From Cellulophaga baltica (GTDB taxonomy: Bacteria; Bacteroidota; Bacteroidia; Flavobacteriales; Flavobacteriaceae), in assembly GCF_018861125.1 (NCBI RefSeq), contig NZ_JAHKQN010000029.1, forward strand, positions 1-57,454: a stretch of 57,454 bases of DNA, in the 5' to 3' direction. The translations under genes and the position numbers were made by a program. Shown here one piece after another: positions 1 through 57,454 of the stretch (the stretch's first letter is position 1; the number at the start of each line of letters is the position of its first letter). The notes below the pieces were generated by a model, which saw only the letters and a program-made list of their open reading frames with translations, had not been told where the DNA came from and ran no database searches.

Positions 1-236
1 TAATAACTCAAAATGCATTACCAAGTGCACCAACAGTTTCAGATGTTGAATACTGTCAAAATGATACAGCAAGCGCTTTAACAGCTGGTGGTACCAATTT
101 ATTATGGTATACAACAGCAACTGGTGGTATTGGAAGCTCAACTGCTCCAACACCAAGTACAGCAACCGTAGGTGATACTTCTTATTATGTAAGTCAGACG
201 AATGCCAATGGTTGTGAAGGACCACGTTCAGAAATA
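1..236 (+). repeat. Adhesin repeat, copy 1
   Basis: Encodes an Ig-like module starting ITQNALPSAP and ending CEGPRSEI. Base-by-base comparison with 991-1226 shows 8 differences in 236 positions. The repeat starts at the very first base of the window, so it probably continues upstream. Confidence 0.9.
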
Positions 237-3200
237 ATAGTTACCATAAATTCATTACCTACTGCACCAAGTGTAACAAGTCCTGTAGTTTATTGTCAAA
301 ATGATACAGCAAGTGCCTTAACAGCTGGTGGCACTAATTTATTATGGTATACAACAGCAACTGGTGGTACTGGAAGCTCAACAGCTCCAACGCCAAGTAC
401 TGCTACGGTAGGCAATACTTCTTATTATGTAAGTCAGACGAATGCCAATGGTTGTGAAGGACCACGTTCAGAAATAGTAGTAACAGTAAATTCATTACCG
501 ACAATAAGTGTAACAAGTGCTGCAACATGTGCTGCAGATTTAACTACATATTCTATATCAATTGATGTAAGTTCTGGGTCAACTGTTACAAGTACAGCAG
601 GAACAGTTACGAATAATGGTAGTGATAATTGGACAATATCAGACGTTTCATCAGGAACAGATATAGTTATTACTGCAACAAGCGGAACAACTTCATGTGA
701 AAATACATTAAATGTTACTTCGCCAGACTGTAGTTGCCCAGTAGTAAATCAACCTGGTTCAGATAGTGGTGATTTAGAATATTGTGCTGACGAAACTATA
801 CCAACAATATCAGTAACAGTAAATTCAGATGAAACAGTAGATTGGTATACTAGCTCAACTGGCGGAACAGCGGTTTCAACAGGAAGCTTAACTTATCAAC
901 CAACTAGTTTAGGAAATGGAGCTACAACATTTTATGCAGAAGCAAGAAATACGACAACAGCATGTATAAGTAGTACACGTGAAGCAGTTGTAATAACTCA
1001 AAATGCATTGCCAAGTGCACCAACAGTTTCAGATGTTGAATACTGTCAAAATGATACAGCAAGTGCTTTAACAGCTGGTGGTACCAATTTATTATGGTAT
1101 ACAACAGCAACTGGAGGTATTGGAAGCTCAACAGCTCCAACGCCAAGTACGGCAACGGTAGGCGATACTTCTTATTATGTAAGTCAGACGAATGCCAATG
1201 GTTGTGAAGGACCACGTTCAGAAATAGTTGTAGAAATTAAAGCATTACCAACTGTTGTTGCAAATGCAACTTCAACATTAATTAATGCTGGTGAAAGTGT
1301 TACTTTAACAGGTTCTGGAGCATCAAGTTATGTATGGGATAATGGTGTAGCTGATGGAGATTCAGTCACTCCTTTAGTAACTACTACATATACAGTTGTT
1401 GGGACAAATACGGAAGGATGTGATAATACCGATTCAGTTACAATTTATGTTGGCGCTACTTCAGATTTAAGTCTAACGAAAATCGTAGATAACAATTCAC
1501 CGAATGTTGGCAGTAATGTAGTCTTTACATTAACTGTTACTAACGATGGACCTTCTGATTCAAGTGCTGGAATTATTGTTAATGATATTTTGCCGTCTGG
1601 TTATACATATGTAAGTGACACTTCTAGTGGTGATTATGATACTTCTAATGGAAATTGGACATTGCCTGATTTAGTAAATGGCTCATCTGCTTCTATCGCT
1701 ATTAGTGCAACAGTAAATGTTCCTACTTCAAATTCTAATGAATATTTAAACATTGCAGAAATTACAAATACTATTAATTACGATCCGGATTCAGTTCCCG
1801 CTAATGATGATGGTGATCAGAGTGAAGATGATGAGGATAGTGTTAATATAACTCCAAAAGTTATTGACTTAGAGCTTTCAAACACAATTTCAGATTCAGA
1901 AGCAAATCCCGGTGAAGTGGTTACTATATTTATTGAAGTTACAAATACAGGAGCTTCTGATGCCACAAACGTAAATATTGAAAATTATGTACCAATTGGT
2001 TTTACAGTAAACTCAATTAATAATGGAGGTACTCAATCAAGTGATATTATTACTTGGGAAGCCTTGAGCATAAATTCAGGGAATAGTGTAACTGTTTCTT
2101 TTGATGCAACAGTAAATGTTCCAATAAATGTAAATAATGAATATTTTAATGCTTCTCAAATCACTCAAGCAACTGAATATGATAGTGATTCAACCCCTAA
2201 TAATGATGATGGTGATCAGAGTGAAGATGATGAAGATAATGTATTCTTAGATTTGATTCCTGCAGATTTAACTATAGCAAAATCAATTAGTAGTAGTTCA
2301 ATTACAAATCCTAATGCAGGTGATACCATAGTTTTTGAAATTACGTTAGAAAATGAAGGACCTGGTATAGCTACAAATGTTTCTATTGCTGATGTTTTAC
2401 CAATTGGTTATACGCTTAATTCTGTAAATGATGGTGGTGTTGTTTCTGGTAATACTATCGAATGGACTATAGCAACTATGCCGATTGGCAGTCAAGTATT
2501 TAGTTATGAGGTAACAGTAAATGCTCCTTCTAATACTTTAGATGAATATAAAAATAGTGTTCAAGTTATTTCAACAGATCAATTTGATCCAGATTCTTCT
2601 CCTAACAATGATGATGGAGATCAAAGTGAAGATGATGAAGCATACTATATAATAGATTCTCCTACAGTTGATCTTGAAATTAATAAATCAATAGATAAAG
2701 ACCAGACATACATGGGCGATGTTGTAATATTTACAATAACTGTTTTAAATAATAGTGGGTATACAGCAACTAATGTTGGAGTTGAAGATGTTTTACCAGA
2801 TGGATATACTATTATTAGTCATACAGAAAGTTTAGGAACTTATGATGAGTCAATTGGTATGTGGGATATTCCTTTAGTAAACATTGGAGAAACCGCTGTA
2901 TTAGAAATGACAGTTGGTGTTACTGAAATTGATGATTATACCAATATAGCAGAACTTGTGTATGTTGATCAAATCGATGATAACATTAGCAATGATAGAG
3001 ATGAAGTGACACCTGAGGTAACTCAAGAGGAATGTTTAACAGTATTTAATGAGTTTTCTCCCAATAACGATGGTGCTAATGATTTCTTTTTTATTGAATG
3101 TATTGAAAATTATCCAAATAATAATTTGCAAATATTTAATAGGTGGGGAACTAAAGTATATGAGGCTAAAGATTATAACAATACTTGGGATGGTACATCT

Positions 3201-3320
3201 ACCAACGGCGTTAAAATTGGTAGTGAAAATAAATTGCCGTCAGGTACTTACTATTACTTATTAAACCTAGGTGATAGTAGTGAAAAATCAAGAACAGGTT
3301 GGTTGTATATAATCAGATAA
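1..3320 (+). CDS. Giant secreted adhesin, 3' part: Ig-like repeats, four DUF11 domains, gliding-type T9SS C-terminal domain
   Basis: The frame is open from the first base (codons start at position 3), so the true start lies upstream of the window; the TTG at 1008 is only an internal codon. Order seen: Ig-like modules of the CHU_C-associated type (about 3-480), two further Cys-containing modules (480-985), another copy of the Ig-like module (991-1240), a PKD/Ig-like segment (1245-1455), four DUF11 domains (about 1464-1850, 1866-2250, 2265-2650, 2667-3000) and a C-terminal domain (3030-3317) with FSPNNDGANDFF, FNRWG and TWDG motifs. That last domain is the gliding-motility-associated CTD, a known type B T9SS sorting signal, so the protein is inferred to be exported and surface-attached. 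Three acidic linkers carrying NDDGDQSEDDE separate the DUF11 domains. PorP/SprF follows after 22 bp, as is usual for such adhesins. The ligand cannot be read from the sequence. Confidence 0.93.
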   Translation, partial: ITQNALPSAPTVSDVEYCQNDTASALTAGGTNLLWYTTATGGIGSSTAPTPSTATVGDTSYYVSQTNANGCEGPRSEIIVTINSLPTAPSVTSPVVYCQNDTASALTAGGTNLLWYTTATGGTGSSTAPTPSTATVGNTSYYVSQTNANGCEGPRSEIVVTVNSLPTISVTSAATCAADLTTYSISIDVSSGSTVTSTAGTVTNNGSDNWTISDVSSGTDIVITATSGTTSCENTLNVTSPDCSCPVVNQPGSDSGDLEYCADETIPTISVTVNSDETVDWYTSSTGGTAVSTGSLTYQPTSLGNGATTFYAEARNTTTACISSTREAVVITQNALPSAPTVSDVEYCQNDTASALTAGGTNLLWYTTATGGIGSSTAPTPSTATVGDTSYYVSQTNANGCEGPRSEIVVEIKALPTVVANATSTLINAGESVTLTGSGASSYVWDNGVADGDSVTPLVTTTYTVVGTNTEGCDNTDSVTIYVGATSDLSLTKIVDNNSPNVGSNVVFTLTVTNDGPSDSSAGIIVNDILPSGYTYVSDTSSGDYDTSNGNWTLPDLVNGSSASIAISATVNVPTSNSNEYLNIAEITNTINYDPDSVPANDDGDQSEDDEDSVNITPKVIDLELSNTISDSEANPGEVVTIFIEVTNTGASDATNVNIENYVPIGFTVNSINNGGTQSSDIITWEALSINSGNSVTVSFDATVNVPINVNNEYFNASQITQATEYDSDSTPNNDDGDQSEDDEDNVFLDLIPADLTIAKSISSSSITNPNAGDTIVFEITLENEGPGIATNVSIADVLPIGYTLNSVNDGGVVSGNTIEWTIATMPIGSQVFSYEVTVNAPSNTLDEYKNSVQVISTDQFDPDSSPNNDDGDQSEDDEAYYIIDSPTVDLEINKSIDKDQTYMGDVVIFTITVLNNSGYTATNVGVEDVLPDGYTIISHTESLGTYDESIGMWDIPLVNIGETAVLEMTVGVTEIDDYTNIAELVYVDQIDDNISNDRDEVTPEVTQEECLTVFNEFSPNNDGANDFFFIECIENYPNNNLQIFNRWGTKVYEAKDYNNTWDGTSTNGVKIGSENKLPSGTYYYLLNLGDSSEKSRTGWLYIIR
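291..476 (+). repeat. Adhesin repeat, copy 2 (shorter)
   Basis: Matches 51-236 with 13 differences in 186 positions. It lacks the left flank shared by copies 1 and 3. Confidence 0.88.
991..1226 (+). repeat. Adhesin repeat, copy 3
   Basis: Lies exactly 990 bp (330 codons) after copy 1, in the same reading frame and with the same left boundary. This suggests that the 330-residue block between them is itself a repeat unit, and that more units may lie upstream of the window. Confidence 0.9.
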
Positions 3321-3342
3321 TGTTAGCTATAAAATTTTAAAA

Positions 3343-4263
3343 ATGAGTAAGATTAAAAAAAGTATACTATTTCTAGCATTATTAATTTGTGCTATTAAAG
3401 CAAATTGCCAACAAGATCCGCAGTTTACATTGTATAATTATAATACAATGACAGTTAATCCTGGTTATGCTGGTACAAGAGGTCATCTAGCAATTTTGAG
3501 TTTGTATAGAGATCAATGGGTTGGTATTGATGGTGCACCTAGAACAATCTCAGTAGGTGTAGATAAACCAGTTGGTTTATTTGATGGATTGGGTCTTTCT
3601 ATTATTCAAGATGATATTGGTCCATCGCAAGAGACTTATATAGATGGTAATTATTCCCATCAGCTTATTTTAAATAGAAGAGGTGATAGGTTAAGTCTTG
3701 GTATTAAAGCAGGAGTTAGAATGTTTAGTTTAGATTGGTCTAAAGGTTTATATAGGGATCCTGATACTGTTTTTAATCAGAATGTTAATAGTAAGTTATT
3801 ACCAACCATTGGTGCGGGGGTTTATTATTATACCGATAGGTCTTATTTTGGATTATCTGTACCCAATATTATAACAGATATTAGGTATGATGAAATACAA
3901 GAACAAGAAGCTTCAGAAAAAATACATTATTATTTAATTGCAGGTTATGTTCTAGATTTAAATAGAGATTTAAAATTTAAACCTTCAATTTTTGTAAAAC
4001 ATATTAACGGTGCACCTTTAAGTGTAGACACTTCTGCAAACTTTTTGTTATACGAAAAATTCAATTTTGGCGTTAATTATAGGTGGAGCGAGTCTGTAAG
4101 TGCTTTAATGGGGTTCCAAATTACGCCTCAATTTAGTATTGGCTATGCTTATGATTTTACAATAAATAATTTAACACAATACAACTCTGGTACTCATGAA
4201 ATATTTTTGCGTTATCAGTTTTTAACATTAGAAAACATACTAAAATCCCCAAGATTTTTCTAA
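3343..4263 (+). CDS. PorP/SprF family type IX secretion membrane protein
   Basis: 306 residues. A signal peptide (MSKIKKSILFLALLICAIKA, then NCQQDPQF) leads into the typical family opening QFTLYNYNTMTVNPGYAG, then DQWVGIDGAPRT, and alternating hydrophobic strands consistent with an outer-membrane beta-barrel; the protein ends in an aromatic (PRFF). Family members such as SprF are needed for secretion or surface attachment of the specific CTD-bearing adhesin encoded next to them. It sits 22 bp after the adhesin gene and 10 bp before the OmpA-like gene, so the three are probably one operon. Many paralogues exist per genome, so this is unlikely to be the core PorP of the secretion motor. Confidence 0.93.
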   Translation: MSKIKKSILFLALLICAIKANCQQDPQFTLYNYNTMTVNPGYAGTRGHLAILSLYRDQWVGIDGAPRTISVGVDKPVGLFDGLGLSIIQDDIGPSQETYIDGNYSHQLILNRRGDRLSLGIKAGVRMFSLDWSKGLYRDPDTVFNQNVNSKLLPTIGAGVYYYTDRSYFGLSVPNIITDIRYDEIQEQEASEKIHYYLIAGYVLDLNRDLKFKPSIFVKHINGAPLSVDTSANFLLYEKFNFGVNYRWSESVSALMGFQITPQFSIGYAYDFTINNLTQYNSGTHEIFLRYQFLTLENILKSPRFF

Positions 4264-4273
4264 ATAACCTACT

Positions 4274-6316
4274 ATGAAAAAAATTACCACATTATTAATT
4301 TTGCTCTTTTATTGTTGTGTTTATTCACAACAAAGTGTAGCTACTGTTAACTCAAACTCTATTCCTATCGATGATGTTACCATTGATATGCTTAATTCTT
4401 TAAAAGAAAAAAATAAAGAAGATTCTGAGCGACCTAATAATACCAGATTAGTACAAAAAGCTGATTATTATTTTAATAAAATGTGGTATGCTGAAGCAGC
4501 TGAATTATATGAAAAAGCATTAGAGAAAGAAAGTAACCATTCATCGAGTTTAATTAAAAAAGCAGGAGACGCTTATTACTATAATACCAATATGGAAAAA
4601 GCATATTATTGGTATGATATACTTTATAGTGATTATAAAAGTAAAATGAATTCAGAGGACTATTTTAGATACTCTCATGCCTTAAAAGGTAATGGTAAAT
4701 ACGCAAAGGCTAAGAGGTTAATGCGTTTGTACAATAAACTTGAAGCCACAGAATCAAAGTCTTACATTAAAGAAAAGGCCGCTATTTTAGATGAAATTGT
4801 AAATTCGAAAGAGTTATTTACTATTAATAACTTGAGTGTTAATAGTAAATATTCAGATTTCTCTCCGATGTTTTATAATACTGATGAAATTGTCTTTGCT
4901 TCAGCAAAAGATTCTTCTATATTTAATACGAGAAAGTATAAATGGAATAATCAACCTTATTTAGATTTATATGTAGCTAAAGTAAATGAGGAGTCTTCAG
5001 ATTTAAAAAATTCTATTAAATTTTCTAAAGAGATAAATTCTAAATATCACGAAGCTTCAGTTACTTTTTCTCCTGATAATAATACAATGTATTTTACAAG
5101 AAATAATTATGAGAAAAAGTTAAAAAGAGATAAGAACGGAGTAAACCATTTAAAGATTTATAAGTCTGTAAAAAAAGAAGATGATTGGTCTGAGCCAACA
5201 GAATTATCATTCAATAGCGATGATTATTCTACAGGTCACCCAGCATTGAGTGCTGATGGTAAATTATTATATTTTGTATCTGATATGCCTGGTAGTATTG
5301 GGGCTTCAGATATTTTTGTTGTTGATGTATTAGAAGATGGCACTTATTCTGAGCCTAGAAATTTAGGGCCTGAAATTAATACTGAAAAAAGAGAAATGTT
5401 TCCATATGTAACAGAAAATAAACTGTATTTTTCTTCAAATGGTCATGTAGGACTTGGTGGTTTAGATGTATTTGAGGCTACTTTTGATGAAGATGGTTTT
5501 CAAGAAGTTAAAAACGTAGGTAAACCTGTAAACAGTAATAAAGATGATTTTTCATATATCATAAGTAAAGATTCACAAAAGGGCTACTTTGCTTCTAATA
5601 GAGCTGGTGGTAAGGGTGATGATGATATTTATTCTTTTCAACGTTTAGAAGTTGAAGAAGTTAACAATACTGCTATAGCAGGTGTAGTAACAGAATTGAT
5701 AACAGGTGATAAAATGCCTAAAGCACTTGTAATGTTATTAGATGAAAATAACATTAAATTAAAAGAAGTTGAAACAGATGATGATGGAAGTTTTGTTTTC
5801 GAAGATTTAGATGGAAACAAAAAATACACTATCAAAACTAACAGAAAGGAATATTTTGAAGATGTTCAAAATGTTGTATCTACTTTAAATGATACGGAAA
5901 TAGTAGATATATCACTTAAAAAATTAAAAGAATTAATTGTAATTGAAGAAAATATCAAAAAGCTTAAGGTTGATATGATTTATTTCGATTTTGATAAATC
6001 TTTTATACGTGAAGATGCCTCTAAAGAATTGGATAAATTAGTTGAAGTTATGACTGAATACCCTGAAATGGTTATTAAGATTGAATCTCACACAGATAGT
6101 CGTGGTGCTAGTGAGTATAACAGGTATTTATCTGATAAGAGAGCTAAATCATCTAGAGATTATATTATATCACAAGGTATTGATGCAAGTAGAATTGAAA
6201 GCGCAATTGGTTATGGTGAAGATCGACTACTTAATGATTGTGACAGTACAAAATGGTGTACTAGAGAAAAGCACGAAGAAAACAGACGTTCTGAATTTAT
6301 AATTGTAAAAATGTAA
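4274..6316 (+). CDS. PorE-like TPR / PD40 propeller / CarboxypepD_reg / OmpA protein
   Basis: 680 residues. Signal peptide (MKKITTLLILLFYCCVYSQQ), TPR-like helices (about 50-170), a PD40/WD40-like propeller (about 190-455; blades with SPDNNTMYFTRN, SADGKLLYFVSD, ENKLYFSSNGH), a carboxypeptidase-regulatory-like beta domain (about 468-545) and a C-terminal OmpA domain (about 560-680; YFDFDKSFI, SHTDSRG, NRRSEF). This architecture matches PorE of Porphyromonas gingivalis, a periplasmic protein that binds peptidoglycan and is linked to T9SS. The TD and R residues that contact diaminopimelate in OmpA domains are present. It is the third gene of the adhesin operon; I infer that it anchors the PorP/SprF partner to the cell wall. 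Confidence 0.92.
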   Translation: MKKITTLLILLFYCCVYSQQSVATVNSNSIPIDDVTIDMLNSLKEKNKEDSERPNNTRLVQKADYYFNKMWYAEAAELYEKALEKESNHSSSLIKKAGDAYYYNTNMEKAYYWYDILYSDYKSKMNSEDYFRYSHALKGNGKYAKAKRLMRLYNKLEATESKSYIKEKAAILDEIVNSKELFTINNLSVNSKYSDFSPMFYNTDEIVFASAKDSSIFNTRKYKWNNQPYLDLYVAKVNEESSDLKNSIKFSKEINSKYHEASVTFSPDNNTMYFTRNNYEKKLKRDKNGVNHLKIYKSVKKEDDWSEPTELSFNSDDYSTGHPALSADGKLLYFVSDMPGSIGASDIFVVDVLEDGTYSEPRNLGPEINTEKREMFPYVTENKLYFSSNGHVGLGGLDVFEATFDEDGFQEVKNVGKPVNSNKDDFSYIISKDSQKGYFASNRAGGKGDDDIYSFQRLEVEEVNNTAIAGVVTELITGDKMPKALVMLLDENNIKLKEVETDDDGSFVFEDLDGNKKYTIKTNRKEYFEDVQNVVSTLNDTEIVDISLKKLKELIVIEENIKKLKVDMIYFDFDKSFIREDASKELDKLVEVMTEYPEMVIKIESHTDSRGASEYNRYLSDKRAKSSRDYIISQGIDASRIESAIGYGEDRLLNDCDSTKWCTREKHEENRRSEFIIVKM

Positions 6317-6335
6317 ACTAAATTATACAAGAGTT

Positions 6336-6393
6336 TATTTTAAACAAAAAAGCTGAATAATGGTACCATTATTCAGCTTTTTTGTTTAAAATA
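6336..6393. terminator. 58-bp perfect palindrome, intrinsic terminator of the adhesin operon
   Basis: Every base from 6336 to 6364 pairs with 6393 to 6365, giving 29-bp arms with no spacer. The core is AGCTGAATAATGG and its complement, flanked by A6 on the left and T6 on the right, so it can terminate transcription in either direction. It starts 20 bp after the stop codon of the OmpA-like gene. Confidence 0.85.
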
Positions 6394-6834
6394 TTTTTCA
6401 AATACATGATAAATTAATTTTATTAACTACAGCTTCTAATTTGATAAGAAAATATTATCTTTTTTAAAGCTTCTATTGCTTGAGAGTATTTCAAATAAAT
6501 TTTTTAGAGAAGTATTTTCAAAAAATACAGAGTTAATATGCGAAGAAGAATATGTAAAAGTTTCACTAATTGTACTTGAGGGGCTAATTTAAGTGTATTC
6601 TAAATTTGATGATAAAGAATTATTATGTTGGTAGTAGCTGCAGTTTTCTTAATTAAAGGGTTTATTAGTTTTTGTCCGTTGTACGCATTATTAGGTATTA
6701 AAAGTTGCCCTATTGATTCTAAATAAAAGCTGATTTTTTTGCAAACCATTCTCACTTAGACTTGTGTAAATTCTTTTTTTATTTTTTGTAATTTTAAAAG
6801 AAATATATTTTAACCTACCAAAAACTAGAAGCTT
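6394..6834. other. AT-rich intergenic stretch with one gene remnant
   Basis: No full-length gene is seen on either strand. The only recognisable content is the DUF2892 fragment at 6625-6726. No clear promoter or hairpin was found. Confidence 0.6.
6625..6726 (+). pseudogene. C-terminal remnant of a YgaP-like (DUF2892) membrane protein
   Basis: A 33-codon open frame reads MLVVAAVFLIKGFISFCPLY followed by ALLGIKSCPIDSK. CPLYxLLGIxxC at the end of a transmembrane helix is the hallmark end of DUF2892/YgaP-like membrane proteins, which are normally about 65 residues with an N-terminal NVGxxDRxxR stretch and an earlier helix. Here a TAA at 6613 closes the frame upstream and I find no N-terminal half in the other frames. 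It is therefore most likely a truncated relic; a very short functional single-helix protein is possible but less likely. Confidence 0.6.
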
Positions 6835-7107
6835 ATGAGAGTTAAAATAGCTTGCCCAAAATGTGAGTGGGAACCAGATGGTGGAGCGTATTTGCAATGT
6901 AGTTGTGGTCATGTTTGGAACACTTTTGATACCGCTGGACGATGTCCAAATTGCTCTAAAACATGGGAAGACACTATGTGCCCTAAACACCATGGTGGTT
7001 GTGGTAAATGGTCTAAACATTTAGATTGGTACCGCAATTTAGCTGACCAATTGAACAAAGAAGTTGAAAAAGCGCTCAAAAAAGAAACTGTAGCAGATAA
7101 ACATTAA
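6835..7107 (+). CDS. Small zinc-ribbon protein
   Basis: 90 residues. It contains CPKCEWEPDGG, CSCGHVWNTFDTAGRCPNC and MCPKHHGGCGKWSKHLDWY, that is, four CxxC or CxC-type clusters plus His residues that could bind one or two zinc ions, followed by a short charged helix. The pattern resembles zinc-ribbon proteins found beside metal or stress genes, but I cannot assign a function. Upstream is a gene-poor stretch; a hairpin terminator follows 12 bp after the stop codon. It is convergent with the minus-strand RNA gene at 7119-7288. Confidence 0.85.
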   Translation: MRVKIACPKCEWEPDGGAYLQCSCGHVWNTFDTAGRCPNCSKTWEDTMCPKHHGGCGKWSKHLDWYRNLADQLNKEVEKALKKETVADKH

Positions 7108-7118
7108 CTATATAAAAT

Positions 7119-7288
7119 GAAAAATGCCCTTAAATAAGGGCATTTTTTCATATTGTAAGTAGGACTTCAAAGTATTATTGGGGTAATACAGTTTATTGTT
7201 AATTCGTGTTTTGGTTCGGGGAACCTTCACACTCGTTATGTAATTTTATCACAAACGTTCTTTGGGGAAAACGTTGTTACTCAACTAC
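7119..7288 (-). ncRNA. Candidate structured RNA with three CCC-loop hairpins, copy A
   Basis: A minus-strand unit of about 170 nt. It starts just after a perfect -7 box (TATCTTTG, complement of 7293-7300) and ends in the hairpin at 7120-7148. Three hairpins with C-rich loops can be drawn: stem AACGTT/AACGTT at 7254-7259 and 7270-7275; stem at 7213-7217/7221-7225 extended by 7206-7209/7229-7232; stem at 7172-7177/7184-7189. It carries no open frame of note. A paralogue lies at 8515-8691; the 48-nt core 7195-7242 differs from 8595-8642 at one position only. The function is unknown. I do not recognise it as 6S, tmRNA, SRP or RNase P RNA; the Rfam flavo-1 model should be tested. The strand call rests on promoter and terminator placement. 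Confidence 0.6.
7120..7148. terminator. Bidirectional intrinsic terminator between the zinc-ribbon gene and RNA copy A
   Basis: The stem AAAAATGCCCTT (7120-7131) pairs with AAGGGCATTTTT (7136-7147) around an AAAT loop. There is a T run on both strands, so it can serve the plus-strand gene 6835-7107 and the minus-strand RNA. Confidence 0.88.
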
Positions 7289-7292
7289 ACGT

Positions 7293-7357
7293 CAAAGATA
7301 CAACCAACACATTGTTTGGATATTATTTTTGTTGTGAGGCCAAGCAATAATGTTGTG
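7293..7357 (-). promoter_or_regulatory. Promoter and upstream CACAAC pair of RNA copy A
   Basis: The -7 box TATCTTTG (minus strand, 7300-7293) fits the Bacteroidota consensus TAnnTTTG. No TTG stands at the normal -33 distance. Two CACAAC hexamers (plus-strand GTTGTG at 7331-7336 and 7352-7357) lie 21 bp apart, about 43 and 64 bp before the presumed start. The same pair at the same distance precedes copy B, which suggests an activator site. Confidence 0.5.
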
Positions 7358-7605
7358 TGCTTCACCAAATGCTTTTTTCTTCGGTAAAAGGCAAAATTTT
7401 GTAATATAAAAAATGTAAGTTTTTCATTTTTTATAGCTATTATCAAGAACTATAAAAATTGTAATTATATTTTATTTGTAGGTAATTACGGTTTTATACA
7501 TTATTAAAAGGATTACTTTTTCTATTTTAGTAGCTATATATAAATATATGTGCACTAGTACACATATCCGTACGTTAGGTGTAATTTGACCAAACCGCAA
7601 ATAAT
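7301..7605. other. Intergenic region with an imperfect palindrome upstream of the DUF1330 gene
   Basis: Besides the upstream control region of RNA copy A, it holds a 22-bp near-palindrome at 7546-7567 (ATATGTG and CACATAT around ACTAGT; one mismatched pair, 7553/7560) that ends 38 bp before the ATG at 7606. It could be an operator of the downstream gene. No exact TAnnTTTG box was seen for that gene. Confidence 0.4.
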
Positions 7606-8034
7606 ATGAACAAACATATAGATGCAAATCCTGAATCTGGAAAAAAATTCTATCAGGACTTTCATAATAAAGGGAAAATTGTAATGCTGAACTTGCTAAA
7701 GTTCCGACAAAAAGCTGACTATACAAACTTGGGACAAATAAAACCTGACAATGAAGTTAGCGGTAAAGAAGCATACAAATTGTATATGAAAAATACTTTA
7801 CCTGAATTGAAAAAAGTAGGGAGTCGAATAATCTATTATGGAAAAAGTAATGGTTTTCTAATCGGACCTGAATCTGAAAAATGGGATGCTATTTTGATTG
7901 TTGAACACGAGTCTGTATTAAAGTTTATGGAATTTGCTAAAAACAAAAATTATTTACAAAATGTGGGACATAGGACAGCTGGATTAGAAGATTCTCGATT
8001 GTTGCCTTCGACTGAAATAAAAAACTACACCTAA
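7606..8034 (+). CDS. DUF1330 domain protein (dimeric alpha-beta barrel fold)
   Basis: 142 residues. Matches the DUF1330 pattern through MLNLLKFRQKADY, SGKEAYKLYMKNTLPELKKV, IIYYGKSNGFLIGP, KWDAILIVEHESVLKFMEF and the closing R-x-AGLEDSRLLP. Members are small cytoplasmic proteins of the ferredoxin-like dimeric alpha-beta barrel class with no settled biochemical role. No signal peptide. It is followed after 80 bp by the PH-domain gene on the same strand. The pair is framed by the two RNA copies, so the segment may have been inserted between, or duplicated along with, them. Confidence 0.85.
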   Translation: MNKHIDANPESGKKFYQDFHNKGKIVMLNLLKFRQKADYTNLGQIKPDNEVSGKEAYKLYMKNTLPELKKVGSRIIYYGKSNGFLIGPESEKWDAILIVEHESVLKFMEFAKNKNYLQNVGHRTAGLEDSRLLPSTEIKNYT

Positions 8035-8114
8035 CAAAGAACTGAGGTAAAAATCAAACAACTTCTTTATTCCTCTAAATCGTAAAAAATAAAAACAACT
8101 AATTATAAAATACC

Positions 8115-8492
8115 ATGGGATTATTAAATAAATTATTGGGGAACGCGAGTGAAGTTTCTGTTGAAAAACTAACTGAAAAATACAGCCGTTTGTTAATGGA
8201 AACAGAAACTATTGAATTAGGGTTTAAACTTTTACGTGATACGTTTATGTTTACTAACAAACGTTTAATTCTAATAGATGTTCAAGGGCTTACAGGCAGT
8301 AAAGTGGAATACAAATCTATGCCTTACAAAAGTATATCAAGGTTTTCATTAGAAACCTCAGGTACTTTTGATTTAGATGCGGAGTTAAAAATTTGGATCT
8401 CTAGCGAAAACTTACCATCAGTAAGTAAAAAGTTTAATAAAAGTATTGATGTGTATGAGGTTCAAAAATACCTTGCTAGCAAAGTGATGTAA
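8115..8492 (+). CDS. Bacterial PH-domain protein (YokE/bPH_1-like)
   Basis: 125 residues, almost entirely one pleckstrin-homology-like domain (bPH_1). It opens with MGLLNKLLGNASEVS, then ETIELGFKLLRDTFMFTNKRLILID, the classic turn-strand signature of this family, and closes with a helix (DVYEVQKYLASKV). Family members are soluble and of unknown function, some under envelope-stress control. It is convergent with RNA copy B and separated from it by the hairpin at 8515-8548. Confidence 0.88.
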   Translation: MGLLNKLLGNASEVSVEKLTEKYSRLLMETETIELGFKLLRDTFMFTNKRLILIDVQGLTGSKVEYKSMPYKSISRFSLETSGTFDLDAELKIWISSENLPSVSKKFNKSIDVYEVQKYLASKVM

Positions 8493-8514
8493 TATTGTAT
8501 TTAAGCATATAATA

Positions 8515-8548
8515 AAAAAACGCCCTCAATTAATTGAGAGCGTTTTTT
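8515..8548 (-). terminator. Intrinsic terminator of RNA copy B (better paired on the minus strand)
   Basis: Stem ACGCYCTCAAT with its complement around TA, flanked by A and T runs. One position is a C-A mismatch if transcribed as plus-strand RNA but a G-U pair as minus-strand RNA, which favours use by the minus-strand RNA gene. It may also stop the plus-strand PH-domain gene, which ends 22 bp earlier. Confidence 0.8.
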
Positions 8549-8691
8549 GCATTTTATAAGTAGGATTTCAAAGTATTTGGGTAATACTTTAGCTATTGTT
8601 AATTCGTGTTTTGGTTTGGGGAACCTTCACACTCGTTATGTAGTTTCATAACGTCCTTAGTTTTTGGGGAAAAAGGCTGTTACTTAATTAC
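8515..8691 (-). ncRNA. Candidate structured RNA with three CCC-loop hairpins, copy B
   Basis: Paralogue of the RNA at 7119-7288, about 177 nt. The hairpins are at 8655-8665/8670-8676 (stem sequence quite different from copy A yet still paired, with CCCC in the loop), 8613-8616/8622-8625 with an outer stem 8606-8609/8629-8632, and 8572-8577/8583-8588. All three loops keep CCC. The -7 box and upstream hexamers match copy A, and the promoter is more complete. The divergence of stem 1 with retained pairing supports a folded RNA rather than a protein-coding or purely DNA element. Confidence 0.62.
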
Positions 8692-8695
8692 ATGT

Positions 8696-8760
8696 CAAAG
8701 ATAGTGCGAACCTTACTGTTTTTACCAAAGTTTGTTGTGAACTGGACTTATAATGTTGTG
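8696..8760 (-). promoter_or_regulatory. Promoter and upstream CACAAC pair of RNA copy B
   Basis: Minus strand: -33 TTTG at 8729-8726, a 22-nt spacer, then the -7 box TATCTTTG at 8703-8696. This is a full match to the TTG-N(17-23)-TAnnTTTG consensus. CACAAC hexamers (plus-strand GTTGTG at 8734-8739 and 8755-8760) are 21 bp apart, as in copy A. Confidence 0.6.
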
Positions 8761-8828
8761 GAGTATATAAACCGCTTTTTTTTTCGATAAATTGTCTTTT
8801 TTTGTAGTCTTAAATTTGTAGGAATTAG

Positions 8829-8858
8829 AAGCCCCTTGAATTAATTCAAGGGGCTTTT
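8829..8858. terminator. Terminator downstream of hflX
   Basis: A perfect palindrome, AAGCCCCTTGAATT and its complement, 8829-8856. The T run is better on the plus strand (TTTT at 8855-8858) than on the minus strand. It lies 25 bp beyond the hflX stop codon, so it probably ends hflX and insulates the RNA promoter. Confidence 0.7.
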
Positions 8859-8882
8859 AATATTCTTTTAGATGTTTAAGTA

Positions 8883-10094
8883 CTAATATTCATCTAAATG
8901 CTCTGGGTACAAAAAGTTATTGTACGGAAATCGAGTTACGTGAATGTCTCTTACTTCATCATAAACACGTTTTCTAAACTCATCTAAATTGTCTTTGTTT
9001 AATGCCGAGATAAATAAAGCTCTATCACCAACCTTACGCATCCAAGTTTGGCGCCATTCATTTAGGGTGTAGTGAATTTCAGTTTTTTCGGTAATTAAAT
9101 CATCTTCTTCAATAGTTTCATGCTCGTATTGATCAATTTTATTAAAAACCATAATCGTTTTTTTATCAGAAGAACCAATTTCCCCTAATATCTTATTTAC
9201 AGAGGCTATATGTTCTTCAAATTGCGGGTGTGATATATCAACAACGTGTAATAATAAATCTGCCTCACGTACCTCATCTAACGTACCTTTAAAACTCTCC
9301 ACTAATTGTGTAGGTAATTTTCTGATAAACCCAACCGTATCACTTAAAAGAAATGGTAAGTTGCCAATAACTACTTTACGAACGGTAGTATCAAGCGTTG
9401 CAAATAATTTGTTTTCGGCAAATACTTCACTTTTACTTACCACATTCATTAAGGTAGACTTACCAACGTTGGTATACCCAACTAAAGCTACACGAACTAA
9501 AGCACCACGGTTACCACGTTGGGTTTCCATTTGCCTATCAATTTTTAAAAGCTTTTTCTTCAATAATGAAATACGGTCACGAACAATACGTCTATCCGTT
9601 TCAATTTCCGTTTCACCAGGTCCACGCATACCAATACCACCCTTTTGTCTTTCTAAGTGTGTCCAAAGTCCTGTTAATCTTGGTAATAAATATTCGTATT
9701 GTGCAAGCTCTACTTGTGTTCTGGCATAACTAGTCTGTGCGCGTTGCGAGAAAATGTCTAATATAAGTAAGGTACGGTCTAATATTTTGCAACGTAATTG
9801 TTTTTCAATGTTACGTTGTTGGGCTGGTGATAATTCATCATCAAAAACCACACAACCAATTTTGTGCTCTTCAACATAAGCCTCAACATCTTTCATTTTT
9901 CCACTCCCAATATACGTTTTAGGGTTAGGAACATCTATTTTTTGAGTAAAACGTTTAAATACTTCGCCACCAGCAGTATAGGTTAAGAACTCTAGCTCAT
10001 CTAAATATTCTTTTACCTTTTCTTCTGTCTGGTCTCTATTCACAACGCCGATTAGTACCGTGCGTTCATAATCTATTTCCTTTTGCTCTAACAT
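8883..10094 (-). CDS. hflX: GTPase HflX
   Basis: 403 residues. The N-terminal HflX domain carries PNPKTYIGSGKMKDV and CVVFDDELSPAQQRNIE; a linker carries GGIGMRGPGETEIETDRR (about 152-169), the strongest family signature. The G domain has the P-loop GYTNVGKS (206-213), DTVGFIRKLP and NKID. HflX is a ribosome-associated GTPase that splits stalled or heat-damaged 70S particles; length and motifs are complete. It is transcribed divergently from the EEP gene across a 75-bp gap with a -7 box on each strand. Confidence 0.97.
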   Translation of the reverse strand: MLEQKEIDYERTVLIGVVNRDQTEEKVKEYLDELEFLTYTAGGEVFKRFTQKIDVPNPKTYIGSGKMKDVEAYVEEHKIGCVVFDDELSPAQQRNIEKQLRCKILDRTLLILDIFSQRAQTSYARTQVELAQYEYLLPRLTGLWTHLERQKGGIGMRGPGETEIETDRRIVRDRISLLKKKLLKIDRQMETQRGNRGALVRVALVGYTNVGKSTLMNVVSKSEVFAENKLFATLDTTVRKVVIGNLPFLLSDTVGFIRKLPTQLVESFKGTLDEVREADLLLHVVDISHPQFEEHIASVNKILGEIGSSDKKTIMVFNKIDQYEHETIEEDDLITEKTEIHYTLNEWRQTWMRKVGDRALFISALNKDNLDEFRKRVYDEVRDIHVTRFPYNNFLYPEHLDEY

Positions 10095-10110
10095 ATACTA
10101 AATTAAAGTA

Positions 10111-10118
10111 CAAATCTA
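10111..10118 (-). promoter_or_regulatory. Putative -7 box of hflX
   Basis: TAGATTTG on the minus strand fits TAnnTTTG and stands 17 bp before the start codon. No TTG was found at the -33 distance, so support is from one box only. Confidence 0.4.
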
Positions 10119-10142
10119 ATGAATACTACTGTAGCTATTTTG

Positions 10143-10150
10143 TATTTTTG
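10143..10150 (+). promoter_or_regulatory. Putative -7 box of the EEP gene
   Basis: TATTTTTG fits TAnnTTTG, 20 bp before the ATG at 10170. No -33 TTG is present. Such boxes can arise by chance in AT-rich DNA. Confidence 0.4.
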
Positions 10151-10169
10151 AAAGTCTAGTTCTAAAATT

Positions 10170-11144
10170 ATGCTTTTTTCTTATTTTAAAAAAAAAGACA
10201 ATAAAAGTCTTTTTACAATTGCCTTCTACAATTTAGAAAATCTTTTTGATACAATTAATGATCCTAAAAAATTAGATAGTGATTTTACTCCTAATGGAAG
10301 ATTAAATTGGACTCCAAAACGATACAAAAGTAAGTTAAACAAATTAGCGAGTACTATAGCAAAAATAGGCAAGAATACTTCAGGAAAAGCGCCTGTACTT
10401 ATTGGTGTAGCAGAGGTCGAAAACAAAACAGCCCTGAGAGACCTTATTAATGTTGAAGATTTGAAAAAAGAAGATTATGCATATTTGCATTATGATTCGC
10501 CAGATGAGCGTGGTATAGATAATGCGCTTATTTATGATAAGCGTTATTTTAAAGTAATTAGCTCAAAACCATTACCTTTAATTGTTAATAATTTAGACGG
10601 CGCTCAAGATATGACTAGGGATATTTTGTATGTGCATGGTAAATTAAATAATGAAGATGTACATGTTTTTGTAAATCATTGGCCGTCTAGGCGCGATGGT
10701 GGTGATGAAACGGAGTATAAACGAATTAAAGCTTCAGAAACCTTGATCTTTTTTATGGAAACTATAGAAGAGAAATATTCAGACCCTAACTATATAGTGA
10801 TGGGTGATTTCAATGATGGGCCAAAAACAAAGAGCATAAAAAATTTAGTGGACACAAAGAATTTGTACAACCCAATGGAAAAACTTCAAACACCAAAAAG
10901 GGGTAGTGCTAATTACAAATTCAATTGGATGCTTTTTGATCAAATTATTATTTCGCATAGTTTTTTAAATTTTGAAAAAAAGACCCATAGTTACCATGTT
11001 GCAAATATTTTTGATGAGCATTTTTTAACTGAATTTAAAGGTAAATTTAAAGGTAGCCCGTATAGAACGTATGTAGGTAGACGTTATATGGGCGGTTATA
11101 GTGACCATTTTCCGGTATATATTCAATTAAAATTTAATAAATAA
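10170..11144 (+). CDS. Endonuclease/exonuclease/phosphatase family protein
   Basis: 324 residues of the EEP fold. Motifs in order: FYNLENLFD (Asn metal ligand region), GVAEVENK (catalytic Glu), FVNHWPSR (His and Asn of the active site), MGDFNDGP (Asp and Asn) and GYSDHFPVYIQL (terminal Asp-His). The active-site set is complete, so a Mg-dependent phosphodiesterase or nuclease is likely; the substrate is open. No cleavable signal peptide is obvious. Flavobacteria commonly have such proteins with roles in phosphate or DNA scavenging, but that is inference here. It is a single gene, divergent from hflX. Confidence 0.9.
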   Translation: MLFSYFKKKDNKSLFTIAFYNLENLFDTINDPKKLDSDFTPNGRLNWTPKRYKSKLNKLASTIAKIGKNTSGKAPVLIGVAEVENKTALRDLINVEDLKKEDYAYLHYDSPDERGIDNALIYDKRYFKVISSKPLPLIVNNLDGAQDMTRDILYVHGKLNNEDVHVFVNHWPSRRDGGDETEYKRIKASETLIFFMETIEEKYSDPNYIVMGDFNDGPKTKSIKNLVDTKNLYNPMEKLQTPKRGSANYKFNWMLFDQIIISHSFLNFEKKTHSYHVANIFDEHFLTEFKGKFKGSPYRTYVGRRYMGGYSDHFPVYIQLKFNK

Positions 11145-11250
11145 GTCTCATTTTCTTTAAAAAATGAGGCTAAAATACTGTGAAATAACAAATTGAGTGT
11201 ATTTCATCGAAAAAATCACGTTCTTTAACGACTGTTTTGTGTATTTGACA

Positions 11251-11258
11251 TATATTTG
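11251..11258 (+). promoter_or_regulatory. Putative -7 box of the subtilase gene
   Basis: TATATTTG fits TAnnTTTG, with the ATG 28 bp further on. The -33 region (about 11221-11231) has only T-rich sequence and no TTG. Confidence 0.45.
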
Positions 11259-11285
11259 TAGTCCAAATCTTACTAAACCTACAAA

Positions 11286-13499
11286 ATGGATTACACAACT
11301 GCTTTCCCAAAGAGCGTTTGTATGTCTTTTTTAATGTTATTTGCTATTGGTAATATAACATTTGCGACGGCACAAACCAAAGAATCGAAGAGACGTATAT
11401 CGTCTGAGTACAGCGCACGAAATTTAAGTAGTGTAAGCGCAAAATTCGTTAAAGAGTTTGATGCTAAGCAAATTAAACTAAACGCCTATGCAAAGGCAAA
11501 TGGGTTGAAGCTTTCTGAAAAGTTAGCAACAGGAGAAGATGTTTCTTTGGTTGATATTGGAGAAGATGGAACGCCTTTGTATTACAGTACGTTTAGTGAT
11601 AATACCAGTGCTATATCAAGAGCAAACACTTTATATGAAGGTGGTTTGTTAGATTTAGGACTTAGTGGTACAGGAATGCAAGTTGGCGTTTGGGATTCTG
11701 GAGCTGCATTACCTACTCACCAAGAATTTAATTCAAGAGCTACTATTGCAGATGAAGCTTCAATAATAAGTGACCATGCGACAATGGTTTTGGGCACTAT
11801 GATATCTTCTGGAATAAAATCAAAAGCTAAAGGTGTTGCTTACAATGCTACTGCAGTAACTAATGACTGGAGTGCAGATAAAGTTGAGGTAACTGCCGCT
11901 GCAGCAGATGGTTTATTACTTTCAAACCATTCATACGGTATTCAACCAAATAATGTGCCTGATTGGTACTTTGGTGCTTATATACAAGTATCACAAGATT
12001 GGGATGAAATTATGTATAACGCTCCTTATTATTTAATGGTAACTGCAGCAGGTAATGCACAAAGTTTAAAATATAACGATACTCCAATTTATGGAAAAAA
12101 CTCTGATGGTTTTGATTTGTTATTAGGATTTTCCACTTCAAAAAACGGAATTAATGTTGCTGCTGTTGATACTAATGTAGATAATGACGGTAATTTAAAA
12201 GATGCTGAAGTAGCAACTTATAGTAGTCTTGGTCCTATTGATGATGGTCGTATTAAGCCAGATATTGCTGGTTGTGGTGCAAATATTTACTCAAGTGAAG
12301 CAACGGATAATTCTAGTTACGATACTTATACAGGTACGTCAATGGCAGCACCAGGAATTACAAGTACAATGTTGTTGTTACAAGAATATTATTCAAAATT
12401 AAATAGTACGTTTATGAAAGCGGCTACTTTAAAAGGTTTGGTATTGCATAGTGCTGATGATGTAAATGAAAAAGGTCCGGATTATAAAATGGGTTGGGGA
12501 GTTATCAATGCTAAAAATGCGGCAGAGATTATTACTAATGATGAGTTTACAAGTATAATTGCGGAAGAAAGCTTAGCAGAAGGAGAAAACTATACTTTTA
12601 CTGTTGATGCAAAAGATAACGAAACATTATTGGCTTCAATTTCATGGACAGACCCAGCAGGTACATATATTAATAAAGGTGAATTAAACAATACGACAGC
12701 GGCATTAGTAAATGATTTAGATATTAGAATTACTGACGAGAATAATAACGAATACTTTCCTTGGAAATTAAATGCTAAAGTAGCTGGTGCTGATGCAACT
12801 AAAGGTGACAACTTAGTAGATCCTTTTGAAAAAATTGAAATAGAAAATGCATCAGGTACTTACACAATTACGGTTAGTCACAAAGGTTCTATTACAAATG
12901 ATATTCAAAATTTTTCATTAATTGTTTCAAATGTAAGTTTAACAGCGTGTACTGCGGAAGCTCCTGAAGAAATAGGAATTGCATCAGTAGATGAAACAAG
13001 TATTATGGTTGATTGGAAAGCAACTGAAGATTCATTTTACGAAGTAGAATACAAAGAAGAAAATTCAGAAGAATGGACTACTCTTTTTCCTGAAGAAAAT
13101 ATGGTGCAATTAGAAGGTTTAACTTTAGGTAAAGCTTATGAAGTGCAAGTAAGAACAAATTGTTCAATGAATATTTTTTCAGATTTCTCAATGGTTAAAA
13201 GCTTTGTTTTTAATGGTTTAGATACAGATCTAGCTTTCGAATTAACAAAAGAAGAGTTAGCCATTCAAAAAGAATTAAAATATACTGTTTATCCTAACCC
13301 TACCGTAGAGCAAATAAGCGTAAATGGTGAGTTAAGTGAAAATGCTTATTATAGTATTATTTCAAGTTCGGGTACAGTATTAAAAAATGGAAAAGTAGAT
13401 AATGAAGCTATTGAAGTAAACAGTTTATCATCTGGTTTATACTCATTAACCATTTTTGAAGATGGTGAGCAACATTCAATGAAATTTATAAAAAACTAA
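11286..13499 (+). CDS. Secreted S8 (subtilisin-like) serine peptidase with Fn3 and T9SS type A sorting domain
   Basis: 737 residues. Signal peptide (about 1-30, ending ATAQ) and a short propeptide, then the S8 domain: Asp137 (VWDSGA), His164 (SDHATMV), the oxyanion Asn257 (AAGNAQ) and Ser352 (GTSMAAPG), all in the D-H-S order. A CUB-like beta domain follows (about 435-550; NDLDIRITDENN), then a fibronectin type III domain (about 553-645), and a C-terminal sorting domain (about 665-737) with YPNPT and SLSSGLYSLTIF. The protein is inferred to be exported by T9SS and attached or released at the surface as a peptidase. The His motif reads HATMV rather than the usual HGTHV, but the catalytic triad is intact. 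Single gene with its own promoter. Confidence 0.94.
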   Translation: MDYTTAFPKSVCMSFLMLFAIGNITFATAQTKESKRRISSEYSARNLSSVSAKFVKEFDAKQIKLNAYAKANGLKLSEKLATGEDVSLVDIGEDGTPLYYSTFSDNTSAISRANTLYEGGLLDLGLSGTGMQVGVWDSGAALPTHQEFNSRATIADEASIISDHATMVLGTMISSGIKSKAKGVAYNATAVTNDWSADKVEVTAAAADGLLLSNHSYGIQPNNVPDWYFGAYIQVSQDWDEIMYNAPYYLMVTAAGNAQSLKYNDTPIYGKNSDGFDLLLGFSTSKNGINVAAVDTNVDNDGNLKDAEVATYSSLGPIDDGRIKPDIAGCGANIYSSEATDNSSYDTYTGTSMAAPGITSTMLLLQEYYSKLNSTFMKAATLKGLVLHSADDVNEKGPDYKMGWGVINAKNAAEIITNDEFTSIIAEESLAEGENYTFTVDAKDNETLLASISWTDPAGTYINKGELNNTTAALVNDLDIRITDENNNEYFPWKLNAKVAGADATKGDNLVDPFEKIEIENASGTYTITVSHKGSITNDIQNFSLIVSNVSLTACTAEAPEEIGIASVDETSIMVDWKATEDSFYEVEYKEENSEEWTTLFPEENMVQLEGLTLGKAYEVQVRTNCSMNIFSDFSMVKSFVFNGLDTDLAFELTKEELAIQKELKYTVYPNPTVEQISVNGELSENAYYSIISSSGTVLKNGKVDNEAIEVNSLSSGLYSLTIFEDGEQHSMKFIKN

Positions 13500-13629
13500 T
13501 ATTATGAAGATCAATCGCGAAGGAAGTTCCCCCATTCTTTTATTCTGCTTAAAGTCACTAAAAGCTTATTTTAATATAAGAATGGTTATTGATTTTAGAA
13601 AAGTTGAGTAATAAGGAGCATAGTAAACA

Positions 13630-14343
13630 TTACACATTTTTAATTTCGTGGATTTCAAGTAATTTTTCATTTCTAAGTCTTAAAAATACTTGTGCTGTAG
13701 TAACTACATCAAGCTCACAGTATTTTACAATTCGGTTCATATCATTATCAACATAAAAAACTTCACGAACCATACTCCCGTCAATATCACCTTTTGGTGA
13801 AGGTATTCCTAAAACATTAGCCATAAGCTTTAATGAGGTAAAATGTTTAAAATCACCAAATTTCCACAATTCCATAGTATCTATATGCGGAATTTCCCAT
13901 GGTTTTTTACCAAACATATTTAGTTTATAAGGCAAATCAATTTGGTTAATCAACATTCTTCTAGCAATAAAAGGGAAGTCAAATTCTTTAGCATTGTGAC
14001 CACAAAGCATATATTTTTGAGCACTAAAATGCCCTTCTAATAATTTTTTAAATTCAGTTAATAATTTTGCTTCATCACCATGAAAAGTAGTAACTCTGAA
14101 ACTTCTACTTTCTTGATTATTATTAAAGTATCCAACAGAAATGCATATTATTTTTCCAAACTCTGCCCAAATACCGGCACGCTCATAAAACTCTTCGGCA
14201 GTAAAATCATCTTTACGTTGGTATTGTGACTTTTGTTCCCATAGTTCTTTTTTATCATCATTAAGCGCATTAAAATTTTCTTGCTCAGGAACGGTTTCAA
14301 TATCTAAAAATAAAATATGTTCAAGGTTTATTTTTTGTAACAT
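13630..14343 (-). CDS. PolB-type 3'-5' exonuclease (DNA_pol_B_exo2 family)
   Basis: 237 residues with the DnaQ-like fold. Exo I is FLDIETVPE (Asp14, Glu16), exo II is GHNAKEFDFPFIARR and exo III is KYCELDVVTTAQVFLR. This matches the family of stand-alone 3'-5' exonucleases related to the proofreading domain of DNA polymerase B. It is cytoplasmic and acts on DNA or RNA ends, presumably in repair. The start at 14343 is two bases beyond the stop of the short minus-strand ORF 14346-14513, so the two would be co-transcribed if that ORF is expressed. Confidence 0.9.
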   Translation of the reverse strand: MLQKINLEHILFLDIETVPEQENFNALNDDKKELWEQKSQYQRKDDFTAEEFYERAGIWAEFGKIICISVGYFNNNQESRSFRVTTFHGDEAKLLTEFKKLLEGHFSAQKYMLCGHNAKEFDFPFIARRMLINQIDLPYKLNMFGKKPWEIPHIDTMELWKFGDFKHFTSLKLMANVLGIPSPKGDIDGSMVREVFYVDNDMNRIVKYCELDVVTTAQVFLRLRNEKLLEIHEIKNV

Positions 14344-14345
14344 GT

Positions 14346-14513
14346 TTAGTTTTCTTTAATGAATAATAGGACATTTAAAAGCTCAAAAGAGGATTCTTCA
14401 ATTTCAATAATAAAATAAATTGAACCTAAAATAGACCAGTTAATTATAAGAGGAAAACGATTTAAAGCACTTTCTGCTTTACTGGTAATGTTGTATAATG
14501 ATGGATTTTTCAT
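14346..14513 (-). CDS. Short ORF resembling the N-terminus of a DUF4153-type membrane protein; possible remnant
   Basis: 55 codons: MKNPSLYNITSKAESALNRF, then PLIINWSILGSIYFIIEIEE and a hydrophobic end. The NPSL...KAESALNRFPL opening followed by a hydrophobic helix recalls the start of flavobacterial DUF4153 membrane proteins, which are several hundred residues long, so this may be a truncated copy. It is equally possible that it is a small membrane protein. It lies immediately ahead of the exonuclease gene with a 2-bp gap, which argues against pure junk. Confidence 0.4.
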   Translation of the reverse strand: MKNPSLYNITSKAESALNRFPLIINWSILGSIYFIIEIEESSFELLNVLLFIKEN

Positions 14514-14760
14514 TTAGAAATTTATTTGGTTACTTATCAAAGTTAAGTTGATAAACTCCCAGTTTATAGTGATTTTTTTCGGATTTTTCAATAGATATTA
14601 AATTACACAGAACAAACTAACTAGTTGGTTTTTAATAGCTGGAAGTAAATCCATGTAATATAAAACTACTTTTTTAGGTATTTTAGTATCGATTAACGGT
14701 AAAAACATGGTGAGAATATAGCTAATGTCACCAATATACAAACCAAGTGGTTTGTAAAAA
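14514..14760. other. Gene-poor stretch, possibly decayed coding sequence
   Basis: The minus strand has one short open frame at 14598-14708 (36 codons, starting MFLPLIDTKIPKKVVLYYMD) whose composition looks protein-like, but it has no upstream continuation and no recognised family. The rest shows nothing I can name. It could be a degraded gene between ogt and the DUF4153-like fragment. Confidence 0.35.
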
Positions 14761-15237
14761 TTAGAATAAAGAGGTCTGTTTAAACGGACTTTCGTGCTCT
14801 AAAAGCCATTGTTTACGTTGCAAACCACCCGCATAACCAGTTAATGATCCATCGCTACCAATAACACGATGGCAAGGCACGATAATCCATAATGGATTTT
14901 TACCATTTGCATTAGCAACAGCTCTAATTGCTTTGGTGTCACCTAATGTTTTTGAGAGCTCTAAATAAGAAGTGGTTTTCCCATAAGGTATTTCTTCAAG
15001 TGCTTTCCAGACTCGTTTTTGAAAATCTGTTCCATCTGGGTTTAAGTCTAAAGAAAAATTTTTTCGTTTACCTTCAAAGTATTCTTTTAATTGATATACC
15101 GCGTCTTCTAATACTTCAGGAACAATATCTGTTATTGGTTCTGTTGCGTTTAAAACAGTAATTTCTGAAAGTCCGTTTTCGTCACCAACAAGCTTGGCAA
15201 TACCTAAAGGTGTTGGTACAAAAACAAAATCTTTCAT
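14761..15237 (-). CDS. ogt: Methylated-DNA-[protein]-cysteine S-methyltransferase
   Basis: 158 residues. It repairs O6-alkylguanine by irreversible transfer of the alkyl group to its own Cys122 in IVPCHRVIGSDG. The DNA-binding helix-turn-helix with the arginine finger (TKAIRAVANANGKNP) and the Asn hinge are present. No Ada-type N-terminal domain is present, so it is Ogt-like rather than Ada. It starts 1 bp after the stop of the CNNM-type gene and is surely co-transcribed with it; hemB lies further upstream on the same strand. Confidence 0.96.
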   Translation of the reverse strand: MKDFVFVPTPLGIAKLVGDENGLSEITVLNATEPITDIVPEVLEDAVYQLKEYFEGKRKNFSLDLNPDGTDFQKRVWKALEEIPYGKTTSYLELSKTLGDTKAIRAVANANGKNPLWIIVPCHRVIGSDGSLTGYAGGLQRKQWLLEHESPFKQTSLF

Positions 15238-15238
15238 T

Positions 15239-16354
15239 TTATTTTAAATCCTTATCAATAATACCACTTTCTTTAGCTCTATTTTCCCAGTTTTTTCTAG
15301 CTAGTACTTGTAAATCAGCAACGCTGTCACTTTCATCCATAATTTCAAGGCCTAAAAGTGTTTCGATTACATCTTCTACCGTAACTAAACCACTTACAGA
15401 TCCATATTCATCAACAACTAAGGCAATATGCTCTCTTTTGGCAATTAACATATCAAAAAGCTGTGGTATTGGTGTGTCTCTTTTAGCAATAACAATATCT
15501 CTTTTTATTTCAGATAATGGTATGTTATCATTCTTTTTAATAATCTCTTCAAGAATAACATCTTTTAAAACAAAACCAGTAATATTATCTACCTTATCAG
15601 TATAAACAGGAATACGAGAGAATCTTAATTTTGGGTTTTCTTCAAAAAAAGAACCTATTGTTTGCTTGTCAGAAGCAATTTTTACAACAGCTCTAGGTGT
15701 CATTACATCTTTTACAAGTACTTCATCAAAGCGCAAAAGGTTTTTAATAATAGTAGATTCAGATTTTTGAAAAACTCCTTCTTCATGAGCAATATCAGTC
15801 ATTGCAGTAAAATCTTCTCTACTTAGTACACTGCCATGATGCCCTTTTCCTCCAACAAGTTTAGTGAACAGTTGTAAAATCCATAGTAAACCAGTCCATT
15901 TTAAAACCAGGACCATTATTTTTAATGACTTTGCAGTAAAATTTGCCAATTGTCTCCAGTACGTTGCACCAATTGTTTTAGGTATAATCTCAGAAGCAAT
16001 TAAAATTAAAATTGTCATTACAGTAGAAACAATACCTACCATTAAGTCTTCAGTAAAAGTAACACCTAAAACTGTACTTTGTGTAGAACCGTATAGTTCT
16101 GCGTAAGCAACTTTAGCTTGTACACCAACCAATATGGCACCTACAGTATGTGCAATGGTGTTAATAGTTAAAATGGCAATTAAAGGCTTATCAACATCTT
16201 TTTTTAGTTCTTCAAGCGTGGTAGCAAAAGCTTTACCATCTTTAATATTAACGTTTATAAAAGTAGGTGTGATACTCAATAAAACAGCTTCAAGAATTGA
16301 GCATAGAAAAGAGAAAAATATAGATATTACTGCGTAAAATATTAAAAGACTCAT
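15239..16354 (-). CDS. CNNM/CorC-like membrane protein (DUF21 plus CBS pair)
   Basis: 371 residues. An N-terminal DUF21 domain with about four hydrophobic helices (1-165) is followed by a cytoplasmic CBS pair (about 205-335; VKDVMTPRAVVKIA and VVDEYGSVSGLVTVEDVIETLLG). It ends soon after the second CBS domain, so the C-terminal CorC_HlyC domain of longer relatives is missing. Homologues act in magnesium or cobalt transport or efflux; that is a family-level guess for this protein. The ogt gene follows after 1 bp, and the hemB stop lies 83 bp upstream. Confidence 0.92.
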   Translation of the reverse strand: MSLLIFYAVISIFFSFLCSILEAVLLSITPTFINVNIKDGKAFATTLEELKKDVDKPLIAILTINTIAHTVGAILVGVQAKVAYAELYGSTQSTVLGVTFTEDLMVGIVSTVMTILILIASEIIPKTIGATYWRQLANFTAKSLKIMVLVLKWTGLLWILQLFTKLVGGKGHHGSVLSREDFTAMTDIAHEEGVFQKSESTIIKNLLRFDEVLVKDVMTPRAVVKIASDKQTIGSFFEENPKLRFSRIPVYTDKVDNITGFVLKDVILEEIIKKNDNIPLSEIKRDIVIAKRDTPIPQLFDMLIAKREHIALVVDEYGSVSGLVTVEDVIETLLGLEIMDESDSVADLQVLARKNWENRAKESGIIDKDLK

Positions 16355-16437
16355 ATGTTAAATTTGAAAAACCTAAGATACCAATTATTATACTTTTTTT
16401 TAACTTATTTGATTCTAATTGTATTTTGATAAGCAAT

Positions 16438-17424
16438 TTATAAAAGTTTCACAGCATCTTTAGCAAAATAACTTGCTATAATATTAGCTCCTGCTCTTTT
16501 AATTGCCGTTAATTGTTCCATCATAACAGCATCATGATCTAACCAACCTTGTGCGGCAGCAGCTTTTACCATCGCATATTCACCACTTACTTGGTATACT
16601 GCAACAGGAACATCAACTTCATTTTTAATTTCACGAACGATATCTAAATAGCAAAGTCCTGGTTTTACCATAACAATATCTGCACCTTCTTCAATATCTA
16701 ATTGTGTTTCTCTAATCGCTTCAAATCGATTAGCATAATCCATTTGGTATGTTTTTTTGTCTTTAGGTATGTTTTGAGCATCTACAGGAGCAGAATCTAA
16801 TGCATCGCGAAAAGGACCGTAAAAAGCACTTGCATATTTGGCACTATAACTCATAATACCTGTATTTGTAAAACCTTCATCCTCTAAAGCTTCACGAATA
16901 GTAAGTATTCTACCATCCATCATATCACTAGGCGCAACAAAATCAGCACCAGCTTCTGCATGTGAAACACTCATTTCTGCCAAAAGTTCTGATGTTTCAT
17001 CGTTTAAAATTAATCCGTTTTCAACAATACCATCATGCCCATATTTTGAATATGGATCAAAAGCAACGTCAGTCATTACAATCATTTCTGGGCAAGTATC
17101 TTTTATCGTTTTAATGGCACGTTGCATTAAACCATTTTCATTGGTAACTTCAGCACCTTTATTATCTTTTAACTCATCTGGCACTTTTACAAAAAGTAAA
17201 ACAGAACGTAAACCCATATTCCAAAGTTCTTTTACCTCTTTTTTAATAAGATCTAAACTATACCTATAATAGTTTGGCATAGAAGCAATTTCTTCTTTAA
17301 CACCTTTTCCTTCAACAATAAATAAAGGAACTAAAAAATCATTTGGAGAGATAATAGTTTCGCGCACTAAACTACGTATGGTTTCATTTTTACGAAGCCT
17401 TCTATTTCTTACTAATGGGTACAT
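16438..17424 (-). CDS. hemB: Delta-aminolevulinic acid dehydratase (porphobilinogen synthase)
   Basis: 328 residues. It condenses two 5-aminolevulinate molecules into porphobilinogen in the cytoplasm. The two active-site lysines sit in MSYSAKYASAFYGPFRDA and VMVKPGLCYLD; PSDMMDGRI is also diagnostic. The metal-site segment reads DVAFDPYSKYGHDG, the Asp-rich form seen in Mg-type enzymes, and not the Cys-rich zinc form. It is divergent from the ABC transporter pair, with a -7 box 35 bp upstream. It is not inside the main hem operon at 23393-32003. Confidence 0.97.
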   Translation of the reverse strand: MYPLVRNRRLRKNETIRSLVRETIISPNDFLVPLFIVEGKGVKEEIASMPNYYRYSLDLIKKEVKELWNMGLRSVLLFVKVPDELKDNKGAEVTNENGLMQRAIKTIKDTCPEMIVMTDVAFDPYSKYGHDGIVENGLILNDETSELLAEMSVSHAEAGADFVAPSDMMDGRILTIREALEDEGFTNTGIMSYSAKYASAFYGPFRDALDSAPVDAQNIPKDKKTYQMDYANRFEAIRETQLDIEEGADIVMVKPGLCYLDIVREIKNEVDVPVAVYQVSGEYAMVKAAAAQGWLDHDAVMMEQLTAIKRAGANIIASYFAKDAVKLL

Positions 17425-17458
17425 ATGAATATAATTTTGTGATAATTATTTGTTATTA

Positions 17459-17466
17459 CAAAGATA
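17459..17466 (-). promoter_or_regulatory. Putative -7 box of hemB
   Basis: TATCTTTG on the minus strand, the same octamer as in the two RNA promoters, 35 bp before the hemB ATG. A TTG on the minus strand (17482-17480) is at a 13-nt spacing, shorter than usual. Confidence 0.45.
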
Positions 17467-17586
17467 AAGCAACCCTTTCAAATAAAAGAAGGTACAGGCT
17501 TTTCAAAAACATAAATTTTTTGTAACATTATTAAGATTTAGACTACTTACTCATTAAGAACAACTAACTGTTAACAGATACTCAAT

Positions 17587-18465
17587 ATGCTTTCGATTCA
17601 AAACCTAAGTAAAACTTACCCAAATGGTACTAAAGCACTTAACAATGTAACTCTTGAAATTAATAAAGGTATGTTTGGTTTACTTGGGCCAAACGGTGCT
17701 GGTAAGTCTACACTAATGCGAACAATTTCTACGTTGCAAATTGCAGATAGCGGTAGCATTGAGTTTGATGGTATTGATGTATTTGATCAACCAGAAGAAC
17801 TGAGAAAGGTTTTGGGGTATTTACCACAAGATTTTGGTGTTTACCCAAAAGTTTCGGCAGAAATGATGCTAAATCATATTGCTAAAATTAAAGGAATTCA
17901 TCATAAAAGTGATCGTAAAACATATGTGGCAGATTTATTACAGAAAGTTAATTTGTATAAGTTTAGAAAAAGAAATTTAGGTGATTTTTCTGGTGGTATG
18001 CGTCAGCGTTTTGGAATTGCACAAGCATTAATAGGAAACCCAAAACTTATAATAGTTGATGAACCTACAGCTGGTTTAGACCCATTAGAGCGTAATCGTT
18101 TTCATAATTTGCTAAGTGAGTTGGGTGAAGATGCTGTAGTTATATTATCAACACATATTGTTGATGATGTAGTAAACCTATGTAGTAACATGGCCGTATT
18201 TAATCAAGGAGCTATAAGTGTACAAGGGCATCCTCAAGAATTAGCAAGTTCACTTGATGGTAAGGTTTACCGTAAAACAATAACGAAAAATGAAGTTGAA
18301 AAATACCAATCAGAATATATGGTACTTTCTAACTATTTGCATAACGGTAAAATGAACGTGAATGTATTTAGTGATTTTGCACCTGGTGAAGGTTTCGAGT
18401 TAATTAATAATGATTTAGAAGATTTTTATTTCTACAGTATTAACCAACCTCAAATTGTATTATAG
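17587..18465 (+). CDS. ABC transporter ATP-binding protein
   Basis: 292 residues. Walker A GPNGAGKST (34-42), Q-loop YLPQDFGVYPK, signature FSGGMRQR (about 138-145), Walker B LIIVDEPTAGLD, and the switch His in STHIVDD. A C-terminal extension of about 80 residues follows the ATPase core, as in ABC-2 drug or lipid exporters. Its stop is 2 bp before the start of the permease/M1 gene, so the two encode one transporter. The substrate is unknown. Confidence 0.95.
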   Translation: MLSIQNLSKTYPNGTKALNNVTLEINKGMFGLLGPNGAGKSTLMRTISTLQIADSGSIEFDGIDVFDQPEELRKVLGYLPQDFGVYPKVSAEMMLNHIAKIKGIHHKSDRKTYVADLLQKVNLYKFRKRNLGDFSGGMRQRFGIAQALIGNPKLIIVDEPTAGLDPLERNRFHNLLSELGEDAVVILSTHIVDDVVNLCSNMAVFNQGAISVQGHPQELASSLDGKVYRKTITKNEVEKYQSEYMVLSNYLHNGKMNVNVFSDFAPGEGFELINNDLEDFYFYSINQPQIVL

Positions 18466-18467
18466 TT

Positions 18468-21400
18468 ATGAAAGAAATATTTCTATTTGAACTAAAATAC
18501 CGTTTAAGAAGACCTGCAACTTATATATATACTTTTTTAATGTTTATTATACCGCTTCTGTTAGCGGTACTTAATAGATCAATTACCGCGGAATTCACCA
18601 ATAGCCCAAATGCTATAATTGATGTTTTAGGGAATATGAGTTTACTGTATGTATTCTTTTATGCTGCAATTATGGGAGTTGCCGTTTATAGAGATGAAGA
18701 TCATAAAACGGCACAAACTTATTTCACATTTCCTATAACTGAAAAAGGTTATATTCTAGGACGTTTTTTTGGTAGTTTTACTATTGTTACTATTATGAAT
18801 ATTGGCGCTATAGTTGGTACTATTATTGGTTTTACATTGGGTTCATTATTGAACAGGCCAGATTACGGTACATATTGTGGCTTTAACTTTGTCTCATATT
18901 TTAATCCTTTTATTTTTCTGTTAGTAATAAATTCATTTTTGATAGGAGTTTTGTTTTTTACCCTAATGACTTTTTACAAAAAAATGTCAATTTTATATTT
19001 AGGAGGGATTACTTTATTAATACTAACAAGTGTATCTAACCAACTAATTGAGAGCTTAGACATACAATGGCTTTCGCTTTATTCGGACCCTTTCGGAATT
19101 GATGCTCTTACTTATATAACACGTTACTGGTCTATTGATGAATTAAATACAAAACAGCTTACAGTATTCGGTGAGTTTGGTATTAATAGACTATTATGGC
19201 TATCACTTTCTCTTTTGTTATTTGTTTTTACTCTCGTTAAATTTTCTTTTAAAAAGTTTTTAATTTCTAAGAATAAAAAATCTATTAAAGAAGCTGATGA
19301 TGTTTATAAAGCACCGGAAACTAAGCCAACTATTGTTCAAGTTTTTGATAAAAAAGCACGTTTTACTAACCTTTTATCATTATCTAAAATTGAATTTTTA
19401 TCAATTGTAAAAGATCCTATTTTCTTATTGCTTATACTAATCGGTATTGTTTTAGCATGTTTCTTCGCATATAATGGAAATGAAACATATAGCACAAGCT
19501 CTTTACCGCTCACAAGATATATTGTAAGCCTTATTTCAGGAGGAATTTCTATTTTTTCTATGGTTATTTTGGTTATGTATTCAGGTGAGGCGGTACATAG
19601 AACCAGAAAGAATAAAACTTTTGAATTTTACGATGCATTACCTGTATCAAATACCACTTTATATGTCTCTAAAATCATTGCTTTATTAGGTGTTTCATTA
19701 ATCTTAATAGTTTTAAATATTGTAGTAGGTGTTTTATACCAAACTGTAAATGGGTATTTTGATTATGAGTTAGGAATGGCACTTACATTTAATATATTTT
19801 ATATTCTTCCAACATTCTTAATTACTTTATTGTTAGCATTTTTTATTCATGTAATTGTAAATAATAAATTTTTAGGGCACTTTATAGTTATTTTGATTTA
19901 TGTAGGTTTACCAATAATTGCACAACTTGCATTTAAAACAAATAATCCATTAGTAGTTTTTGGTTCATCATTGCCTAGCTTTATAAGTGATTTAAATGGA
20001 TTTGGTCACTATTTGAAAGGAAACTTTTGGGTGGCTTTATACTGGATACTAGCCTTAACAATTTTGGCCTTAATCGGAAAACTTTTTTGGAGCAGAGGTT
20101 TTTATTCTTCAATTGAAGAGCGTTTAATATTAGCAAAAAAGCGTTTTTCTGGTAAAACAATAGCATATATTTTGTTTTTTGTTGTTGCTTTTATTTCGGT
20201 TGCAGGGTATAGCTATTATAATTTAAAAGTTTTAAATAAAATTGAAGATGGTAATTATAGCGAAAATTTAAATGCAGATTCAGAAAAAAAATATGGTAAG
20301 TTTTTAAATCAGCCACATATTAAAGTTGTGGATTTAAAAGCTACTATTGATATTTTTCCAAAGGATAGAAACATTAGTGCTAAGGGAGAGTTTCTAGTAA
20401 CAAACAAATATGAAACTCCTTTAGATACTCTTTTAATGGAAATAACATTTGGTATTGTTGACACCAAAATTGAAAAAGTTGTTTTTGATGGTGTGGAAAT
20501 TGAGCCTTTTTTAGCTGATGACGCTTATAGAATGTACATTTATAAATTACCAAAAACTTTGCAACCTAATGATACTGTTCCAATGCTCATTGAAACAAAA
20601 GCAACTACACATGGTTTTACAAATAGTTTAGAGAGCGAAGTGTTAGAAAACGGATCATTTTTCAATTATTCAATCTTTCCAACTTTTCATTATGAACGTT
20701 CTTTATCTGAAAATGGAGTTCGTAAAAAATATGATTTAGAAGAGCTTGATTTTCTGTTTCCTCCACGAACAGATAGTTTGGCTTTAAAACAGAATATTTT
20801 TAATGAAGATGGCGATTATTTAAGTTTTGAAGCAACTGTAAGTACCGCCAAAGGGCAAATTGCCGTTGCACCAGGTTTACTGACCAAGAAATGGGAAGAT
20901 AATGATAGAAGTTATTACCATTATAAACTTGAAGGTAAATCAGATTATTTTTTCAATTTTGTCTCAGCAAATTATGATATTGAAAAAGATTATTGGATAG
21001 CACCAAGTGGTAAAAAAGTAAATATTGAAATTTATCATTCACCGAAACACAAGAGAAATTTAGAATATTTTATTAAAGGAGTGAAAGTTGCATTAGACTA
21101 TAATTCTAATAATTTTTATGAATATCCGTATTCAGTTATTAGAGTAATTGAGTTTCCTGCACATTCTAATTTTGCACAATCGTTCCCTACAACAATACCA
21201 TATTCAGAAAATTTTGGGTTTGTTGCCGATTTTTCAAGTTCAGAAAGTTTTAATTATGCTTTTCGGGTTACTTCTCATGAGGTTGCACACCAATGGTGGG
21301 GACATATTGTTACACCGAGTAAAACTTCAGGGGCCAATATAATTTCAGAAACATTAGCTGAATACGTTTCGTTAATGACTATGAAGCATCAGTATGGTGA

Positions 21401-22073
21401 AAATGCAATTAAAACATTTTTGAAAAACTCTTTAGATAATTATTTATCTAGCCGGAAATCTAGTTTTAAGCCGGAACGTCCTTTAATAGATGTTGAAACC
21501 GGTCAGTATATTTGGTATGAAAAAGGGTCTATGATTATGTACGATTTACAAGATGTAATAGGGGAGGACGTTATTAATTCCGGACTTAAGAAATTTTTAG
21601 AAGAATTTAAATATAATGAGAAGGGCTATTATGCATCTTCACAAGATTTATATGATGCTATCAATTCAGTTACTCCAGACTCTCTAAAGTATAAAGTAAA
21701 TGATGGTTTCAAAGAGATTGTATTGTATGAAAATAGGGTTTTAAATGCTTCAACCAAAAAATTAGCTAATGGCAAATGGGAAACTACGTTTACAGTAAAT
21801 TCTAAGAAAATATATTACGATGATAAAGGGAAAGAAGAGAAAGTAGATGACAAAAAGAATCTGGTTGATATTGGACTTTTTGGAGAAGATATTACTAATG
21901 ATGAAGGAGTAACTATTAAAAGCCCACTTTACTTTAAACTAGAGTGGTTAAATACAGGAGAAAATACGTTTACTGTTACTACTGACGAAAAACCTTTAAA
22001 AGCCGGGATTGACCCTTATAATAAATTGATAGATCGTAATTCCGACGATAATTTAAAGAAAGTAGAGGAGTAG
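18468..22073 (+). CDS. ABC-2 permease fused to an M1-family aminopeptidase
   Basis: 1,201 residues. The N-terminal half (1-580) has two blocks of ABC-2-type transmembrane helices (about 18-245 and 305-580), equal to two permease modules in one chain. The C-terminal half is a gluzincin peptidase: HEVAH at 937-941 and ETLAEY 18-19 residues later give the complete HExxH-x18-E zinc site, and WYEKGSMIMYDL is typical of M1. The topology suggests that the peptidase faces the periplasm, but this is inferred. The fusion is known as a recurrent Bacteroidota arrangement with no established substrate. Downstream is a convergent gene with only weak hairpins between. Confidence 0.92.
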   Translation: MKEIFLFELKYRLRRPATYIYTFLMFIIPLLLAVLNRSITAEFTNSPNAIIDVLGNMSLLYVFFYAAIMGVAVYRDEDHKTAQTYFTFPITEKGYILGRFFGSFTIVTIMNIGAIVGTIIGFTLGSLLNRPDYGTYCGFNFVSYFNPFIFLLVINSFLIGVLFFTLMTFYKKMSILYLGGITLLILTSVSNQLIESLDIQWLSLYSDPFGIDALTYITRYWSIDELNTKQLTVFGEFGINRLLWLSLSLLLFVFTLVKFSFKKFLISKNKKSIKEADDVYKAPETKPTIVQVFDKKARFTNLLSLSKIEFLSIVKDPIFLLLILIGIVLACFFAYNGNETYSTSSLPLTRYIVSLISGGISIFSMVILVMYSGEAVHRTRKNKTFEFYDALPVSNTTLYVSKIIALLGVSLILIVLNIVVGVLYQTVNGYFDYELGMALTFNIFYILPTFLITLLLAFFIHVIVNNKFLGHFIVILIYVGLPIIAQLAFKTNNPLVVFGSSLPSFISDLNGFGHYLKGNFWVALYWILALTILALIGKLFWSRGFYSSIEERLILAKKRFSGKTIAYILFFVVAFISVAGYSYYNLKVLNKIEDGNYSENLNADSEKKYGKFLNQPHIKVVDLKATIDIFPKDRNISAKGEFLVTNKYETPLDTLLMEITFGIVDTKIEKVVFDGVEIEPFLADDAYRMYIYKLPKTLQPNDTVPMLIETKATTHGFTNSLESEVLENGSFFNYSIFPTFHYERSLSENGVRKKYDLEELDFLFPPRTDSLALKQNIFNEDGDYLSFEATVSTAKGQIAVAPGLLTKKWEDNDRSYYHYKLEGKSDYFFNFVSANYDIEKDYWIAPSGKKVNIEIYHSPKHKRNLEYFIKGVKVALDYNSNNFYEYPYSVIRVIEFPAHSNFAQSFPTTIPYSENFGFVADFSSSESFNYAFRVTSHEVAHQWWGHIVTPSKTSGANIISETLAEYVSLMTMKHQYGENAIKTFLKNSLDNYLSSRKSSFKPERPLIDVETGQYIWYEKGSMIMYDLQDVIGEDVINSGLKKFLEEFKYNEKGYYASSQDLYDAINSVTPDSLKYKVNDGFKEIVLYENRVLNASTKKLANGKWETTFTVNSKKIYYDDKGKEEKVDDKKNLVDIGLFGEDITNDEGVTIKSPLYFKLEWLNTGENTFTVTTDEKPLKAGIDPYNKLIDRNSDDNLKKVEE

Positions 22074-22124
22074 GAGGCTATTGAGTAGAAAAAATAAAAA
22101 AACAAGGTTGCAAATCTTACTTTT

Positions 22125-22520
22125 TTATTTTGCTAAACCTAAATACATCCAATTATCGTTTTCTTTTACAAAAGCAGATTTTTCGTGAATTACTTCTACG
22201 TTTCCATTTTCAAAATAGTAGGCATTGAAAGTTACCGTTCCTTTAGTATCTATTTCTAAACCGTTTTTAGTTTCTAAAACCTCAAGGCGAATCCAGTTTA
22301 CAGATTTAGCCCATATTTCAATTGCCTTTTTATCTTTTATTGGTCGTGTAGTAGAATGATGGCTCTTCATTAAATAATCACCATTTGCCATGGTAAAAGC
22401 TGTATAACGTGAGCGCATTAGCTGTTCTGCAGTTTTAACCTTGCTAATTGCTGTATGAGCTATTTTACAACAATCGGTATATTTATTCTTAGAGCCACAA
22501 GGGCATATATTATTTTGCAT
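22125..22520 (-). CDS. YchJ-family protein with SEC-C zinc motif
   Basis: 131 residues. N-terminal SEC-C motif CPCGSKNKYTDCC, then the YchJ core AEQLMRSRYTAFTMANGDYL, TTRP and a cystatin-like beta sheet (VTFNAYYFENG, HEKSAFVKENDNWMYL). YchJ proteins are small cytoplasmic zinc proteins of unknown function. It begins 1 bp after the stop of the RluA-type gene, so the two form an operon. Confidence 0.92.
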   Translation of the reverse strand: MQNNICPCGSKNKYTDCCKIAHTAISKVKTAEQLMRSRYTAFTMANGDYLMKSHHSTTRPIKDKKAIEIWAKSVNWIRLEVLETKNGLEIDTKGTVTFNAYYFENGNVEVIHEKSAFVKENDNWMYLGLAK

Positions 22521-22521
22521 T

Positions 22522-23280
22522 TTAAAAGGTACTAAATAAGCGTTTGAATTTTTTAGGTAATGGAGCTGTTATATCTAATTTTTCACATGTAATCGGGTGC
22601 TTAAATTTTAAATTACTAGCATGTAGGTACAAGCCATTACCTTTTGATATGAGGCCTTCTATTCCATAATCTAAATCACCAAATATTGGAGTTCCAATAC
22701 TTGCTAAATGTTTGCGTAATTGATGCCTTCTTCCTGTTTTTGGATATAATTCTACTAAATTTAAAAAATTATACCGTTCAGATTTTAATGTTTCAAGTAC
22801 TTTATATGCTGAGGTCGCGTCTTTTTCATCAATTGAATCATAAATAACACCTTTAATAGGCATTTCGCCATAAGTTACAGCAGTATAGGTTTTGTCAATT
22901 AATTTATTTTCAAACATTTTTTTTAATAGAATTACAGCTTTTGCAGTTTTTCCTATTAATAATAATCCTGTAGTTGGATAATCTAGTCTGTGAACAGGTA
23001 ATGTCTGTACTAAAGCATCAGGTTCACTACTTTTATTCAGATTATACGGTAAAGTATTTTCTAAAGTTTGAAACTTATTACCACTTACCAATATACCTGC
23101 AGGTTTGTATACTATTGCAATATGCTCGTCTTCAAAAATCACGTCTATTTTCTTTTCAAAAACGGGTTTTGTACCTTCTAAACCATAAAGCGAAATAGTT
23201 TCTCCACCCTGTAAAAGTGTTGCTGTCTCAGCTATAATATTATTAACTTTCACATATTTTTTCTGGATTGCTTTTTTCAT
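22522..23280 (-). CDS. RluA-family pseudouridine synthase
   Basis: 252 residues. The catalytic block is VHRLDYPTTGLLLIGKTAKA (the Asp is the nucleophile; the usual form is HRLDxxTSG, so Ser to Thr here), with GRRHQLRKHLASIGTPIFGD as the second conserved block. The N-terminal residues 1-55 may hold a degenerate S4-like region. It modifies uridines in rRNA or tRNA; the exact site cannot be told from sequence, although the short form resembles TruC/RluC-type enzymes. A 17-nt palindrome sits 42 bp before its start codon. Confidence 0.93.
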   Translation of the reverse strand: MKKAIQKKYVKVNNIIAETATLLQGGETISLYGLEGTKPVFEKKIDVIFEDEHIAIVYKPAGILVSGNKFQTLENTLPYNLNKSSEPDALVQTLPVHRLDYPTTGLLLIGKTAKAVILLKKMFENKLIDKTYTAVTYGEMPIKGVIYDSIDEKDATSAYKVLETLKSERYNFLNLVELYPKTGRRHQLRKHLASIGTPIFGDLDYGIEGLISKGNGLYLHASNLKFKHPITCEKLDITAPLPKKFKRLFSTF

Positions 23281-23321
23281 ACCAGCTCTGCTAGGAACGG
23301 TAATAAATATACTTCTTGCGT

Positions 23322-23338
23322 AATCAGATAATCTGATT
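23322..23338. promoter_or_regulatory. 17-nt perfect palindrome upstream of the RluA-type gene
   Basis: AATCAGAT, one A, ATCTGATT. It lies in the 112-bp gap between the hemF stop and the RluA-type start. No T run follows on either strand, so it looks like a protein-binding site and not a terminator. Confidence 0.45.
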
Positions 23339-23392
23339 GGTATATTTTGATCAGGTACGATATGTGTTTCTTTTAGTATTATAGGAAAATGT

Positions 23393-24295
23393 TTAAACCC
23401 AATTTTTAGGAGTTTCTAAAACAGTTAATAATTTGGCCTCTTCAGAACCTTCTTCTGGTTTATGGTCATATACCCATTGTACATGCGAAGGTAGACTCAT
23501 CAAAATACTCTCGATTCGACCATTAGTCTTTAAACCAAATAAAGTGCCTTTGTCATGTACTAAATTAAATTCTACATAACGACCACGACGTATTTCTTGC
23601 CATTTGCGTTGTTCATTAGAATAACTTAATTCTTTTCTTTTGTTTACGATTGGTACGTATGCTTCTAAAAAGCTATTTCCAACTTCTGTAACAAAATTAT
23701 ACCAGTCTTGCATTTGCATTTCTTCAGTAGCTTTACAATAGTCAAAGAATAAACCACCTAAGCCACGAGCTTCGTTGCGGTGCGCATTCCAGAAGTATTC
23801 ATCACATTTTTTCTTATAAGTTGTGTGAAAGTCAGGATTGTGTAAATCACAAGCTTTTTTGCAAACAGAATGAAAATGAATGGCATCTTCATCAAATAAA
23901 TAATATGGTGTAAGGTCTTGACCTCCACCAAACCATTGATCAACTATGTTACCTTCTTTATCATACATTTCAAAATAACGCCAGTTAGCATGTACAGTTG
24001 GTACCATTGGGTTTTTTGGGTGGAGAACTAAACTCAAACCACAAGCGAAAAAATCAGCATCTTTAACGTCAAAATACTTCTGCATACTATCTGGTAAAGC
24101 CCCATGAACGCCTGATATATTTACGCCACCTTTCTCAAAAACTTCTCCATTTTCAATTACACGGGTTCTACCACCACCACCTTCAGGCCTTTCCCAAATA
24201 TCTTCTTGAAATTTAGCTGTTCCATCAACTTGTTCAAGTTTTGATGTTATGGTATCTTGTAGTTGCTGAATGTATGTGTAAAATTTATCTTTCAT
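23393..24295 (-). CDS. hemF: Oxygen-dependent coproporphyrinogen III oxidase
   Basis: 300 residues from the ATG at 24295 (an in-frame ATG at 24307 adds MNYI; the start at MKDKFYTYIQ fits the family better and shortens the overlap with the preceding gene). It converts coproporphyrinogen III to protoporphyrinogen IX using O2. Diagnostic segments are PEGGGGRTRVIENG, WFGGGQDLTPYYL and RRGRYVEFNLVHDKGTLFGL. It is the last gene of the eight-gene hem/K+ operon and overlaps the GNAT gene by 11 bp. Confidence 0.96.
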   Translation of the reverse strand: MKDKFYTYIQQLQDTITSKLEQVDGTAKFQEDIWERPEGGGGRTRVIENGEVFEKGGVNISGVHGALPDSMQKYFDVKDADFFACGLSLVLHPKNPMVPTVHANWRYFEMYDKEGNIVDQWFGGGQDLTPYYLFDEDAIHFHSVCKKACDLHNPDFHTTYKKKCDEYFWNAHRNEARGLGGLFFDYCKATEEMQMQDWYNFVTEVGNSFLEAYVPIVNKRKELSYSNEQRKWQEIRRGRYVEFNLVHDKGTLFGLKTNGRIESILMSLPSHVQWVYDHKPEEGSEEAKLLTVLETPKNWV

Positions 24296-24824
24296 AATAT
24301 AATTCATATAATTCCATATCTAATGGAGCTTCATTTGGCGGGGTATGTTCATTTGATAATGTTTTTATCCATTTGAAATTAGATTTTTCCGCTACTTTAA
24401 TGCTTCCTAAATTGGTTTTGTGTGCAATAATTCGTAATGTTCTTAGATCTAATTCTTCATTACAATATTTTGAAATATACTGAATGGTTTTCGTTGTAAT
24501 TCCTTTTCCTTCAAATTGATAATCAATACAGTATGCCAATTCTGCTATATTTAAATCCCAGTTGATTTCTTTTACATAGCATAAACCAATAATTCTTTTA
24601 TTAGATTTTTCTTTTAAAGTAAATAAAAATTCATTTTTATTTATAAACTGTTTAACCTTGAGTTCAACAAATATTTCAGATAATGCAGGGTTTAAATTTT
24701 GTTGAAGAGTTTTAGTGAAATATCTTTTTAGTCGATCTGAATTTGTAACGATAAAATCACATAATCGCCAACTATCTTTAGTGCTAATCGCTTCAATTGT
24801 AAATATTTCATCATTAAAAATCAT
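24285..24824 (-). CDS. GNAT-family N-acetyltransferase (RimJ/RimL-like)
   Basis: 179 residues. The N-terminal part (TKDSWRLCDFIVTNSDRLKR) and the acetyl-CoA segment (ELAYCIDYQFEGKGITTKTIQYISKYC, then LRIIAHKTNLGSIKVAEKSNF) match the RimJ/RimL-type GNAT fold. The likely product is a ribosomal-protein or small-molecule acetyltransferase; the substrate is unknown. It is embedded in the heme operon, 30 bp after the EI24-type gene and overlapping hemF, so it is expressed with them. Confidence 0.88.
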   Translation of the reverse strand: MIFNDEIFTIEAISTKDSWRLCDFIVTNSDRLKRYFTKTLQQNLNPALSEIFVELKVKQFINKNEFLFTLKEKSNKRIIGLCYVKEINWDLNIAELAYCIDYQFEGKGITTKTIQYISKYCNEELDLRTLRIIAHKTNLGSIKVAEKSNFKWIKTLSNEHTPPNEAPLDMELYELYYER

Positions 24825-24854
24825 TAAACTTTAATTTTAAATAATAATAGTAAT

Positions 24855-25619
24855 CTACTTAATATTAAGTAGATTACTATTATTATTGCTGTTTAATATA
24901 CTAATTGTTTTTTTTGAAGCAGCCGTTACTGATAATGGAAGTACAATTAATATTCCAATTACCGGTATTAATAGAAAAAGCATAAATACGATACCATTTC
25001 CAATAGCTATTCCTCTATTCTTTTTTACGAATAGAATACTTTCTTTATAATTTAAATGACGTTCAAGAGTATAATCCATACCCCCGAAACCGGCATAATA
25101 GGCTTGAACTAAAAACACTGCTATTGTTGAAAATATATTTACTATTGGAATAAATTTTAATAATAATAACGGTATTGTATACAGGAGCTCTTTTCCTAAA
25201 TTTCGAGCATTAATTTTAATACCTCTCCATAATTGTTCTGAGAAATTAGAATTGGTATGTGAATGAATATCTGTACCCAATATATGTTTTTCTATTTTCT
25301 CGGAAACAGGACTCATAAAAGGTGCCGATAATGCTAATATGATATGTTTGTATACTATTAAGCCAATAATTAAAACTAAAATAGCTCCTATTACTGTTGA
25401 AAAGCTTATGAATATATCTTTACCATAGCCCCAAACCCAAATATTAGCTATAAAATTACCAATAGGTGTTGATAAACTAAAGGCTGCAAAGCCAATTATT
25501 ACAGCTGTAATTAAGCTTATAACAACCGGTATATAAAAATAATTCCAAAGTTTTAATTCTGAAATTAGCTTTAAACTACCTCCATATGATTTAATTCCTA
25601 TCAGTATATTTTTAATCAT
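24855..25619 (-). CDS. EI24-domain membrane protein (CysZ-like)
   Basis: 254 residues with about five hydrophobic helices (about 28-52, 70-98, 140-175, 203-235). SAPFMSPVSEKIEKHILG and GGMDYTLERHLNYKESILFVKKNRG are the conserved EI24/CysZ blocks. CysZ is a sulfate channel in Proteobacteria, but in Bacteroidota the family is unassigned, so I do not infer sulfate transport. It lies 11 bp downstream of hemE within the operon. Confidence 0.88.
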   Translation of the reverse strand: MIKNILIGIKSYGGSLKLISELKLWNYFYIPVVISLITAVIIGFAAFSLSTPIGNFIANIWVWGYGKDIFISFSTVIGAILVLIIGLIVYKHIILALSAPFMSPVSEKIEKHILGTDIHSHTNSNFSEQLWRGIKINARNLGKELLYTIPLLLLKFIPIVNIFSTIAVFLVQAYYAGFGGMDYTLERHLNYKESILFVKKNRGIAIGNGIVFMLFLLIPVIGILIVLPLSVTAASKKTISILNSNNNSNLLNIK

Positions 25620-25630
25620 ATTTGTTTGAT

Positions 25631-26656
25631 TTATCCTTTATACTCTTTGACGGCATCTACAAAAGCTTTTGCATTATCTATTGGAATATTAGGTAAAATT
25701 CCGTGACCTAAATTCACAACATACTTGTCTTTACCAAACTCATTAATCATTTGTGTAACCATCTTTTTTATATCTCCAGGAGGTGATAATAATCGTGCAG
25801 GATCAAAATTACCTTGTAATGTAATGCTGTTTCCAGTTAAGTAACGTGCATTTCTAGCTGAACATGTCCAATCTACACCTAAAGCAGAAGCACCTGATTT
25901 TGCCATATCTCCTAATGCGAACCAACAACCTTTACCAAAAACAATTACTGGTGTTTCATCTTTTAAGGCATCAATAATTTGCTGTATATATTTCCATGAA
26001 AACTCATTGTAATCTGTTGGCGATAGCATGCCACCCCAAGAATCAAATACCTGAACGGCATTTACACCAGCTTTTACTTTAGCTTTTAAATAGGCAATGG
26101 TAGTATCTGTTATTTTCTGTAATAATTGATGTGCTACCATTGGTTGTGTAAAACAAAGCTCTTTTGCTTTGTCAAATGTTTTACTTCCTTGCCCTTGTAC
26201 ACAGTAGCATAAAATTGTCCACGGTGAACCTGCAAAACCAATTAATGGTATTTCATCATCCAGTTTTTCTTTTGTGGCCTTAATTGCCTTCATTACATAG
26301 TCTAGAGCAATTTCAACATCAGGTACTATTATATTGTCAACATCTTTTTGGGTACGAATAGGTTTTGGTAAATAAGGCCCAAAATCTGGTTTCATTTGTA
26401 CTTCAATATTCATCGCTTGAGGAATAACAAGAATATCAGAAAATAAAATGGCAGCATCCATACCATATCTGCGAATGGGTTGTACCGTAATCTCTGAAGC
26501 TAATTCAGGAGTCTGGCATCTAGTAAAAAAGTCATATTCTTTTTTTATTTCCATAAATTCAGGTAAGTATCTACCTGCTTGTCTCATCATCCAAACTGGT
26601 GGACGTTCTACAATTTCACCTTTTAATGCTCTTAAGAATAAATCGTTTTTTATCAT
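25631..26656 (-). CDS. hemE: Uroporphyrinogen decarboxylase
   Basis: 341 residues. It removes the four acetate carboxyls of uroporphyrinogen III. The N-terminal signature [16 protein letters not shown] (Arg binds substrate carboxylates), the [10 protein letters not shown] block with its catalytic Asp, [13 protein letters not shown] and NLGHGILPN near the C-terminus are all intact. Full length for the family. It lies 51 bp after trkA and 11 bp before the EI24-type gene in the operon. Confidence 0.97.
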
Positions 26657-26707
26657 TTTTTCTTTACTATTTGTTGAATTATTTTTTTAAATAAACTAAT
26701 TGGTTGC

Positions 26708-27388
26708 TTAGCCTATTAAGCGTTTTATATTTTTATCTTTTCCAAAAACAACTAGAACATCTTCTTTTTCTAATACTGTATCTGGCCCAGGAGTACCTAA
26801 TACTTGTTTTGTTTTGTATGAATTACCAAGTATGTTTTTCTTTTTATGATATCTAAGAATTGTAATTATATTAATATCATATTCTTGTCTAAAATTTACT
26901 TCTTTAATTGCTTTACCTATATAATTTTTAGGCACTTCAATTTCGGAAACTAAATGATCATCATCAAGTTCAAAATTATCAATACTACCACCTAAATTTA
27001 CGGTTTTTGTAAATTTTTCAGCATACTCATTTTCTGGATGAATAATTTCGTCAACACCCATTGCTTCAAGTATAGTATCTTCAATAGGTGACGATGATCT
27101 TGCAATTATTTTAGCATCCGTCATTTTTTTTATAATAGCAACACTTATTATTGCTGCACCATTCTTATCACCAAGTGCAACAACTACCAAATCTGTGTTT
27201 TTTAGTGGCAATGAATTATAAGCGGCTTCTTTTTTTGCATCAAAAGCAACTGCATGTGCTACCTGATCTTTAACTAACTCAATTCTCTCTGGATTTATAT
27301 CAACAGCGATTACTTCATTATTTGTATTTGAAAGATTTATTGCGGCTGACATTCCAAAATTCCCAAGTCCGATAATTATAATTTTCAT
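26708..27388 (-). CDS. Potassium uptake regulator KtrA/TrkA (RCK protein)
   Basis: 226 residues. The RCK-N Rossmann domain starts IIIGLGNFGMSAA with the ribose-binding Asp in AVDINPE; an RCK-C domain (about 140-226) closes the chain. Such proteins form a cytoplasmic ring that gates the TrkH/KtrB channel in response to ATP, NAD or c-di-AMP. The single RCK-N/RCK-C pair makes it KtrA-like (classical TrkA has two). It lies 15 bp after the channel gene. Confidence 0.94.
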   Translation of the reverse strand: MKIIIIGLGNFGMSAAINLSNTNNEVIAVDINPERIELVKDQVAHAVAFDAKKEAAYNSLPLKNTDLVVVALGDKNGAAIISVAIIKKMTDAKIIARSSSPIEDTILEAMGVDEIIHPENEYAEKFTKTVNLGGSIDNFELDDDHLVSEIEVPKNYIGKAIKEVNFRQEYDINIITILRYHKKKNILGNSYKTKQVLGTPGPDTVLEKEDVLVVFGKDKNIKRLIG

Positions 27389-27403
27389 ACGAGTAATTTT
27401 GAA

Positions 27404-29152
27404 TTAATTTATTAAAATATTTTCTTCAGGATAACTGTAATCATCTTGATTCACGCTTTTCAATAAACCTATTAATAAATTTAAAAGACCTATTCTTCCT
27501 AAAAACATAAGTATGATTATAACAATTTTACTACTTGCCGATAAATAGGATGTGATACCCATAGACACACCTACCGTACTGAAAGCAGAAAAGACTTCAA
27601 ACGAAATTTGTATTAGGTTAAATTCCGGATTAAAGATTAGTAAAAGTAATATGCCTGAACCAATACAAAGTAATGATATGGCTATAATAGCAAAGGCTCT
27701 GCGTACAGATTGTGGTGCTATTCGTCTAGTACCAATTTCTATATAAGGTTGATCTTTAGCTACAAATATGACGTTTAATAATGCAATTGCAAAAGTTGTG
27801 GTTTTAATTCCGCCACCTGTCGATGCAGGTGAAGCTCCAATCCACATTAATAAAATCATAAACAATATACCAGGAATACTAAAATTCGCATAATCTACAG
27901 TATTAAAGCCAGCTGTTCTTGCTGTGACTGATGAAAACAATGACGTGGTTAATTTGCCAAACCAAGTGGTATGCTCTAACAGGTTAGTTTGTTGTTCGGA
28001 AACTAAAAAGAATGCTGTGCCAGAAACAATCAAAAATAACGTAGTGTAGAGTACTATTTTGGTATTCAGTAATATTACTCGAGATAAAAAAATCTTATTT
28101 TTTGTTCTGAATAGGTTTATAACATATCGTTTTAAGTATTGAACTACATTATAAGCTATGTGATAACCTAAACCGCCAAAAACAATTAATCCCATTATAA
28201 TCCATTGAAAATAATAATTGAATCTAAAGTTTTTATCATACAGACCGTTAGATTCTAATGAAAAACCAGCATTACAATAGGCTGATATTGCATGGAAAAT
28301 AGAGAAAAATCCTTGTTTTGCTATTTTATCTTGTAATGGCAAAGAGCTGTATATTAATATAGCACCAAACAATTCTATCAATAATGAAAAAACAACAACT
28401 TGCATCACTTTTTTCATGATACTACCAAGTTCATCATTGCTTCCCATAATGTCTTTCATATATAGGCTTTCTTTAAAAGAGGATCCTGTTTTAAAAAAAT
28501 ACGCAAAAAAAGAGGTGAAAGTCAACATGCCTAGACCGCCTAATTGAAAAAGGAACATTATAATTGTTTGCCCAAAATATGTAAAATCTTTAGCTGTATC
28601 TACTACTATTAAACCAGTAACAGATGTTGCACTTGTGGCGGTAAATAAAGCATCAATAAAGCTTATTCCATTTGTGGTTGAGGCGGGTAGCATTAATAAG
28701 AAAGTTCCACCTAATGCGATTAAAGCGAAACTTCCTATAAAAAGGATAGCTGGGTTAAAATATAAAGCATATACTCTTCTGACTAAAAAAGATATCCTAA
28801 TAAAAAAATAAAGAAGTAAGCCGTATTCAATTATATATCTAAAATTGAAAAAGGTTTCAAATAATGAGTGTTCAAATTCACTTACGATTGTAATTACCTC
28901 AACAATAACTAAAATACTTAAATAGTATAAGTTGATTTTCGGACTTATACTCGATATGTTTTCTTTTTTAAAATAGCGATACTTGTAAAGATTAAATATA
29001 AGTAGAGCCAATATTAGCGTGGGCAGTACAATTAATTTATACTGTCTTAAATCTTGATAGTCTTTAAAACCAAAATCAAAAATCAAAAAGATTATCAAAC
29101 CAAGGTCTAAGAATAGAACGGCAAGGTTAGATAATCTAACTTTATCCAACAT
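27404..29152 (-). CDS. TrkH/KtrB family potassium transporter
   Basis: 582 residues with an N-terminal block of extra helices (about 1-135) ahead of the four M1-P-M2 repeats. Selectivity-filter glycines can be seen in ATSVTGL (first repeat), SAYCNAGF (second), SVTARTAGFNT (third) and SAFSTVGVS (fourth). It imports K+ together with the RCK protein encoded 15 bp downstream. The gene sits between hemC/D (18 bp upstream) and hemE, a notable placement. Confidence 0.95.
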   Translation of the reverse strand: MLDKVRLSNLAVLFLDLGLIIFLIFDFGFKDYQDLRQYKLIVLPTLILALLIFNLYKYRYFKKENISSISPKINLYYLSILVIVEVITIVSEFEHSLFETFFNFRYIIEYGLLLYFFIRISFLVRRVYALYFNPAILFIGSFALIALGGTFLLMLPASTTNGISFIDALFTATSATSVTGLIVVDTAKDFTYFGQTIIMFLFQLGGLGMLTFTSFFAYFFKTGSSFKESLYMKDIMGSNDELGSIMKKVMQVVVFSLLIELFGAILIYSSLPLQDKIAKQGFFSIFHAISAYCNAGFSLESNGLYDKNFRFNYYFQWIIMGLIVFGGLGYHIAYNVVQYLKRYVINLFRTKNKIFLSRVILLNTKIVLYTTLFLIVSGTAFFLVSEQQTNLLEHTTWFGKLTTSLFSSVTARTAGFNTVDYANFSIPGILFMILLMWIGASPASTGGGIKTTTFAIALLNVIFVAKDQPYIEIGTRRIAPQSVRRAFAIIAISLLCIGSGILLLLIFNPEFNLIQISFEVFSAFSTVGVSMGITSYLSASSKIVIIILMFLGRIGLLNLLIGLLKSVNQDDYSYPEENILIN

Positions 29153-29170
29153 CTTAATATAGATCTATAA

Positions 29171-30751
29171 TTATTTGTAGTCTGTATTGACAAGGTCAAT
29201 AACAGACTCTAAAGTAGGCATTTTTGCAATTTTAACATCACTAAAATGCTTTTTGGCTTCTGTTGCAGTGGTTTCTCCAATACAATAAGCAACTACTGCT
29301 GTGTTGTTATTTTTCTGTAAAAAGCTTTCAACTGTTGACGGACTAAAAAATAGTATCCCTTTAACGGTATCTTCAACTTTTATAGGCGATTGTTTTGTTT
29401 CATACGCTTCAATTTCATTTAAATCAATATTGTTTTCTGATAAAATTGATGGTAATTCGTCTAAACGAATATTACTACAAAAATAGGTTGCTTCAGTACC
29501 TTCCATAAACTCTACAAGGTAATTTGCTAATTTTTGAGCACTATTTTCAGTATGAGTAACTTTTCCAATTCTTTTTTCTACTAAACGTTTAGTTTTACGA
29601 CCAACACAGTAGATATTTTTGAATTTTAATTCATCAGGACTAATACTAGCAATAATTGCTTCAACGGCATTTTGGCTTGTAATAATTACATTGTCAATTG
29701 CTTTTTTAAGCTTTAACCTAGGAATACGATTTAGGCTAATTTGTAAAAAATCTTCTGATGAAGGTTTGATATTAGAACCAAAAAGCTCATTTTGTTCAGG
29801 TGTAAGCTTTTTAGTAGAAAAAACATTGGGTATTTTGTCCAAACCGGCAATTTCACTCATTAAAAGTTTACCACCGCGACTAAAAATACGTTCAGCACAT
29901 GCTTGTGCTAAATTTTCATGCTTTCCTAATTTTGATGTAAATTCAACTTCAATTTTCTTTTTACCATCAACACTTAGTAAAACACCTTTTAAACTAATAT
30001 TGTTATCTTTTATATTGGCTAATGCTCCAATAGGTGCAGTACAACCACCTTCAAGTGTGTTCAAAAATTCTCTTTCAACACCTGTGCAAATATCTGTTTC
30101 TTTATCGTTCAACTCAGCACATGCAGACTTACAAAAATCATCATCTTCTAAAGCTACAATAACTACTGCACCTTGAGCAGGAGCAGGAACCATCCAAGTT
30201 AAGCCAATTGTGTTTTCAAACTCTAAACCTACACGCTCCATACCTGCAGCGGCAAAAATTGCACCGTTCCAACTTTCATTATTTTCAAGTTTTTCAGCAC
30301 GAGTTTGTACATTACCACGCAAGTCCACCACTGTATGGGTAGGGTATCTATTTAACCATTGCGCTTTTCTACGTAAACTACCTGTAGCAATTATTCCTTC
30401 TTTCTGACCTAAAAACTCTTCATTGTCTTTAAAAGCCAAAATATCCATATAATTTCCTCGCTTAAGAACTGCAGCCTGTACAATTCCTTTTGGCAAAACT
30501 GTAGGTACATCTTTCATTGAATGTACTGCAATATCAATTTCGCCTTTTAGCATTGCAATATCTAATGTTTTTGTGAAAACACCAGTAATTCCTAGTTCAT
30601 GTAAAGGTTTGTCTAACTGTAAATCACCTAATGATTTTACAGGTACTAGAACTGATTCGTATCCGTGTTCTAGTAGTTGTTTTTGTACAGTTTTTGCTTG
30701 CCATAGCGCTAATTCGCTATCACGTGTTCCAATGCGGATTACTTTACTCAT
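29171..30751 (-). CDS. hemC: Fused hydroxymethylbilane synthase / uroporphyrinogen-III synthase
   Basis: 526 residues against about 310 for HemC alone. Residues 1-305 are HemC: GTRDSELALWQAK, GSLRRKAQW, VDLRGNVQTR and Cys237 in EGGCTAPIG, which holds the dipyrromethane cofactor. Residues about 325-526 match the HemD pattern: NVIITSQNAVEAI, VGRKTKRLVEKRIG and the closing SPSTVESFL and AYCIGETTATEAKKH. The one chain would thus make uroporphyrinogen III from porphobilinogen. HemD proteins are poorly conserved, so the second half is called with less certainty. It overlaps hemA by 8 bp. Confidence 0.93.
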   Translation of the reverse strand: MSKVIRIGTRDSELALWQAKTVQKQLLEHGYESVLVPVKSLGDLQLDKPLHELGITGVFTKTLDIAMLKGEIDIAVHSMKDVPTVLPKGIVQAAVLKRGNYMDILAFKDNEEFLGQKEGIIATGSLRRKAQWLNRYPTHTVVDLRGNVQTRAEKLENNESWNGAIFAAAGMERVGLEFENTIGLTWMVPAPAQGAVVIVALEDDDFCKSACAELNDKETDICTGVEREFLNTLEGGCTAPIGALANIKDNNISLKGVLLSVDGKKKIEVEFTSKLGKHENLAQACAERIFSRGGKLLMSEIAGLDKIPNVFSTKKLTPEQNELFGSNIKPSSEDFLQISLNRIPRLKLKKAIDNVIITSQNAVEAIIASISPDELKFKNIYCVGRKTKRLVEKRIGKVTHTENSAQKLANYLVEFMEGTEATYFCSNIRLDELPSILSENNIDLNEIEAYETKQSPIKVEDTVKGILFFSPSTVESFLQKNNNTAVVAYCIGETTATEAKKHFSDVKIAKMPTLESVIDLVNTDYK

Positions 30752-32003
30752 TTATAGTTTCTTCTAATTGAAACACCTTTGTTATTAATGCTAAACTATT
30801 ATCAGCATCAGTGTTTTCACCTTTTAAGTGGTTGGCGAATTGTTTTGTTATTTTTTGAATAATACGTTCTGAAACAATATCAGCTTGTTTTGAATTGAAG
30901 TCAGAAAGTTTTTTGCTTTGAAAGTCAAGTTCTTCGTCTTTCATAACATGTAATTTCTTCTTTAAAGCTTTAATTACCGGAGCAAATTTTCTTGTTTCTA
31001 ACCATTGAATAAATTCATTTTTAATTTTCTCAATAATAGCTTCTGCCTCTGGTATAAATTGCTTTCTTCTTTCTAAAGTTTCATCAGTAATTTGTGATAA
31101 GTGATCTAAATGAACTAAAGTTACATTTGGTAAATCAGCAACATCATCGGCTACGTTTTTAGGAATAGAAAGATCTAATATTAATAAGGGCTTTTTTGTA
31201 TAAATTAAGTCCTTAGTAATAGTTGGTGATTGTGCGCCCGTAGCTACAATAAGCACATCAGTATTTCTAATTTCCGTTTGTAAATCACCATAATTTTTCA
31301 CCAATAAATTAAATTTACCAGCAATTTTCTCAGCCTTATCTTTAGTTCTATTGATAAGTGTTATATGTGAATTTGTTGTGTGCTTAATTAAATTCTCACA
31401 AGTATTTCTACCTATCTTACCAGTTCCAAAAAGCAAAATATTTTTCTCAGAAATATCAGGAACATTTTTAAAAATGTATTGAACAGAAGCAAAAGATACT
31501 GATGTTGCACCTGATGATATTTCAGTGTCATTTTTAATACGCTTACTTGCTTGTATTACTGAATTACATAAACGCTCTAAAAACGGATTAGCAATGTCAT
31601 GTTTTTTTGAGCGATTAAAACTTTGGCGTAATTGACTTATTATTTCAAAATCACCAAGTATTTGGCTATCTAAACCTGTACCAACTCTAAATAAATGACT
31701 AATAGCTTCATTGTTTTTATAAACGTAAGCTACTTCTTGAAACTCTTCAACAGTACCAATTGTATTGTCACATAAAAGTTTTATAAGTTGAAAAGGGTGT
31801 TGTGCAAAACCATGTAATTCTGTTCTATTACAAGTTGATGTAACTAATAAACCTTCAATACCTTGAGACTTAGCTTGCTTTAACAATTTATCCATTATAG
31901 GCTCACTTAAACTAAACTTACCACGTATTGCAGCATCTGCCTTTTTGTAGTTTAGACCTATAGTGTATAAAGAATTGTGTTTTGAAATGTGATAATCTTT
32001 CAT
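30744..32003 (-). CDS. hemA: Glutamyl-tRNA reductase
   Basis: 419 residues from the ATG at 32003. An in-frame start at 32069 would add 22 residues with no family likeness and would place the -7 box (32024-32031) inside the gene, so I prefer 32003 (MKDYHISKHNSLYTIGLNYK). The catalytic Cys is in VTSTCNRTELHGF; the NADPH domain has LFGTGKIGRNTCENL; the C-terminal dimerisation helices are present. It makes glutamate-1-semialdehyde, the first committed step of heme synthesis. It is the first gene of the eight-gene operon and is divergent from the AraC regulator. Confidence 0.96.
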   Translation of the reverse strand: MKDYHISKHNSLYTIGLNYKKADAAIRGKFSLSEPIMDKLLKQAKSQGIEGLLVTSTCNRTELHGFAQHPFQLIKLLCDNTIGTVEEFQEVAYVYKNNEAISHLFRVGTGLDSQILGDFEIISQLRQSFNRSKKHDIANPFLERLCNSVIQASKRIKNDTEISSGATSVSFASVQYIFKNVPDISEKNILLFGTGKIGRNTCENLIKHTTNSHITLINRTKDKAEKIAGKFNLLVKNYGDLQTEIRNTDVLIVATGAQSPTITKDLIYTKKPLLILDLSIPKNVADDVADLPNVTLVHLDHLSQITDETLERRKQFIPEAEAIIEKIKNEFIQWLETRKFAPVIKALKKKLHVMKDEELDFQSKKLSDFNSKQADIVSERIIQKITKQFANHLKGENTDADNSLALITKVFQLEETINE

Positions 32004-32023
32004 GGGATTCTTGCAATCGGTGA

Positions 32024-32031
32024 CAAAAGTA
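32024..32031 (-). promoter_or_regulatory. Putative -7 box of the hem operon
   Basis: TACTTTTG on the minus strand fits TAnnTTTG and lies 21 bp before the hemA ATG at 32003. No TTG is found at the correct -33 spacing, which would suit an activator-dependent promoter, with the divergent AraC protein as an obvious candidate. Confidence 0.4.
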
Positions 32032-32206
32032 TGTTCCAAAATTGAAAAAAAATAACGCTCAAAGAACAATAAGTATCGTTTTAAGTTTTTTTAAACTTTT
32101 TTATACTCTAATTGACTGCTTTGTAGTATTTTTACTGTCATATAAAAGGTTTTAACAAGTTTTATTTATAACTTTTCTAAATAGAGTGATATAAAAAATT
32201 AATATT

Positions 32207-33094
32207 ATGTCAGAAAAAAATAACGCTAAAGGTTCATTTGAAGAAATTTTGATTGATGATGGTTTCTTTGTTTTAAAAATTCAGAACGATGATGCTCATA
32301 TGCAGAAGGTTACGCGTGAAATTGATAGTTCGTACATTCAATTTCATTTCTGCTCAAAAGGTAGTGCTAAGTTTATTTTTAATGATGGCCGTTATGCACT
32401 TGAAGTTCCTGAAGAAGGTTCACTACTATTATATAATACACAGTTAGACTTACCTTTAAATTTGGAACTTAATCCTAATTCGTGGTTAGTTTCTGTTGTT
32501 ATGACCATTCGAAAGTTTCATTCTTTGTTTTCTAAAGAAGCGAGTTATATCCCTTTTTTAAGTAAAGATAATACAGATAAAAAATATTATAGTCAAGAAG
32601 CTTTTAATCCTGCAATAGCTGTAATTTTAAGTCAGATGATGAATTACAACTTGCATCCTTCAATAAAAGAACTATATATAAAAGGCAAGGTCTACGAATT
32701 AATTGCTCTTTATTTTAATAAGAATGAAGATGCTGATATTGAACAATGTCCTTTTTTAGTTGATGAAGATAATGTTCGTAGAATTAGAAACGCAAAAGAA
32801 ATTATTATTTCAAGAATGGCTGAACCGCCAACATTAACCGAGCTTTCTGAGGAAATAGGATTGTCATTAAAAAAGCTAAAGGAAGGTTTTAAACAAATTT
32901 ATGGTGATTCCGTTTTTAGTTTTTTGTTTGATTATAAAATGGATTATGCACGTAAAATGCTAGAGAGTGGTCAACATAATGTCAATGAAGTAGGGCTGAA
33001 GGTTGGTTATAGTACATCAAGTCATTTTATAGCAGCTTTTAAAAAGAAATACGGTACTACACCTAAAAAGTACTTAATGTCATTAGCTGGTTAA
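32207..33094 (+). CDS. AraC-family transcriptional regulator
   Basis: 295 residues. The C-terminal AraC/HTH_18 domain (about 190-292) has two helix-turn-helix units: PPTLTELSEEIGLSLKKLKEGFK and VNEVGLKVGYSTSSHFIAAFKKKYGTTPKKY. The N-terminal part (1-180) has a cupin-like beta region of no known ligand. It is transcribed divergently from hemA across 203 bp, so it may control the hem operon, heme or iron response, or itself; this is positional inference. No helix-turn-helix target repeat was evident. Confidence 0.93.
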   Translation: MSEKNNAKGSFEEILIDDGFFVLKIQNDDAHMQKVTREIDSSYIQFHFCSKGSAKFIFNDGRYALEVPEEGSLLLYNTQLDLPLNLELNPNSWLVSVVMTIRKFHSLFSKEASYIPFLSKDNTDKKYYSQEAFNPAIAVILSQMMNYNLHPSIKELYIKGKVYELIALYFNKNEDADIEQCPFLVDEDNVRRIRNAKEIIISRMAEPPTLTELSEEIGLSLKKLKEGFKQIYGDSVFSFLFDYKMDYARKMLESGQHNVNEVGLKVGYSTSSHFIAAFKKKYGTTPKKYLMSLAG

Positions 33095-33133
33095 ATAACT
33101 AGTTTAATAAATATTTAAAAGGTTATTTTGTAA

Positions 33134-33158
33134 AAATATCGAAGAATTTACGATATTT
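33134..33158. promoter_or_regulatory. Inverted repeat upstream of the ThuA gene
   Basis: AAATATCG (33134-33141) and CGATATTT (33151-33158) with a 9-nt spacer, 28 bp before the ATG at 33186. It could be an operator. It is too AT-rich to be a good terminator of the AraC gene and no T run follows. Confidence 0.35.
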
Positions 33159-33185
33159 ATCAATTAATATTAGAATTAGTCATTT

Positions 33186-33974
33186 ATGAAATTATTAGTA
33201 AAGAATATATTAATACTTGCAATTAGTGTTTTGTTTTTTGCCTGTGGTGGTACTAAAATAGATCAACAAGTAGTTTTAAATCAGACACAACCTGTAAAAG
33301 ATTCTGTGTATACAATTCCTGAAAAACCACAAGTTTTAGTTTTTACAAAAACATCAGGTTTTAATCATGGATCAATTGAAACAGGAATTAAAACATTGAA
33401 GCAATTAGGAATTAGAAATGATTTTCAAATCGTTTCAACTGATGATGCTTCTGAATTTAACACAGAAAACTTAGCTAATTATCAATTGGTATTGTTTTTA
33501 AATACTACTGGTGATGTTTTAAATAGTGAACAACAAGGTGCTTTCGAAACTTATATTCAGAGTGGTGGAAGTTTTATGGGTATCCACTCAGCTACTGATA
33601 CGGAACAAGGTTGGCCTTGGTATGGTAAATTAGTTGGTGCATATTTTGTAAGTCACCCAAAAGAGCAACGTGCAACAATACAGGTTATTGATGGTAGTCA
33701 TATGTCAACATCACATTTAAGTGGTACTTGGTCTCATTTTGATGAGTGGTATGATTTTAAAGATATTAATCCAGATATTCATGTGTTATTAAAATTAGAT
33801 GAATCTACGTATACAGGTGGTAAAAATGGAGATGATCACCCAATAGCTTGGTATCATGAATATGACGGTGGAAGAGCTTTTTATACCGGCTTAGGTCATA
33901 CAGAAGCTTCTTATGATGATTTAGATTTTAGAAAGCATTTAATTGGTGCTATCAATTGGTGTTTAAAAAGATAA
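33186..33974 (+). CDS. ThuA-domain lipoprotein
   Basis: 262 residues. Lipoprotein signal MKLLVKNILILAISVLFFAC with Cys20 as lipid site, then a ThuA/trehalose-utilisation-like domain (about 45-258) of the class I glutamine amidotransferase fold: VLVFTKTSGFNHGSIETG, GSFMGIHSATD, DHPIAWYHEYDGGRAFYTGLGH. ThuA proteins take part in sugar degradation, for example 3-keto-sugar processing; the target here is unknown. An intrinsic terminator follows. It is probably a single-gene unit. Confidence 0.93.
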   Translation: MKLLVKNILILAISVLFFACGGTKIDQQVVLNQTQPVKDSVYTIPEKPQVLVFTKTSGFNHGSIETGIKTLKQLGIRNDFQIVSTDDASEFNTENLANYQLVLFLNTTGDVLNSEQQGAFETYIQSGGSFMGIHSATDTEQGWPWYGKLVGAYFVSHPKEQRATIQVIDGSHMSTSHLSGTWSHFDEWYDFKDINPDIHVLLKLDESTYTGGKNGDDHPIAWYHEYDGGRAFYTGLGHTEASYDDLDFRKHLIGAINWCLKR

Positions 33975-33993
33975 CATCAAATTTTATATATAG

Positions 33994-34020
33994 AAAAGCC
34001 ACCAATTTGGTGGCTTTTTT
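33994..34020 (+). terminator. Intrinsic terminator of the ThuA gene
   Basis: Stem AAAAGCCACCAA with TTGGTGGCTTTT and a very tight loop, followed by a T7 run. It also has an A run on the left, so it may help stop the minus-strand DUF1460 gene, which ends at 34045. Confidence 0.85.
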
Positions 34021-34044
34021 TATTTGCGATCATTACCGAATATT

Positions 34045-34890
34045 TTAATTGTTTACTCTGACAACCATTATTCCGGTATTGTTTTTTATGCCTTTTAAAT
34101 AATCTGCTAAAGGTTTTTTTGTAACTTTTACACTCCCTGATGTTGAAGCATGTAATAAATGTATGCGTCCATCTTCTTCGCGTGTTGCAATACCAGTATG
34201 GGTAATGTCTAATCCTTTAATTGAAGTAGTTAGAGCAATAATATCTCCAGATTTTATTAGGTGCTCATTTGCTTTAATCTCATTTTTAGGTAAAATACAT
34301 ATCTCTTTATCATTTAAATAATTTTCTGATGCCTGAATCTGTTTCAAGTTAGTATCGTTATCTTTTAAAAAAGGATAAAGATTTCGGTGAGCACTCATGA
34401 AATTAATTTCCTTAGTGCTAATATGTCCTCCTAAATCAGAAGTAATATCAGTTACTAAACCTTTTTTTTGATTGTTTGCAATCCATTCTGAAAAATAATG
34501 CAAACGTGATGGGTAACCATTTAAAATGCCATCTTTATATCTAATTTTTTCAAGAACGTCAGTAAAGTCATCAAAAGTTGGTGTGTCTTTTTTAGTAAGT
34601 AAGCTAAAGGCAAGAACATTTTCAATATAGGTTGTACAATCTAACCCCTGTAAATTAATTACTAGAGATTCTGTATTACCAATTTCTAATGTTTTGGCTA
34701 TATACGGAGTGTCTAAAAACGTTTTTCCAACCGCAACCATGGTATTGTTTATATTATCTTTAATTAAAGACTCCAGTTGTGTAATTTTTGATTTAACAGC
34801 TTGTTTGTCCTGCACAGAACAGAATAATTGTTGTGCAAAACTTATGGTGAAGTTTAAAAATAAAAATAGTGTTGTAATTGTTTTAAACAT
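34045..34890 (-). CDS. DUF1460 papain-like amidase, exported
   Basis: 281 residues from the ATG at 34890, which gives a proper signal peptide (MFKTITTLFLFLNFTISFAQ) and a 5-bp gap after the ABC ATPase gene; the longer frame from 34965 would overlap that gene by 70 bp. The DUF1460 core shows the catalytic Cys in LDCTTYIENVLAF and His in LDITHTGIATREEDG. Related proteins are N-acetylmuramoyl-L-alanine amidases or other NlpC/P60-like cell-wall hydrolases. As the last gene of the ABC/OmpA cluster it supports a cell-wall link. Confidence 0.9.
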   Translation of the reverse strand: MFKTITTLFLFLNFTISFAQQLFCSVQDKQAVKSKITQLESLIKDNINNTMVAVGKTFLDTPYIAKTLEIGNTESLVINLQGLDCTTYIENVLAFSLLTKKDTPTFDDFTDVLEKIRYKDGILNGYPSRLHYFSEWIANNQKKGLVTDITSDLGGHISTKEINFMSAHRNLYPFLKDNDTNLKQIQASENYLNDKEICILPKNEIKANEHLIKSGDIIALTTSIKGLDITHTGIATREEDGRIHLLHASTSGSVKVTKKPLADYLKGIKNNTGIMVVRVNN

Positions 34891-34895
34891 ATTCT

Positions 34896-35723
34896 TTATG
34901 ATTGTAACATCACTTCTTTTATTTGCTTCACAATATCTAAATGTTCTAGTCCAAACTCTTTCCAAGCAATTCCTAAAGCTTTCATATCAATATGTTTGAC
35001 GATACTTCCATAAGGCATTTTTTTGCCATCAATTTCAGGGTAGCCAATTACGTAAATACTATCTGCTAATTCTACTGCTAATTCGATATCATGAGTAGAG
35101 TAAATGATTGTATTAAATTCATGACTTTCGGTAATTAATTTGAATGCATTTTTTACATCTTGAATGTTACCAACATCTAAGCCAGAGAAAGGTTCGTCTA
35201 AAACCATATAATGACCAGAACAAAATATTTGTTCTATTATTGCCGTTCTTTGACGCTGTCCGCCAGAGAGCTCGCAAGGGTATTGATCTTTAGCTTTTTC
35301 TAAGCCCCAATCTTTTAAATAGGTTAATATTTGTTTGTCTTTTTCCTCTTTAGACATTTCTTTATTACGTAATGCAAATTGAAGTGCTTCATAAACAGTT
35401 TTATTTCTAAAAAGCGTATATTTTTGGTCTACAAAACCAATATCACCTTCATGAACCTCTTTAGCGTCATCTATTGAATCCGTAGTGGTATCTGCAATTA
35501 AAACTTTTCCTGTAGTAGGTTTTACTAAGCCTGTAAGTGCTCTAAAAAAAGTAGATTTTCCTGTTCCTGATCTTCCTACTACAGCTATGACTTGACCTGT
35601 GACAGAACCATCTCTTACCGTATCTTTTTCGACAATATTTATGTCTTTTATTATTGTTTTATCACCATAAGCAACGCTTAAGTTTTCAACATAAAGTAAT
35701 GTATTTTGACTTGTATATTGCAT
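34896..35723 (-). CDS. ABC transporter ATP-binding protein of the NitT/TauT type
   Basis: 275 residues. Walker A VGRSGTGKST, Q-loop FVDQKYTLF, signature LSGGQRQRT, Walker B YMVLDEPFSGLD and the switch His STHD. The type is the NitT/TauT (nitrate/sulfonate/taurine) importer class. It begins 5 bp after the stop of the permease gene. Together with the permease and the solute-binding/OmpA protein it forms one importer-like unit; the substrate is unknown. Confidence 0.93.
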   Translation of the reverse strand: MQYTSQNTLLYVENLSVAYGDKTIIKDINIVEKDTVRDGSVTGQVIAVVGRSGTGKSTFFRALTGLVKPTTGKVLIADTTTDSIDDAKEVHEGDIGFVDQKYTLFRNKTVYEALQFALRNKEMSKEEKDKQILTYLKDWGLEKAKDQYPCELSGGQRQRTAIIEQIFCSGHYMVLDEPFSGLDVGNIQDVKNAFKLITESHEFNTIIYSTHDIELAVELADSIYVIGYPEIDGKKMPYGSIVKHIDMKALGIAWKEFGLEHLDIVKQIKEVMLQS

Positions 35724-35728
35724 CTAAC

Positions 35729-36499
35729 TTATATTTTTGAGTATCTAAAAAAACCTTTTCTTAAGTAGTCTAGTACAAAATCAATTAAAAGACCAACTAC
35801 TAAAATCACTATTTGTAAAGCGATAATTCGCCCGTGATTCATAAACTTATCTGAATTTTTAATCAGAAAACCTAAACCACCTGCTGCAACTAAAATAGAC
35901 TCAACGGTTACAAGCATCATCCAAACAATTGCTAAATTTTGACGTATAACATCAATAACATAATCTATTCTGCCTTTTACTACAACTTCCCATAAAACTT
36001 CCCATCTGTTACAGCCCAATGATCTTGCATGATCAAACTCTTCTTGAGGAATAGAGTTTACCATACTTAATAAAGAGGTTGTCAAATAGGTACTCATAAA
36101 AACTACTAAAACCCATATTTGCATGGTGCGAGCATCACTAATTAATATAGCTAAGTAAAATGTAATTCCCGTTAATGGTAAATACCTCAATTTACTTAGT
36201 GCTTTTGCTACAGGTTGCACTAATGGTATAGTAGATAAGTAGCTAAATATTAATGAAATAATTATAGCAATTATTATGGCGGAAAAGCACAATAGTAATG
36301 AGCTTCCTATATGTACTACAAGACCTTCATTATACAGTTCAGCTAAGCCTTGAAATACTTGTTGTGGAGATGGAAATAAATGCCTCTCTCCCATGCTTGA
36401 TAAATACCAAGTTAATACTACAACAAACACCCAGCCAAGAGAAATAAACAATTTGGTGTTCTTATTTATTTTTTCGAAAGGAGTTAATATATTTTTCAT
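35729..36499 (-). CDS. ABC transporter permease of the NitT/TauT type
   Basis: 256 residues with about six transmembrane helices. The EAA loop reads EEFDHARSLGCNRWEVLWEVVV, which contacts the ATPase. It lies 5 bp upstream of the ATPase gene. On the minus strand it starts 117 bp after the stop of the solute-binding/OmpA gene, with the hairpin 36521-36558 in between. Confidence 0.93.
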   Translation of the reverse strand: MKNILTPFEKINKNTKLFISLGWVFVVVLTWYLSSMGERHLFPSPQQVFQGLAELYNEGLVVHIGSSLLLCFSAIIIAIIISLIFSYLSTIPLVQPVAKALSKLRYLPLTGITFYLAILISDARTMQIWVLVVFMSTYLTTSLLSMVNSIPQEEFDHARSLGCNRWEVLWEVVVKGRIDYVIDVIRQNLAIVWMMLVTVESILVAAGGLGFLIKNSDKFMNHGRIIALQIVILVVGLLIDFVLDYLRKGFFRYSKI

Positions 36500-36520
36500 T
36501 TTTTTTAATTAGAAATTAAA

Positions 36521-36558
36521 AACCGCCCTAAATCAGGATTCCCTATTTTAGGACGGTT
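36521..36558 (-). terminator. Hairpin between the solute-binding/OmpA gene and the permease gene
   Basis: Minus-strand stem AACCGYCCTAAA with its complement TTTAGGGCGGTT, loop of 14 nt, then TTT. One pair is G-U on the minus strand but a mismatch (C-A) on the plus strand, so it acts in the direction of the operon. It can be a partial terminator or an mRNA 3' stabiliser that gives more binding protein than permease. Confidence 0.7.
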
Positions 36559-36616
36559 AGTATATATTTCACTAGTTATTCTAATTTCACCTTAAGATGA
36601 AATTAAATGATAAACC

Positions 36617-38431
36617 TTATTTTAAAAGTTCAATAACAACTCTTCTGTTTTTAGCTCTACTTGCATTTGAAGTATTCGGTACAACAGGCTCATCTTCACC
36701 TTTCCCTATTACTGTTTGGAAACGTGATTGTGGAATGCCTCTACCTCTTAAGAAAGTAACAACAGCTTGTGCACGTCTTTGAGATAAATCATAATTAGAT
36801 TCTGATGAACCAGTATCATCTGTATGACCTTCTAGTTTTAATTTAGAATCTTCAGCTTGTATTAATAAGTTATAAATAGTTTCTAAAGTGTCTTCAGAAG
36901 AACTAGAAATATTTGCACTACCAGTGTCAAAATTAATATTCCATTCACCAGATGCCATTACCTCTTTAGCTTCTTTAGTATAATCTGCTTTATATGCAGT
37001 ACCAGATTCAATGTCATTAATATTTTTAATGAAGTACAAGTTTACCGCCTCATCATAAGGTACAATACGTTTAACAGACTCGTTAAAACCGAATGGGTTT
37101 AATTCTTTTAAGTAACTAGAAACTTGGTTATAAACAGCTTTATATCTATTTGTACCATCAGTAATACCGTAATACTGCATAACATCAGAATAGTTAAAAA
37201 CTCTAGAACCACCCATATTATAATCGATTCCATTTTTGCTACCTTTCTGACCTTTAAACATGTCATACCAGTATTCTGGAGACTCTAAATCATAAGTTTC
37301 AGCAACAGCTTCAGAAGCTCTTACTTGCCACTCATCATATTGTTTCATTTGGTTTGATGCAGTTAATGCAGACTTTAAAATGTTACTCACTATTTGAGGG
37401 TGCTCAACAGACCACTCTTTAACAGCAATAATAGTTGTTGCCATTTGGTTGTTGAACTCTTTTGTTGATGCAATATCAGTAAAACCACTTAAAGCATCAA
37501 AAACCATTTTATCACCAGGTGTCCATGTAGCACAACCGTCAATTTTTTTATTGATAGTTTTTCCAGTAAGTTTTCCGTTTTTAACTTCTTTTAAAGGAAC
37601 TGTCCATCCTGATTTTTGAGATTTTATTAATTCTTCTGCAGATTTAATGTAATCATCATCTTGAGAAGGATAAAAATTTACCGCTTCAGGGTCGTAGGTA
37701 TTTGAATCTGGATTTACTTTTAAACCATTAGCAAAACAATAATTTAGCGCTGTTACCCAGTCACCATCACCTAAAACAGTAGAAATTAAAGCGCCTTTCA
37801 TGCTCTTCGGGTCTACTTTCCAGCTTGGAGGCCCTATTAATTTATCTTCACCATAACTAATACCTACAGCACCAACTACTTGTACGTGATATTTGTCTTT
37901 ACCAAATTTATCATCTAAGGCTTGTTGCATAGTACTAATGTAAAAAGGAGCACCATCACCCATCATGATTATTGCAAAAGCACTTTTATCGGCATCTGGG
38001 TATTCTTCACCACGATCAAACTCTTCAACAAATTTCATTTGCATGTTACGTAATTCAGAAAGCCAATCTTGACGAATAATTTCAAGATTAACACCGTTTT
38101 GTTCCATTAACGAACCTTTCGTAGTTTTTGGTCCACCATTAGAAACAATAATACCTGATTGAGCATTCCAAGCATAAGCGGCAATTCTTACTAAAGGTTT
38201 GTCGCTAACAGCATTTGATTTACTAGTTGATGGTAATTCCATTTTCGCAGATGTAATTACATTATTTACATCTTGTTTATCTACGTTGATACCATCTAAA
38301 ACTTTAGAATCGCCTACGCGCAAACCTGGAGCAAAATAGTATACAGCAGTTAAAATTCCGCCTAACAAAACAATGACGATTAATAATTCTGATAATGTGG
38401 TGAGTTTTTTTGTTCGTAAGATCTTACCCAT
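36617..38431 (-). CDS. Membrane-anchored solute-binding protein fused to a C-terminal OmpA domain
   Basis: 604 residues. An N-terminal uncleaved helix (about 15-34, LSELLIVIVLLGGILTAVYY) lacks a lipobox Cys and so probably anchors the chain in the inner membrane. Residues about 75-480 look like a NitT/TauT or phosphate-type solute-binding protein (VRIAAYAWNAQSGIIVSNGG, VTALNYCFANGL). The C-terminal 495-604 is an OmpA domain: NINFDTGSANI, EGHTDDTGSSESNYDLSQRRAQAVV, KNRRVVIELLK, with the diaminopimelate-binding Asp and Arg present. The binding protein is thus tied to the membrane at one end and to peptidoglycan at the other, an unusual build for an importer. The substrate cannot be read. Confidence 0.88.
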   Translation of the reverse strand: MGKILRTKKLTTLSELLIVIVLLGGILTAVYYFAPGLRVGDSKVLDGINVDKQDVNNVITSAKMELPSTSKSNAVSDKPLVRIAAYAWNAQSGIIVSNGGPKTTKGSLMEQNGVNLEIIRQDWLSELRNMQMKFVEEFDRGEEYPDADKSAFAIIMMGDGAPFYISTMQQALDDKFGKDKYHVQVVGAVGISYGEDKLIGPPSWKVDPKSMKGALISTVLGDGDWVTALNYCFANGLKVNPDSNTYDPEAVNFYPSQDDDYIKSAEELIKSQKSGWTVPLKEVKNGKLTGKTINKKIDGCATWTPGDKMVFDALSGFTDIASTKEFNNQMATTIIAVKEWSVEHPQIVSNILKSALTASNQMKQYDEWQVRASEAVAETYDLESPEYWYDMFKGQKGSKNGIDYNMGGSRVFNYSDVMQYYGITDGTNRYKAVYNQVSSYLKELNPFGFNESVKRIVPYDEAVNLYFIKNINDIESGTAYKADYTKEAKEVMASGEWNINFDTGSANISSSSEDTLETIYNLLIQAEDSKLKLEGHTDDTGSSESNYDLSQRRAQAVVTFLRGRGIPQSRFQTVIGKGEDEPVVPNTSNASRAKNRRVVIELLK

Positions 38432-38467
38432 TTTGTGTTGTATTTATAGTTTTTAAGTTATTTATAT

Positions 38468-39589
38468 TTAATCAAACATTTGCCCAAATCCACCGCTTTC
38501 TTGCTTGTCTTCATGCGTTAGTTTGTAGTTAGGGTTGCTGTATTGTTCTGAATCTGGAATAAAATCTTTTCCAGTTTTAATATTGTCGGCAAGTGAATCT
38601 AACTGAGAGTATAATTCATCGCTATCAACATCATATTTTGAAGTCAGCATATCAATGTCAGTCAAGTTTTCTTGAGTTCTAGCAATATCCATAGCAATAG
38701 TTTCTGTAACTACATCTAAAGCATATTCAAGTTCCCAGTCTTTTGTAAATAACATTGCAGATTTTGCGCTGTCTGTTGCTTCTCTTGCTGATCTTGCAAA
38801 TTCAAATTCTTTTTCAAGCATTTCAATAGTTACTTCAAAATCAGAAATTTTGATGTCAATTGCAGTACCTGCTAAAGTTAATTTGCGATCTAGTTTTCCC
38901 ATAACGTGGGCTCTACTACCGTATTTTTTTATGAAACTTTTGCTTTGTTCTAATTGATGAGTTACACGTTGTGATTCTGATAATTTTTTAGCAAGCGCAC
39001 TATGTAAATCTACATATTCATCTGTATCTCTACCGCCAGAACCTTTTTCTTTTACAATGCGTTCCATTTCAGTTTTAAGTTTCTGAGCCTGTTTTTGAAG
39101 CATTAAAACTCTATTTTGATATTCTTTGGCTTCTTTTTCAGCTTTATATGACTCAGCTTCCATATTAGACTTTAATGCCTTTATTTTAGCTTTAGATTCT
39201 TTAAAAACCTTACGATTTCTAAGCATCTTCATTTTTTGCTCTTGTAATTCACCAAATGGATCGTGTTTTATTAATGATTTATGAAGAAACCTTGTTAACC
39301 TTCTTAAACCTTTAAAAATTACAGGGAGCATTAAAATAAAAAACACAATAAATATAGCCACACCTGCCAGTGCAATTATTTGTCCTAAAGCAGTAAATAA
39401 TGGTGGTAATATATATACCCAGGCGCCATAACCAACAGCTGCAAATAATGCTAGTTTTATGGCTGTATTTAATCCTTTTTCACCATTTCTCCAATTATTA
39501 GGGTTTAATGATATTTCCCCTTTTTCATCATCAAAATGCTTTAAAATAGGCAAGTCTAATACATGACTTTTTGATTCTTCAATATTCAT
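38468..39589 (-). CDS. Two-helix membrane protein with long coiled coils, function unknown
   Basis: 373 residues. Two transmembrane helices (about 43-63 and 68-93) are followed by long charged helices (about 115-225 and 235-300) rich in K, E, Q and A with heptad-like spacing (KESKAKIKALKSNMEAESYKAEKEAKEYQNR, positions about 130-160). The last 60 residues are acidic and lack structure. It resembles PspA-like or TelA-like envelope-stress proteins in shape, but I see no family motif. It lies 36 bp upstream of the solute-binding/OmpA gene and is in the same operon. Confidence 0.85.
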   Translation of the reverse strand: MNIEESKSHVLDLPILKHFDDEKGEISLNPNNWRNGEKGLNTAIKLALFAAVGYGAWVYILPPLFTALGQIIALAGVAIFIVFFILMLPVIFKGLRRLTRFLHKSLIKHDPFGELQEQKMKMLRNRKVFKESKAKIKALKSNMEAESYKAEKEAKEYQNRVLMLQKQAQKLKTEMERIVKEKGSGGRDTDEYVDLHSALAKKLSESQRVTHQLEQSKSFIKKYGSRAHVMGKLDRKLTLAGTAIDIKISDFEVTIEMLEKEFEFARSAREATDSAKSAMLFTKDWELEYALDVVTETIAMDIARTQENLTDIDMLTSKYDVDSDELYSQLDSLADNIKTGKDFIPDSEQYSNPNYKLTHEDKQESGGFGQMFD

Positions 39590-39607
39590 TTGTTGTTAGG
39601 TTGTTTG

Positions 39608-40300
39608 TTATAGGTTGTTGTTAACACCTGTAACTACGGTGTTTATTGTTTCTAGAATTTTGTTTTTAGCAATATCATTAGCAACTATTTTTTGTTCAAT
39701 CTCAGATACCTCTGTAACTAAATCATTATCAATAGAATTTAAGATGTTTTTCTTATTACTAATTTGTGTTTGTAATTCAAGAATTTGCTTTTCTAAAGTA
39801 GAAATTTCTGTGGTTAATTCTTTTTTCTTTTGTTGTTGACCAAGTTGTATCTGATCTCTTTTATCGTTTCCTTTGGTTTGGTATTTTTCATGTACATTAT
39901 TTATTTCTTTAATGTAAAATGAAGCACCTTCTAATAAAGATTGCTTACTGACTTTAGAATCTACACTTTGTGCCATGGTCATGGCCATTTTATAAACGTT
40001 TGCATCATTAGAGCCTACTGCTTTTATTGCTTTAAAAAACTCGTAAAAATCATAACCAGGCAGGTTTAAAGAATCAAAACCACTTTCATACATTTCAATA
40101 ATGGTGTCTAAAACAGAATCATTAATTGCTGATGGATTTACATTAATTGTTTTACTAGGTTCGCTTTCAGGGAATTTTGTACTAGAAGTTATTGTTGTTT
40201 TTACTTCTTCTTCAATCTTAGTTTCAGTATTCGTTTTAGAGGTTTTAACTCCTTCTTCATTTACAAATAAAGATTTCCAATTAAACTTTTCTTTTGCCAT
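39608..40300 (-). CDS. Cytoplasmic coiled-coil protein, function unknown
   Basis: 230 residues. The first 60 are low complexity (Lys, Thr, Ser, Glu); a compact helical block follows (about 58-140; DSVLDTIIEMYESGFDSLNL, PGYDFYEFFKAIKAVGSNDA); a long coiled coil ends the chain (about 150-222). No signal peptide or membrane helix. It lies 18 bp upstream of the two-helix membrane protein gene, so the two probably act together as a membrane-bound scaffold with the ABC/OmpA unit. I do not recognise its family. Confidence 0.82.
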   Translation of the reverse strand: MAKEKFNWKSLFVNEEGVKTSKTNTETKIEEEVKTTITSSTKFPESEPSKTINVNPSAINDSVLDTIIEMYESGFDSLNLPGYDFYEFFKAIKAVGSNDANVYKMAMTMAQSVDSKVSKQSLLEGASFYIKEINNVHEKYQTKGNDKRDQIQLGQQQKKKELTTEISTLEKQILELQTQISNKKNILNSIDNDLVTEVSEIEQKIVANDIAKNKILETINTVVTGVNNNL

Positions 40301-40419
40301 TTATAAGCTGTTTTTGGTTGGTGCTTCGTTATATTAAACGTATATGTTATTGAAGCTTTAAATTTAAATATTTTTAAAGGACTTCTCATCCCTGTTTTCA
40401 GTTATTTGAAATAATTATT

Positions 40420-40434
40420 TATACTATTAGTATA
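40420..40434. promoter_or_regulatory. Short perfect palindrome upstream of the coiled-coil/ABC sub-operon
   Basis: TATACTA, T, TAGTATA, 119 bp before the start of the gene at 40300 (minus strand) and 28 bp after the stop of the gene at 40462. No T run follows; an operator is possible. AT-rich, so chance is not excluded. Confidence 0.3.
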
Positions 40435-40461
40435 TAAAATTTAGTTTTTGTTACACTTATT

Positions 40462-40962
40462 TTATTTTGAAAATTTTATCCATGCAAACCTTAATACCAC
40501 CATTATAACTGCAAAAACTAATAATAGTTGTGTGAAACTTCCTAAAATTAATACGCCAAAAAATGATTTTTGTAAGATGAAAATAAGTAAAAAAGCAATA
40601 CTTATCATAATAAATAAACTCGAAAGTTTACTAAACCCAGGTAGTTTAGACATTTTGATCTTTCTATTAAGTAGAAAAAGAATCACTAGAATAGCAATAA
40701 TTGGTAAAAAATAAGAGATCATACTAACCTCAAGCATGCTTTTATGCAAAAACAAAATATTATATAATGTTAAGAATAAAGCTAAAATTCCGGGTATAGC
40801 AACACCATAAACTATGATTGACATTATATATTTAACACTCGTAATGTTATTTCTATTTACTATTGAAATACAAATGAGAGTCGCAATCAAAATTATTGCA
40901 TAATAATATAATACGTATGTATCACGGTTGTCAAACCAGTTAATTAAATCTTGTATGGTCAT
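40462..40962 (-). CDS. Small polytopic membrane protein, function unknown
   Basis: 166 residues with about five transmembrane helices (around 14-36, 45-70, 80-98, 108-130 and 132-160) and a short charged loop (LNRKIKMSKLPGFSKL). No known family was recognised. It starts 23 bp after the AAA+ gene stop and is followed by a 161-bp gap, so it probably ends the first half of the cluster. Confidence 0.8.
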   Translation of the reverse strand: MTIQDLINWFDNRDTYVLYYYAIILIATLICISIVNRNNITSVKYIMSIIVYGVAIPGILALFLTLYNILFLHKSMLEVSMISYFLPIIAILVILFLLNRKIKMSKLPGFSKLSSLFIMISIAFLLIFILQKSFFGVLILGSFTQLLLVFAVIMVVLRFAWIKFSK

Positions 40963-40985
40963 TTTCGGTTATTGGTCTTAAAGTT

Positions 40986-42467
40986 TTAATCTTCTTCAAA
41001 AACACTAATCTCTTTTACAGTTTTTAGTATTTCCGGAATATCCTCTTCAGTAATTGTAATTAATAATTCTTCGGTAATAGTATCTAGAGTAACAATTCTA
41101 TTGGCTTGCCTTTCTATTATTTTTTCAAATAAATTTCGCATTGTACGAGCATTACCAAAACCTTTATGTCTCTTTTCATAAACTCTTTCAATTATTTCTA
41201 ATAATTTATCTTTTGCATCTTCAGTTAATTTAAAATCTGATTTAGTAGCAATAAGTTCAAAAATCTTTAATAATGAATTTGGTTCATAATGATTAAAATT
41301 TAAATACCTGTTAAAACGTGATTGTAAACCAGGATTTGATTCAATAAATATTTCCATTTCATCAGGGTATCCTGCAACTACAACTACCAAATTATTACGT
41401 AAATCTTCCATACGTTTTAGTATAATTTCAATAGCCTCTTTTCCAAAATCATTTAACCCTCCTCCAGATAAGGCGTAAGCTTCATCAACAAATAAAACGC
41501 CATCAGTTGCTGCGGTAATAATTTCGTCAGTTTTTATTGCAGTCTGTCCAACATAACCAGCTATTAAACCAGATCTATCGGTTTCTACCAAATGGCCTCT
41601 TTTTAAATAACCTAAGTGTTTAAAAATTCTGCCTAACATTCGTGCAACCGTTGTTTTTCCTGTTCCCGGAGGTCCCATAAAAACAAAGTGTAAAGAATTT
41701 TGATTGGTCTTTAAACCTTTTTCTTCTCTTAATTTTTGAACTTTTAAAAAGTTAATAAGGTCATTTACATTTTTCTTAATTTCTTCTAAACCAATTAATT
41801 CATTGAGTTCTTCAAGCACTTTTTCTAAAGTGTCGTCTTCAGGAACATCGTTGTATTTAGAATTTTTAATACTAATTTTCGGGTTGCTTACTTTTTTAGA
41901 AATCTCTTTTAGTGTTTCCTCTTCTTTTTTGGCAATTGTACCATCAGATTGAGCCATTATTAATGCTGTTCTATTTAAAAAAGAAGCAACACTTTCATAA
42001 GCAGAACTATTATTTTTTTTAAGTATTAAAGTAGATAAATATTCAGATTTTAAACTTTCAATTGGTTGAAAGAAAGATGTTTCTTGTATTAGGGCAATAT
42101 TCTTATCAAACTGATTTGATAACGGTAGTTTTGTAAGTTTTTGTATATCAAAACTTTTAGCTAAATCTTTTCCTTGTAATTTTTCATATAAATAAATTAA
42201 TGCAAACTTTATTTTTTGAGGAATTCTTGAAGTTGCATTATAATGTAATGAAAATGTGTTGTAAATTTTCACAATATCTCTTAAAACTAAATGCTCAAAT
42301 TTATAGGAAGTATTTTTAAAGTTAGGATCTAAAATTGAAGCTATAGCTTGTTTGTATGTATTATCAGAATTTATATTTAAACAAATAGCCCAAATTTTAG
42401 TTCCCTCTGTACGGAGTAAATCTATAAATTCAGGAGTTATTAGGTTTTGGTCGGTATCTTTATGCAT
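40986..42467 (-). CDS. CbxX/CfxQ-type AAA+ ATPase with TerB-like N-terminal region
   Basis: 493 residues. The C-terminal AAA+ module has Walker A GPPGTGKT (265-272), a pore-loop region SGLIAGYVGQTAIKT (299-313), Walker B VLFVDEA (324-330), sensor AGYPDEM and the arginine-finger segment NPGLQSRFNRYLNF (Arg384). This is the CbxX/CfxQ/SpoVK class. The N-terminal region (about 155-195; RTALIMAQSDGTIAKKEEETLKEI) resembles the metal-binding helical core of TerB-type tellurite-resistance domains, suggesting a stress-signalling role. It lies between the TraB-type and the small membrane protein genes; gaps are 33 and 23 bp. Confidence 0.92.
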   Translation of the reverse strand: MHKDTDQNLITPEFIDLLRTEGTKIWAICLNINSDNTYKQAIASILDPNFKNTSYKFEHLVLRDIVKIYNTFSLHYNATSRIPQKIKFALIYLYEKLQGKDLAKSFDIQKLTKLPLSNQFDKNIALIQETSFFQPIESLKSEYLSTLILKKNNSSAYESVASFLNRTALIMAQSDGTIAKKEEETLKEISKKVSNPKISIKNSKYNDVPEDDTLEKVLEELNELIGLEEIKKNVNDLINFLKVQKLREEKGLKTNQNSLHFVFMGPPGTGKTTVARMLGRIFKHLGYLKRGHLVETDRSGLIAGYVGQTAIKTDEIITAATDGVLFVDEAYALSGGGLNDFGKEAIEIILKRMEDLRNNLVVVVAGYPDEMEIFIESNPGLQSRFNRYLNFNHYEPNSLLKIFELIATKSDFKLTEDAKDKLLEIIERVYEKRHKGFGNARTMRNLFEKIIERQANRIVTLDTITEELLITITEEDIPEILKTVKEISVFEED

Positions 42468-42500
42468 TAAAAAGAGTTAATTATTTAAAGGTAATGAAAA

Positions 42501-45500
42501 TTAATAATCATAATAACCAAAGTTATTTATTTGGTTTGTGGTATAAACTTCAGCTCGTTCTCTGTCTTTTAGTATAAATTCTTCAATAACTAAATCTAGC
42601 GTTTCATCATCTGTTTCGGTATCTTCAATTCTGCGTCCGTTATTTTTATAAAATGGTTTAGATTTTAATTTAGAATCATCTTTATAAATAGCAATAAACA
42701 TTTTAAAATTCTTGTCGTAATCGCTACCATTAAGATATTTAAAGGCATAGCCTGTATAGTTTTCATTTCTGAAAACGATATTCTTCTTTGCTATAAACTT
42801 AATTGAATCTGTAGATTTATTATAACTTTTTTGTTCAAAAAGCTGTGCTTCAGCTAGCATTTGTTGTGATTTGAATTCATTAGGAAAATAAGCTAGCTTC
42901 CCCTCTTTTTTTAATTTTGAAAATAATAAATTCCTGCTATCCAGCTCAGTTGCTAATTCATTAATTTCACTTTTGTCTACTGTGTTGCCAGAAGAAAGCA
43001 AAAGTGCTACATTTGTAGTCTGTATAGTGGCATCCTGTAATAGTGATAGTTTATCAAAAAATAAATGAATTTCTTTTTCTTTTATAAAAGGGTGTAGTAA
43101 TTGTATGTAGCTTTCTAAAACATTTTTATTTTTAATACTTAATAAATTTGTTTGATAATTGCTTACGTTATTTTTTGATGTATTACCTAGCTCTCTTTTT
43201 AATTGAATTTTGGCATCATTTAACATTTGTTTTCTATACTTCTTATAAATTTTTGGTTTTATAAGTCCGTTAGTTTTTAATTTAGCTAAGAGTGAAAAAA
43301 TGGGTGACTTGTATTCTTCAATTGCACTATAATCTAATATTTCGGGATATAATTTTTTTGCCAACGGCAGGCTATCCATATAAGGTTTAAAGATCTGGTA
43401 TATTTCATAATTGCTAGAAACTAATGGCAGATCTTTTGACATTAAACTTAAAAGTTGTTCTGCAGAAACATCAGTTTCTTTTTTGGTTATGGCTTGTAAT
43501 ATTTTGGTTTGTGAAGAGGAATTGTTATACGAATTTTCATAAAAATTAGTATAGAACTGCATAGATTCAGAATCATCTAATTGTGCTAAACGTTGTATTA
43601 AATAACTCTGTATTTTCTTTTGATCTTCAGTAAAATCAAATTCAGTAATATAATATTTTAGTGAATCAATATGTGATTTATTAAATGCAATAAAAGGATA
43701 ACCACTTAACGCAATGCTATCATTTGCTTTTAATGCACTAAAAAAAGTAGTGGTTTTATCAAGAAGTAAATTTTCACCAATTACAGTATCTAATGGTTTA
43801 AAATTATCAAAAAATTTAGTTATGAATTTACTAGGTTTTTCGGCTGTATCAATAACAGCTTTAAGTTCGTAAAGTAAGCCTTGTTTAATAACATTTTTTA
43901 TAAGTATACCTCTCGTACTTGCAGTGTCAGTTAAAGTAAGTTCTAATACATCAAATCCGTCATCATTACTTTTGGTTATTACATTTTTAATATTAAATTT
44001 TTTATTGCTATATAGCTTTTTTCTAAGCTTCCAGATAGAATCAATATTAGGGAACATTAGAAAATCGTGAGACTTGTTTAATTGTACGTGAACTGCTTCA
44101 TTATTTTTATTTTGGTAGATTGTTTTTTTACTGTAAGCATTATAAGGTTTAATATCTTTTTTCTGATAACTATTACTGTTTGCAACAAATTTAGGAGGCT
44201 TTACAGAAGTCACAGTTGAAAAAAACAGAGCGGTATCTTTAACTTGTGTATACGCTTCAGTATATTTTGGGTTTTTAATTTTAAAAGAACTAAAGTACTT
44301 GATGGCTTCATTACTGTTTGAAGAAATCATTCCTAATAAATAATAATTTTCACCTTTTAATTTTGTGTATAAATGAAGTTTTTTATTGGTTAAAGTATCT
44401 ATTATAGCAGAGGATAATAAACTATTATTTTTAAATTGATTATAAACAGGTTTAACCTCTAATTTTTTGTAAAATATTTTTTGAATACGTTTTAGCTCAA
44501 AAGTGTCTTCTTCAATAAATTTATAATCATGTAAAGTTGATTTTTTTAAAAACCGATAAGAATTATTTGTGGAGTCAAATGCTTGTATTAATCTATTCCC
44601 ATTTCTTTTTGAGTTAGTAAAACTATAAGTTTTGGGCATATCAACTTCAAAATCGTCATAGTTTGAACTTACTTTGTGTAGTGTAGAATTTAAATTTTTA
44701 AGCTTAATGCTTTTAAAAATAGTGTCTGCATATTGAGATACAAAATCATCATGCCCACCCATTTTAAAAACGATAATTTCTAATGGAGTAACGAATATTT
44801 GATAGCGTTGGTATTCACCATTTTTAAGAAGATTTTTTATGTCAATTCCTTGGTATCCATTTTTTATGATGAATTTTTTTTCAATTATTTTACCAGGTAT
44901 ATTTTCAAACAAGAGCTTGTCAATAGCATCAATTGTAAGTGTTTTTTCTTTGTCTAAATATGAAAATGTAGGGATTCTATTAGCGGTGAAAAAACTACCA
45001 TTCGCTAGATCAGGTGACACATAAAATGTATTAGAAAACTCAGCTATTGGATATAATTTATTAGGCAGTATAATAGAAAAAAATTCGTCGTCTACCGTTT
45101 CTAAATTATACTTGTTTTCTCTTATTTTTTCTTCAAAATTTTCTTTTAATTTATTGCCCTTTCTTGTGGTCTTTGAAGTTAATGCTTTAACAGTATACCC
45201 TTTTTTCCTTAATAAAGAAATCACTCCATTTTTACCTGGTAAATGAGCAGCTCCAATACCTGCAAATACTTTTGCTTTTTGTATTACGGAATCAAGCTTA
45301 GTTGCCATGTTCTTATTACGTATATATAGCATATTCTTCAAATAATAATCAGTATACATTCCTTGGTCTAAGGAATCTAATAAATTAATATTTCGCTCTC
45401 TATACGCATCTTCTAAAAGCTGTAACGGTTCTTGAAGTTGCATTTTTTTCTGCAACCAATCTGCAGGCTTATCTTTTACACTGTTAAAACTCGCACGGCC

Positions 45501-46028
45501 AACTAGCGTTGATGATTCTTCATTGTCTTCAAGTGCAACAATGGGTTTGTTAAATTTTTTCCCTGCTTGATAAATAAACATATCAAGATAAGTGTCTTCT
45601 TCAAAATTTTGAGAAGTTTGATCTGTTCTGTATAAAATATTATTGATCATTTTATCTTCAAGACCCAAAAAAGCTGCAATCTCTTCTTTTCTCGGCGGAT
45701 CCATTGTAAATGACCTATCGTAAAACGCTTTTGTTATAAATGTTTCCCCAAAACCATAAGTTATAGCATCATTGTTTTCTAACCAAGTATTTGGGTCAGA
45801 CTCTAAAGCGATAACTTCACTTTTGTCTAATGCTTCAAAAAAAACATCATCTAACCTAAATGCGATTTTTTTACTAACATGCATGGTTCCATAGAGATAA
45901 GAACTTTTTTCTAATCCGTTTCCTGAAATCTCCCACAACAAACTATTTTTTTCTTGCGCATTAATTGCAAAAAAAGTGCTTAAAAAAACAAGAATAAAAG
46001 TTAATTTAATGGACAGTTTTATTTTCAT
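42501..46028 (-). CDS. Exported TraB/GumN-like protein with a giant unknown C-terminal region
   Basis: 1,175 residues from the ATG at 46028, which gives a clean signal peptide (MKIKLSIKLTFILVFLSTFF, then AINAQE); a start at 46046 would add six residues. Residues about 30-290 are TraB/GumN-like: WEISGNG, SYLYGTMHVSKK with the paired Gly-x-x-His motif, VIALESD, and GIGAAHLPGKNGVISLLRKKG. Such domains may be metal-dependent hydrolases of the Tiki/GumN type. The remaining 880 residues match nothing I know; they include many short Phe/Tyr strands and helical segments. The gene is part of the MscS-AAA+-ABC/OmpA cluster, with 35 bp and 33 bp to its neighbours. Confidence 0.88.
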   Translation of the reverse strand: MKIKLSIKLTFILVFLSTFFAINAQEKNSLLWEISGNGLEKSSYLYGTMHVSKKIAFRLDDVFFEALDKSEVIALESDPNTWLENNDAITYGFGETFITKAFYDRSFTMDPPRKEEIAAFLGLEDKMINNILYRTDQTSQNFEEDTYLDMFIYQAGKKFNKPIVALEDNEESSTLVGRASFNSVKDKPADWLQKKMQLQEPLQLLEDAYRERNINLLDSLDQGMYTDYYLKNMLYIRNKNMATKLDSVIQKAKVFAGIGAAHLPGKNGVISLLRKKGYTVKALTSKTTRKGNKLKENFEEKIRENKYNLETVDDEFFSIILPNKLYPIAEFSNTFYVSPDLANGSFFTANRIPTFSYLDKEKTLTIDAIDKLLFENIPGKIIEKKFIIKNGYQGIDIKNLLKNGEYQRYQIFVTPLEIIVFKMGGHDDFVSQYADTIFKSIKLKNLNSTLHKVSSNYDDFEVDMPKTYSFTNSKRNGNRLIQAFDSTNNSYRFLKKSTLHDYKFIEEDTFELKRIQKIFYKKLEVKPVYNQFKNNSLLSSAIIDTLTNKKLHLYTKLKGENYYLLGMISSNSNEAIKYFSSFKIKNPKYTEAYTQVKDTALFFSTVTSVKPPKFVANSNSYQKKDIKPYNAYSKKTIYQNKNNEAVHVQLNKSHDFLMFPNIDSIWKLRKKLYSNKKFNIKNVITKSNDDGFDVLELTLTDTASTRGILIKNVIKQGLLYELKAVIDTAEKPSKFITKFFDNFKPLDTVIGENLLLDKTTTFFSALKANDSIALSGYPFIAFNKSHIDSLKYYITEFDFTEDQKKIQSYLIQRLAQLDDSESMQFYTNFYENSYNNSSSQTKILQAITKKETDVSAEQLLSLMSKDLPLVSSNYEIYQIFKPYMDSLPLAKKLYPEILDYSAIEEYKSPIFSLLAKLKTNGLIKPKIYKKYRKQMLNDAKIQLKRELGNTSKNNVSNYQTNLLSIKNKNVLESYIQLLHPFIKEKEIHLFFDKLSLLQDATIQTTNVALLLSSGNTVDKSEINELATELDSRNLLFSKLKKEGKLAYFPNEFKSQQMLAEAQLFEQKSYNKSTDSIKFIAKKNIVFRNENYTGYAFKYLNGSDYDKNFKMFIAIYKDDSKLKSKPFYKNNGRRIEDTETDDETLDLVIEEFILKDRERAEVYTTNQINNFGYYDY

Positions 46029-46081
46029 GAAATTTAAACAAAGCATTGTATTTATACAGTATAACGCACTATTGTTCTAAT

Positions 46082-47140
46082 CTATTTTGTTTGTTCATTG
46101 TTTTTTAAAACCACTCTTGTACGTGCAATACTTTCAGGATAATTTTCTTGTAAAAAGGTAATTAATTTTTCGCGTACCAAAACACGTAAATCCCATGCGG
46201 TTGGTGAATCTTTTGCACTCATTAAAGCTCTAATTTCTACACTTTGGGCTAATGAATCTGTAACTTGTAAAACATTCACCTTACCATCCCAAAGGTCTGT
46301 ACTTTCTAAAACACGAGTAAGTTCTTTTCTAAGTTCGTCAAATGGTACATTATAATCAGTATGTAAAAAAACAGTCCCTAATATATCAGAAGAGGTTTTG
46401 GTCCAGTTTTGAAAAGGTTGTTCTATAAAATAGGTGGTTGGTAATATTAACCTTCTTTTGTCCCAAATATTTACAACAACATATGTTAATGTAATCTCTT
46501 CAATGCGGCCCCATTCGCCTTCAACAATTACAACATCGTCCATTTTAATGGGTTGTGCAATTGCAATTTGAATTCCTGCTAAAATACTACCAATCATTTT
46601 TTGGGCAGAAAAACCAATAACAATACCGGCAACACCAGCAGAAGCAAAAATACTTACTCCAATTTCCTTTATACTATCAAAACTCATTAAGGCAATACCA
46701 ATTGCTAAAATTATAATGATAAAAATAATGATCCGTTCTAAAATATTAAATTGTGTATATACTTGTCTTGCTTTTAAATTATTTGAAGCATTTACATCGT
46801 ATTTAGATATTACCTTTCTTTTAATAACTTTTAAAGTTACAATTATCAACCAAGTGATTGATATAATAATCAGTAAAGTACTTATTTTGCCTAATACAAA
46901 AGAGAGCTCAGTAATATCTAGGTATTCATGAATAATTTTTAGACCACATAAAATACCTAAAAAGAGAATAAAAATAGGGGTGCTAACTTTTTTTATTTCA
47001 CTTTTATTAATCAGATATTTAGGGTCTTTACCGAATCTACGTAAAATACGAACGGTTATATATTGAAGTAATACTAACGTTAGAACAACAACTAGTATAA
47101 TAATTAATGTGTTTGGTTCATTAAATAGATTTTTAAACAT
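46082..47140 (-). CDS. MscS-type mechanosensitive ion channel
   Basis: 352 residues. Three to five helices in the N-terminal half (about 10-28, 50-70, 85-105, 130-150) lead into the pore helix TM3 and the beta domain: GVAGIVIGFSAQKMIGSILAGI, then QPIKMDDVVIVEGEWGRIEEITLTYVVV and DKRRLILPTTYFIEQPFQNWTK. This is the MscS pore and beta-domain signature. It releases solutes under hypo-osmotic stress. It is the first gene of the minus-strand cluster and is divergent from hemH. Confidence 0.95.
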   Translation of the reverse strand: MFKNLFNEPNTLIIILVVVLTLVLLQYITVRILRRFGKDPKYLINKSEIKKVSTPIFILFLGILCGLKIIHEYLDITELSFVLGKISTLLIIISITWLIIVTLKVIKRKVISKYDVNASNNLKARQVYTQFNILERIIIFIIIILAIGIALMSFDSIKEIGVSIFASAGVAGIVIGFSAQKMIGSILAGIQIAIAQPIKMDDVVIVEGEWGRIEEITLTYVVVNIWDKRRLILPTTYFIEQPFQNWTKTSSDILGTVFLHTDYNVPFDELRKELTRVLESTDLWDGKVNVLQVTDSLAQSVEIRALMSAKDSPTAWDLRVLVREKLITFLQENYPESIARTRVVLKNNEQTK

Positions 47141-47280
47141 ATACTTTTGTGTTTATTGGTTAGCGTACAACATAAGAAAACAGTACTGTTTTGCTGTTAA
47201 ATCTATGTGAAAATTGAATATAACTATGCAATCATAGATAAAGTAATTAAAATAATTCAACTTTTAAAATTAGCATGTAT

Positions 47281-47288
47281 TATTTTTG
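47281..47288 (+). promoter_or_regulatory. Putative -7 box of hemH
   Basis: TATTTTTG fits TAnnTTTG, 25 bp before the hemH ATG. No TTG was found at a normal -33 spacing. Confidence 0.4.
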
Positions 47289-47313
47289 CGTCACTAAAGT
47301 AAATTAAAATAGA

Positions 47314-48345
47314 ATGAAAGGAGTTTTATTAGTTAATTTAGGTTCACCAGATAGCCCGACACCAAAAGATGTAAAACCATATTTAGATGAGTTTTTAATG
47401 GATGAACGTGTTATTGATGTGTCTAAAGTTTTGAGAAACATAATAGTACGTGGTTTAATACTTCAAACAAGACCAAAAAAATCTGCCGAAGCTTATGCAA
47501 AAATTTGGTGGGATGAAGGTTCTCCTTTGATTGTTATTTCTGAACGGTTTACTGAAAAATTACGTAAACATACTCAAATGCCGGTTGCATTAGGCATGCG
47601 TTACGGTAGTATGACAATTAAAAATGCATTACAAGAATTAAAAGATAAAGGTGTAGATGAAGTTTTGTTGGTGCCAATGTATCCGCAATATGCGATGTCA
47701 TCTTTTGAAACAGTAGTTGTAAAGGCAATGGAAGTTAAAGATGAGTTTTTTCCTGAAATGAAATTTACAACGCTTCCTGCATTTTATAAAAACCCAGAAT
47801 ACATAAAAGTATTATCAGAAAGTATAGGAGAAAGTTTGAAAGATTTTGATTATGACCATGTGTTATTCTCATACCACGGAATACCAGAACGTCATATTCG
47901 TAAATCAGATCCAACACGTTTTCATTGTAAAATAGATGGTAGCTGTTGTCAAACAAATTCTGTAGCACATAATACATGTTACCGTCACCAATGTTTTGAT
48001 ACAACTGAAAATGTAAGAGCTTTTTTAAACTTGCCAAAAGACAAAGTGAGTATATCATTCCAATCTCGATTACCAAAAGATCCGTGGTTGAAACCTTATA
48101 CTGATTATGAGTTTGAACGTTTCCCTAAAGAAGGAAAGAAAAAGTTGGCTGTAATTACACCTGCATTTGTTGCTGATTGTTTAGAAACATTAGAAGAAAT
48201 TGCAATGGAAGGTGAGGAGCAGTATACAGAAGCAGGTGGTGAAGCTTATAAACATATCCCTTGTTTAAATGATAGTGACGATTGGGTTGGAGTAATGGCA
48301 AAATGGGTTAATGATTGGGAAGTTAGTGGAAAACTTCCTGCATAA
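47314..48345 (+). CDS. hemH: Ferrochelatase
   Basis: 343 residues. It inserts Fe2+ into protoporphyrin IX to make protoheme. Conserved parts: LLVNLGSPDSPTPKDVKPYL, FSYHGIPERHI (catalytic His), FQSRLPKDPWLKPYTD and ITPAFVADCLETLEEI. A Cys-rich stretch (Cys205, 211, 212, 222, 227) lies in the loop after the catalytic His, so a metal or Fe-S site is conceivable but not proven. It overlaps the MATE gene by one base (TAATG), so the two are translationally coupled. Confidence 0.97.
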   Translation: MKGVLLVNLGSPDSPTPKDVKPYLDEFLMDERVIDVSKVLRNIIVRGLILQTRPKKSAEAYAKIWWDEGSPLIVISERFTEKLRKHTQMPVALGMRYGSMTIKNALQELKDKGVDEVLLVPMYPQYAMSSFETVVVKAMEVKDEFFPEMKFTTLPAFYKNPEYIKVLSESIGESLKDFDYDHVLFSYHGIPERHIRKSDPTRFHCKIDGSCCQTNSVAHNTCYRHQCFDTTENVRAFLNLPKDKVSISFQSRLPKDPWLKPYTDYEFERFPKEGKKKLAVITPAFVADCLETLEEIAMEGEEQYTEAGGEAYKHIPCLNDSDDWVGVMAKWVNDWEVSGKLPA

Positions 48346-49721
48346 TGGCAAAAGTTTCCTCTGAAAAATTAGGTTCGTTACCAATAGGTAAATTATTGAT
48401 TAACCAAGCAGTACCAGCTTCAATTGGTATTTTGGTAATGTCATTGAATGTGTTGGTTGATTCTATTTTTGTAGGAAATTGGATTGGTTCAATTGCAATT
48501 GCAGCTATAAATGTTGTATTGCCGGTTTCATTTTTTATTGCAGCACTAGGTATGTCAGTTGGTATTGGTGGAGCTAGTATAATATCAAGAGCCTTAGGTG
48601 CTAATATGTATGAAAAAGCCTTAAAAACTTTTGGAAATCAAATAGCATTAACACTTGTTATAACTATTAGCATGGTTGCATTGGGCTTGTATTATGTAGA
48701 TAGTATAATCCCTGCTTTTGGAGGAAAAGGTACTATTTTTGTCCCTGCTAAAATTTATTATACAATAGTATTATACGGTGTTCCCTTTCTTGCACTATGC
48801 ATGTTAGGGAATTCTGTTATACGAGCAGAAGGGAAACCAAAATTTGCCATGATAGCCATGATAATTCCTTCAATTGGCAATTTGATAATGGACTATTTTT
48901 TCATTTATATTTTTGATTGGGGAATGGAAGGCGCGGCTTGGGCTACTACTACAGGTTATTTATTAAGTTTTGGCTATATTTTATATTTTTTCCTTTCAAA
49001 AAATTCAGAATTAAAAATTAATTTTTCTCATTTAATATTTGATTTTCCTCTACTAAAAGAAATAGGCTCATTGGGTTTTGTTACTATGGCAAGGCAAGCG
49101 GCAACTAGTGTTGTGTATTTACTAATGAATAACATACTTTTTGGTTTAGGCGGCGAAGCAATGGTTGCAGTGTATGCTATTGTGGGCCGTATGTTAATGT
49201 TTGCTTTATTTCCTGTATTTGGAGTTACACAAGGTTTTTTACCTATAGCAGGCTTTAATTATGGAGCAAAAAAATATGATAGAGTACGTTTAAGTATCAA
49301 TACAGCTATCAAATACGCATCAATTTTAGCAACTGTTGTATTTATAGGTCTAATGTCTTTTCCAGCAGAAATAGCTTCACTTTTTTTAAGTTCTAAAACG
49401 GGAATGTCGGCAACAGAATTAGCAGTGAATGCATATGTTTTAAAGCATTCACCTTTTGCCATGCGAATGGTATTTGCTGCAACGCCAATAATTGCCTTAC
49501 AATTAATAGGAGCGGCTTATTTTCAGGCAATAGGTAAAGCAACTCCGGCACTGCTATTAACGTTAACTAGGCAGGGTTTCTTTTTTATTCCATTGATATT
49601 AATTTTGCCTAATTATTTTGATGAATTAGGAGTTTGGATTTCGTTTCCTATTGCTGATGTTTTAGCTACAATAGTTACAGGGTATTTTTTAAGAAAAGAG
49701 ATTAAAAAAGATTTAATATAA
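48345..49721 (+). CDS. MATE-family efflux transporter
   Basis: 458 residues with about twelve transmembrane helices arranged as two MatE repeats (about 12-170 and 230-400). The opening PIGKLLINQAVPASIGILVM and the second repeat GSLGFVTMARQAATSVVYLLMNNIL fit the family. These are Na+- or H+-driven exporters of cationic drugs and metabolites. The start codon overlaps the hemH stop (48345). The 3' end overlaps the convergent EcsC gene by 9 bp. Confidence 0.94.
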   Translation: MAKVSSEKLGSLPIGKLLINQAVPASIGILVMSLNVLVDSIFVGNWIGSIAIAAINVVLPVSFFIAALGMSVGIGGASIISRALGANMYEKALKTFGNQIALTLVITISMVALGLYYVDSIIPAFGGKGTIFVPAKIYYTIVLYGVPFLALCMLGNSVIRAEGKPKFAMIAMIIPSIGNLIMDYFFIYIFDWGMEGAAWATTTGYLLSFGYILYFFLSKNSELKINFSHLIFDFPLLKEIGSLGFVTMARQAATSVVYLLMNNILFGLGGEAMVAVYAIVGRMLMFALFPVFGVTQGFLPIAGFNYGAKKYDRVRLSINTAIKYASILATVVFIGLMSFPAEIASLFLSSKTGMSATELAVNAYVLKHSPFAMRMVFAATPIIALQLIGAAYFQAIGKATPALLLTLTRQGFFFIPLILILPNYFDELGVWISFPIADVLATIVTGYFLRKEIKKDLI

Positions 49722-50531
49722 AACTATCTTATCAAAAACTTTTTTGACTGTTTTTTCATCATACTTTCTTTCAAGTCTTCGTATTGAAAAATGTGCTTGT
49801 GCCATACTTTGAAAGTGGTTCATGAATGCCAAATTAATAGCCCCACCACCTGCAGCACCTAAAATAGGAATTGCTTGAGCTACAAATTTTTCAGATACTT
49901 GAACACTAAATCTTGAGGCTATAGCGCCCAAAACTTGAATTATAGGGTTTGAACTTGATTTTAATAATGTTGAGGTTATTTTTCCTGCGCCAGCAGTAGC
50001 TCCTTTCATAGTAGAATTTAGTGTTATTCTTGTAGCATAATAACCTGTATCTAAATTATCATCATGTTTAGATTTTCCACCTAAAGCAAATACCTGTAAA
50101 CATGCTAATTGTGTGTCTAAATCTGTAATATCTTCACCTTGGCTACGTGCTATATCCATAATAGATCGCATCATTATTTTAGTGGTCAAAGTTAAATCGG
50201 CAGTAAAAGCAATCATACCAAAGGTTCCGCCTAAAACTCCAGAAGTGGTAACCATAGCTTTGTAAGCATTATTAATCGGTTGGTTAGTAATTTTATCAGC
50301 TTTCATTGATAATAAATTTGCATTTACTACTTTCAATAAAATATCATAACTGATTTTTTGTAATTTATTTAATTGCTTTTCTGGTAGTAAATCTATCTTA
50401 TTCTGTATTACATTTCCAACTTTATTAAGTCCTTTCATCGCCCAGCCAATATCGTCCATTTGCTGTTTAGCTTGTGTTAATATTAGTAAGTCTTCTTCTG
50501 AAATTTCTTTTTTAGATTTGGTATTAAACAT
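49713..50531 (-). CDS. EcsC-family protein
   Basis: 272 residues. Conserved EcsC motifs: ITNQPINNAYKAMVTTSGVLGG (about 81-102), FTADLTLTTKIMMRSIMDIARSQGED, and LGAAGGGAINLAFMNHFQSMAQAHFSIRRLERKY near the C-terminus. The function is unknown; the EcsC name comes from a B. subtilis exoprotein-secretion locus and no ABC genes adjoin here. It overlaps the 3' end of the MATE gene by 9 bp in convergent orientation. Confidence 0.93.
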   Translation of the reverse strand: MFNTKSKKEISEEDLLILTQAKQQMDDIGWAMKGLNKVGNVIQNKIDLLPEKQLNKLQKISYDILLKVVNANLLSMKADKITNQPINNAYKAMVTTSGVLGGTFGMIAFTADLTLTTKIMMRSIMDIARSQGEDITDLDTQLACLQVFALGGKSKHDDNLDTGYYATRITLNSTMKGATAGAGKITSTLLKSSSNPIIQVLGAIASRFSVQVSEKFVAQAIPILGAAGGGAINLAFMNHFQSMAQAHFSIRRLERKYDEKTVKKVFDKIVLY

Positions 50532-50579
50532 GGCTAGATAAAATTAAAAATTACACTTATTAGTAGTGGAATTTAATGA

Positions 50580-50610
50580 TTTGTTACACCAATACATATT
50601 TTTAAATTTG
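50580..50610 (+). promoter_or_regulatory. Strong Bacteroidota promoter of the BNR/VPS10 gene
   Basis: TTTG (50580-50583), a 19-nt spacer and TAAATTTG (50603-50610). This is a complete match to TTG-N(17-23)-TAnnTTTG. The ATG at 50687 leaves a leader of about 70 nt. Confidence 0.7.
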
Positions 50611-50686
50611 ATAGAGCACATATTATTTTCAGAAACGTTCAAATCTCCTTAATTTAGGGAGTGACTAATTATAACTAACTCAAAAG

Positions 50687-53600
50687 ATGATAACGAATTT
50701 TTTAAGAAGTAGTATGCTTTTACTGCTTATTACTGTATTCCCTTTTTCTAGCCAAGCTCAGAAAAGAAAAAAATCAAAACAAACAACTGTTCAAATTCCT
50801 GAGAATTTATATTCTAGTTTAGAGTATAGGTTAATAGGTCCTTTTCGTGGTGGCCGTTCTGCAGCAGTTACAGGTGTTCCTAACCAACCAAATTTATTTT
50901 ATTTTGGCGCAACAGGTGGAGGTGTCTGGAAAACTACAAATGGAGGAAGAGAATGGGAAAATATTTCTGATGGCTTTTTCGGCGGTAGTATTGGTGCTAT
51001 TGAGGTATCAAAAAGTGACCCAAATGTAATTTATGTTGGCGGTGGCGAAAAAACACTTCGTGGAAACGTTTCTTCAGGTTACGGAATTTGGAAAACAGAA
51101 AATGCGGGTAAAACATGGGAATCATTAGGCTTAGCTAAGAGTAGACATGTGCCAAGGTTGCGAGTGCATCCTACCAATTCTGATATTGTGTATGCTGCAG
51201 TTTTAGGTAATATTTATAAGCCAACACAAGAACGTGGTATTTATAAGAGTGTTGATGGTGGAAAAAACTGGAAGAAAGTTCTTTTTGTAAATGATCATGC
51301 AGGAGCTGTAGATTTAGTTATCGACCCCAATAACCCTAGAATATTATATGCTTCTACTTGGCGTGCAGAGCGTACACCGTATAGTTTAAGTAGTGGTGGT
51401 GAAGGTTCTGCTCTCTGGAAAAGTACAGATAGTGGAGTTACTTGGACAGAAATTTCAAAAAATGAAGGTTTCCCAAAAGATACTTTAGGAATTATCGGAG
51501 TAACGGTTTCGCCTAAAAATTCCGATCGAGTTTGGGCGATAGTTGAGAATAAAGAAAAAGGAGGCTTGTACAGGAGTGATGACGGTGGTGAAAAATGGAC
51601 TCAAGTAAACAAAGAACGTAAGTTGCGCCAACGTGCGTGGTATTATACACGTGTGTATGCAGATACTGAAGATGAAGATGTGGTTTATGTTTTAAATGTA
51701 AATTATCACAAATCTACAGATGGCGGAAAGTCTTTTTCAACATTTAATGCCCCACATGGTGATCATCATGATTTATGGATAGCCCCTGAGAACTCTAAGA
51801 GAATGATTATTGGCGATGATGGTGGTGCTCAAATTTCAAATGATGGTGGTGAAACTTGGAGTACGTACTACAACCAACCTACAGCTCAGTTTTATAGAGT
51901 AACTACAGATAATTCTTTTCCATATCGTATATATGCAGCGCAACAAGATAATTCTACAATCAGAATAAAACATAGAAGTGACGGTTCTAGTATTTCTAGT
52001 GAAGATTGGGAAGAAACAGCTGGTGGAGAATCTGCTTGGATTGCTGTTGATCCCAAAAATGATGATATTGTTTATGGTGGTAGTTATGATGGTTTTTTAA
52101 CACGTGTAAATCATGATAAAAATACTGTTCGTGGTATAAATGTTTGGCCAGATAATCCAATGGGTGCTGGCGCTGAAGCTATGAAATATCGTTTTCAGTG
52201 GAATTTTCCAATCATATTTAGCAAGCATAATCCTAAGAAACTATATACATTTTCCAATCATGTGCATGTTTCTGAAAATGAAGGACAAAGCTGGACACTT
52301 TTGAGTGATGATTTAACAAGAAATGATTCAACGAAATTAAAGTCGAGTGGAGGACCTATTACTCAAGACAATACTAGTGTAGAATATTATTGTACCATTT
52401 TTACAGCTAATGAAAGTCCACTTAAAGAAGGTTTGCTATGGGTTGGTAGTGATGATGGTTTAATTCATGTAACTAAAGATGGTGGAAAATCTTGGGAGAA
52501 TGTTACACCAACAAATATGCCCGAATGGTCAATGATAAATAGTATAGAACCCTCTGCTTTTGATGAAGGTACATGCTATGTTGCGGCTACAAAATATAAG
52601 TTAGGAGACTTTAACCCGTATTTGTATAAAACTACAGATTATGGTAAAACGTGGACTAAAATTACTAATGGAATTAAAGATGAACATTTTACAAGAGTAG
52701 TTCGTGAAGATCCTAAGCGAAAAGGTTTACTTTACGCAGGTACTGAAACAGGAATGTATATTTCATTTGATGATGGAACAAATTGGAATCCGTTTCAAAT
52801 GAATTTACCTGTTGTACCAATTACAGATTTAACAATTAAGGATGATAATTTAATTGTTGCTACACAAGGTAGAAGTTTATGGATTATTGATGATTTAACC
52901 GTTTTACATCAGCTTGAAACGAACGACCAAAATAAAAACGTTATTCTATTTCAACCTAAAGATAGCTATAGAACAAAAGGGAGATCAAATAAAAAAGCGT
53001 CAAAAACATCAGGTCAAAATCACCCGAATGGTGTAGTAACACATTTCTATTTAAATAATGTAAAAGAAACAGATAGTATTGCTTTAACTTACTTGAGTAT
53101 AAAGGGAGATACGCTTGCTACATTTTCAAATACATCAAAAGAAAAAGATGAAAAATTGAAAATTGAAAAAGGTGGCAACACACATGTCTGGGATACAAGA
53201 GGCAAAGGAGCTAAAAAATTAGATGGAATGATTTTTTGGTGGGCAAATTTTGATGGAGCAAAAGCTGTTCCAGGCTCTTATAAGGTGAGTTTGTCATTTA
53301 ATGGAGCGGTAAGTTCTAAGGAGTTTAAAATTTTACCAGATCCTAGAGCTGAGGTTTCTGTTGAAGCCATGCAAAAACAATTTGATTTTATAAGTGATAT
53401 CAATACTACAATTGACAAAGCTCACACTTCAATTGATAAAATTAGAACAATTACAAAACAATTAAGTGCTTTTGAAAAGCAGTATAAAGATAATGAGTCA
53501 ACTAAAGTTTTAATTGAAAAAGCAAAAGCTATGAAAGAAAAATTTGCTGAAGTAGAAAAAGCTTTATATCAAACGAAAAACCAAAGTAGACAAGACCCTT

Positions 53601-53824
53601 TAAATTTCCCTATTAAATTAACGAATAAGTTAGGACATTTAAATAGTTTGGTTTCAATTGATGATTTTCCGCCAACTGAACAAGATATTGCGGTTAAAAA
53701 TAAATTAACGGCTAAAATAAATGAACAATTAAGTATTTTTGATGCGCTGATTAGTACCGAAATTGAAGCTTTCAATGAAGAGTTTAATCAGTTGAAACTT
53801 AATTATCTATTTATAAAAGACTAA
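50687..53824 (+). CDS. Secreted BNR/Asp-box (VPS10/sortilin-like) beta-propeller protein
   Basis: 1,045 residues. Signal peptide (MITNFLRSSMLLLLITVFPF, then SSQA). About eleven Asp-box blades such as KTTNGGREWE, KTENAGKTWE, KSVDGGKNWK, KSTDSGVTWT, RSDDGGEKWT, KSTDGGKSF, ISNDGGETWS, VTKDGGKSWE and KTTDYGKTWT form one or two propellers (about 45-720). A C-terminal segment of about 300 residues adds a beta domain and a helical end. Databases often label such proteins glycosyl hydrolase or WD40-like, but no catalytic residues are evident. It overlaps hemJ by one base and likely forms an operon with hemJ and the kinase gene. Confidence 0.92.
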   Translation: MITNFLRSSMLLLLITVFPFSSQAQKRKKSKQTTVQIPENLYSSLEYRLIGPFRGGRSAAVTGVPNQPNLFYFGATGGGVWKTTNGGREWENISDGFFGGSIGAIEVSKSDPNVIYVGGGEKTLRGNVSSGYGIWKTENAGKTWESLGLAKSRHVPRLRVHPTNSDIVYAAVLGNIYKPTQERGIYKSVDGGKNWKKVLFVNDHAGAVDLVIDPNNPRILYASTWRAERTPYSLSSGGEGSALWKSTDSGVTWTEISKNEGFPKDTLGIIGVTVSPKNSDRVWAIVENKEKGGLYRSDDGGEKWTQVNKERKLRQRAWYYTRVYADTEDEDVVYVLNVNYHKSTDGGKSFSTFNAPHGDHHDLWIAPENSKRMIIGDDGGAQISNDGGETWSTYYNQPTAQFYRVTTDNSFPYRIYAAQQDNSTIRIKHRSDGSSISSEDWEETAGGESAWIAVDPKNDDIVYGGSYDGFLTRVNHDKNTVRGINVWPDNPMGAGAEAMKYRFQWNFPIIFSKHNPKKLYTFSNHVHVSENEGQSWTLLSDDLTRNDSTKLKSSGGPITQDNTSVEYYCTIFTANESPLKEGLLWVGSDDGLIHVTKDGGKSWENVTPTNMPEWSMINSIEPSAFDEGTCYVAATKYKLGDFNPYLYKTTDYGKTWTKITNGIKDEHFTRVVREDPKRKGLLYAGTETGMYISFDDGTNWNPFQMNLPVVPITDLTIKDDNLIVATQGRSLWIIDDLTVLHQLETNDQNKNVILFQPKDSYRTKGRSNKKASKTSGQNHPNGVVTHFYLNNVKETDSIALTYLSIKGDTLATFSNTSKEKDEKLKIEKGGNTHVWDTRGKGAKKLDGMIFWWANFDGAKAVPGSYKVSLSFNGAVSSKEFKILPDPRAEVSVEAMQKQFDFISDINTTIDKAHTSIDKIRTITKQLSAFEKQYKDNESTKVLIEKAKAMKEKFAEVEKALYQTKNQSRQDPLNFPIKLTNKLGHLNSLVSIDDFPPTEQDIAVKNKLTAKINEQLSIFDALISTEIEAFNEEFNQLKLNYLFIKD

Positions 53825-54375
53825 TGACAGAAATTTACGGTTATATAAAATCATTACATTTGATATTTGTAATTACTTGGTTTGCAGGTCTTTTTTATGT
53901 GCCAAGATTGTTTATTAACCAAATTGAAGCATCTTTTCGTACTTCACCAGAAAAAGAAATTCTAACTAAAGAATTTAAGTTGATGACAAAAAGATTGTGG
54001 TATATTATTACATGGCCATCAGCAATACTAGCAATAGTATTTGCTGTTTGGTTATTGATACTTTTTAGTGAATGGTTATCACAACCTTGGATGCATGCAA
54101 AACTTGGTTTTGTATTCTTGTTAGTTATTTATCACCTAAAAACACATCAGATATTTAAACAATTGCAACGTGAAGAAATTAAATATTCTTCTAATTTTAT
54201 GCGCATCTGGAACGAAGGTGCTACTATTTTGTTATTTGCAATTGTGTTTATTGTTATCTTAAAAAGTGCCTTTAGTTGGGTGTATGGTGTGGCAGGTATT
54301 ATTTGTTTAGGTGTGTTATTGATGCTAGGTATTAAGTTATATAAACGCATTAGAGACAAGAATCCCAATGCTTAA
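53824..54375 (+). CDS. hemJ: Protoporphyrinogen IX oxidase HemJ (CopD/UPF0093 family)
   Basis: 183 residues with four transmembrane helices. The opening YIKSLHLIFVITWFAGLFYVPRLF with the conserved His, the TWPSAILAIVFAVWLL helix, WMHAKLGFVFLLVIYH, and the RIWNEGATILLFAIVFIVILK end are characteristic of HemJ, the membrane protoporphyrinogen oxidase used by bacteria without HemG or HemY. Its start codon overlaps the stop of the propeller gene (TAATG, 53822-53826). With hemF and hemH in the window it completes the late heme route. Confidence 0.93.
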   Translation: MTEIYGYIKSLHLIFVITWFAGLFYVPRLFINQIEASFRTSPEKEILTKEFKLMTKRLWYIITWPSAILAIVFAVWLLILFSEWLSQPWMHAKLGFVFLLVIYHLKTHQIFKQLQREEIKYSSNFMRIWNEGATILLFAIVFIVILKSAFSWVYGVAGIICLGVLLMLGIKLYKRIRDKNPNA

Positions 54376-54423
54376 AATATTTTGGTGCAATTATTGTTAT
54401 CTTTAATTTCAAAACTAGAATAG

Positions 54424-55872
54424 TTGCTTACAAAGTTCTCTCTTAGGTCTCGAATATTTATAGCCATGATTTTATTGGTGCTAGTAGCATCTGTATTAAT
54501 TGCGGGTGTAACAATTTACCAATATGGTGAACAGGCAAAAGATTATCACCAAGATCGATTAGAGCGTAAAGAAGAACAGATAAAAGAAAACATACGTTAT
54601 ACACTTCGTAAAACTACCTATGTCGCTACAACCGAGAATTTAGATTTAATTTTTAAAGATGAAATTTACGAGATAGCTGATGTGCTCAATGTAAATTTTA
54701 ATATTTATGACCTTGAGGGTGGTTTAATTAAGAGTTCAAGACCAAAATTTGGGAATGATTCTATATCCATGTGTTTAACACCATCAGTATTAAACCATCT
54801 AAAAAATAGTGTTGATGCTCGCTATTTAGAAGAAAAGGCAGTAGCAGGAAACAGCTACCAAGCTTCATACACATACATACTTGACAACAAATTTAAGCGC
54901 ATAGGAATTTTAAATTTACCTTATTTTGAAGATAATTCTTTTAATGATAAAGAATTAAAAGAGTTTTTAGTTCGCCTTGCTGGTGTTTATGTTTTAATGT
55001 TATTGATAGCTATTTGGTTGGCATTTTTTATATCAAAATTCATCACACGCTCTTTACAAGATGTGTCTGATAGGATGAATGCTACTTTTTTAACCAATAC
55101 GAATGAAAAGATTCGTATTGATAATCCGTCAAGTGAGATTGAAAAGTTGATTGATGCATATAATGCAATGATTGATGAACTAGAAATAAGTGCTATAAAA
55201 TTAGCCAAAAGTGAGCGTGAGCAAGCTTGGCGTGAAATGGCTAAACAAGTTGCACACGAAATTAAAAACCCATTAACACCAATGCGTTTAACCGTTCAAA
55301 GTTTTGAGCGTAAGTTCAATGCCGATGATCCTGACATAAAATTAAAAATCACAGAATATTCAAAAACTTTGATTCAGCAAATTGATACGATGAGTAGTAT
55401 TGCAGGTGCATTCTCCAATTTTGCACAAATGCCAGCACAACAAAATGAAACTTTGAATGTGGTTAAAATTGTAAAGCTCGGACTTGATATTTTTAATGAA
55501 AATTACATTCGTTTTATAGCTGATGATGAAGAAATTATAGCAGAATTAGACCGTACACAGCTAATACGTGTAGTGACTAATTTAGTTAAAAATGCTATTC
55601 AAGCAGTGCCTGATGTTGCATCACCGCGCATATTAGTAACCGTTTCTGCTGAAGATAAATTTGTGAAAATTTCAGTAGCAGATAATGGTGTCGGAATTAC
55701 AGAAGAGAATAAAGATAAAATATTTGAACCCAAATTTACAACTAAGACCAGTGGTATGGGCTTAGGTTTAGGAATGGTTAAAAATATTGTAGAGACTTAT
55801 AATGGTTCTATTGATTTTACTTCATTGCCTGAAAAAGGAACTGTGTTTGTTGTAAAGTTTCCGAGGGTGTAA
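54424..55872 (+). CDS. NtrY-like sensor histidine kinase
   Basis: 482 residues. The start is TTG at 54424: an in-frame TAG precedes it, and the first ATG (54466) would cut into the first membrane helix. Order: TM1 (about 10-30), a periplasmic sensor of about 135 residues, TM2 (about 185-207), HAMP (about 208-258), HisKA with His278 in VAHEIKNPLTPMRL, and an ATPase domain with N-box NLVKNAIQ, G1 DNGVGI and G2 GMGLGLGMVKNI. All phosphorelay residues are intact. No response regulator is adjacent, so the partner lies elsewhere. It lies 48 bp after hemJ. Confidence 0.93.
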   Translation: MLTKFSLRSRIFIAMILLVLVASVLIAGVTIYQYGEQAKDYHQDRLERKEEQIKENIRYTLRKTTYVATTENLDLIFKDEIYEIADVLNVNFNIYDLEGGLIKSSRPKFGNDSISMCLTPSVLNHLKNSVDARYLEEKAVAGNSYQASYTYILDNKFKRIGILNLPYFEDNSFNDKELKEFLVRLAGVYVLMLLIAIWLAFFISKFITRSLQDVSDRMNATFLTNTNEKIRIDNPSSEIEKLIDAYNAMIDELEISAIKLAKSEREQAWREMAKQVAHEIKNPLTPMRLTVQSFERKFNADDPDIKLKITEYSKTLIQQIDTMSSIAGAFSNFAQMPAQQNETLNVVKIVKLGLDIFNENYIRFIADDEEIIAELDRTQLIRVVTNLVKNAIQAVPDVASPRILVTVSAEDKFVKISVADNGVGITEENKDKIFEPKFTTKTSGMGLGLGMVKNIVETYNGSIDFTSLPEKGTVFVVKFPRV

Positions 55873-55907
55873 TATAATAATACTTTTCTATTGCAAGTTA
55901 TAGACTT

Positions 55908-56171
55908 ATGAGCAAAGAGAAACAAGAAAATATAGATTATATAGGATTATTAATTCTAATTGCTTTTTCGACATACTTTTATTTAACTTATGATAGCTGG
56001 AGTTCCATTGAAAATATTAGATCACTAAAATATAAAGGGAAATTTTTGGTTGGCATTTTTTATGGTTTAAATCAAGTTCCTACAGGTTATTTTCTAGGGC
56101 GTGGAATATTTTTAGCAGTATCTATTTATCTTTTAAGAAAACTATATTTTAAATATAGGTCTAAGAATTAA
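55908..56171 (+). CDS. Small two-helix membrane protein, function unknown
   Basis: 87 residues with hydrophobic helices around 10-28 and 62-80 and a charged middle loop (SSIENIRSLKYKGKFLVG). The N-terminus is cytosolic-looking (MSKEKQENID). No family was recognised. It lies 35 bp after the kinase gene on the same strand. Confidence 0.7.
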   Translation: MSKEKQENIDYIGLLILIAFSTYFYLTYDSWSSIENIRSLKYKGKFLVGIFYGLNQVPTGYFLGRGIFLAVSIYLLRKLYFKYRSKN

Positions 56172-56212
56172 AGTCTTATTTAAAAAGAAGCAAAATTTCT
56201 ATTTTTGTTTAG

Positions 56213-56899
56213 ATGAATCATTTTATAAAAACATTAAAAAATCCAGTTCTTCATTCACTTAATGAAACACATGAAAAATTTAAAATAAGTTTTAATGGTG
56301 TAGATTTTTATGACCCTGAAATCTGTCCGTTTGGTGCGTTTACTGATGCTTCAAAAACAGCAAAAGCTTTGAATTCATATGGTGAAATTTCTGAAAGCTT
56401 CTTTTTAGTATCAGAAAATGAAACTCCAATTTTTGATGAAAGCCAAGTGGCTTTAGATCGTAAAATTGAAGGTTGTCAAATGGTACTTGATAATTTGATA
56501 CCTGTGGATATTAATGAAACTATCACTGCTCTTACAGAAGAACATATTGATGCTATTTATGATTTGATTTGGCTAGTAATGCCCGGTTATTACAGAAAAA
56601 GAACTTTTGAAATGGGAAATTATTACGGCATTTTTAAAGATAAAAAATTAGTCGCTATAGCTGGTCAAAGATTGCAAACAAATGAATTTATTGAAATAAG
56701 TGCAGTAGTTACGCACCCTGAATATACAAGGCGTGGTTTAGCGAAACAGCTAGTGTATTATGTAACCAAAGAAGTGTTAAATGCCAACAAAAAAGCCATT
56801 TTACACACTACTAAAGGTAATGCGGCTATTAAACTATATGAGAAATTAGGTTATAAATTAACTAGAGATATGAACTGGTGGTATTTTCATAAGAAATAA
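56213..56899 (+). CDS. GNAT-family N-acetyltransferase (FR47-like)
   Basis: 228 residues. The C-terminal GNAT domain (about 100-228) shows VTHPEYTRRGLAKQLVYYV, the acetyl-CoA pyrophosphate loop (R-R-G-L-A), and NAAIKLYEKLGYKLTRDMNWWYF. The N-terminal 90 residues are a less conserved cap. The substrate is unknown; the layout resembles predicted amino-acid or antibiotic acetyltransferases. It is separate from the GNAT in the hem operon and not closely similar to it by eye. 41 bp separate it from the preceding gene. Confidence 0.88.
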   Translation: MNHFIKTLKNPVLHSLNETHEKFKISFNGVDFYDPEICPFGAFTDASKTAKALNSYGEISESFFLVSENETPIFDESQVALDRKIEGCQMVLDNLIPVDINETITALTEEHIDAIYDLIWLVMPGYYRKRTFEMGNYYGIFKDKKLVAIAGQRLQTNEFIEISAVVTHPEYTRRGLAKQLVYYVTKEVLNANKKAILHTTKGNAAIKLYEKLGYKLTRDMNWWYFHKK

Positions 56900-56990
56900 T
56901 AAATTTTTTATGAAATATTAAACAATAAAATTCTTACATAATAAAGTTATAAAGCAATCGTTTTATTTTCTCAAACTTAAATAAAATATT

Positions 56991-57430
56991 ATGAAAAAAT
57001 TATTTTTAGCCTCAACTTTTCTATTAAGTCTATTGTTTGTTGTGATAAAGACGATGATGGTGAATCTATCAATCCATTAATTGGTTCATGGACTTATTTC
57101 CAAGAGGAAATTGATGGTGAGCTTGTAGAAGTGGACGATTGTGATAAAAAAAATACTGTCGTCTTCAATGAAGATATGTCATTTGAATTTATTGCTTATG
57201 GCAGTATAACTGGTGATCCAGAAGAATGCGAAATAGATAGCGATAGTGATACAGGCGAATGGAGTATTCCTTCAGAAGGAGTTTTAGCTATTAGTTACGC
57301 TAGTGATAATGATGATAGTGTTGAAGAAGCAATGTATACAATTGATGGAGATACACTTACTATAACCTCTGAATATGAAAACAATAATGGCGAAACAGAG
57401 TCAGATGTAGTAGTTTATATTCGCAAATAG
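56991..57430 (+). pseudogene. Acidic lipoprotein (lipocalin-like) with a 1-nt frameshift in the lipobox
   Basis: The ATG at 56991 reads a lipoprotein-type signal, MKKLFLASTFLLSLLF, but then runs off frame. The rest of the protein is in another frame, from Cys (TGT at 57041): CDKDDDGESINPLIGSWTYF and on to VVVYIRK, stop at 57430. The total length, 440 nt, is not a multiple of three, and exactly one nucleotide is missing just before the Cys codon. The mature part resembles small lipocalin-like lipoproteins that begin with an acidic CDKDDD tether and GSW motif. Either the gene is broken or slippery, or there is a sequencing error. A GTG at 57131 lies inside the domain and is not a credible start. 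Confidence 0.75.
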
Positions 57431-57454
57431 AAAATTAAAAATAAAAAAGCCAGA

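Follow-up and report, generated by a model that had tools for sequence, protein, structure and literature searches.

A seven-gene module of Bacteroidota that may form an ABC importer tethered to the cell wall and equipped with a membrane scaffold and a remodelling ATPase

ABC importers of the TauABC, SsuABC, NrtABC and CmpABCD type have binding proteins that are free or lipid-anchored. MotB, TolR, ZorB and other wall-anchored membrane proteins combine an inner-membrane helix with an OmpA-type wall-binding domain. Operons which bring together transmembrane-bearing PspA/Snf7 homologues, an AAA+ ATPase, an ABC ATPase, a permease and a PBPB-OmpA protein are described in one passage of Ravi et al. 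2024 (PMC11237479), with OGG56892.1 cited as an example, and among the papers found in our literature search the operon type is described only there. The locus reported here, which the earlier note had called undescribed, has an equivalent parts list when likened to that passage by description, one of its coiled-coil proteins being counted as a probable PspA/Snf7 homologue, and there as well as here the link between membrane remodelling and transport is made as a proposal.

The window analysed is a stretch of 57,454 nucleotides from Cellulophaga baltica, in which ten ORFs lie on the minus strand at 34045-47140. Their positions confirm the order in which ten genes on one strand had been listed before, and Pfam matches agree with the identities given to them (MscS, TraB/GumN, AAA with AAA_lid_6, OmpA, BPD_transp_1, ABC_tran and PF07313). 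For the TraB-like protein the domain stands, although only residues 36-287 match TraB/GumN, while the length of 1,175 aa has to be corrected to 1181 aa from the first ATG. The features are the following:

46082-47140, minus strand: MscS-type channel (Pfam); local neighbour outside the module
42501-46046, minus strand: TraB/GumN-domain protein, 1181 aa (Pfam); local neighbour outside the module
40986-42467, minus strand: AAA+ ATPase of the SpoVK/CbbX/EccA clade, 493 aa (TIGR02881, AAA_lid_6, motifs)
40462-40962, minus strand: TM5, 166 aa, five predicted membrane helices (helix prediction), without Pfam match
40301-40461, minus strand: intergenic gap of 161 bp, possible second transcript start (sequence)
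39608-40300, minus strand: CC1, coiled-coil protein of 230 aa without membrane helix (HMM matches, alignment, location)
38468-39589, minus strand: CC2, probable PspA/ESCRT-III-like protein (two N-terminal membrane helices, helical hairpin, C-terminal tail GGFGQMFD)
36617-38431, minus strand: SBP-OmpA fusion (N-terminal membrane helix, TauA/NrtA/CmpA-type domain at about 76-475, C-terminal OmpA)
35729-36499, minus strand: ABC permease, TauC/SsuC-like (BPD_transp_1, PF00528; EAA-type loop FDHARSLG)
34896-35723, minus strand: ABC ATPase (ABC_tran, PF00005; Walker A, LSGG, Walker B and H-loop all present)
34045-34890, minus strand: AmiA-like amidase (PF07313, Pfam), probable ATG start at 34890; local neighbour outside the module

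As judged from gene neighbourhoods, the conserved module is seven of these ten genes (34896-42467), namely TM5, CC1, CC2, SBP-OmpA, permease, ABC ATPase and AAA+. The full-length SBP-OmpA used as survey query matched 193 of 198 genomes, nearly all via the OmpA domain, and the query was therefore switched to the binding domain. Of 162 relatives in the collection scan, the best 80 were retained as related loci; by title these are Bacteroidota save one probably mis-titled MAG. In this set of the best 80 of 162, the neighbourhood survey placed CC2 upstream of SBP-OmpA in 78 loci (median gap 30 bp, widest 2.2 kb), an association beyond chance, and in the two exceptions (L060 and L080) the contig stops at the binding protein. 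CC1 lies directly upstream of CC2, with HMM matches in 68 of the 80; for the Hymenobacter loci of the set the counts were 20/26 for CC1, 24/26 for the permease and 25/26 for the ATPase, these being thresholded matches on crude ORF calls by which true genes were possibly missed. The binding-protein/OmpA fusion, permease and ABC ATPase occur together in conserved order, and the run CC1-CC2-SBP-permease-ATPase has the same order in Flavobacterium, Pedobacter, Niastella and Hymenobacter. A divergent form found in other Flavobacteriaceae (variant B) has all seven genes in a different order. The conserved neighbourhood thus supports the claim of an ABC importer set with coiled-coil partners and an AAA+ as true members. 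AAA+ and TM5 were not found adjoining the Hymenobacter and Niastella/Longitalea cores, and CC2 is absent from the gene list of the reduced locus L178; therefore neither the AAA+/TM5 pair nor CC2 is indispensable. With the variant-B binding domain as query, 34 of 296 in a phylum sample gave matches, all weak (best E 3.7e-16) and mostly in open frames sized like ordinary binding proteins. By these surveys the spread of the module in Bacteroidota is sporadic.

The earlier note had treated all ten genes as one system, in which the MscS channel, the TraB-like protein and the amidase would be working parts of a single mechanosensing or wall-stress machine. The common strand and the gaps of 35, 33 and 5 bp are in line with this, as are the TraB and amidase genes that likewise flank the module in L042 and L044, the two Cellulophaga relatives. 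However, in the three Cellulophaga-type loci MscS is present in one, TraB in two and the amidase in two, none of the three was found in the Aquimarina-titled locus L043 or in the other 66 full-flank loci from the best 80 of 162 relatives, and they are not among the ORFs listed for variant B. Since these genes do not accompany the module elsewhere, the ten-gene system is rejected as very unlikely. It could also be argued that the block consists of unrelated neighbours held together by chance or by descent; the Flavobacterium loci have wider flanks in common (ATP synthase genes and others), and are for this reason not independent. The flanks nevertheless differ greatly between Pedobacter, Niastella/Longitalea, Hymenobacter, the Cellulophaga type and variant B, and the block recurs despite altered gene order between groups, which leaves such an explanation hardly any probability. 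A defence system was also considered and rejected, the PADLOC matches being to ATPase, MotB/OmpA (ZorB) and AAA models of which none was judged system-specific.

The binding protein has a hydrophobic N-terminal helix at 16-34 with no Cys nearby and, by Pfam, a C-terminal OmpA domain at 501-596, as had been claimed for it. The helix is apparently uncleaved, and the protein would be held between inner membrane and wall. The module resembles TauABC, SsuABC, NrtABC and CmpABCD in binding-protein fold, permease family and ATPase, but its binding protein, with membrane helix and wall-binding OmpA domain, would be neither free nor lipid-anchored as in the TauA/SsuA/NrtA type. In comparison with MotB, TolR and ZorB the difference lies in the intervening segment, which in SBP-OmpA is the ligand-binding domain of an ABC importer. 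This domain has a well-modelled TauA/NrtA/CmpA-type fold and many invariant polar residues; a PDB sequence search with it returned a single, irrelevant match.

We take CC2 as a probable PspA/ESCRT-III-like protein with a membrane anchor. It has two predicted N-terminal TM helices, and its AF2 model, which is of only fair quality (mean pLDDT 69.4, pTM 0.47), contains helices 113-188 and 190-279, a predicted long helical hairpin as in PspA/Vipp1 (IM30) and ESCRT-III, from which CC2 is set apart by the two membrane helices. The Pfam family PspA_IM30 (PF04012, cut-off 33.9 bits) is matched by CC2 of 12 of 27 relatives. The Hymenobacter copy of L097 scores above the cut-off (35.2 bits), five further Hymenobacter copies score under it (25.4-32.1 bits), the G072 copy has 33.1 bits, variant-B CC2 has 12.3 bits or none, and no PspA match was found for four non-Hymenobacter copies. 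While Hymenobacter orthologues match the family, PspA_IM30 is not among the matches of the window CC2 up to E 1; flavobacterial and Hymenobacter CC2 gave 95% in hhalign. In profile-profile comparison with canonical Bacteroidota PspA, CC2 reached a probability of 9-11%, which is weak, where coiled-coil controls had 1-3%; a canonical-PspA HMM put CC2 hardly above reversed decoys, the medians being 3.0 and 1.5 bits. Foldseek found no match to the CC2 model at E<=0.001, and the fold comparison was nonspecific, with BAR domains and other coiled coils scoring alike. The C-terminal tail pattern is present in 46 of 46 CC2 copies and is conserved also in lineages without the module's AAA+; in the flavobacterial group conservation of the tail does not exceed that of the stretch preceding it, in figures where positions were counted from the end, unaligned, so that the linker appears more variable than it really is. 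CC1 was considered as a second PspA/Snf7 protein and rejected, as profile comparisons gave no support.

The weakly PspA-like character of the window CC2, together with the complete ABC set with all its motifs and the well-modelled binding fold, would also suit plain uptake of the TauABC/NrtABC type by means of an oddly anchored binding protein, with CC1, CC2, TM5 and AAA+ as assembly or quality-control factors that remodel no membrane. The presence of CC2 in all 78 loci with sufficient contig (from the best 80 among 162 relatives) and the PspA_IM30 matches of its Hymenobacter orthologues speak against such an importer, and ordinary importers of this class have no known need for partners of the CC1/CC2 kind. 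We regard it as rather unlikely.

The AAA+ belongs by its motifs and domain matches to the SpoVK/CbbX/EccA clade, but does not score as SpoVK, CbbX or EccA proper. It matches TIGR02881 with E 8e-88, below the cut-off of that model, and the Pfam AAA_lid_6 with E 1.4e-20, and remains under the curated NCBIfam cut-offs for SpoVK, CbbX and EccA (293.8/422.95, 239.8/459.25 and 239.5/466.65 bits, respectively). Walker A is at 265, Walker B at 324, AGY at 365 and the sensor-2 motif GNARTMRN at 438, and in 12 aligned sequences the G, the Y and both Arg are invariant. In NPGLQSR (378-384), read for the conserved Asn four residues ahead of the first arginine finger that is typical of the clade, the N is invariant, and position +4 is Q in the window and R in most Flavobacterium copies. 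GY in sensor 1 and the sensor-2 arginine are given as clade marks in PMC10659427, which also presents characterised members as dedicated chaperones, a point in favour of the plain importer above. The module's AAA+ shares with SpoVK, CbbX and EccA the AAA domain, AAA_lid_6 and the GY and sensor-2 signatures and is likewise a dedicated single-context partner; it differs in its N-terminal region, and no Rubisco, MurG or type VII gene was noticed near the module. A strong relative, one in each genome and adjoining the core, was present in 7 of the 17 core-bearing genomes searched, the other 10 having only weak partial matches; the window and variant-B proteins are 53% identical. TM5 occurred in a 249-genome family sample only in three genomes carrying the full AAA+; these (G363, G382 and the own genome) are rows of the query, and the informative part is that no other of the 249 matched, as was also the outcome of a parallel profile search of 249 genomes with G363, G382 and G429 as query rows. 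The AAA+ had been called TerB-like, but the window protein has no TerB (PF05099) match at E<=0.1 and that of a relative, at 14.7 bits, stays below the cut-off of 24.4. With TerB matches insignificant, a tellurite system was rejected.

The 161-bp gap at 40301-40461, which lies where it had been placed, is a plausible transcript boundary because the Flavobacterium and Hymenobacter runs begin at CC1. This favours the earlier division into two transcripts, for which no promoter evidence was found. The Bacteroidota -7 element, TANNTTTG, was not found on the minus strand within 40301-40461, one sigma70-like site lies at the edge of the gap, and matches in promoter and terminator scans were no more frequent than in shuffles. 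The gap has a similar length in three relatives, with 68% mean column identity. A second gap, of 117 bp, separates SBP-OmpA from the permease.

The apparent tether from inner membrane to wall could also belong to a sensor and not a transporter, in which SBP-OmpA, permease and ATPase signal wall-to-membrane spacing, wall damage or a wall-derived ligand to a CC1/CC2/AAA+ scaffold and, in Hymenobacter, also to a sigma54 response regulator and a kinase from adjoining genes. In 18 Hymenobacter loci (from the best 80 among 162 relatives) the module is followed on its own strand by a gene for a sigma54-type regulator, and many of them have a kinase further downstream. The gene pspA is under sigma54 control, to which this arrangement may be a parallel. 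PSP systems are treated as envelope-stress systems in PMC11237479. On the other hand, a non-systematic look at the window and the Flavobacterium loci revealed no such regulator beside the module, and the invariant polar residues of the binding domain and the intact ATPase motifs would fit transport. A wall-stress or wall-sensing role is possible for the module, but a sensor in place of a transporter appears unlikely to us.

We give about even weight to the reading that the products of the seven genes (34896-42467) form an ABC importer complex that is tethered to the cell wall and has a membrane scaffold and a remodelling ATPase of its own; the function inferred is import, or wall/membrane sensing, coupled to the scaffold. 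In such a complex the binding protein would be parked above the permease with its OmpA domain gripping the wall, and would pass a small ligand to the permease, so that transport or occupancy would depend on wall contact. CC2 would be anchored through its two helices with the PspA/ESCRT-III-like hairpin in the cytoplasm, where it is placed because positive charges follow the second helix, and together with CC1 could form a scaffold beneath the membrane surrounding the transporter. The AAA+ would dock at the membrane via TM5 and remodel this scaffold, perhaps gripping the conserved CC2 tail in the manner of CbbX on the Rubisco tail. In lineages without the module's AAA+ (Hymenobacter, Niastella) the scaffold may act alone or with another engine. 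That the CbbX/SpoVK-type AAA+ takes a Vps4 role, gripping the CC2 tail GFGxxF and dismantling or tensioning the scaffold around the wall-clamped importer, is a doubtful and quite tentative proposal; if true, ligand and wall contact would steer membrane remodelling at the importer site.

The section of Ravi et al. on these operons leaves the AAA+ family unnamed, and what it names for PspA is a protein with two AAA+ domains, whereas the module's AAA+ is of CbbX/SpoVK type with one Pfam AAA domain (PMC11237479). That type, TM5, the strict company of the two, the sporadic spread in Bacteroidota and the conserved CC2 tail go beyond that section. According to that section, it is unknown by what means assembly is regulated in PspA homologues that lack an associated AAA ATPase (PMC11237479), and the module touches the wider question of what controls PspA/ESCRT-III-like proteins of bacteria in the absence of Vps4. 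In culturable Bacteroidota it combines a probable member of the PspA/ESCRT-III superfamily with one dedicated AAA+ and an apparently wall-tied transporter, and it lends itself to asking why solute import should go together with membrane remodelling, since its ligand and engine are definable and gene deletions are simple.

The seven minus-strand genes at 34896-42467 (AAA+, TM5, CC1, CC2, the SBP/OmpA fusion, permease and ABC ATPase) form a real and conserved module. They lie within the ten open reading frames that the earlier note placed on one strand, all of which, according to the ORF listing, are present in the order it gave.

Genes of the ten-gene run at 34045-47140, with the source of each identification
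46082-47140, minus strand: MscS channel gene (Pfam)
42501-46046, minus strand: TraB/GumN-domain protein, 1181 aa, domain at residues 36-287 (Pfam)
40986-42467, minus strand: AAA+ ATPase, AAA domain and AAA_lid_6 (Pfam)
40462-40962, minus strand: TM5, membrane protein with five helices, no Pfam family
39608-40300, minus strand: CC1, coiled-coil protein (Pfam matches weak, all below cut-offs)
38468-39589, minus strand: CC2, coiled-coil protein (Pfam matches weak, all below cut-offs)
36617-38431, minus strand: SBP/OmpA binding protein, OmpA at residues 501-596 (Pfam)
35729-36499, minus strand: permease, BPD_transp_1 (Pfam), with TauC/SsuC likeness (NCBIfam)
34896-35723, minus strand: ABC ATPase (Pfam)
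34045-34965 as listed, probable start 34890, minus strand: AmiA-like amidase (Pfam)

The intergenic gaps across the run are 35, 33, 23, 161, 18, 36, 117, 5 and 5 bp, and the motifs of both ATPases of the module are present. Apart from TraB/GumN, which covers only residues 36-287 of 1181, the large protein at 42501-46046 matched no Pfam family at E 0.1. On the opposite strand beside the module (32207-33974) lie an AraC-type regulator and then a ThuA-family protein.

A phylum sample of 198 genomes was queried with the full fusion, and of the 197 besides the window's own, 3 had true relatives, sharing more than OmpA. Scanned with the binding domain, a collection of genomes from 84,980 species yielded 162 confirmed relatives, of which the best 80 were kept, 69 of them in loci with at least 7.5 kb on each side of the binding-protein gene and 11 in shorter ones. 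Among these 69 full-flank loci, drawn from the best 80 of 162 relatives, CC2 is present in all 69 and CC1 in 63; among the shorter loci CC2 is absent only in L060 and L080, both of whose contigs stop at the binding protein. The AAA+ gene occurs in 3/3 Cellulophaga-type loci (L042-L044) and in 38/38 full-flank loci of the Flavobacterium group, which takes in Pedobacter L063 and the MAG locus L078 and whose Flavobacterium members have wider flanks in common (ATP synthase genes and others), so that these are not independent counts; it is found in 0/2 Niastella/Longitalea and 0/26 Hymenobacter full-flank loci. TM5 is restricted to the three Cellulophaga-type loci among the 69. Pedobacter (L063, core and AAA+), Hymenobacter, Niastella/Longitalea and the Cellulophaga type have widely differing flanks around the block. 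In one group the AAA+ gene stands ahead of the core and in another behind it. Both observations argue that the block is a functional set. The neighbourhood survey bears out co-occurrence outside the Cellulophaga type for the core (CC1, CC2, SBP/OmpA, permease, ATPase), but not for MscS, TraB and the amidase, which occur in 1/3, 2/3 and 2/3 of the Cellulophaga-type loci and in none of the remaining 66 full-flank loci from the best 80 of 162 relatives. The ten-gene mechanosensing reading of the earlier note is thus not supported.

A Chitinophagaceae MAG contig (L100) has the core in unchanged order but in highly divergent form, CC1 scoring 36 bits and CC2 52 bits. The flavobacterial version is also carried by L078, from a MAG titled Limnohabitans (G213); this title is probably wrong, since the phylum group built on it gave matches whose contig positions coincide with those in known Bacteroidota genomes of the 198-genome sample.

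The distribution of the module is sporadic. The family sample comprised 249 Flavobacteriaceae genomes from 235 genera, among them the window's own (G000). In it the window-type binding domain matched strongly in the window's genome only and weakly in G382 and G429. With the AAA+ profile, G000, G363 and G382 each reached at least 620 bits over the full length; G253 and G328 scored 233-295 bits, and these hits, like the many weak ones, we ascribe to AAA+ proteins of other kinds. A member of the window's own genus (G408) gave no binding domain, full AAA+ or TM5 in profile searches. G382 (L176) and G363 (L177) hold a divergent variant B in the order TM5-CC1-CC2-SBP/OmpA-permease-ATPase-AAA+, then a 2OG-Fe oxygenase; the gene of this PF10014 dioxygenase (L176:8167-9075 and L177:10016-10924) comes immediately after that of AAA+. 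Local identity between window and L177 is 53% for AAA+, 38% for TM5, 34% for the ATPase, 26% for CC1 and permease, 25% for the SBP (second half and OmpA domain) and 22% for CC2. G429 has a reduced version, CC1-SBP/OmpA-permease-ATPase (L178:3346-7365), and none of the ORFs listed there is a CC2, TM5 or AAA+ gene. Within this sample TM5 is confined to the three full-AAA+ genomes (0/246 others) and the variant-B binding domain to G363, G382 and G429, matches in genomes that supplied query rows following by construction. The AAA+ was also sought in 17 core-bearing genomes chosen from the 80 loci: 7 contain a single strong relative, adjoining the core, and 10 have weak, partial matches only (best E 1.8e-6). 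From the single core-adjacent AAA+ and the restriction of TM5 to genomes with full AAA+, both proteins look dedicated to the module wherever present.

The AAA+ protein falls in the SpoVK/CbbX/EccA clade (NCBIfam TIGR02881, E 8e-88), under the cut-offs of all three models. According to PMC10659427, members of this clade are dedicated chaperones whose N-terminal domains vary. Among the signatures given there, the module AAA+ has GY and the sensor-2 arginine. As for the Asn expected four residues ahead of the first arginine finger, NPGLQSR (378-384) has an invariant N, with Q at +4 in the window's protein and R in most Flavobacterium copies.

CC2 has predicted membrane helices at 43-61 and 74-92, and in its model helices 113-188 and 190-279 are followed by shorter ones, with pLDDT 73-93 across residues 111-270 in a model that is fair as a whole (69.4, pTM 0.47). 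Pfam PspA_IM30 was matched by 12/27 family members; in a separate check it was matched by 6/6 Hymenobacter copies (25.4-35.2 bits, one above the cut-off of 33.9) and 0/4 non-Hymenobacter copies, and an independent PF04012 genome search also retrieved the CC2 of G072 (33.1 bits). The best match of the family profile among PDB sequences was the ESCRT-III protein CHMP3 (E 0.0023, about 63 positions), followed after the CHMP3 entries by assorted coiled coils. The window CC2 gave no PspA_IM30 match and variant-B CC2 12.3 bits or no match to PspA. Profile comparison of CC2 with 23 canonical Bacteroidota PspA gave 9-11% probability against 1-3% for coiled-coil controls; a canonical-PspA HMM scored hardly above reversed decoys on the Hymenobacter/variant-B set (medians 3.0 and 1.5 bits), and structure comparison was unspecific. 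Flavobacterial and Hymenobacter CC2 are, judged by profile, homologous (hhalign 95%; HMM median 13.9 bits, with reversed decoys at -2.3 and CC1 at about 4), and a PspA origin of one would therefore apply to the other. We regard CC2 as likely, though not proven, to be PspA/ESCRT-III-like. For CC1 a PspA likeness was not demonstrable by profile comparisons. In a sample with 148 Bacteroidota genomes, G000 among them, PF04012 matched in 62; in G000 itself it gave no match at E 0.001.

The end of CC2 is constant, GFGxxF(D/N) in 46/46 flavobacterial-type copies and [YF]xx[LI][LF]D in the other 32. Its last eight residues are 82-100% conserved in 28 Hymenobacter copies, versus 21-86% for the preceding ones (counted without alignment), and in the flavobacterial group tail conservation is no higher than that of the preceding stretch. 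A tail is also kept in lineages that lack this AAA+, so that a partner other than the AAA+ protein is conceivable.

In Hymenobacter a sigma54-type response regulator was identified by Pfam (L041:12505-16833 region); relatives lie downstream of the ABC ATPase on the same strand in 18 loci, 17 at 0.5-1.8 kb and one at 5.8 kb, in many with a histidine kinase beyond. This parallels pspA, which is under sigma54 control. Behind the AAA+ gene of F. profundi lies a gene for a BBP2 outer-membrane porin (L039:14422-15498; its cluster in 5 Flavobacterium loci), and behind the regulator of one Hymenobacter lies another (L041:13942-15051); such a porin is possibly an outer-membrane channel serving the importer.

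The earlier note called the system undescribed, which is wrong for the type, since the operons in section 18 of Ravi et al. (PMC11237479), which combine a TM-bearing PspA/Snf7 homologue with an AAA+ ATPase, an ABC ATPase, a permease and a PBPB-OmpA protein, match the module. The main text as consulted mentions neither TM5 nor the CC2 tail, and neither a CbbX/SpoVK-type AAA+ nor the sporadic distribution, and our literature search found no experimental study of the type. The module is a new form of a type noticed before and, as far as that search shows, not studied. Less likely, though each with an appreciable chance, are a plain importer and a sensor; the most likely reading, to which we give about an even chance, is an importer tethered to the wall and coupled both to a membrane scaffold and to a dedicated remodelling ATPase.
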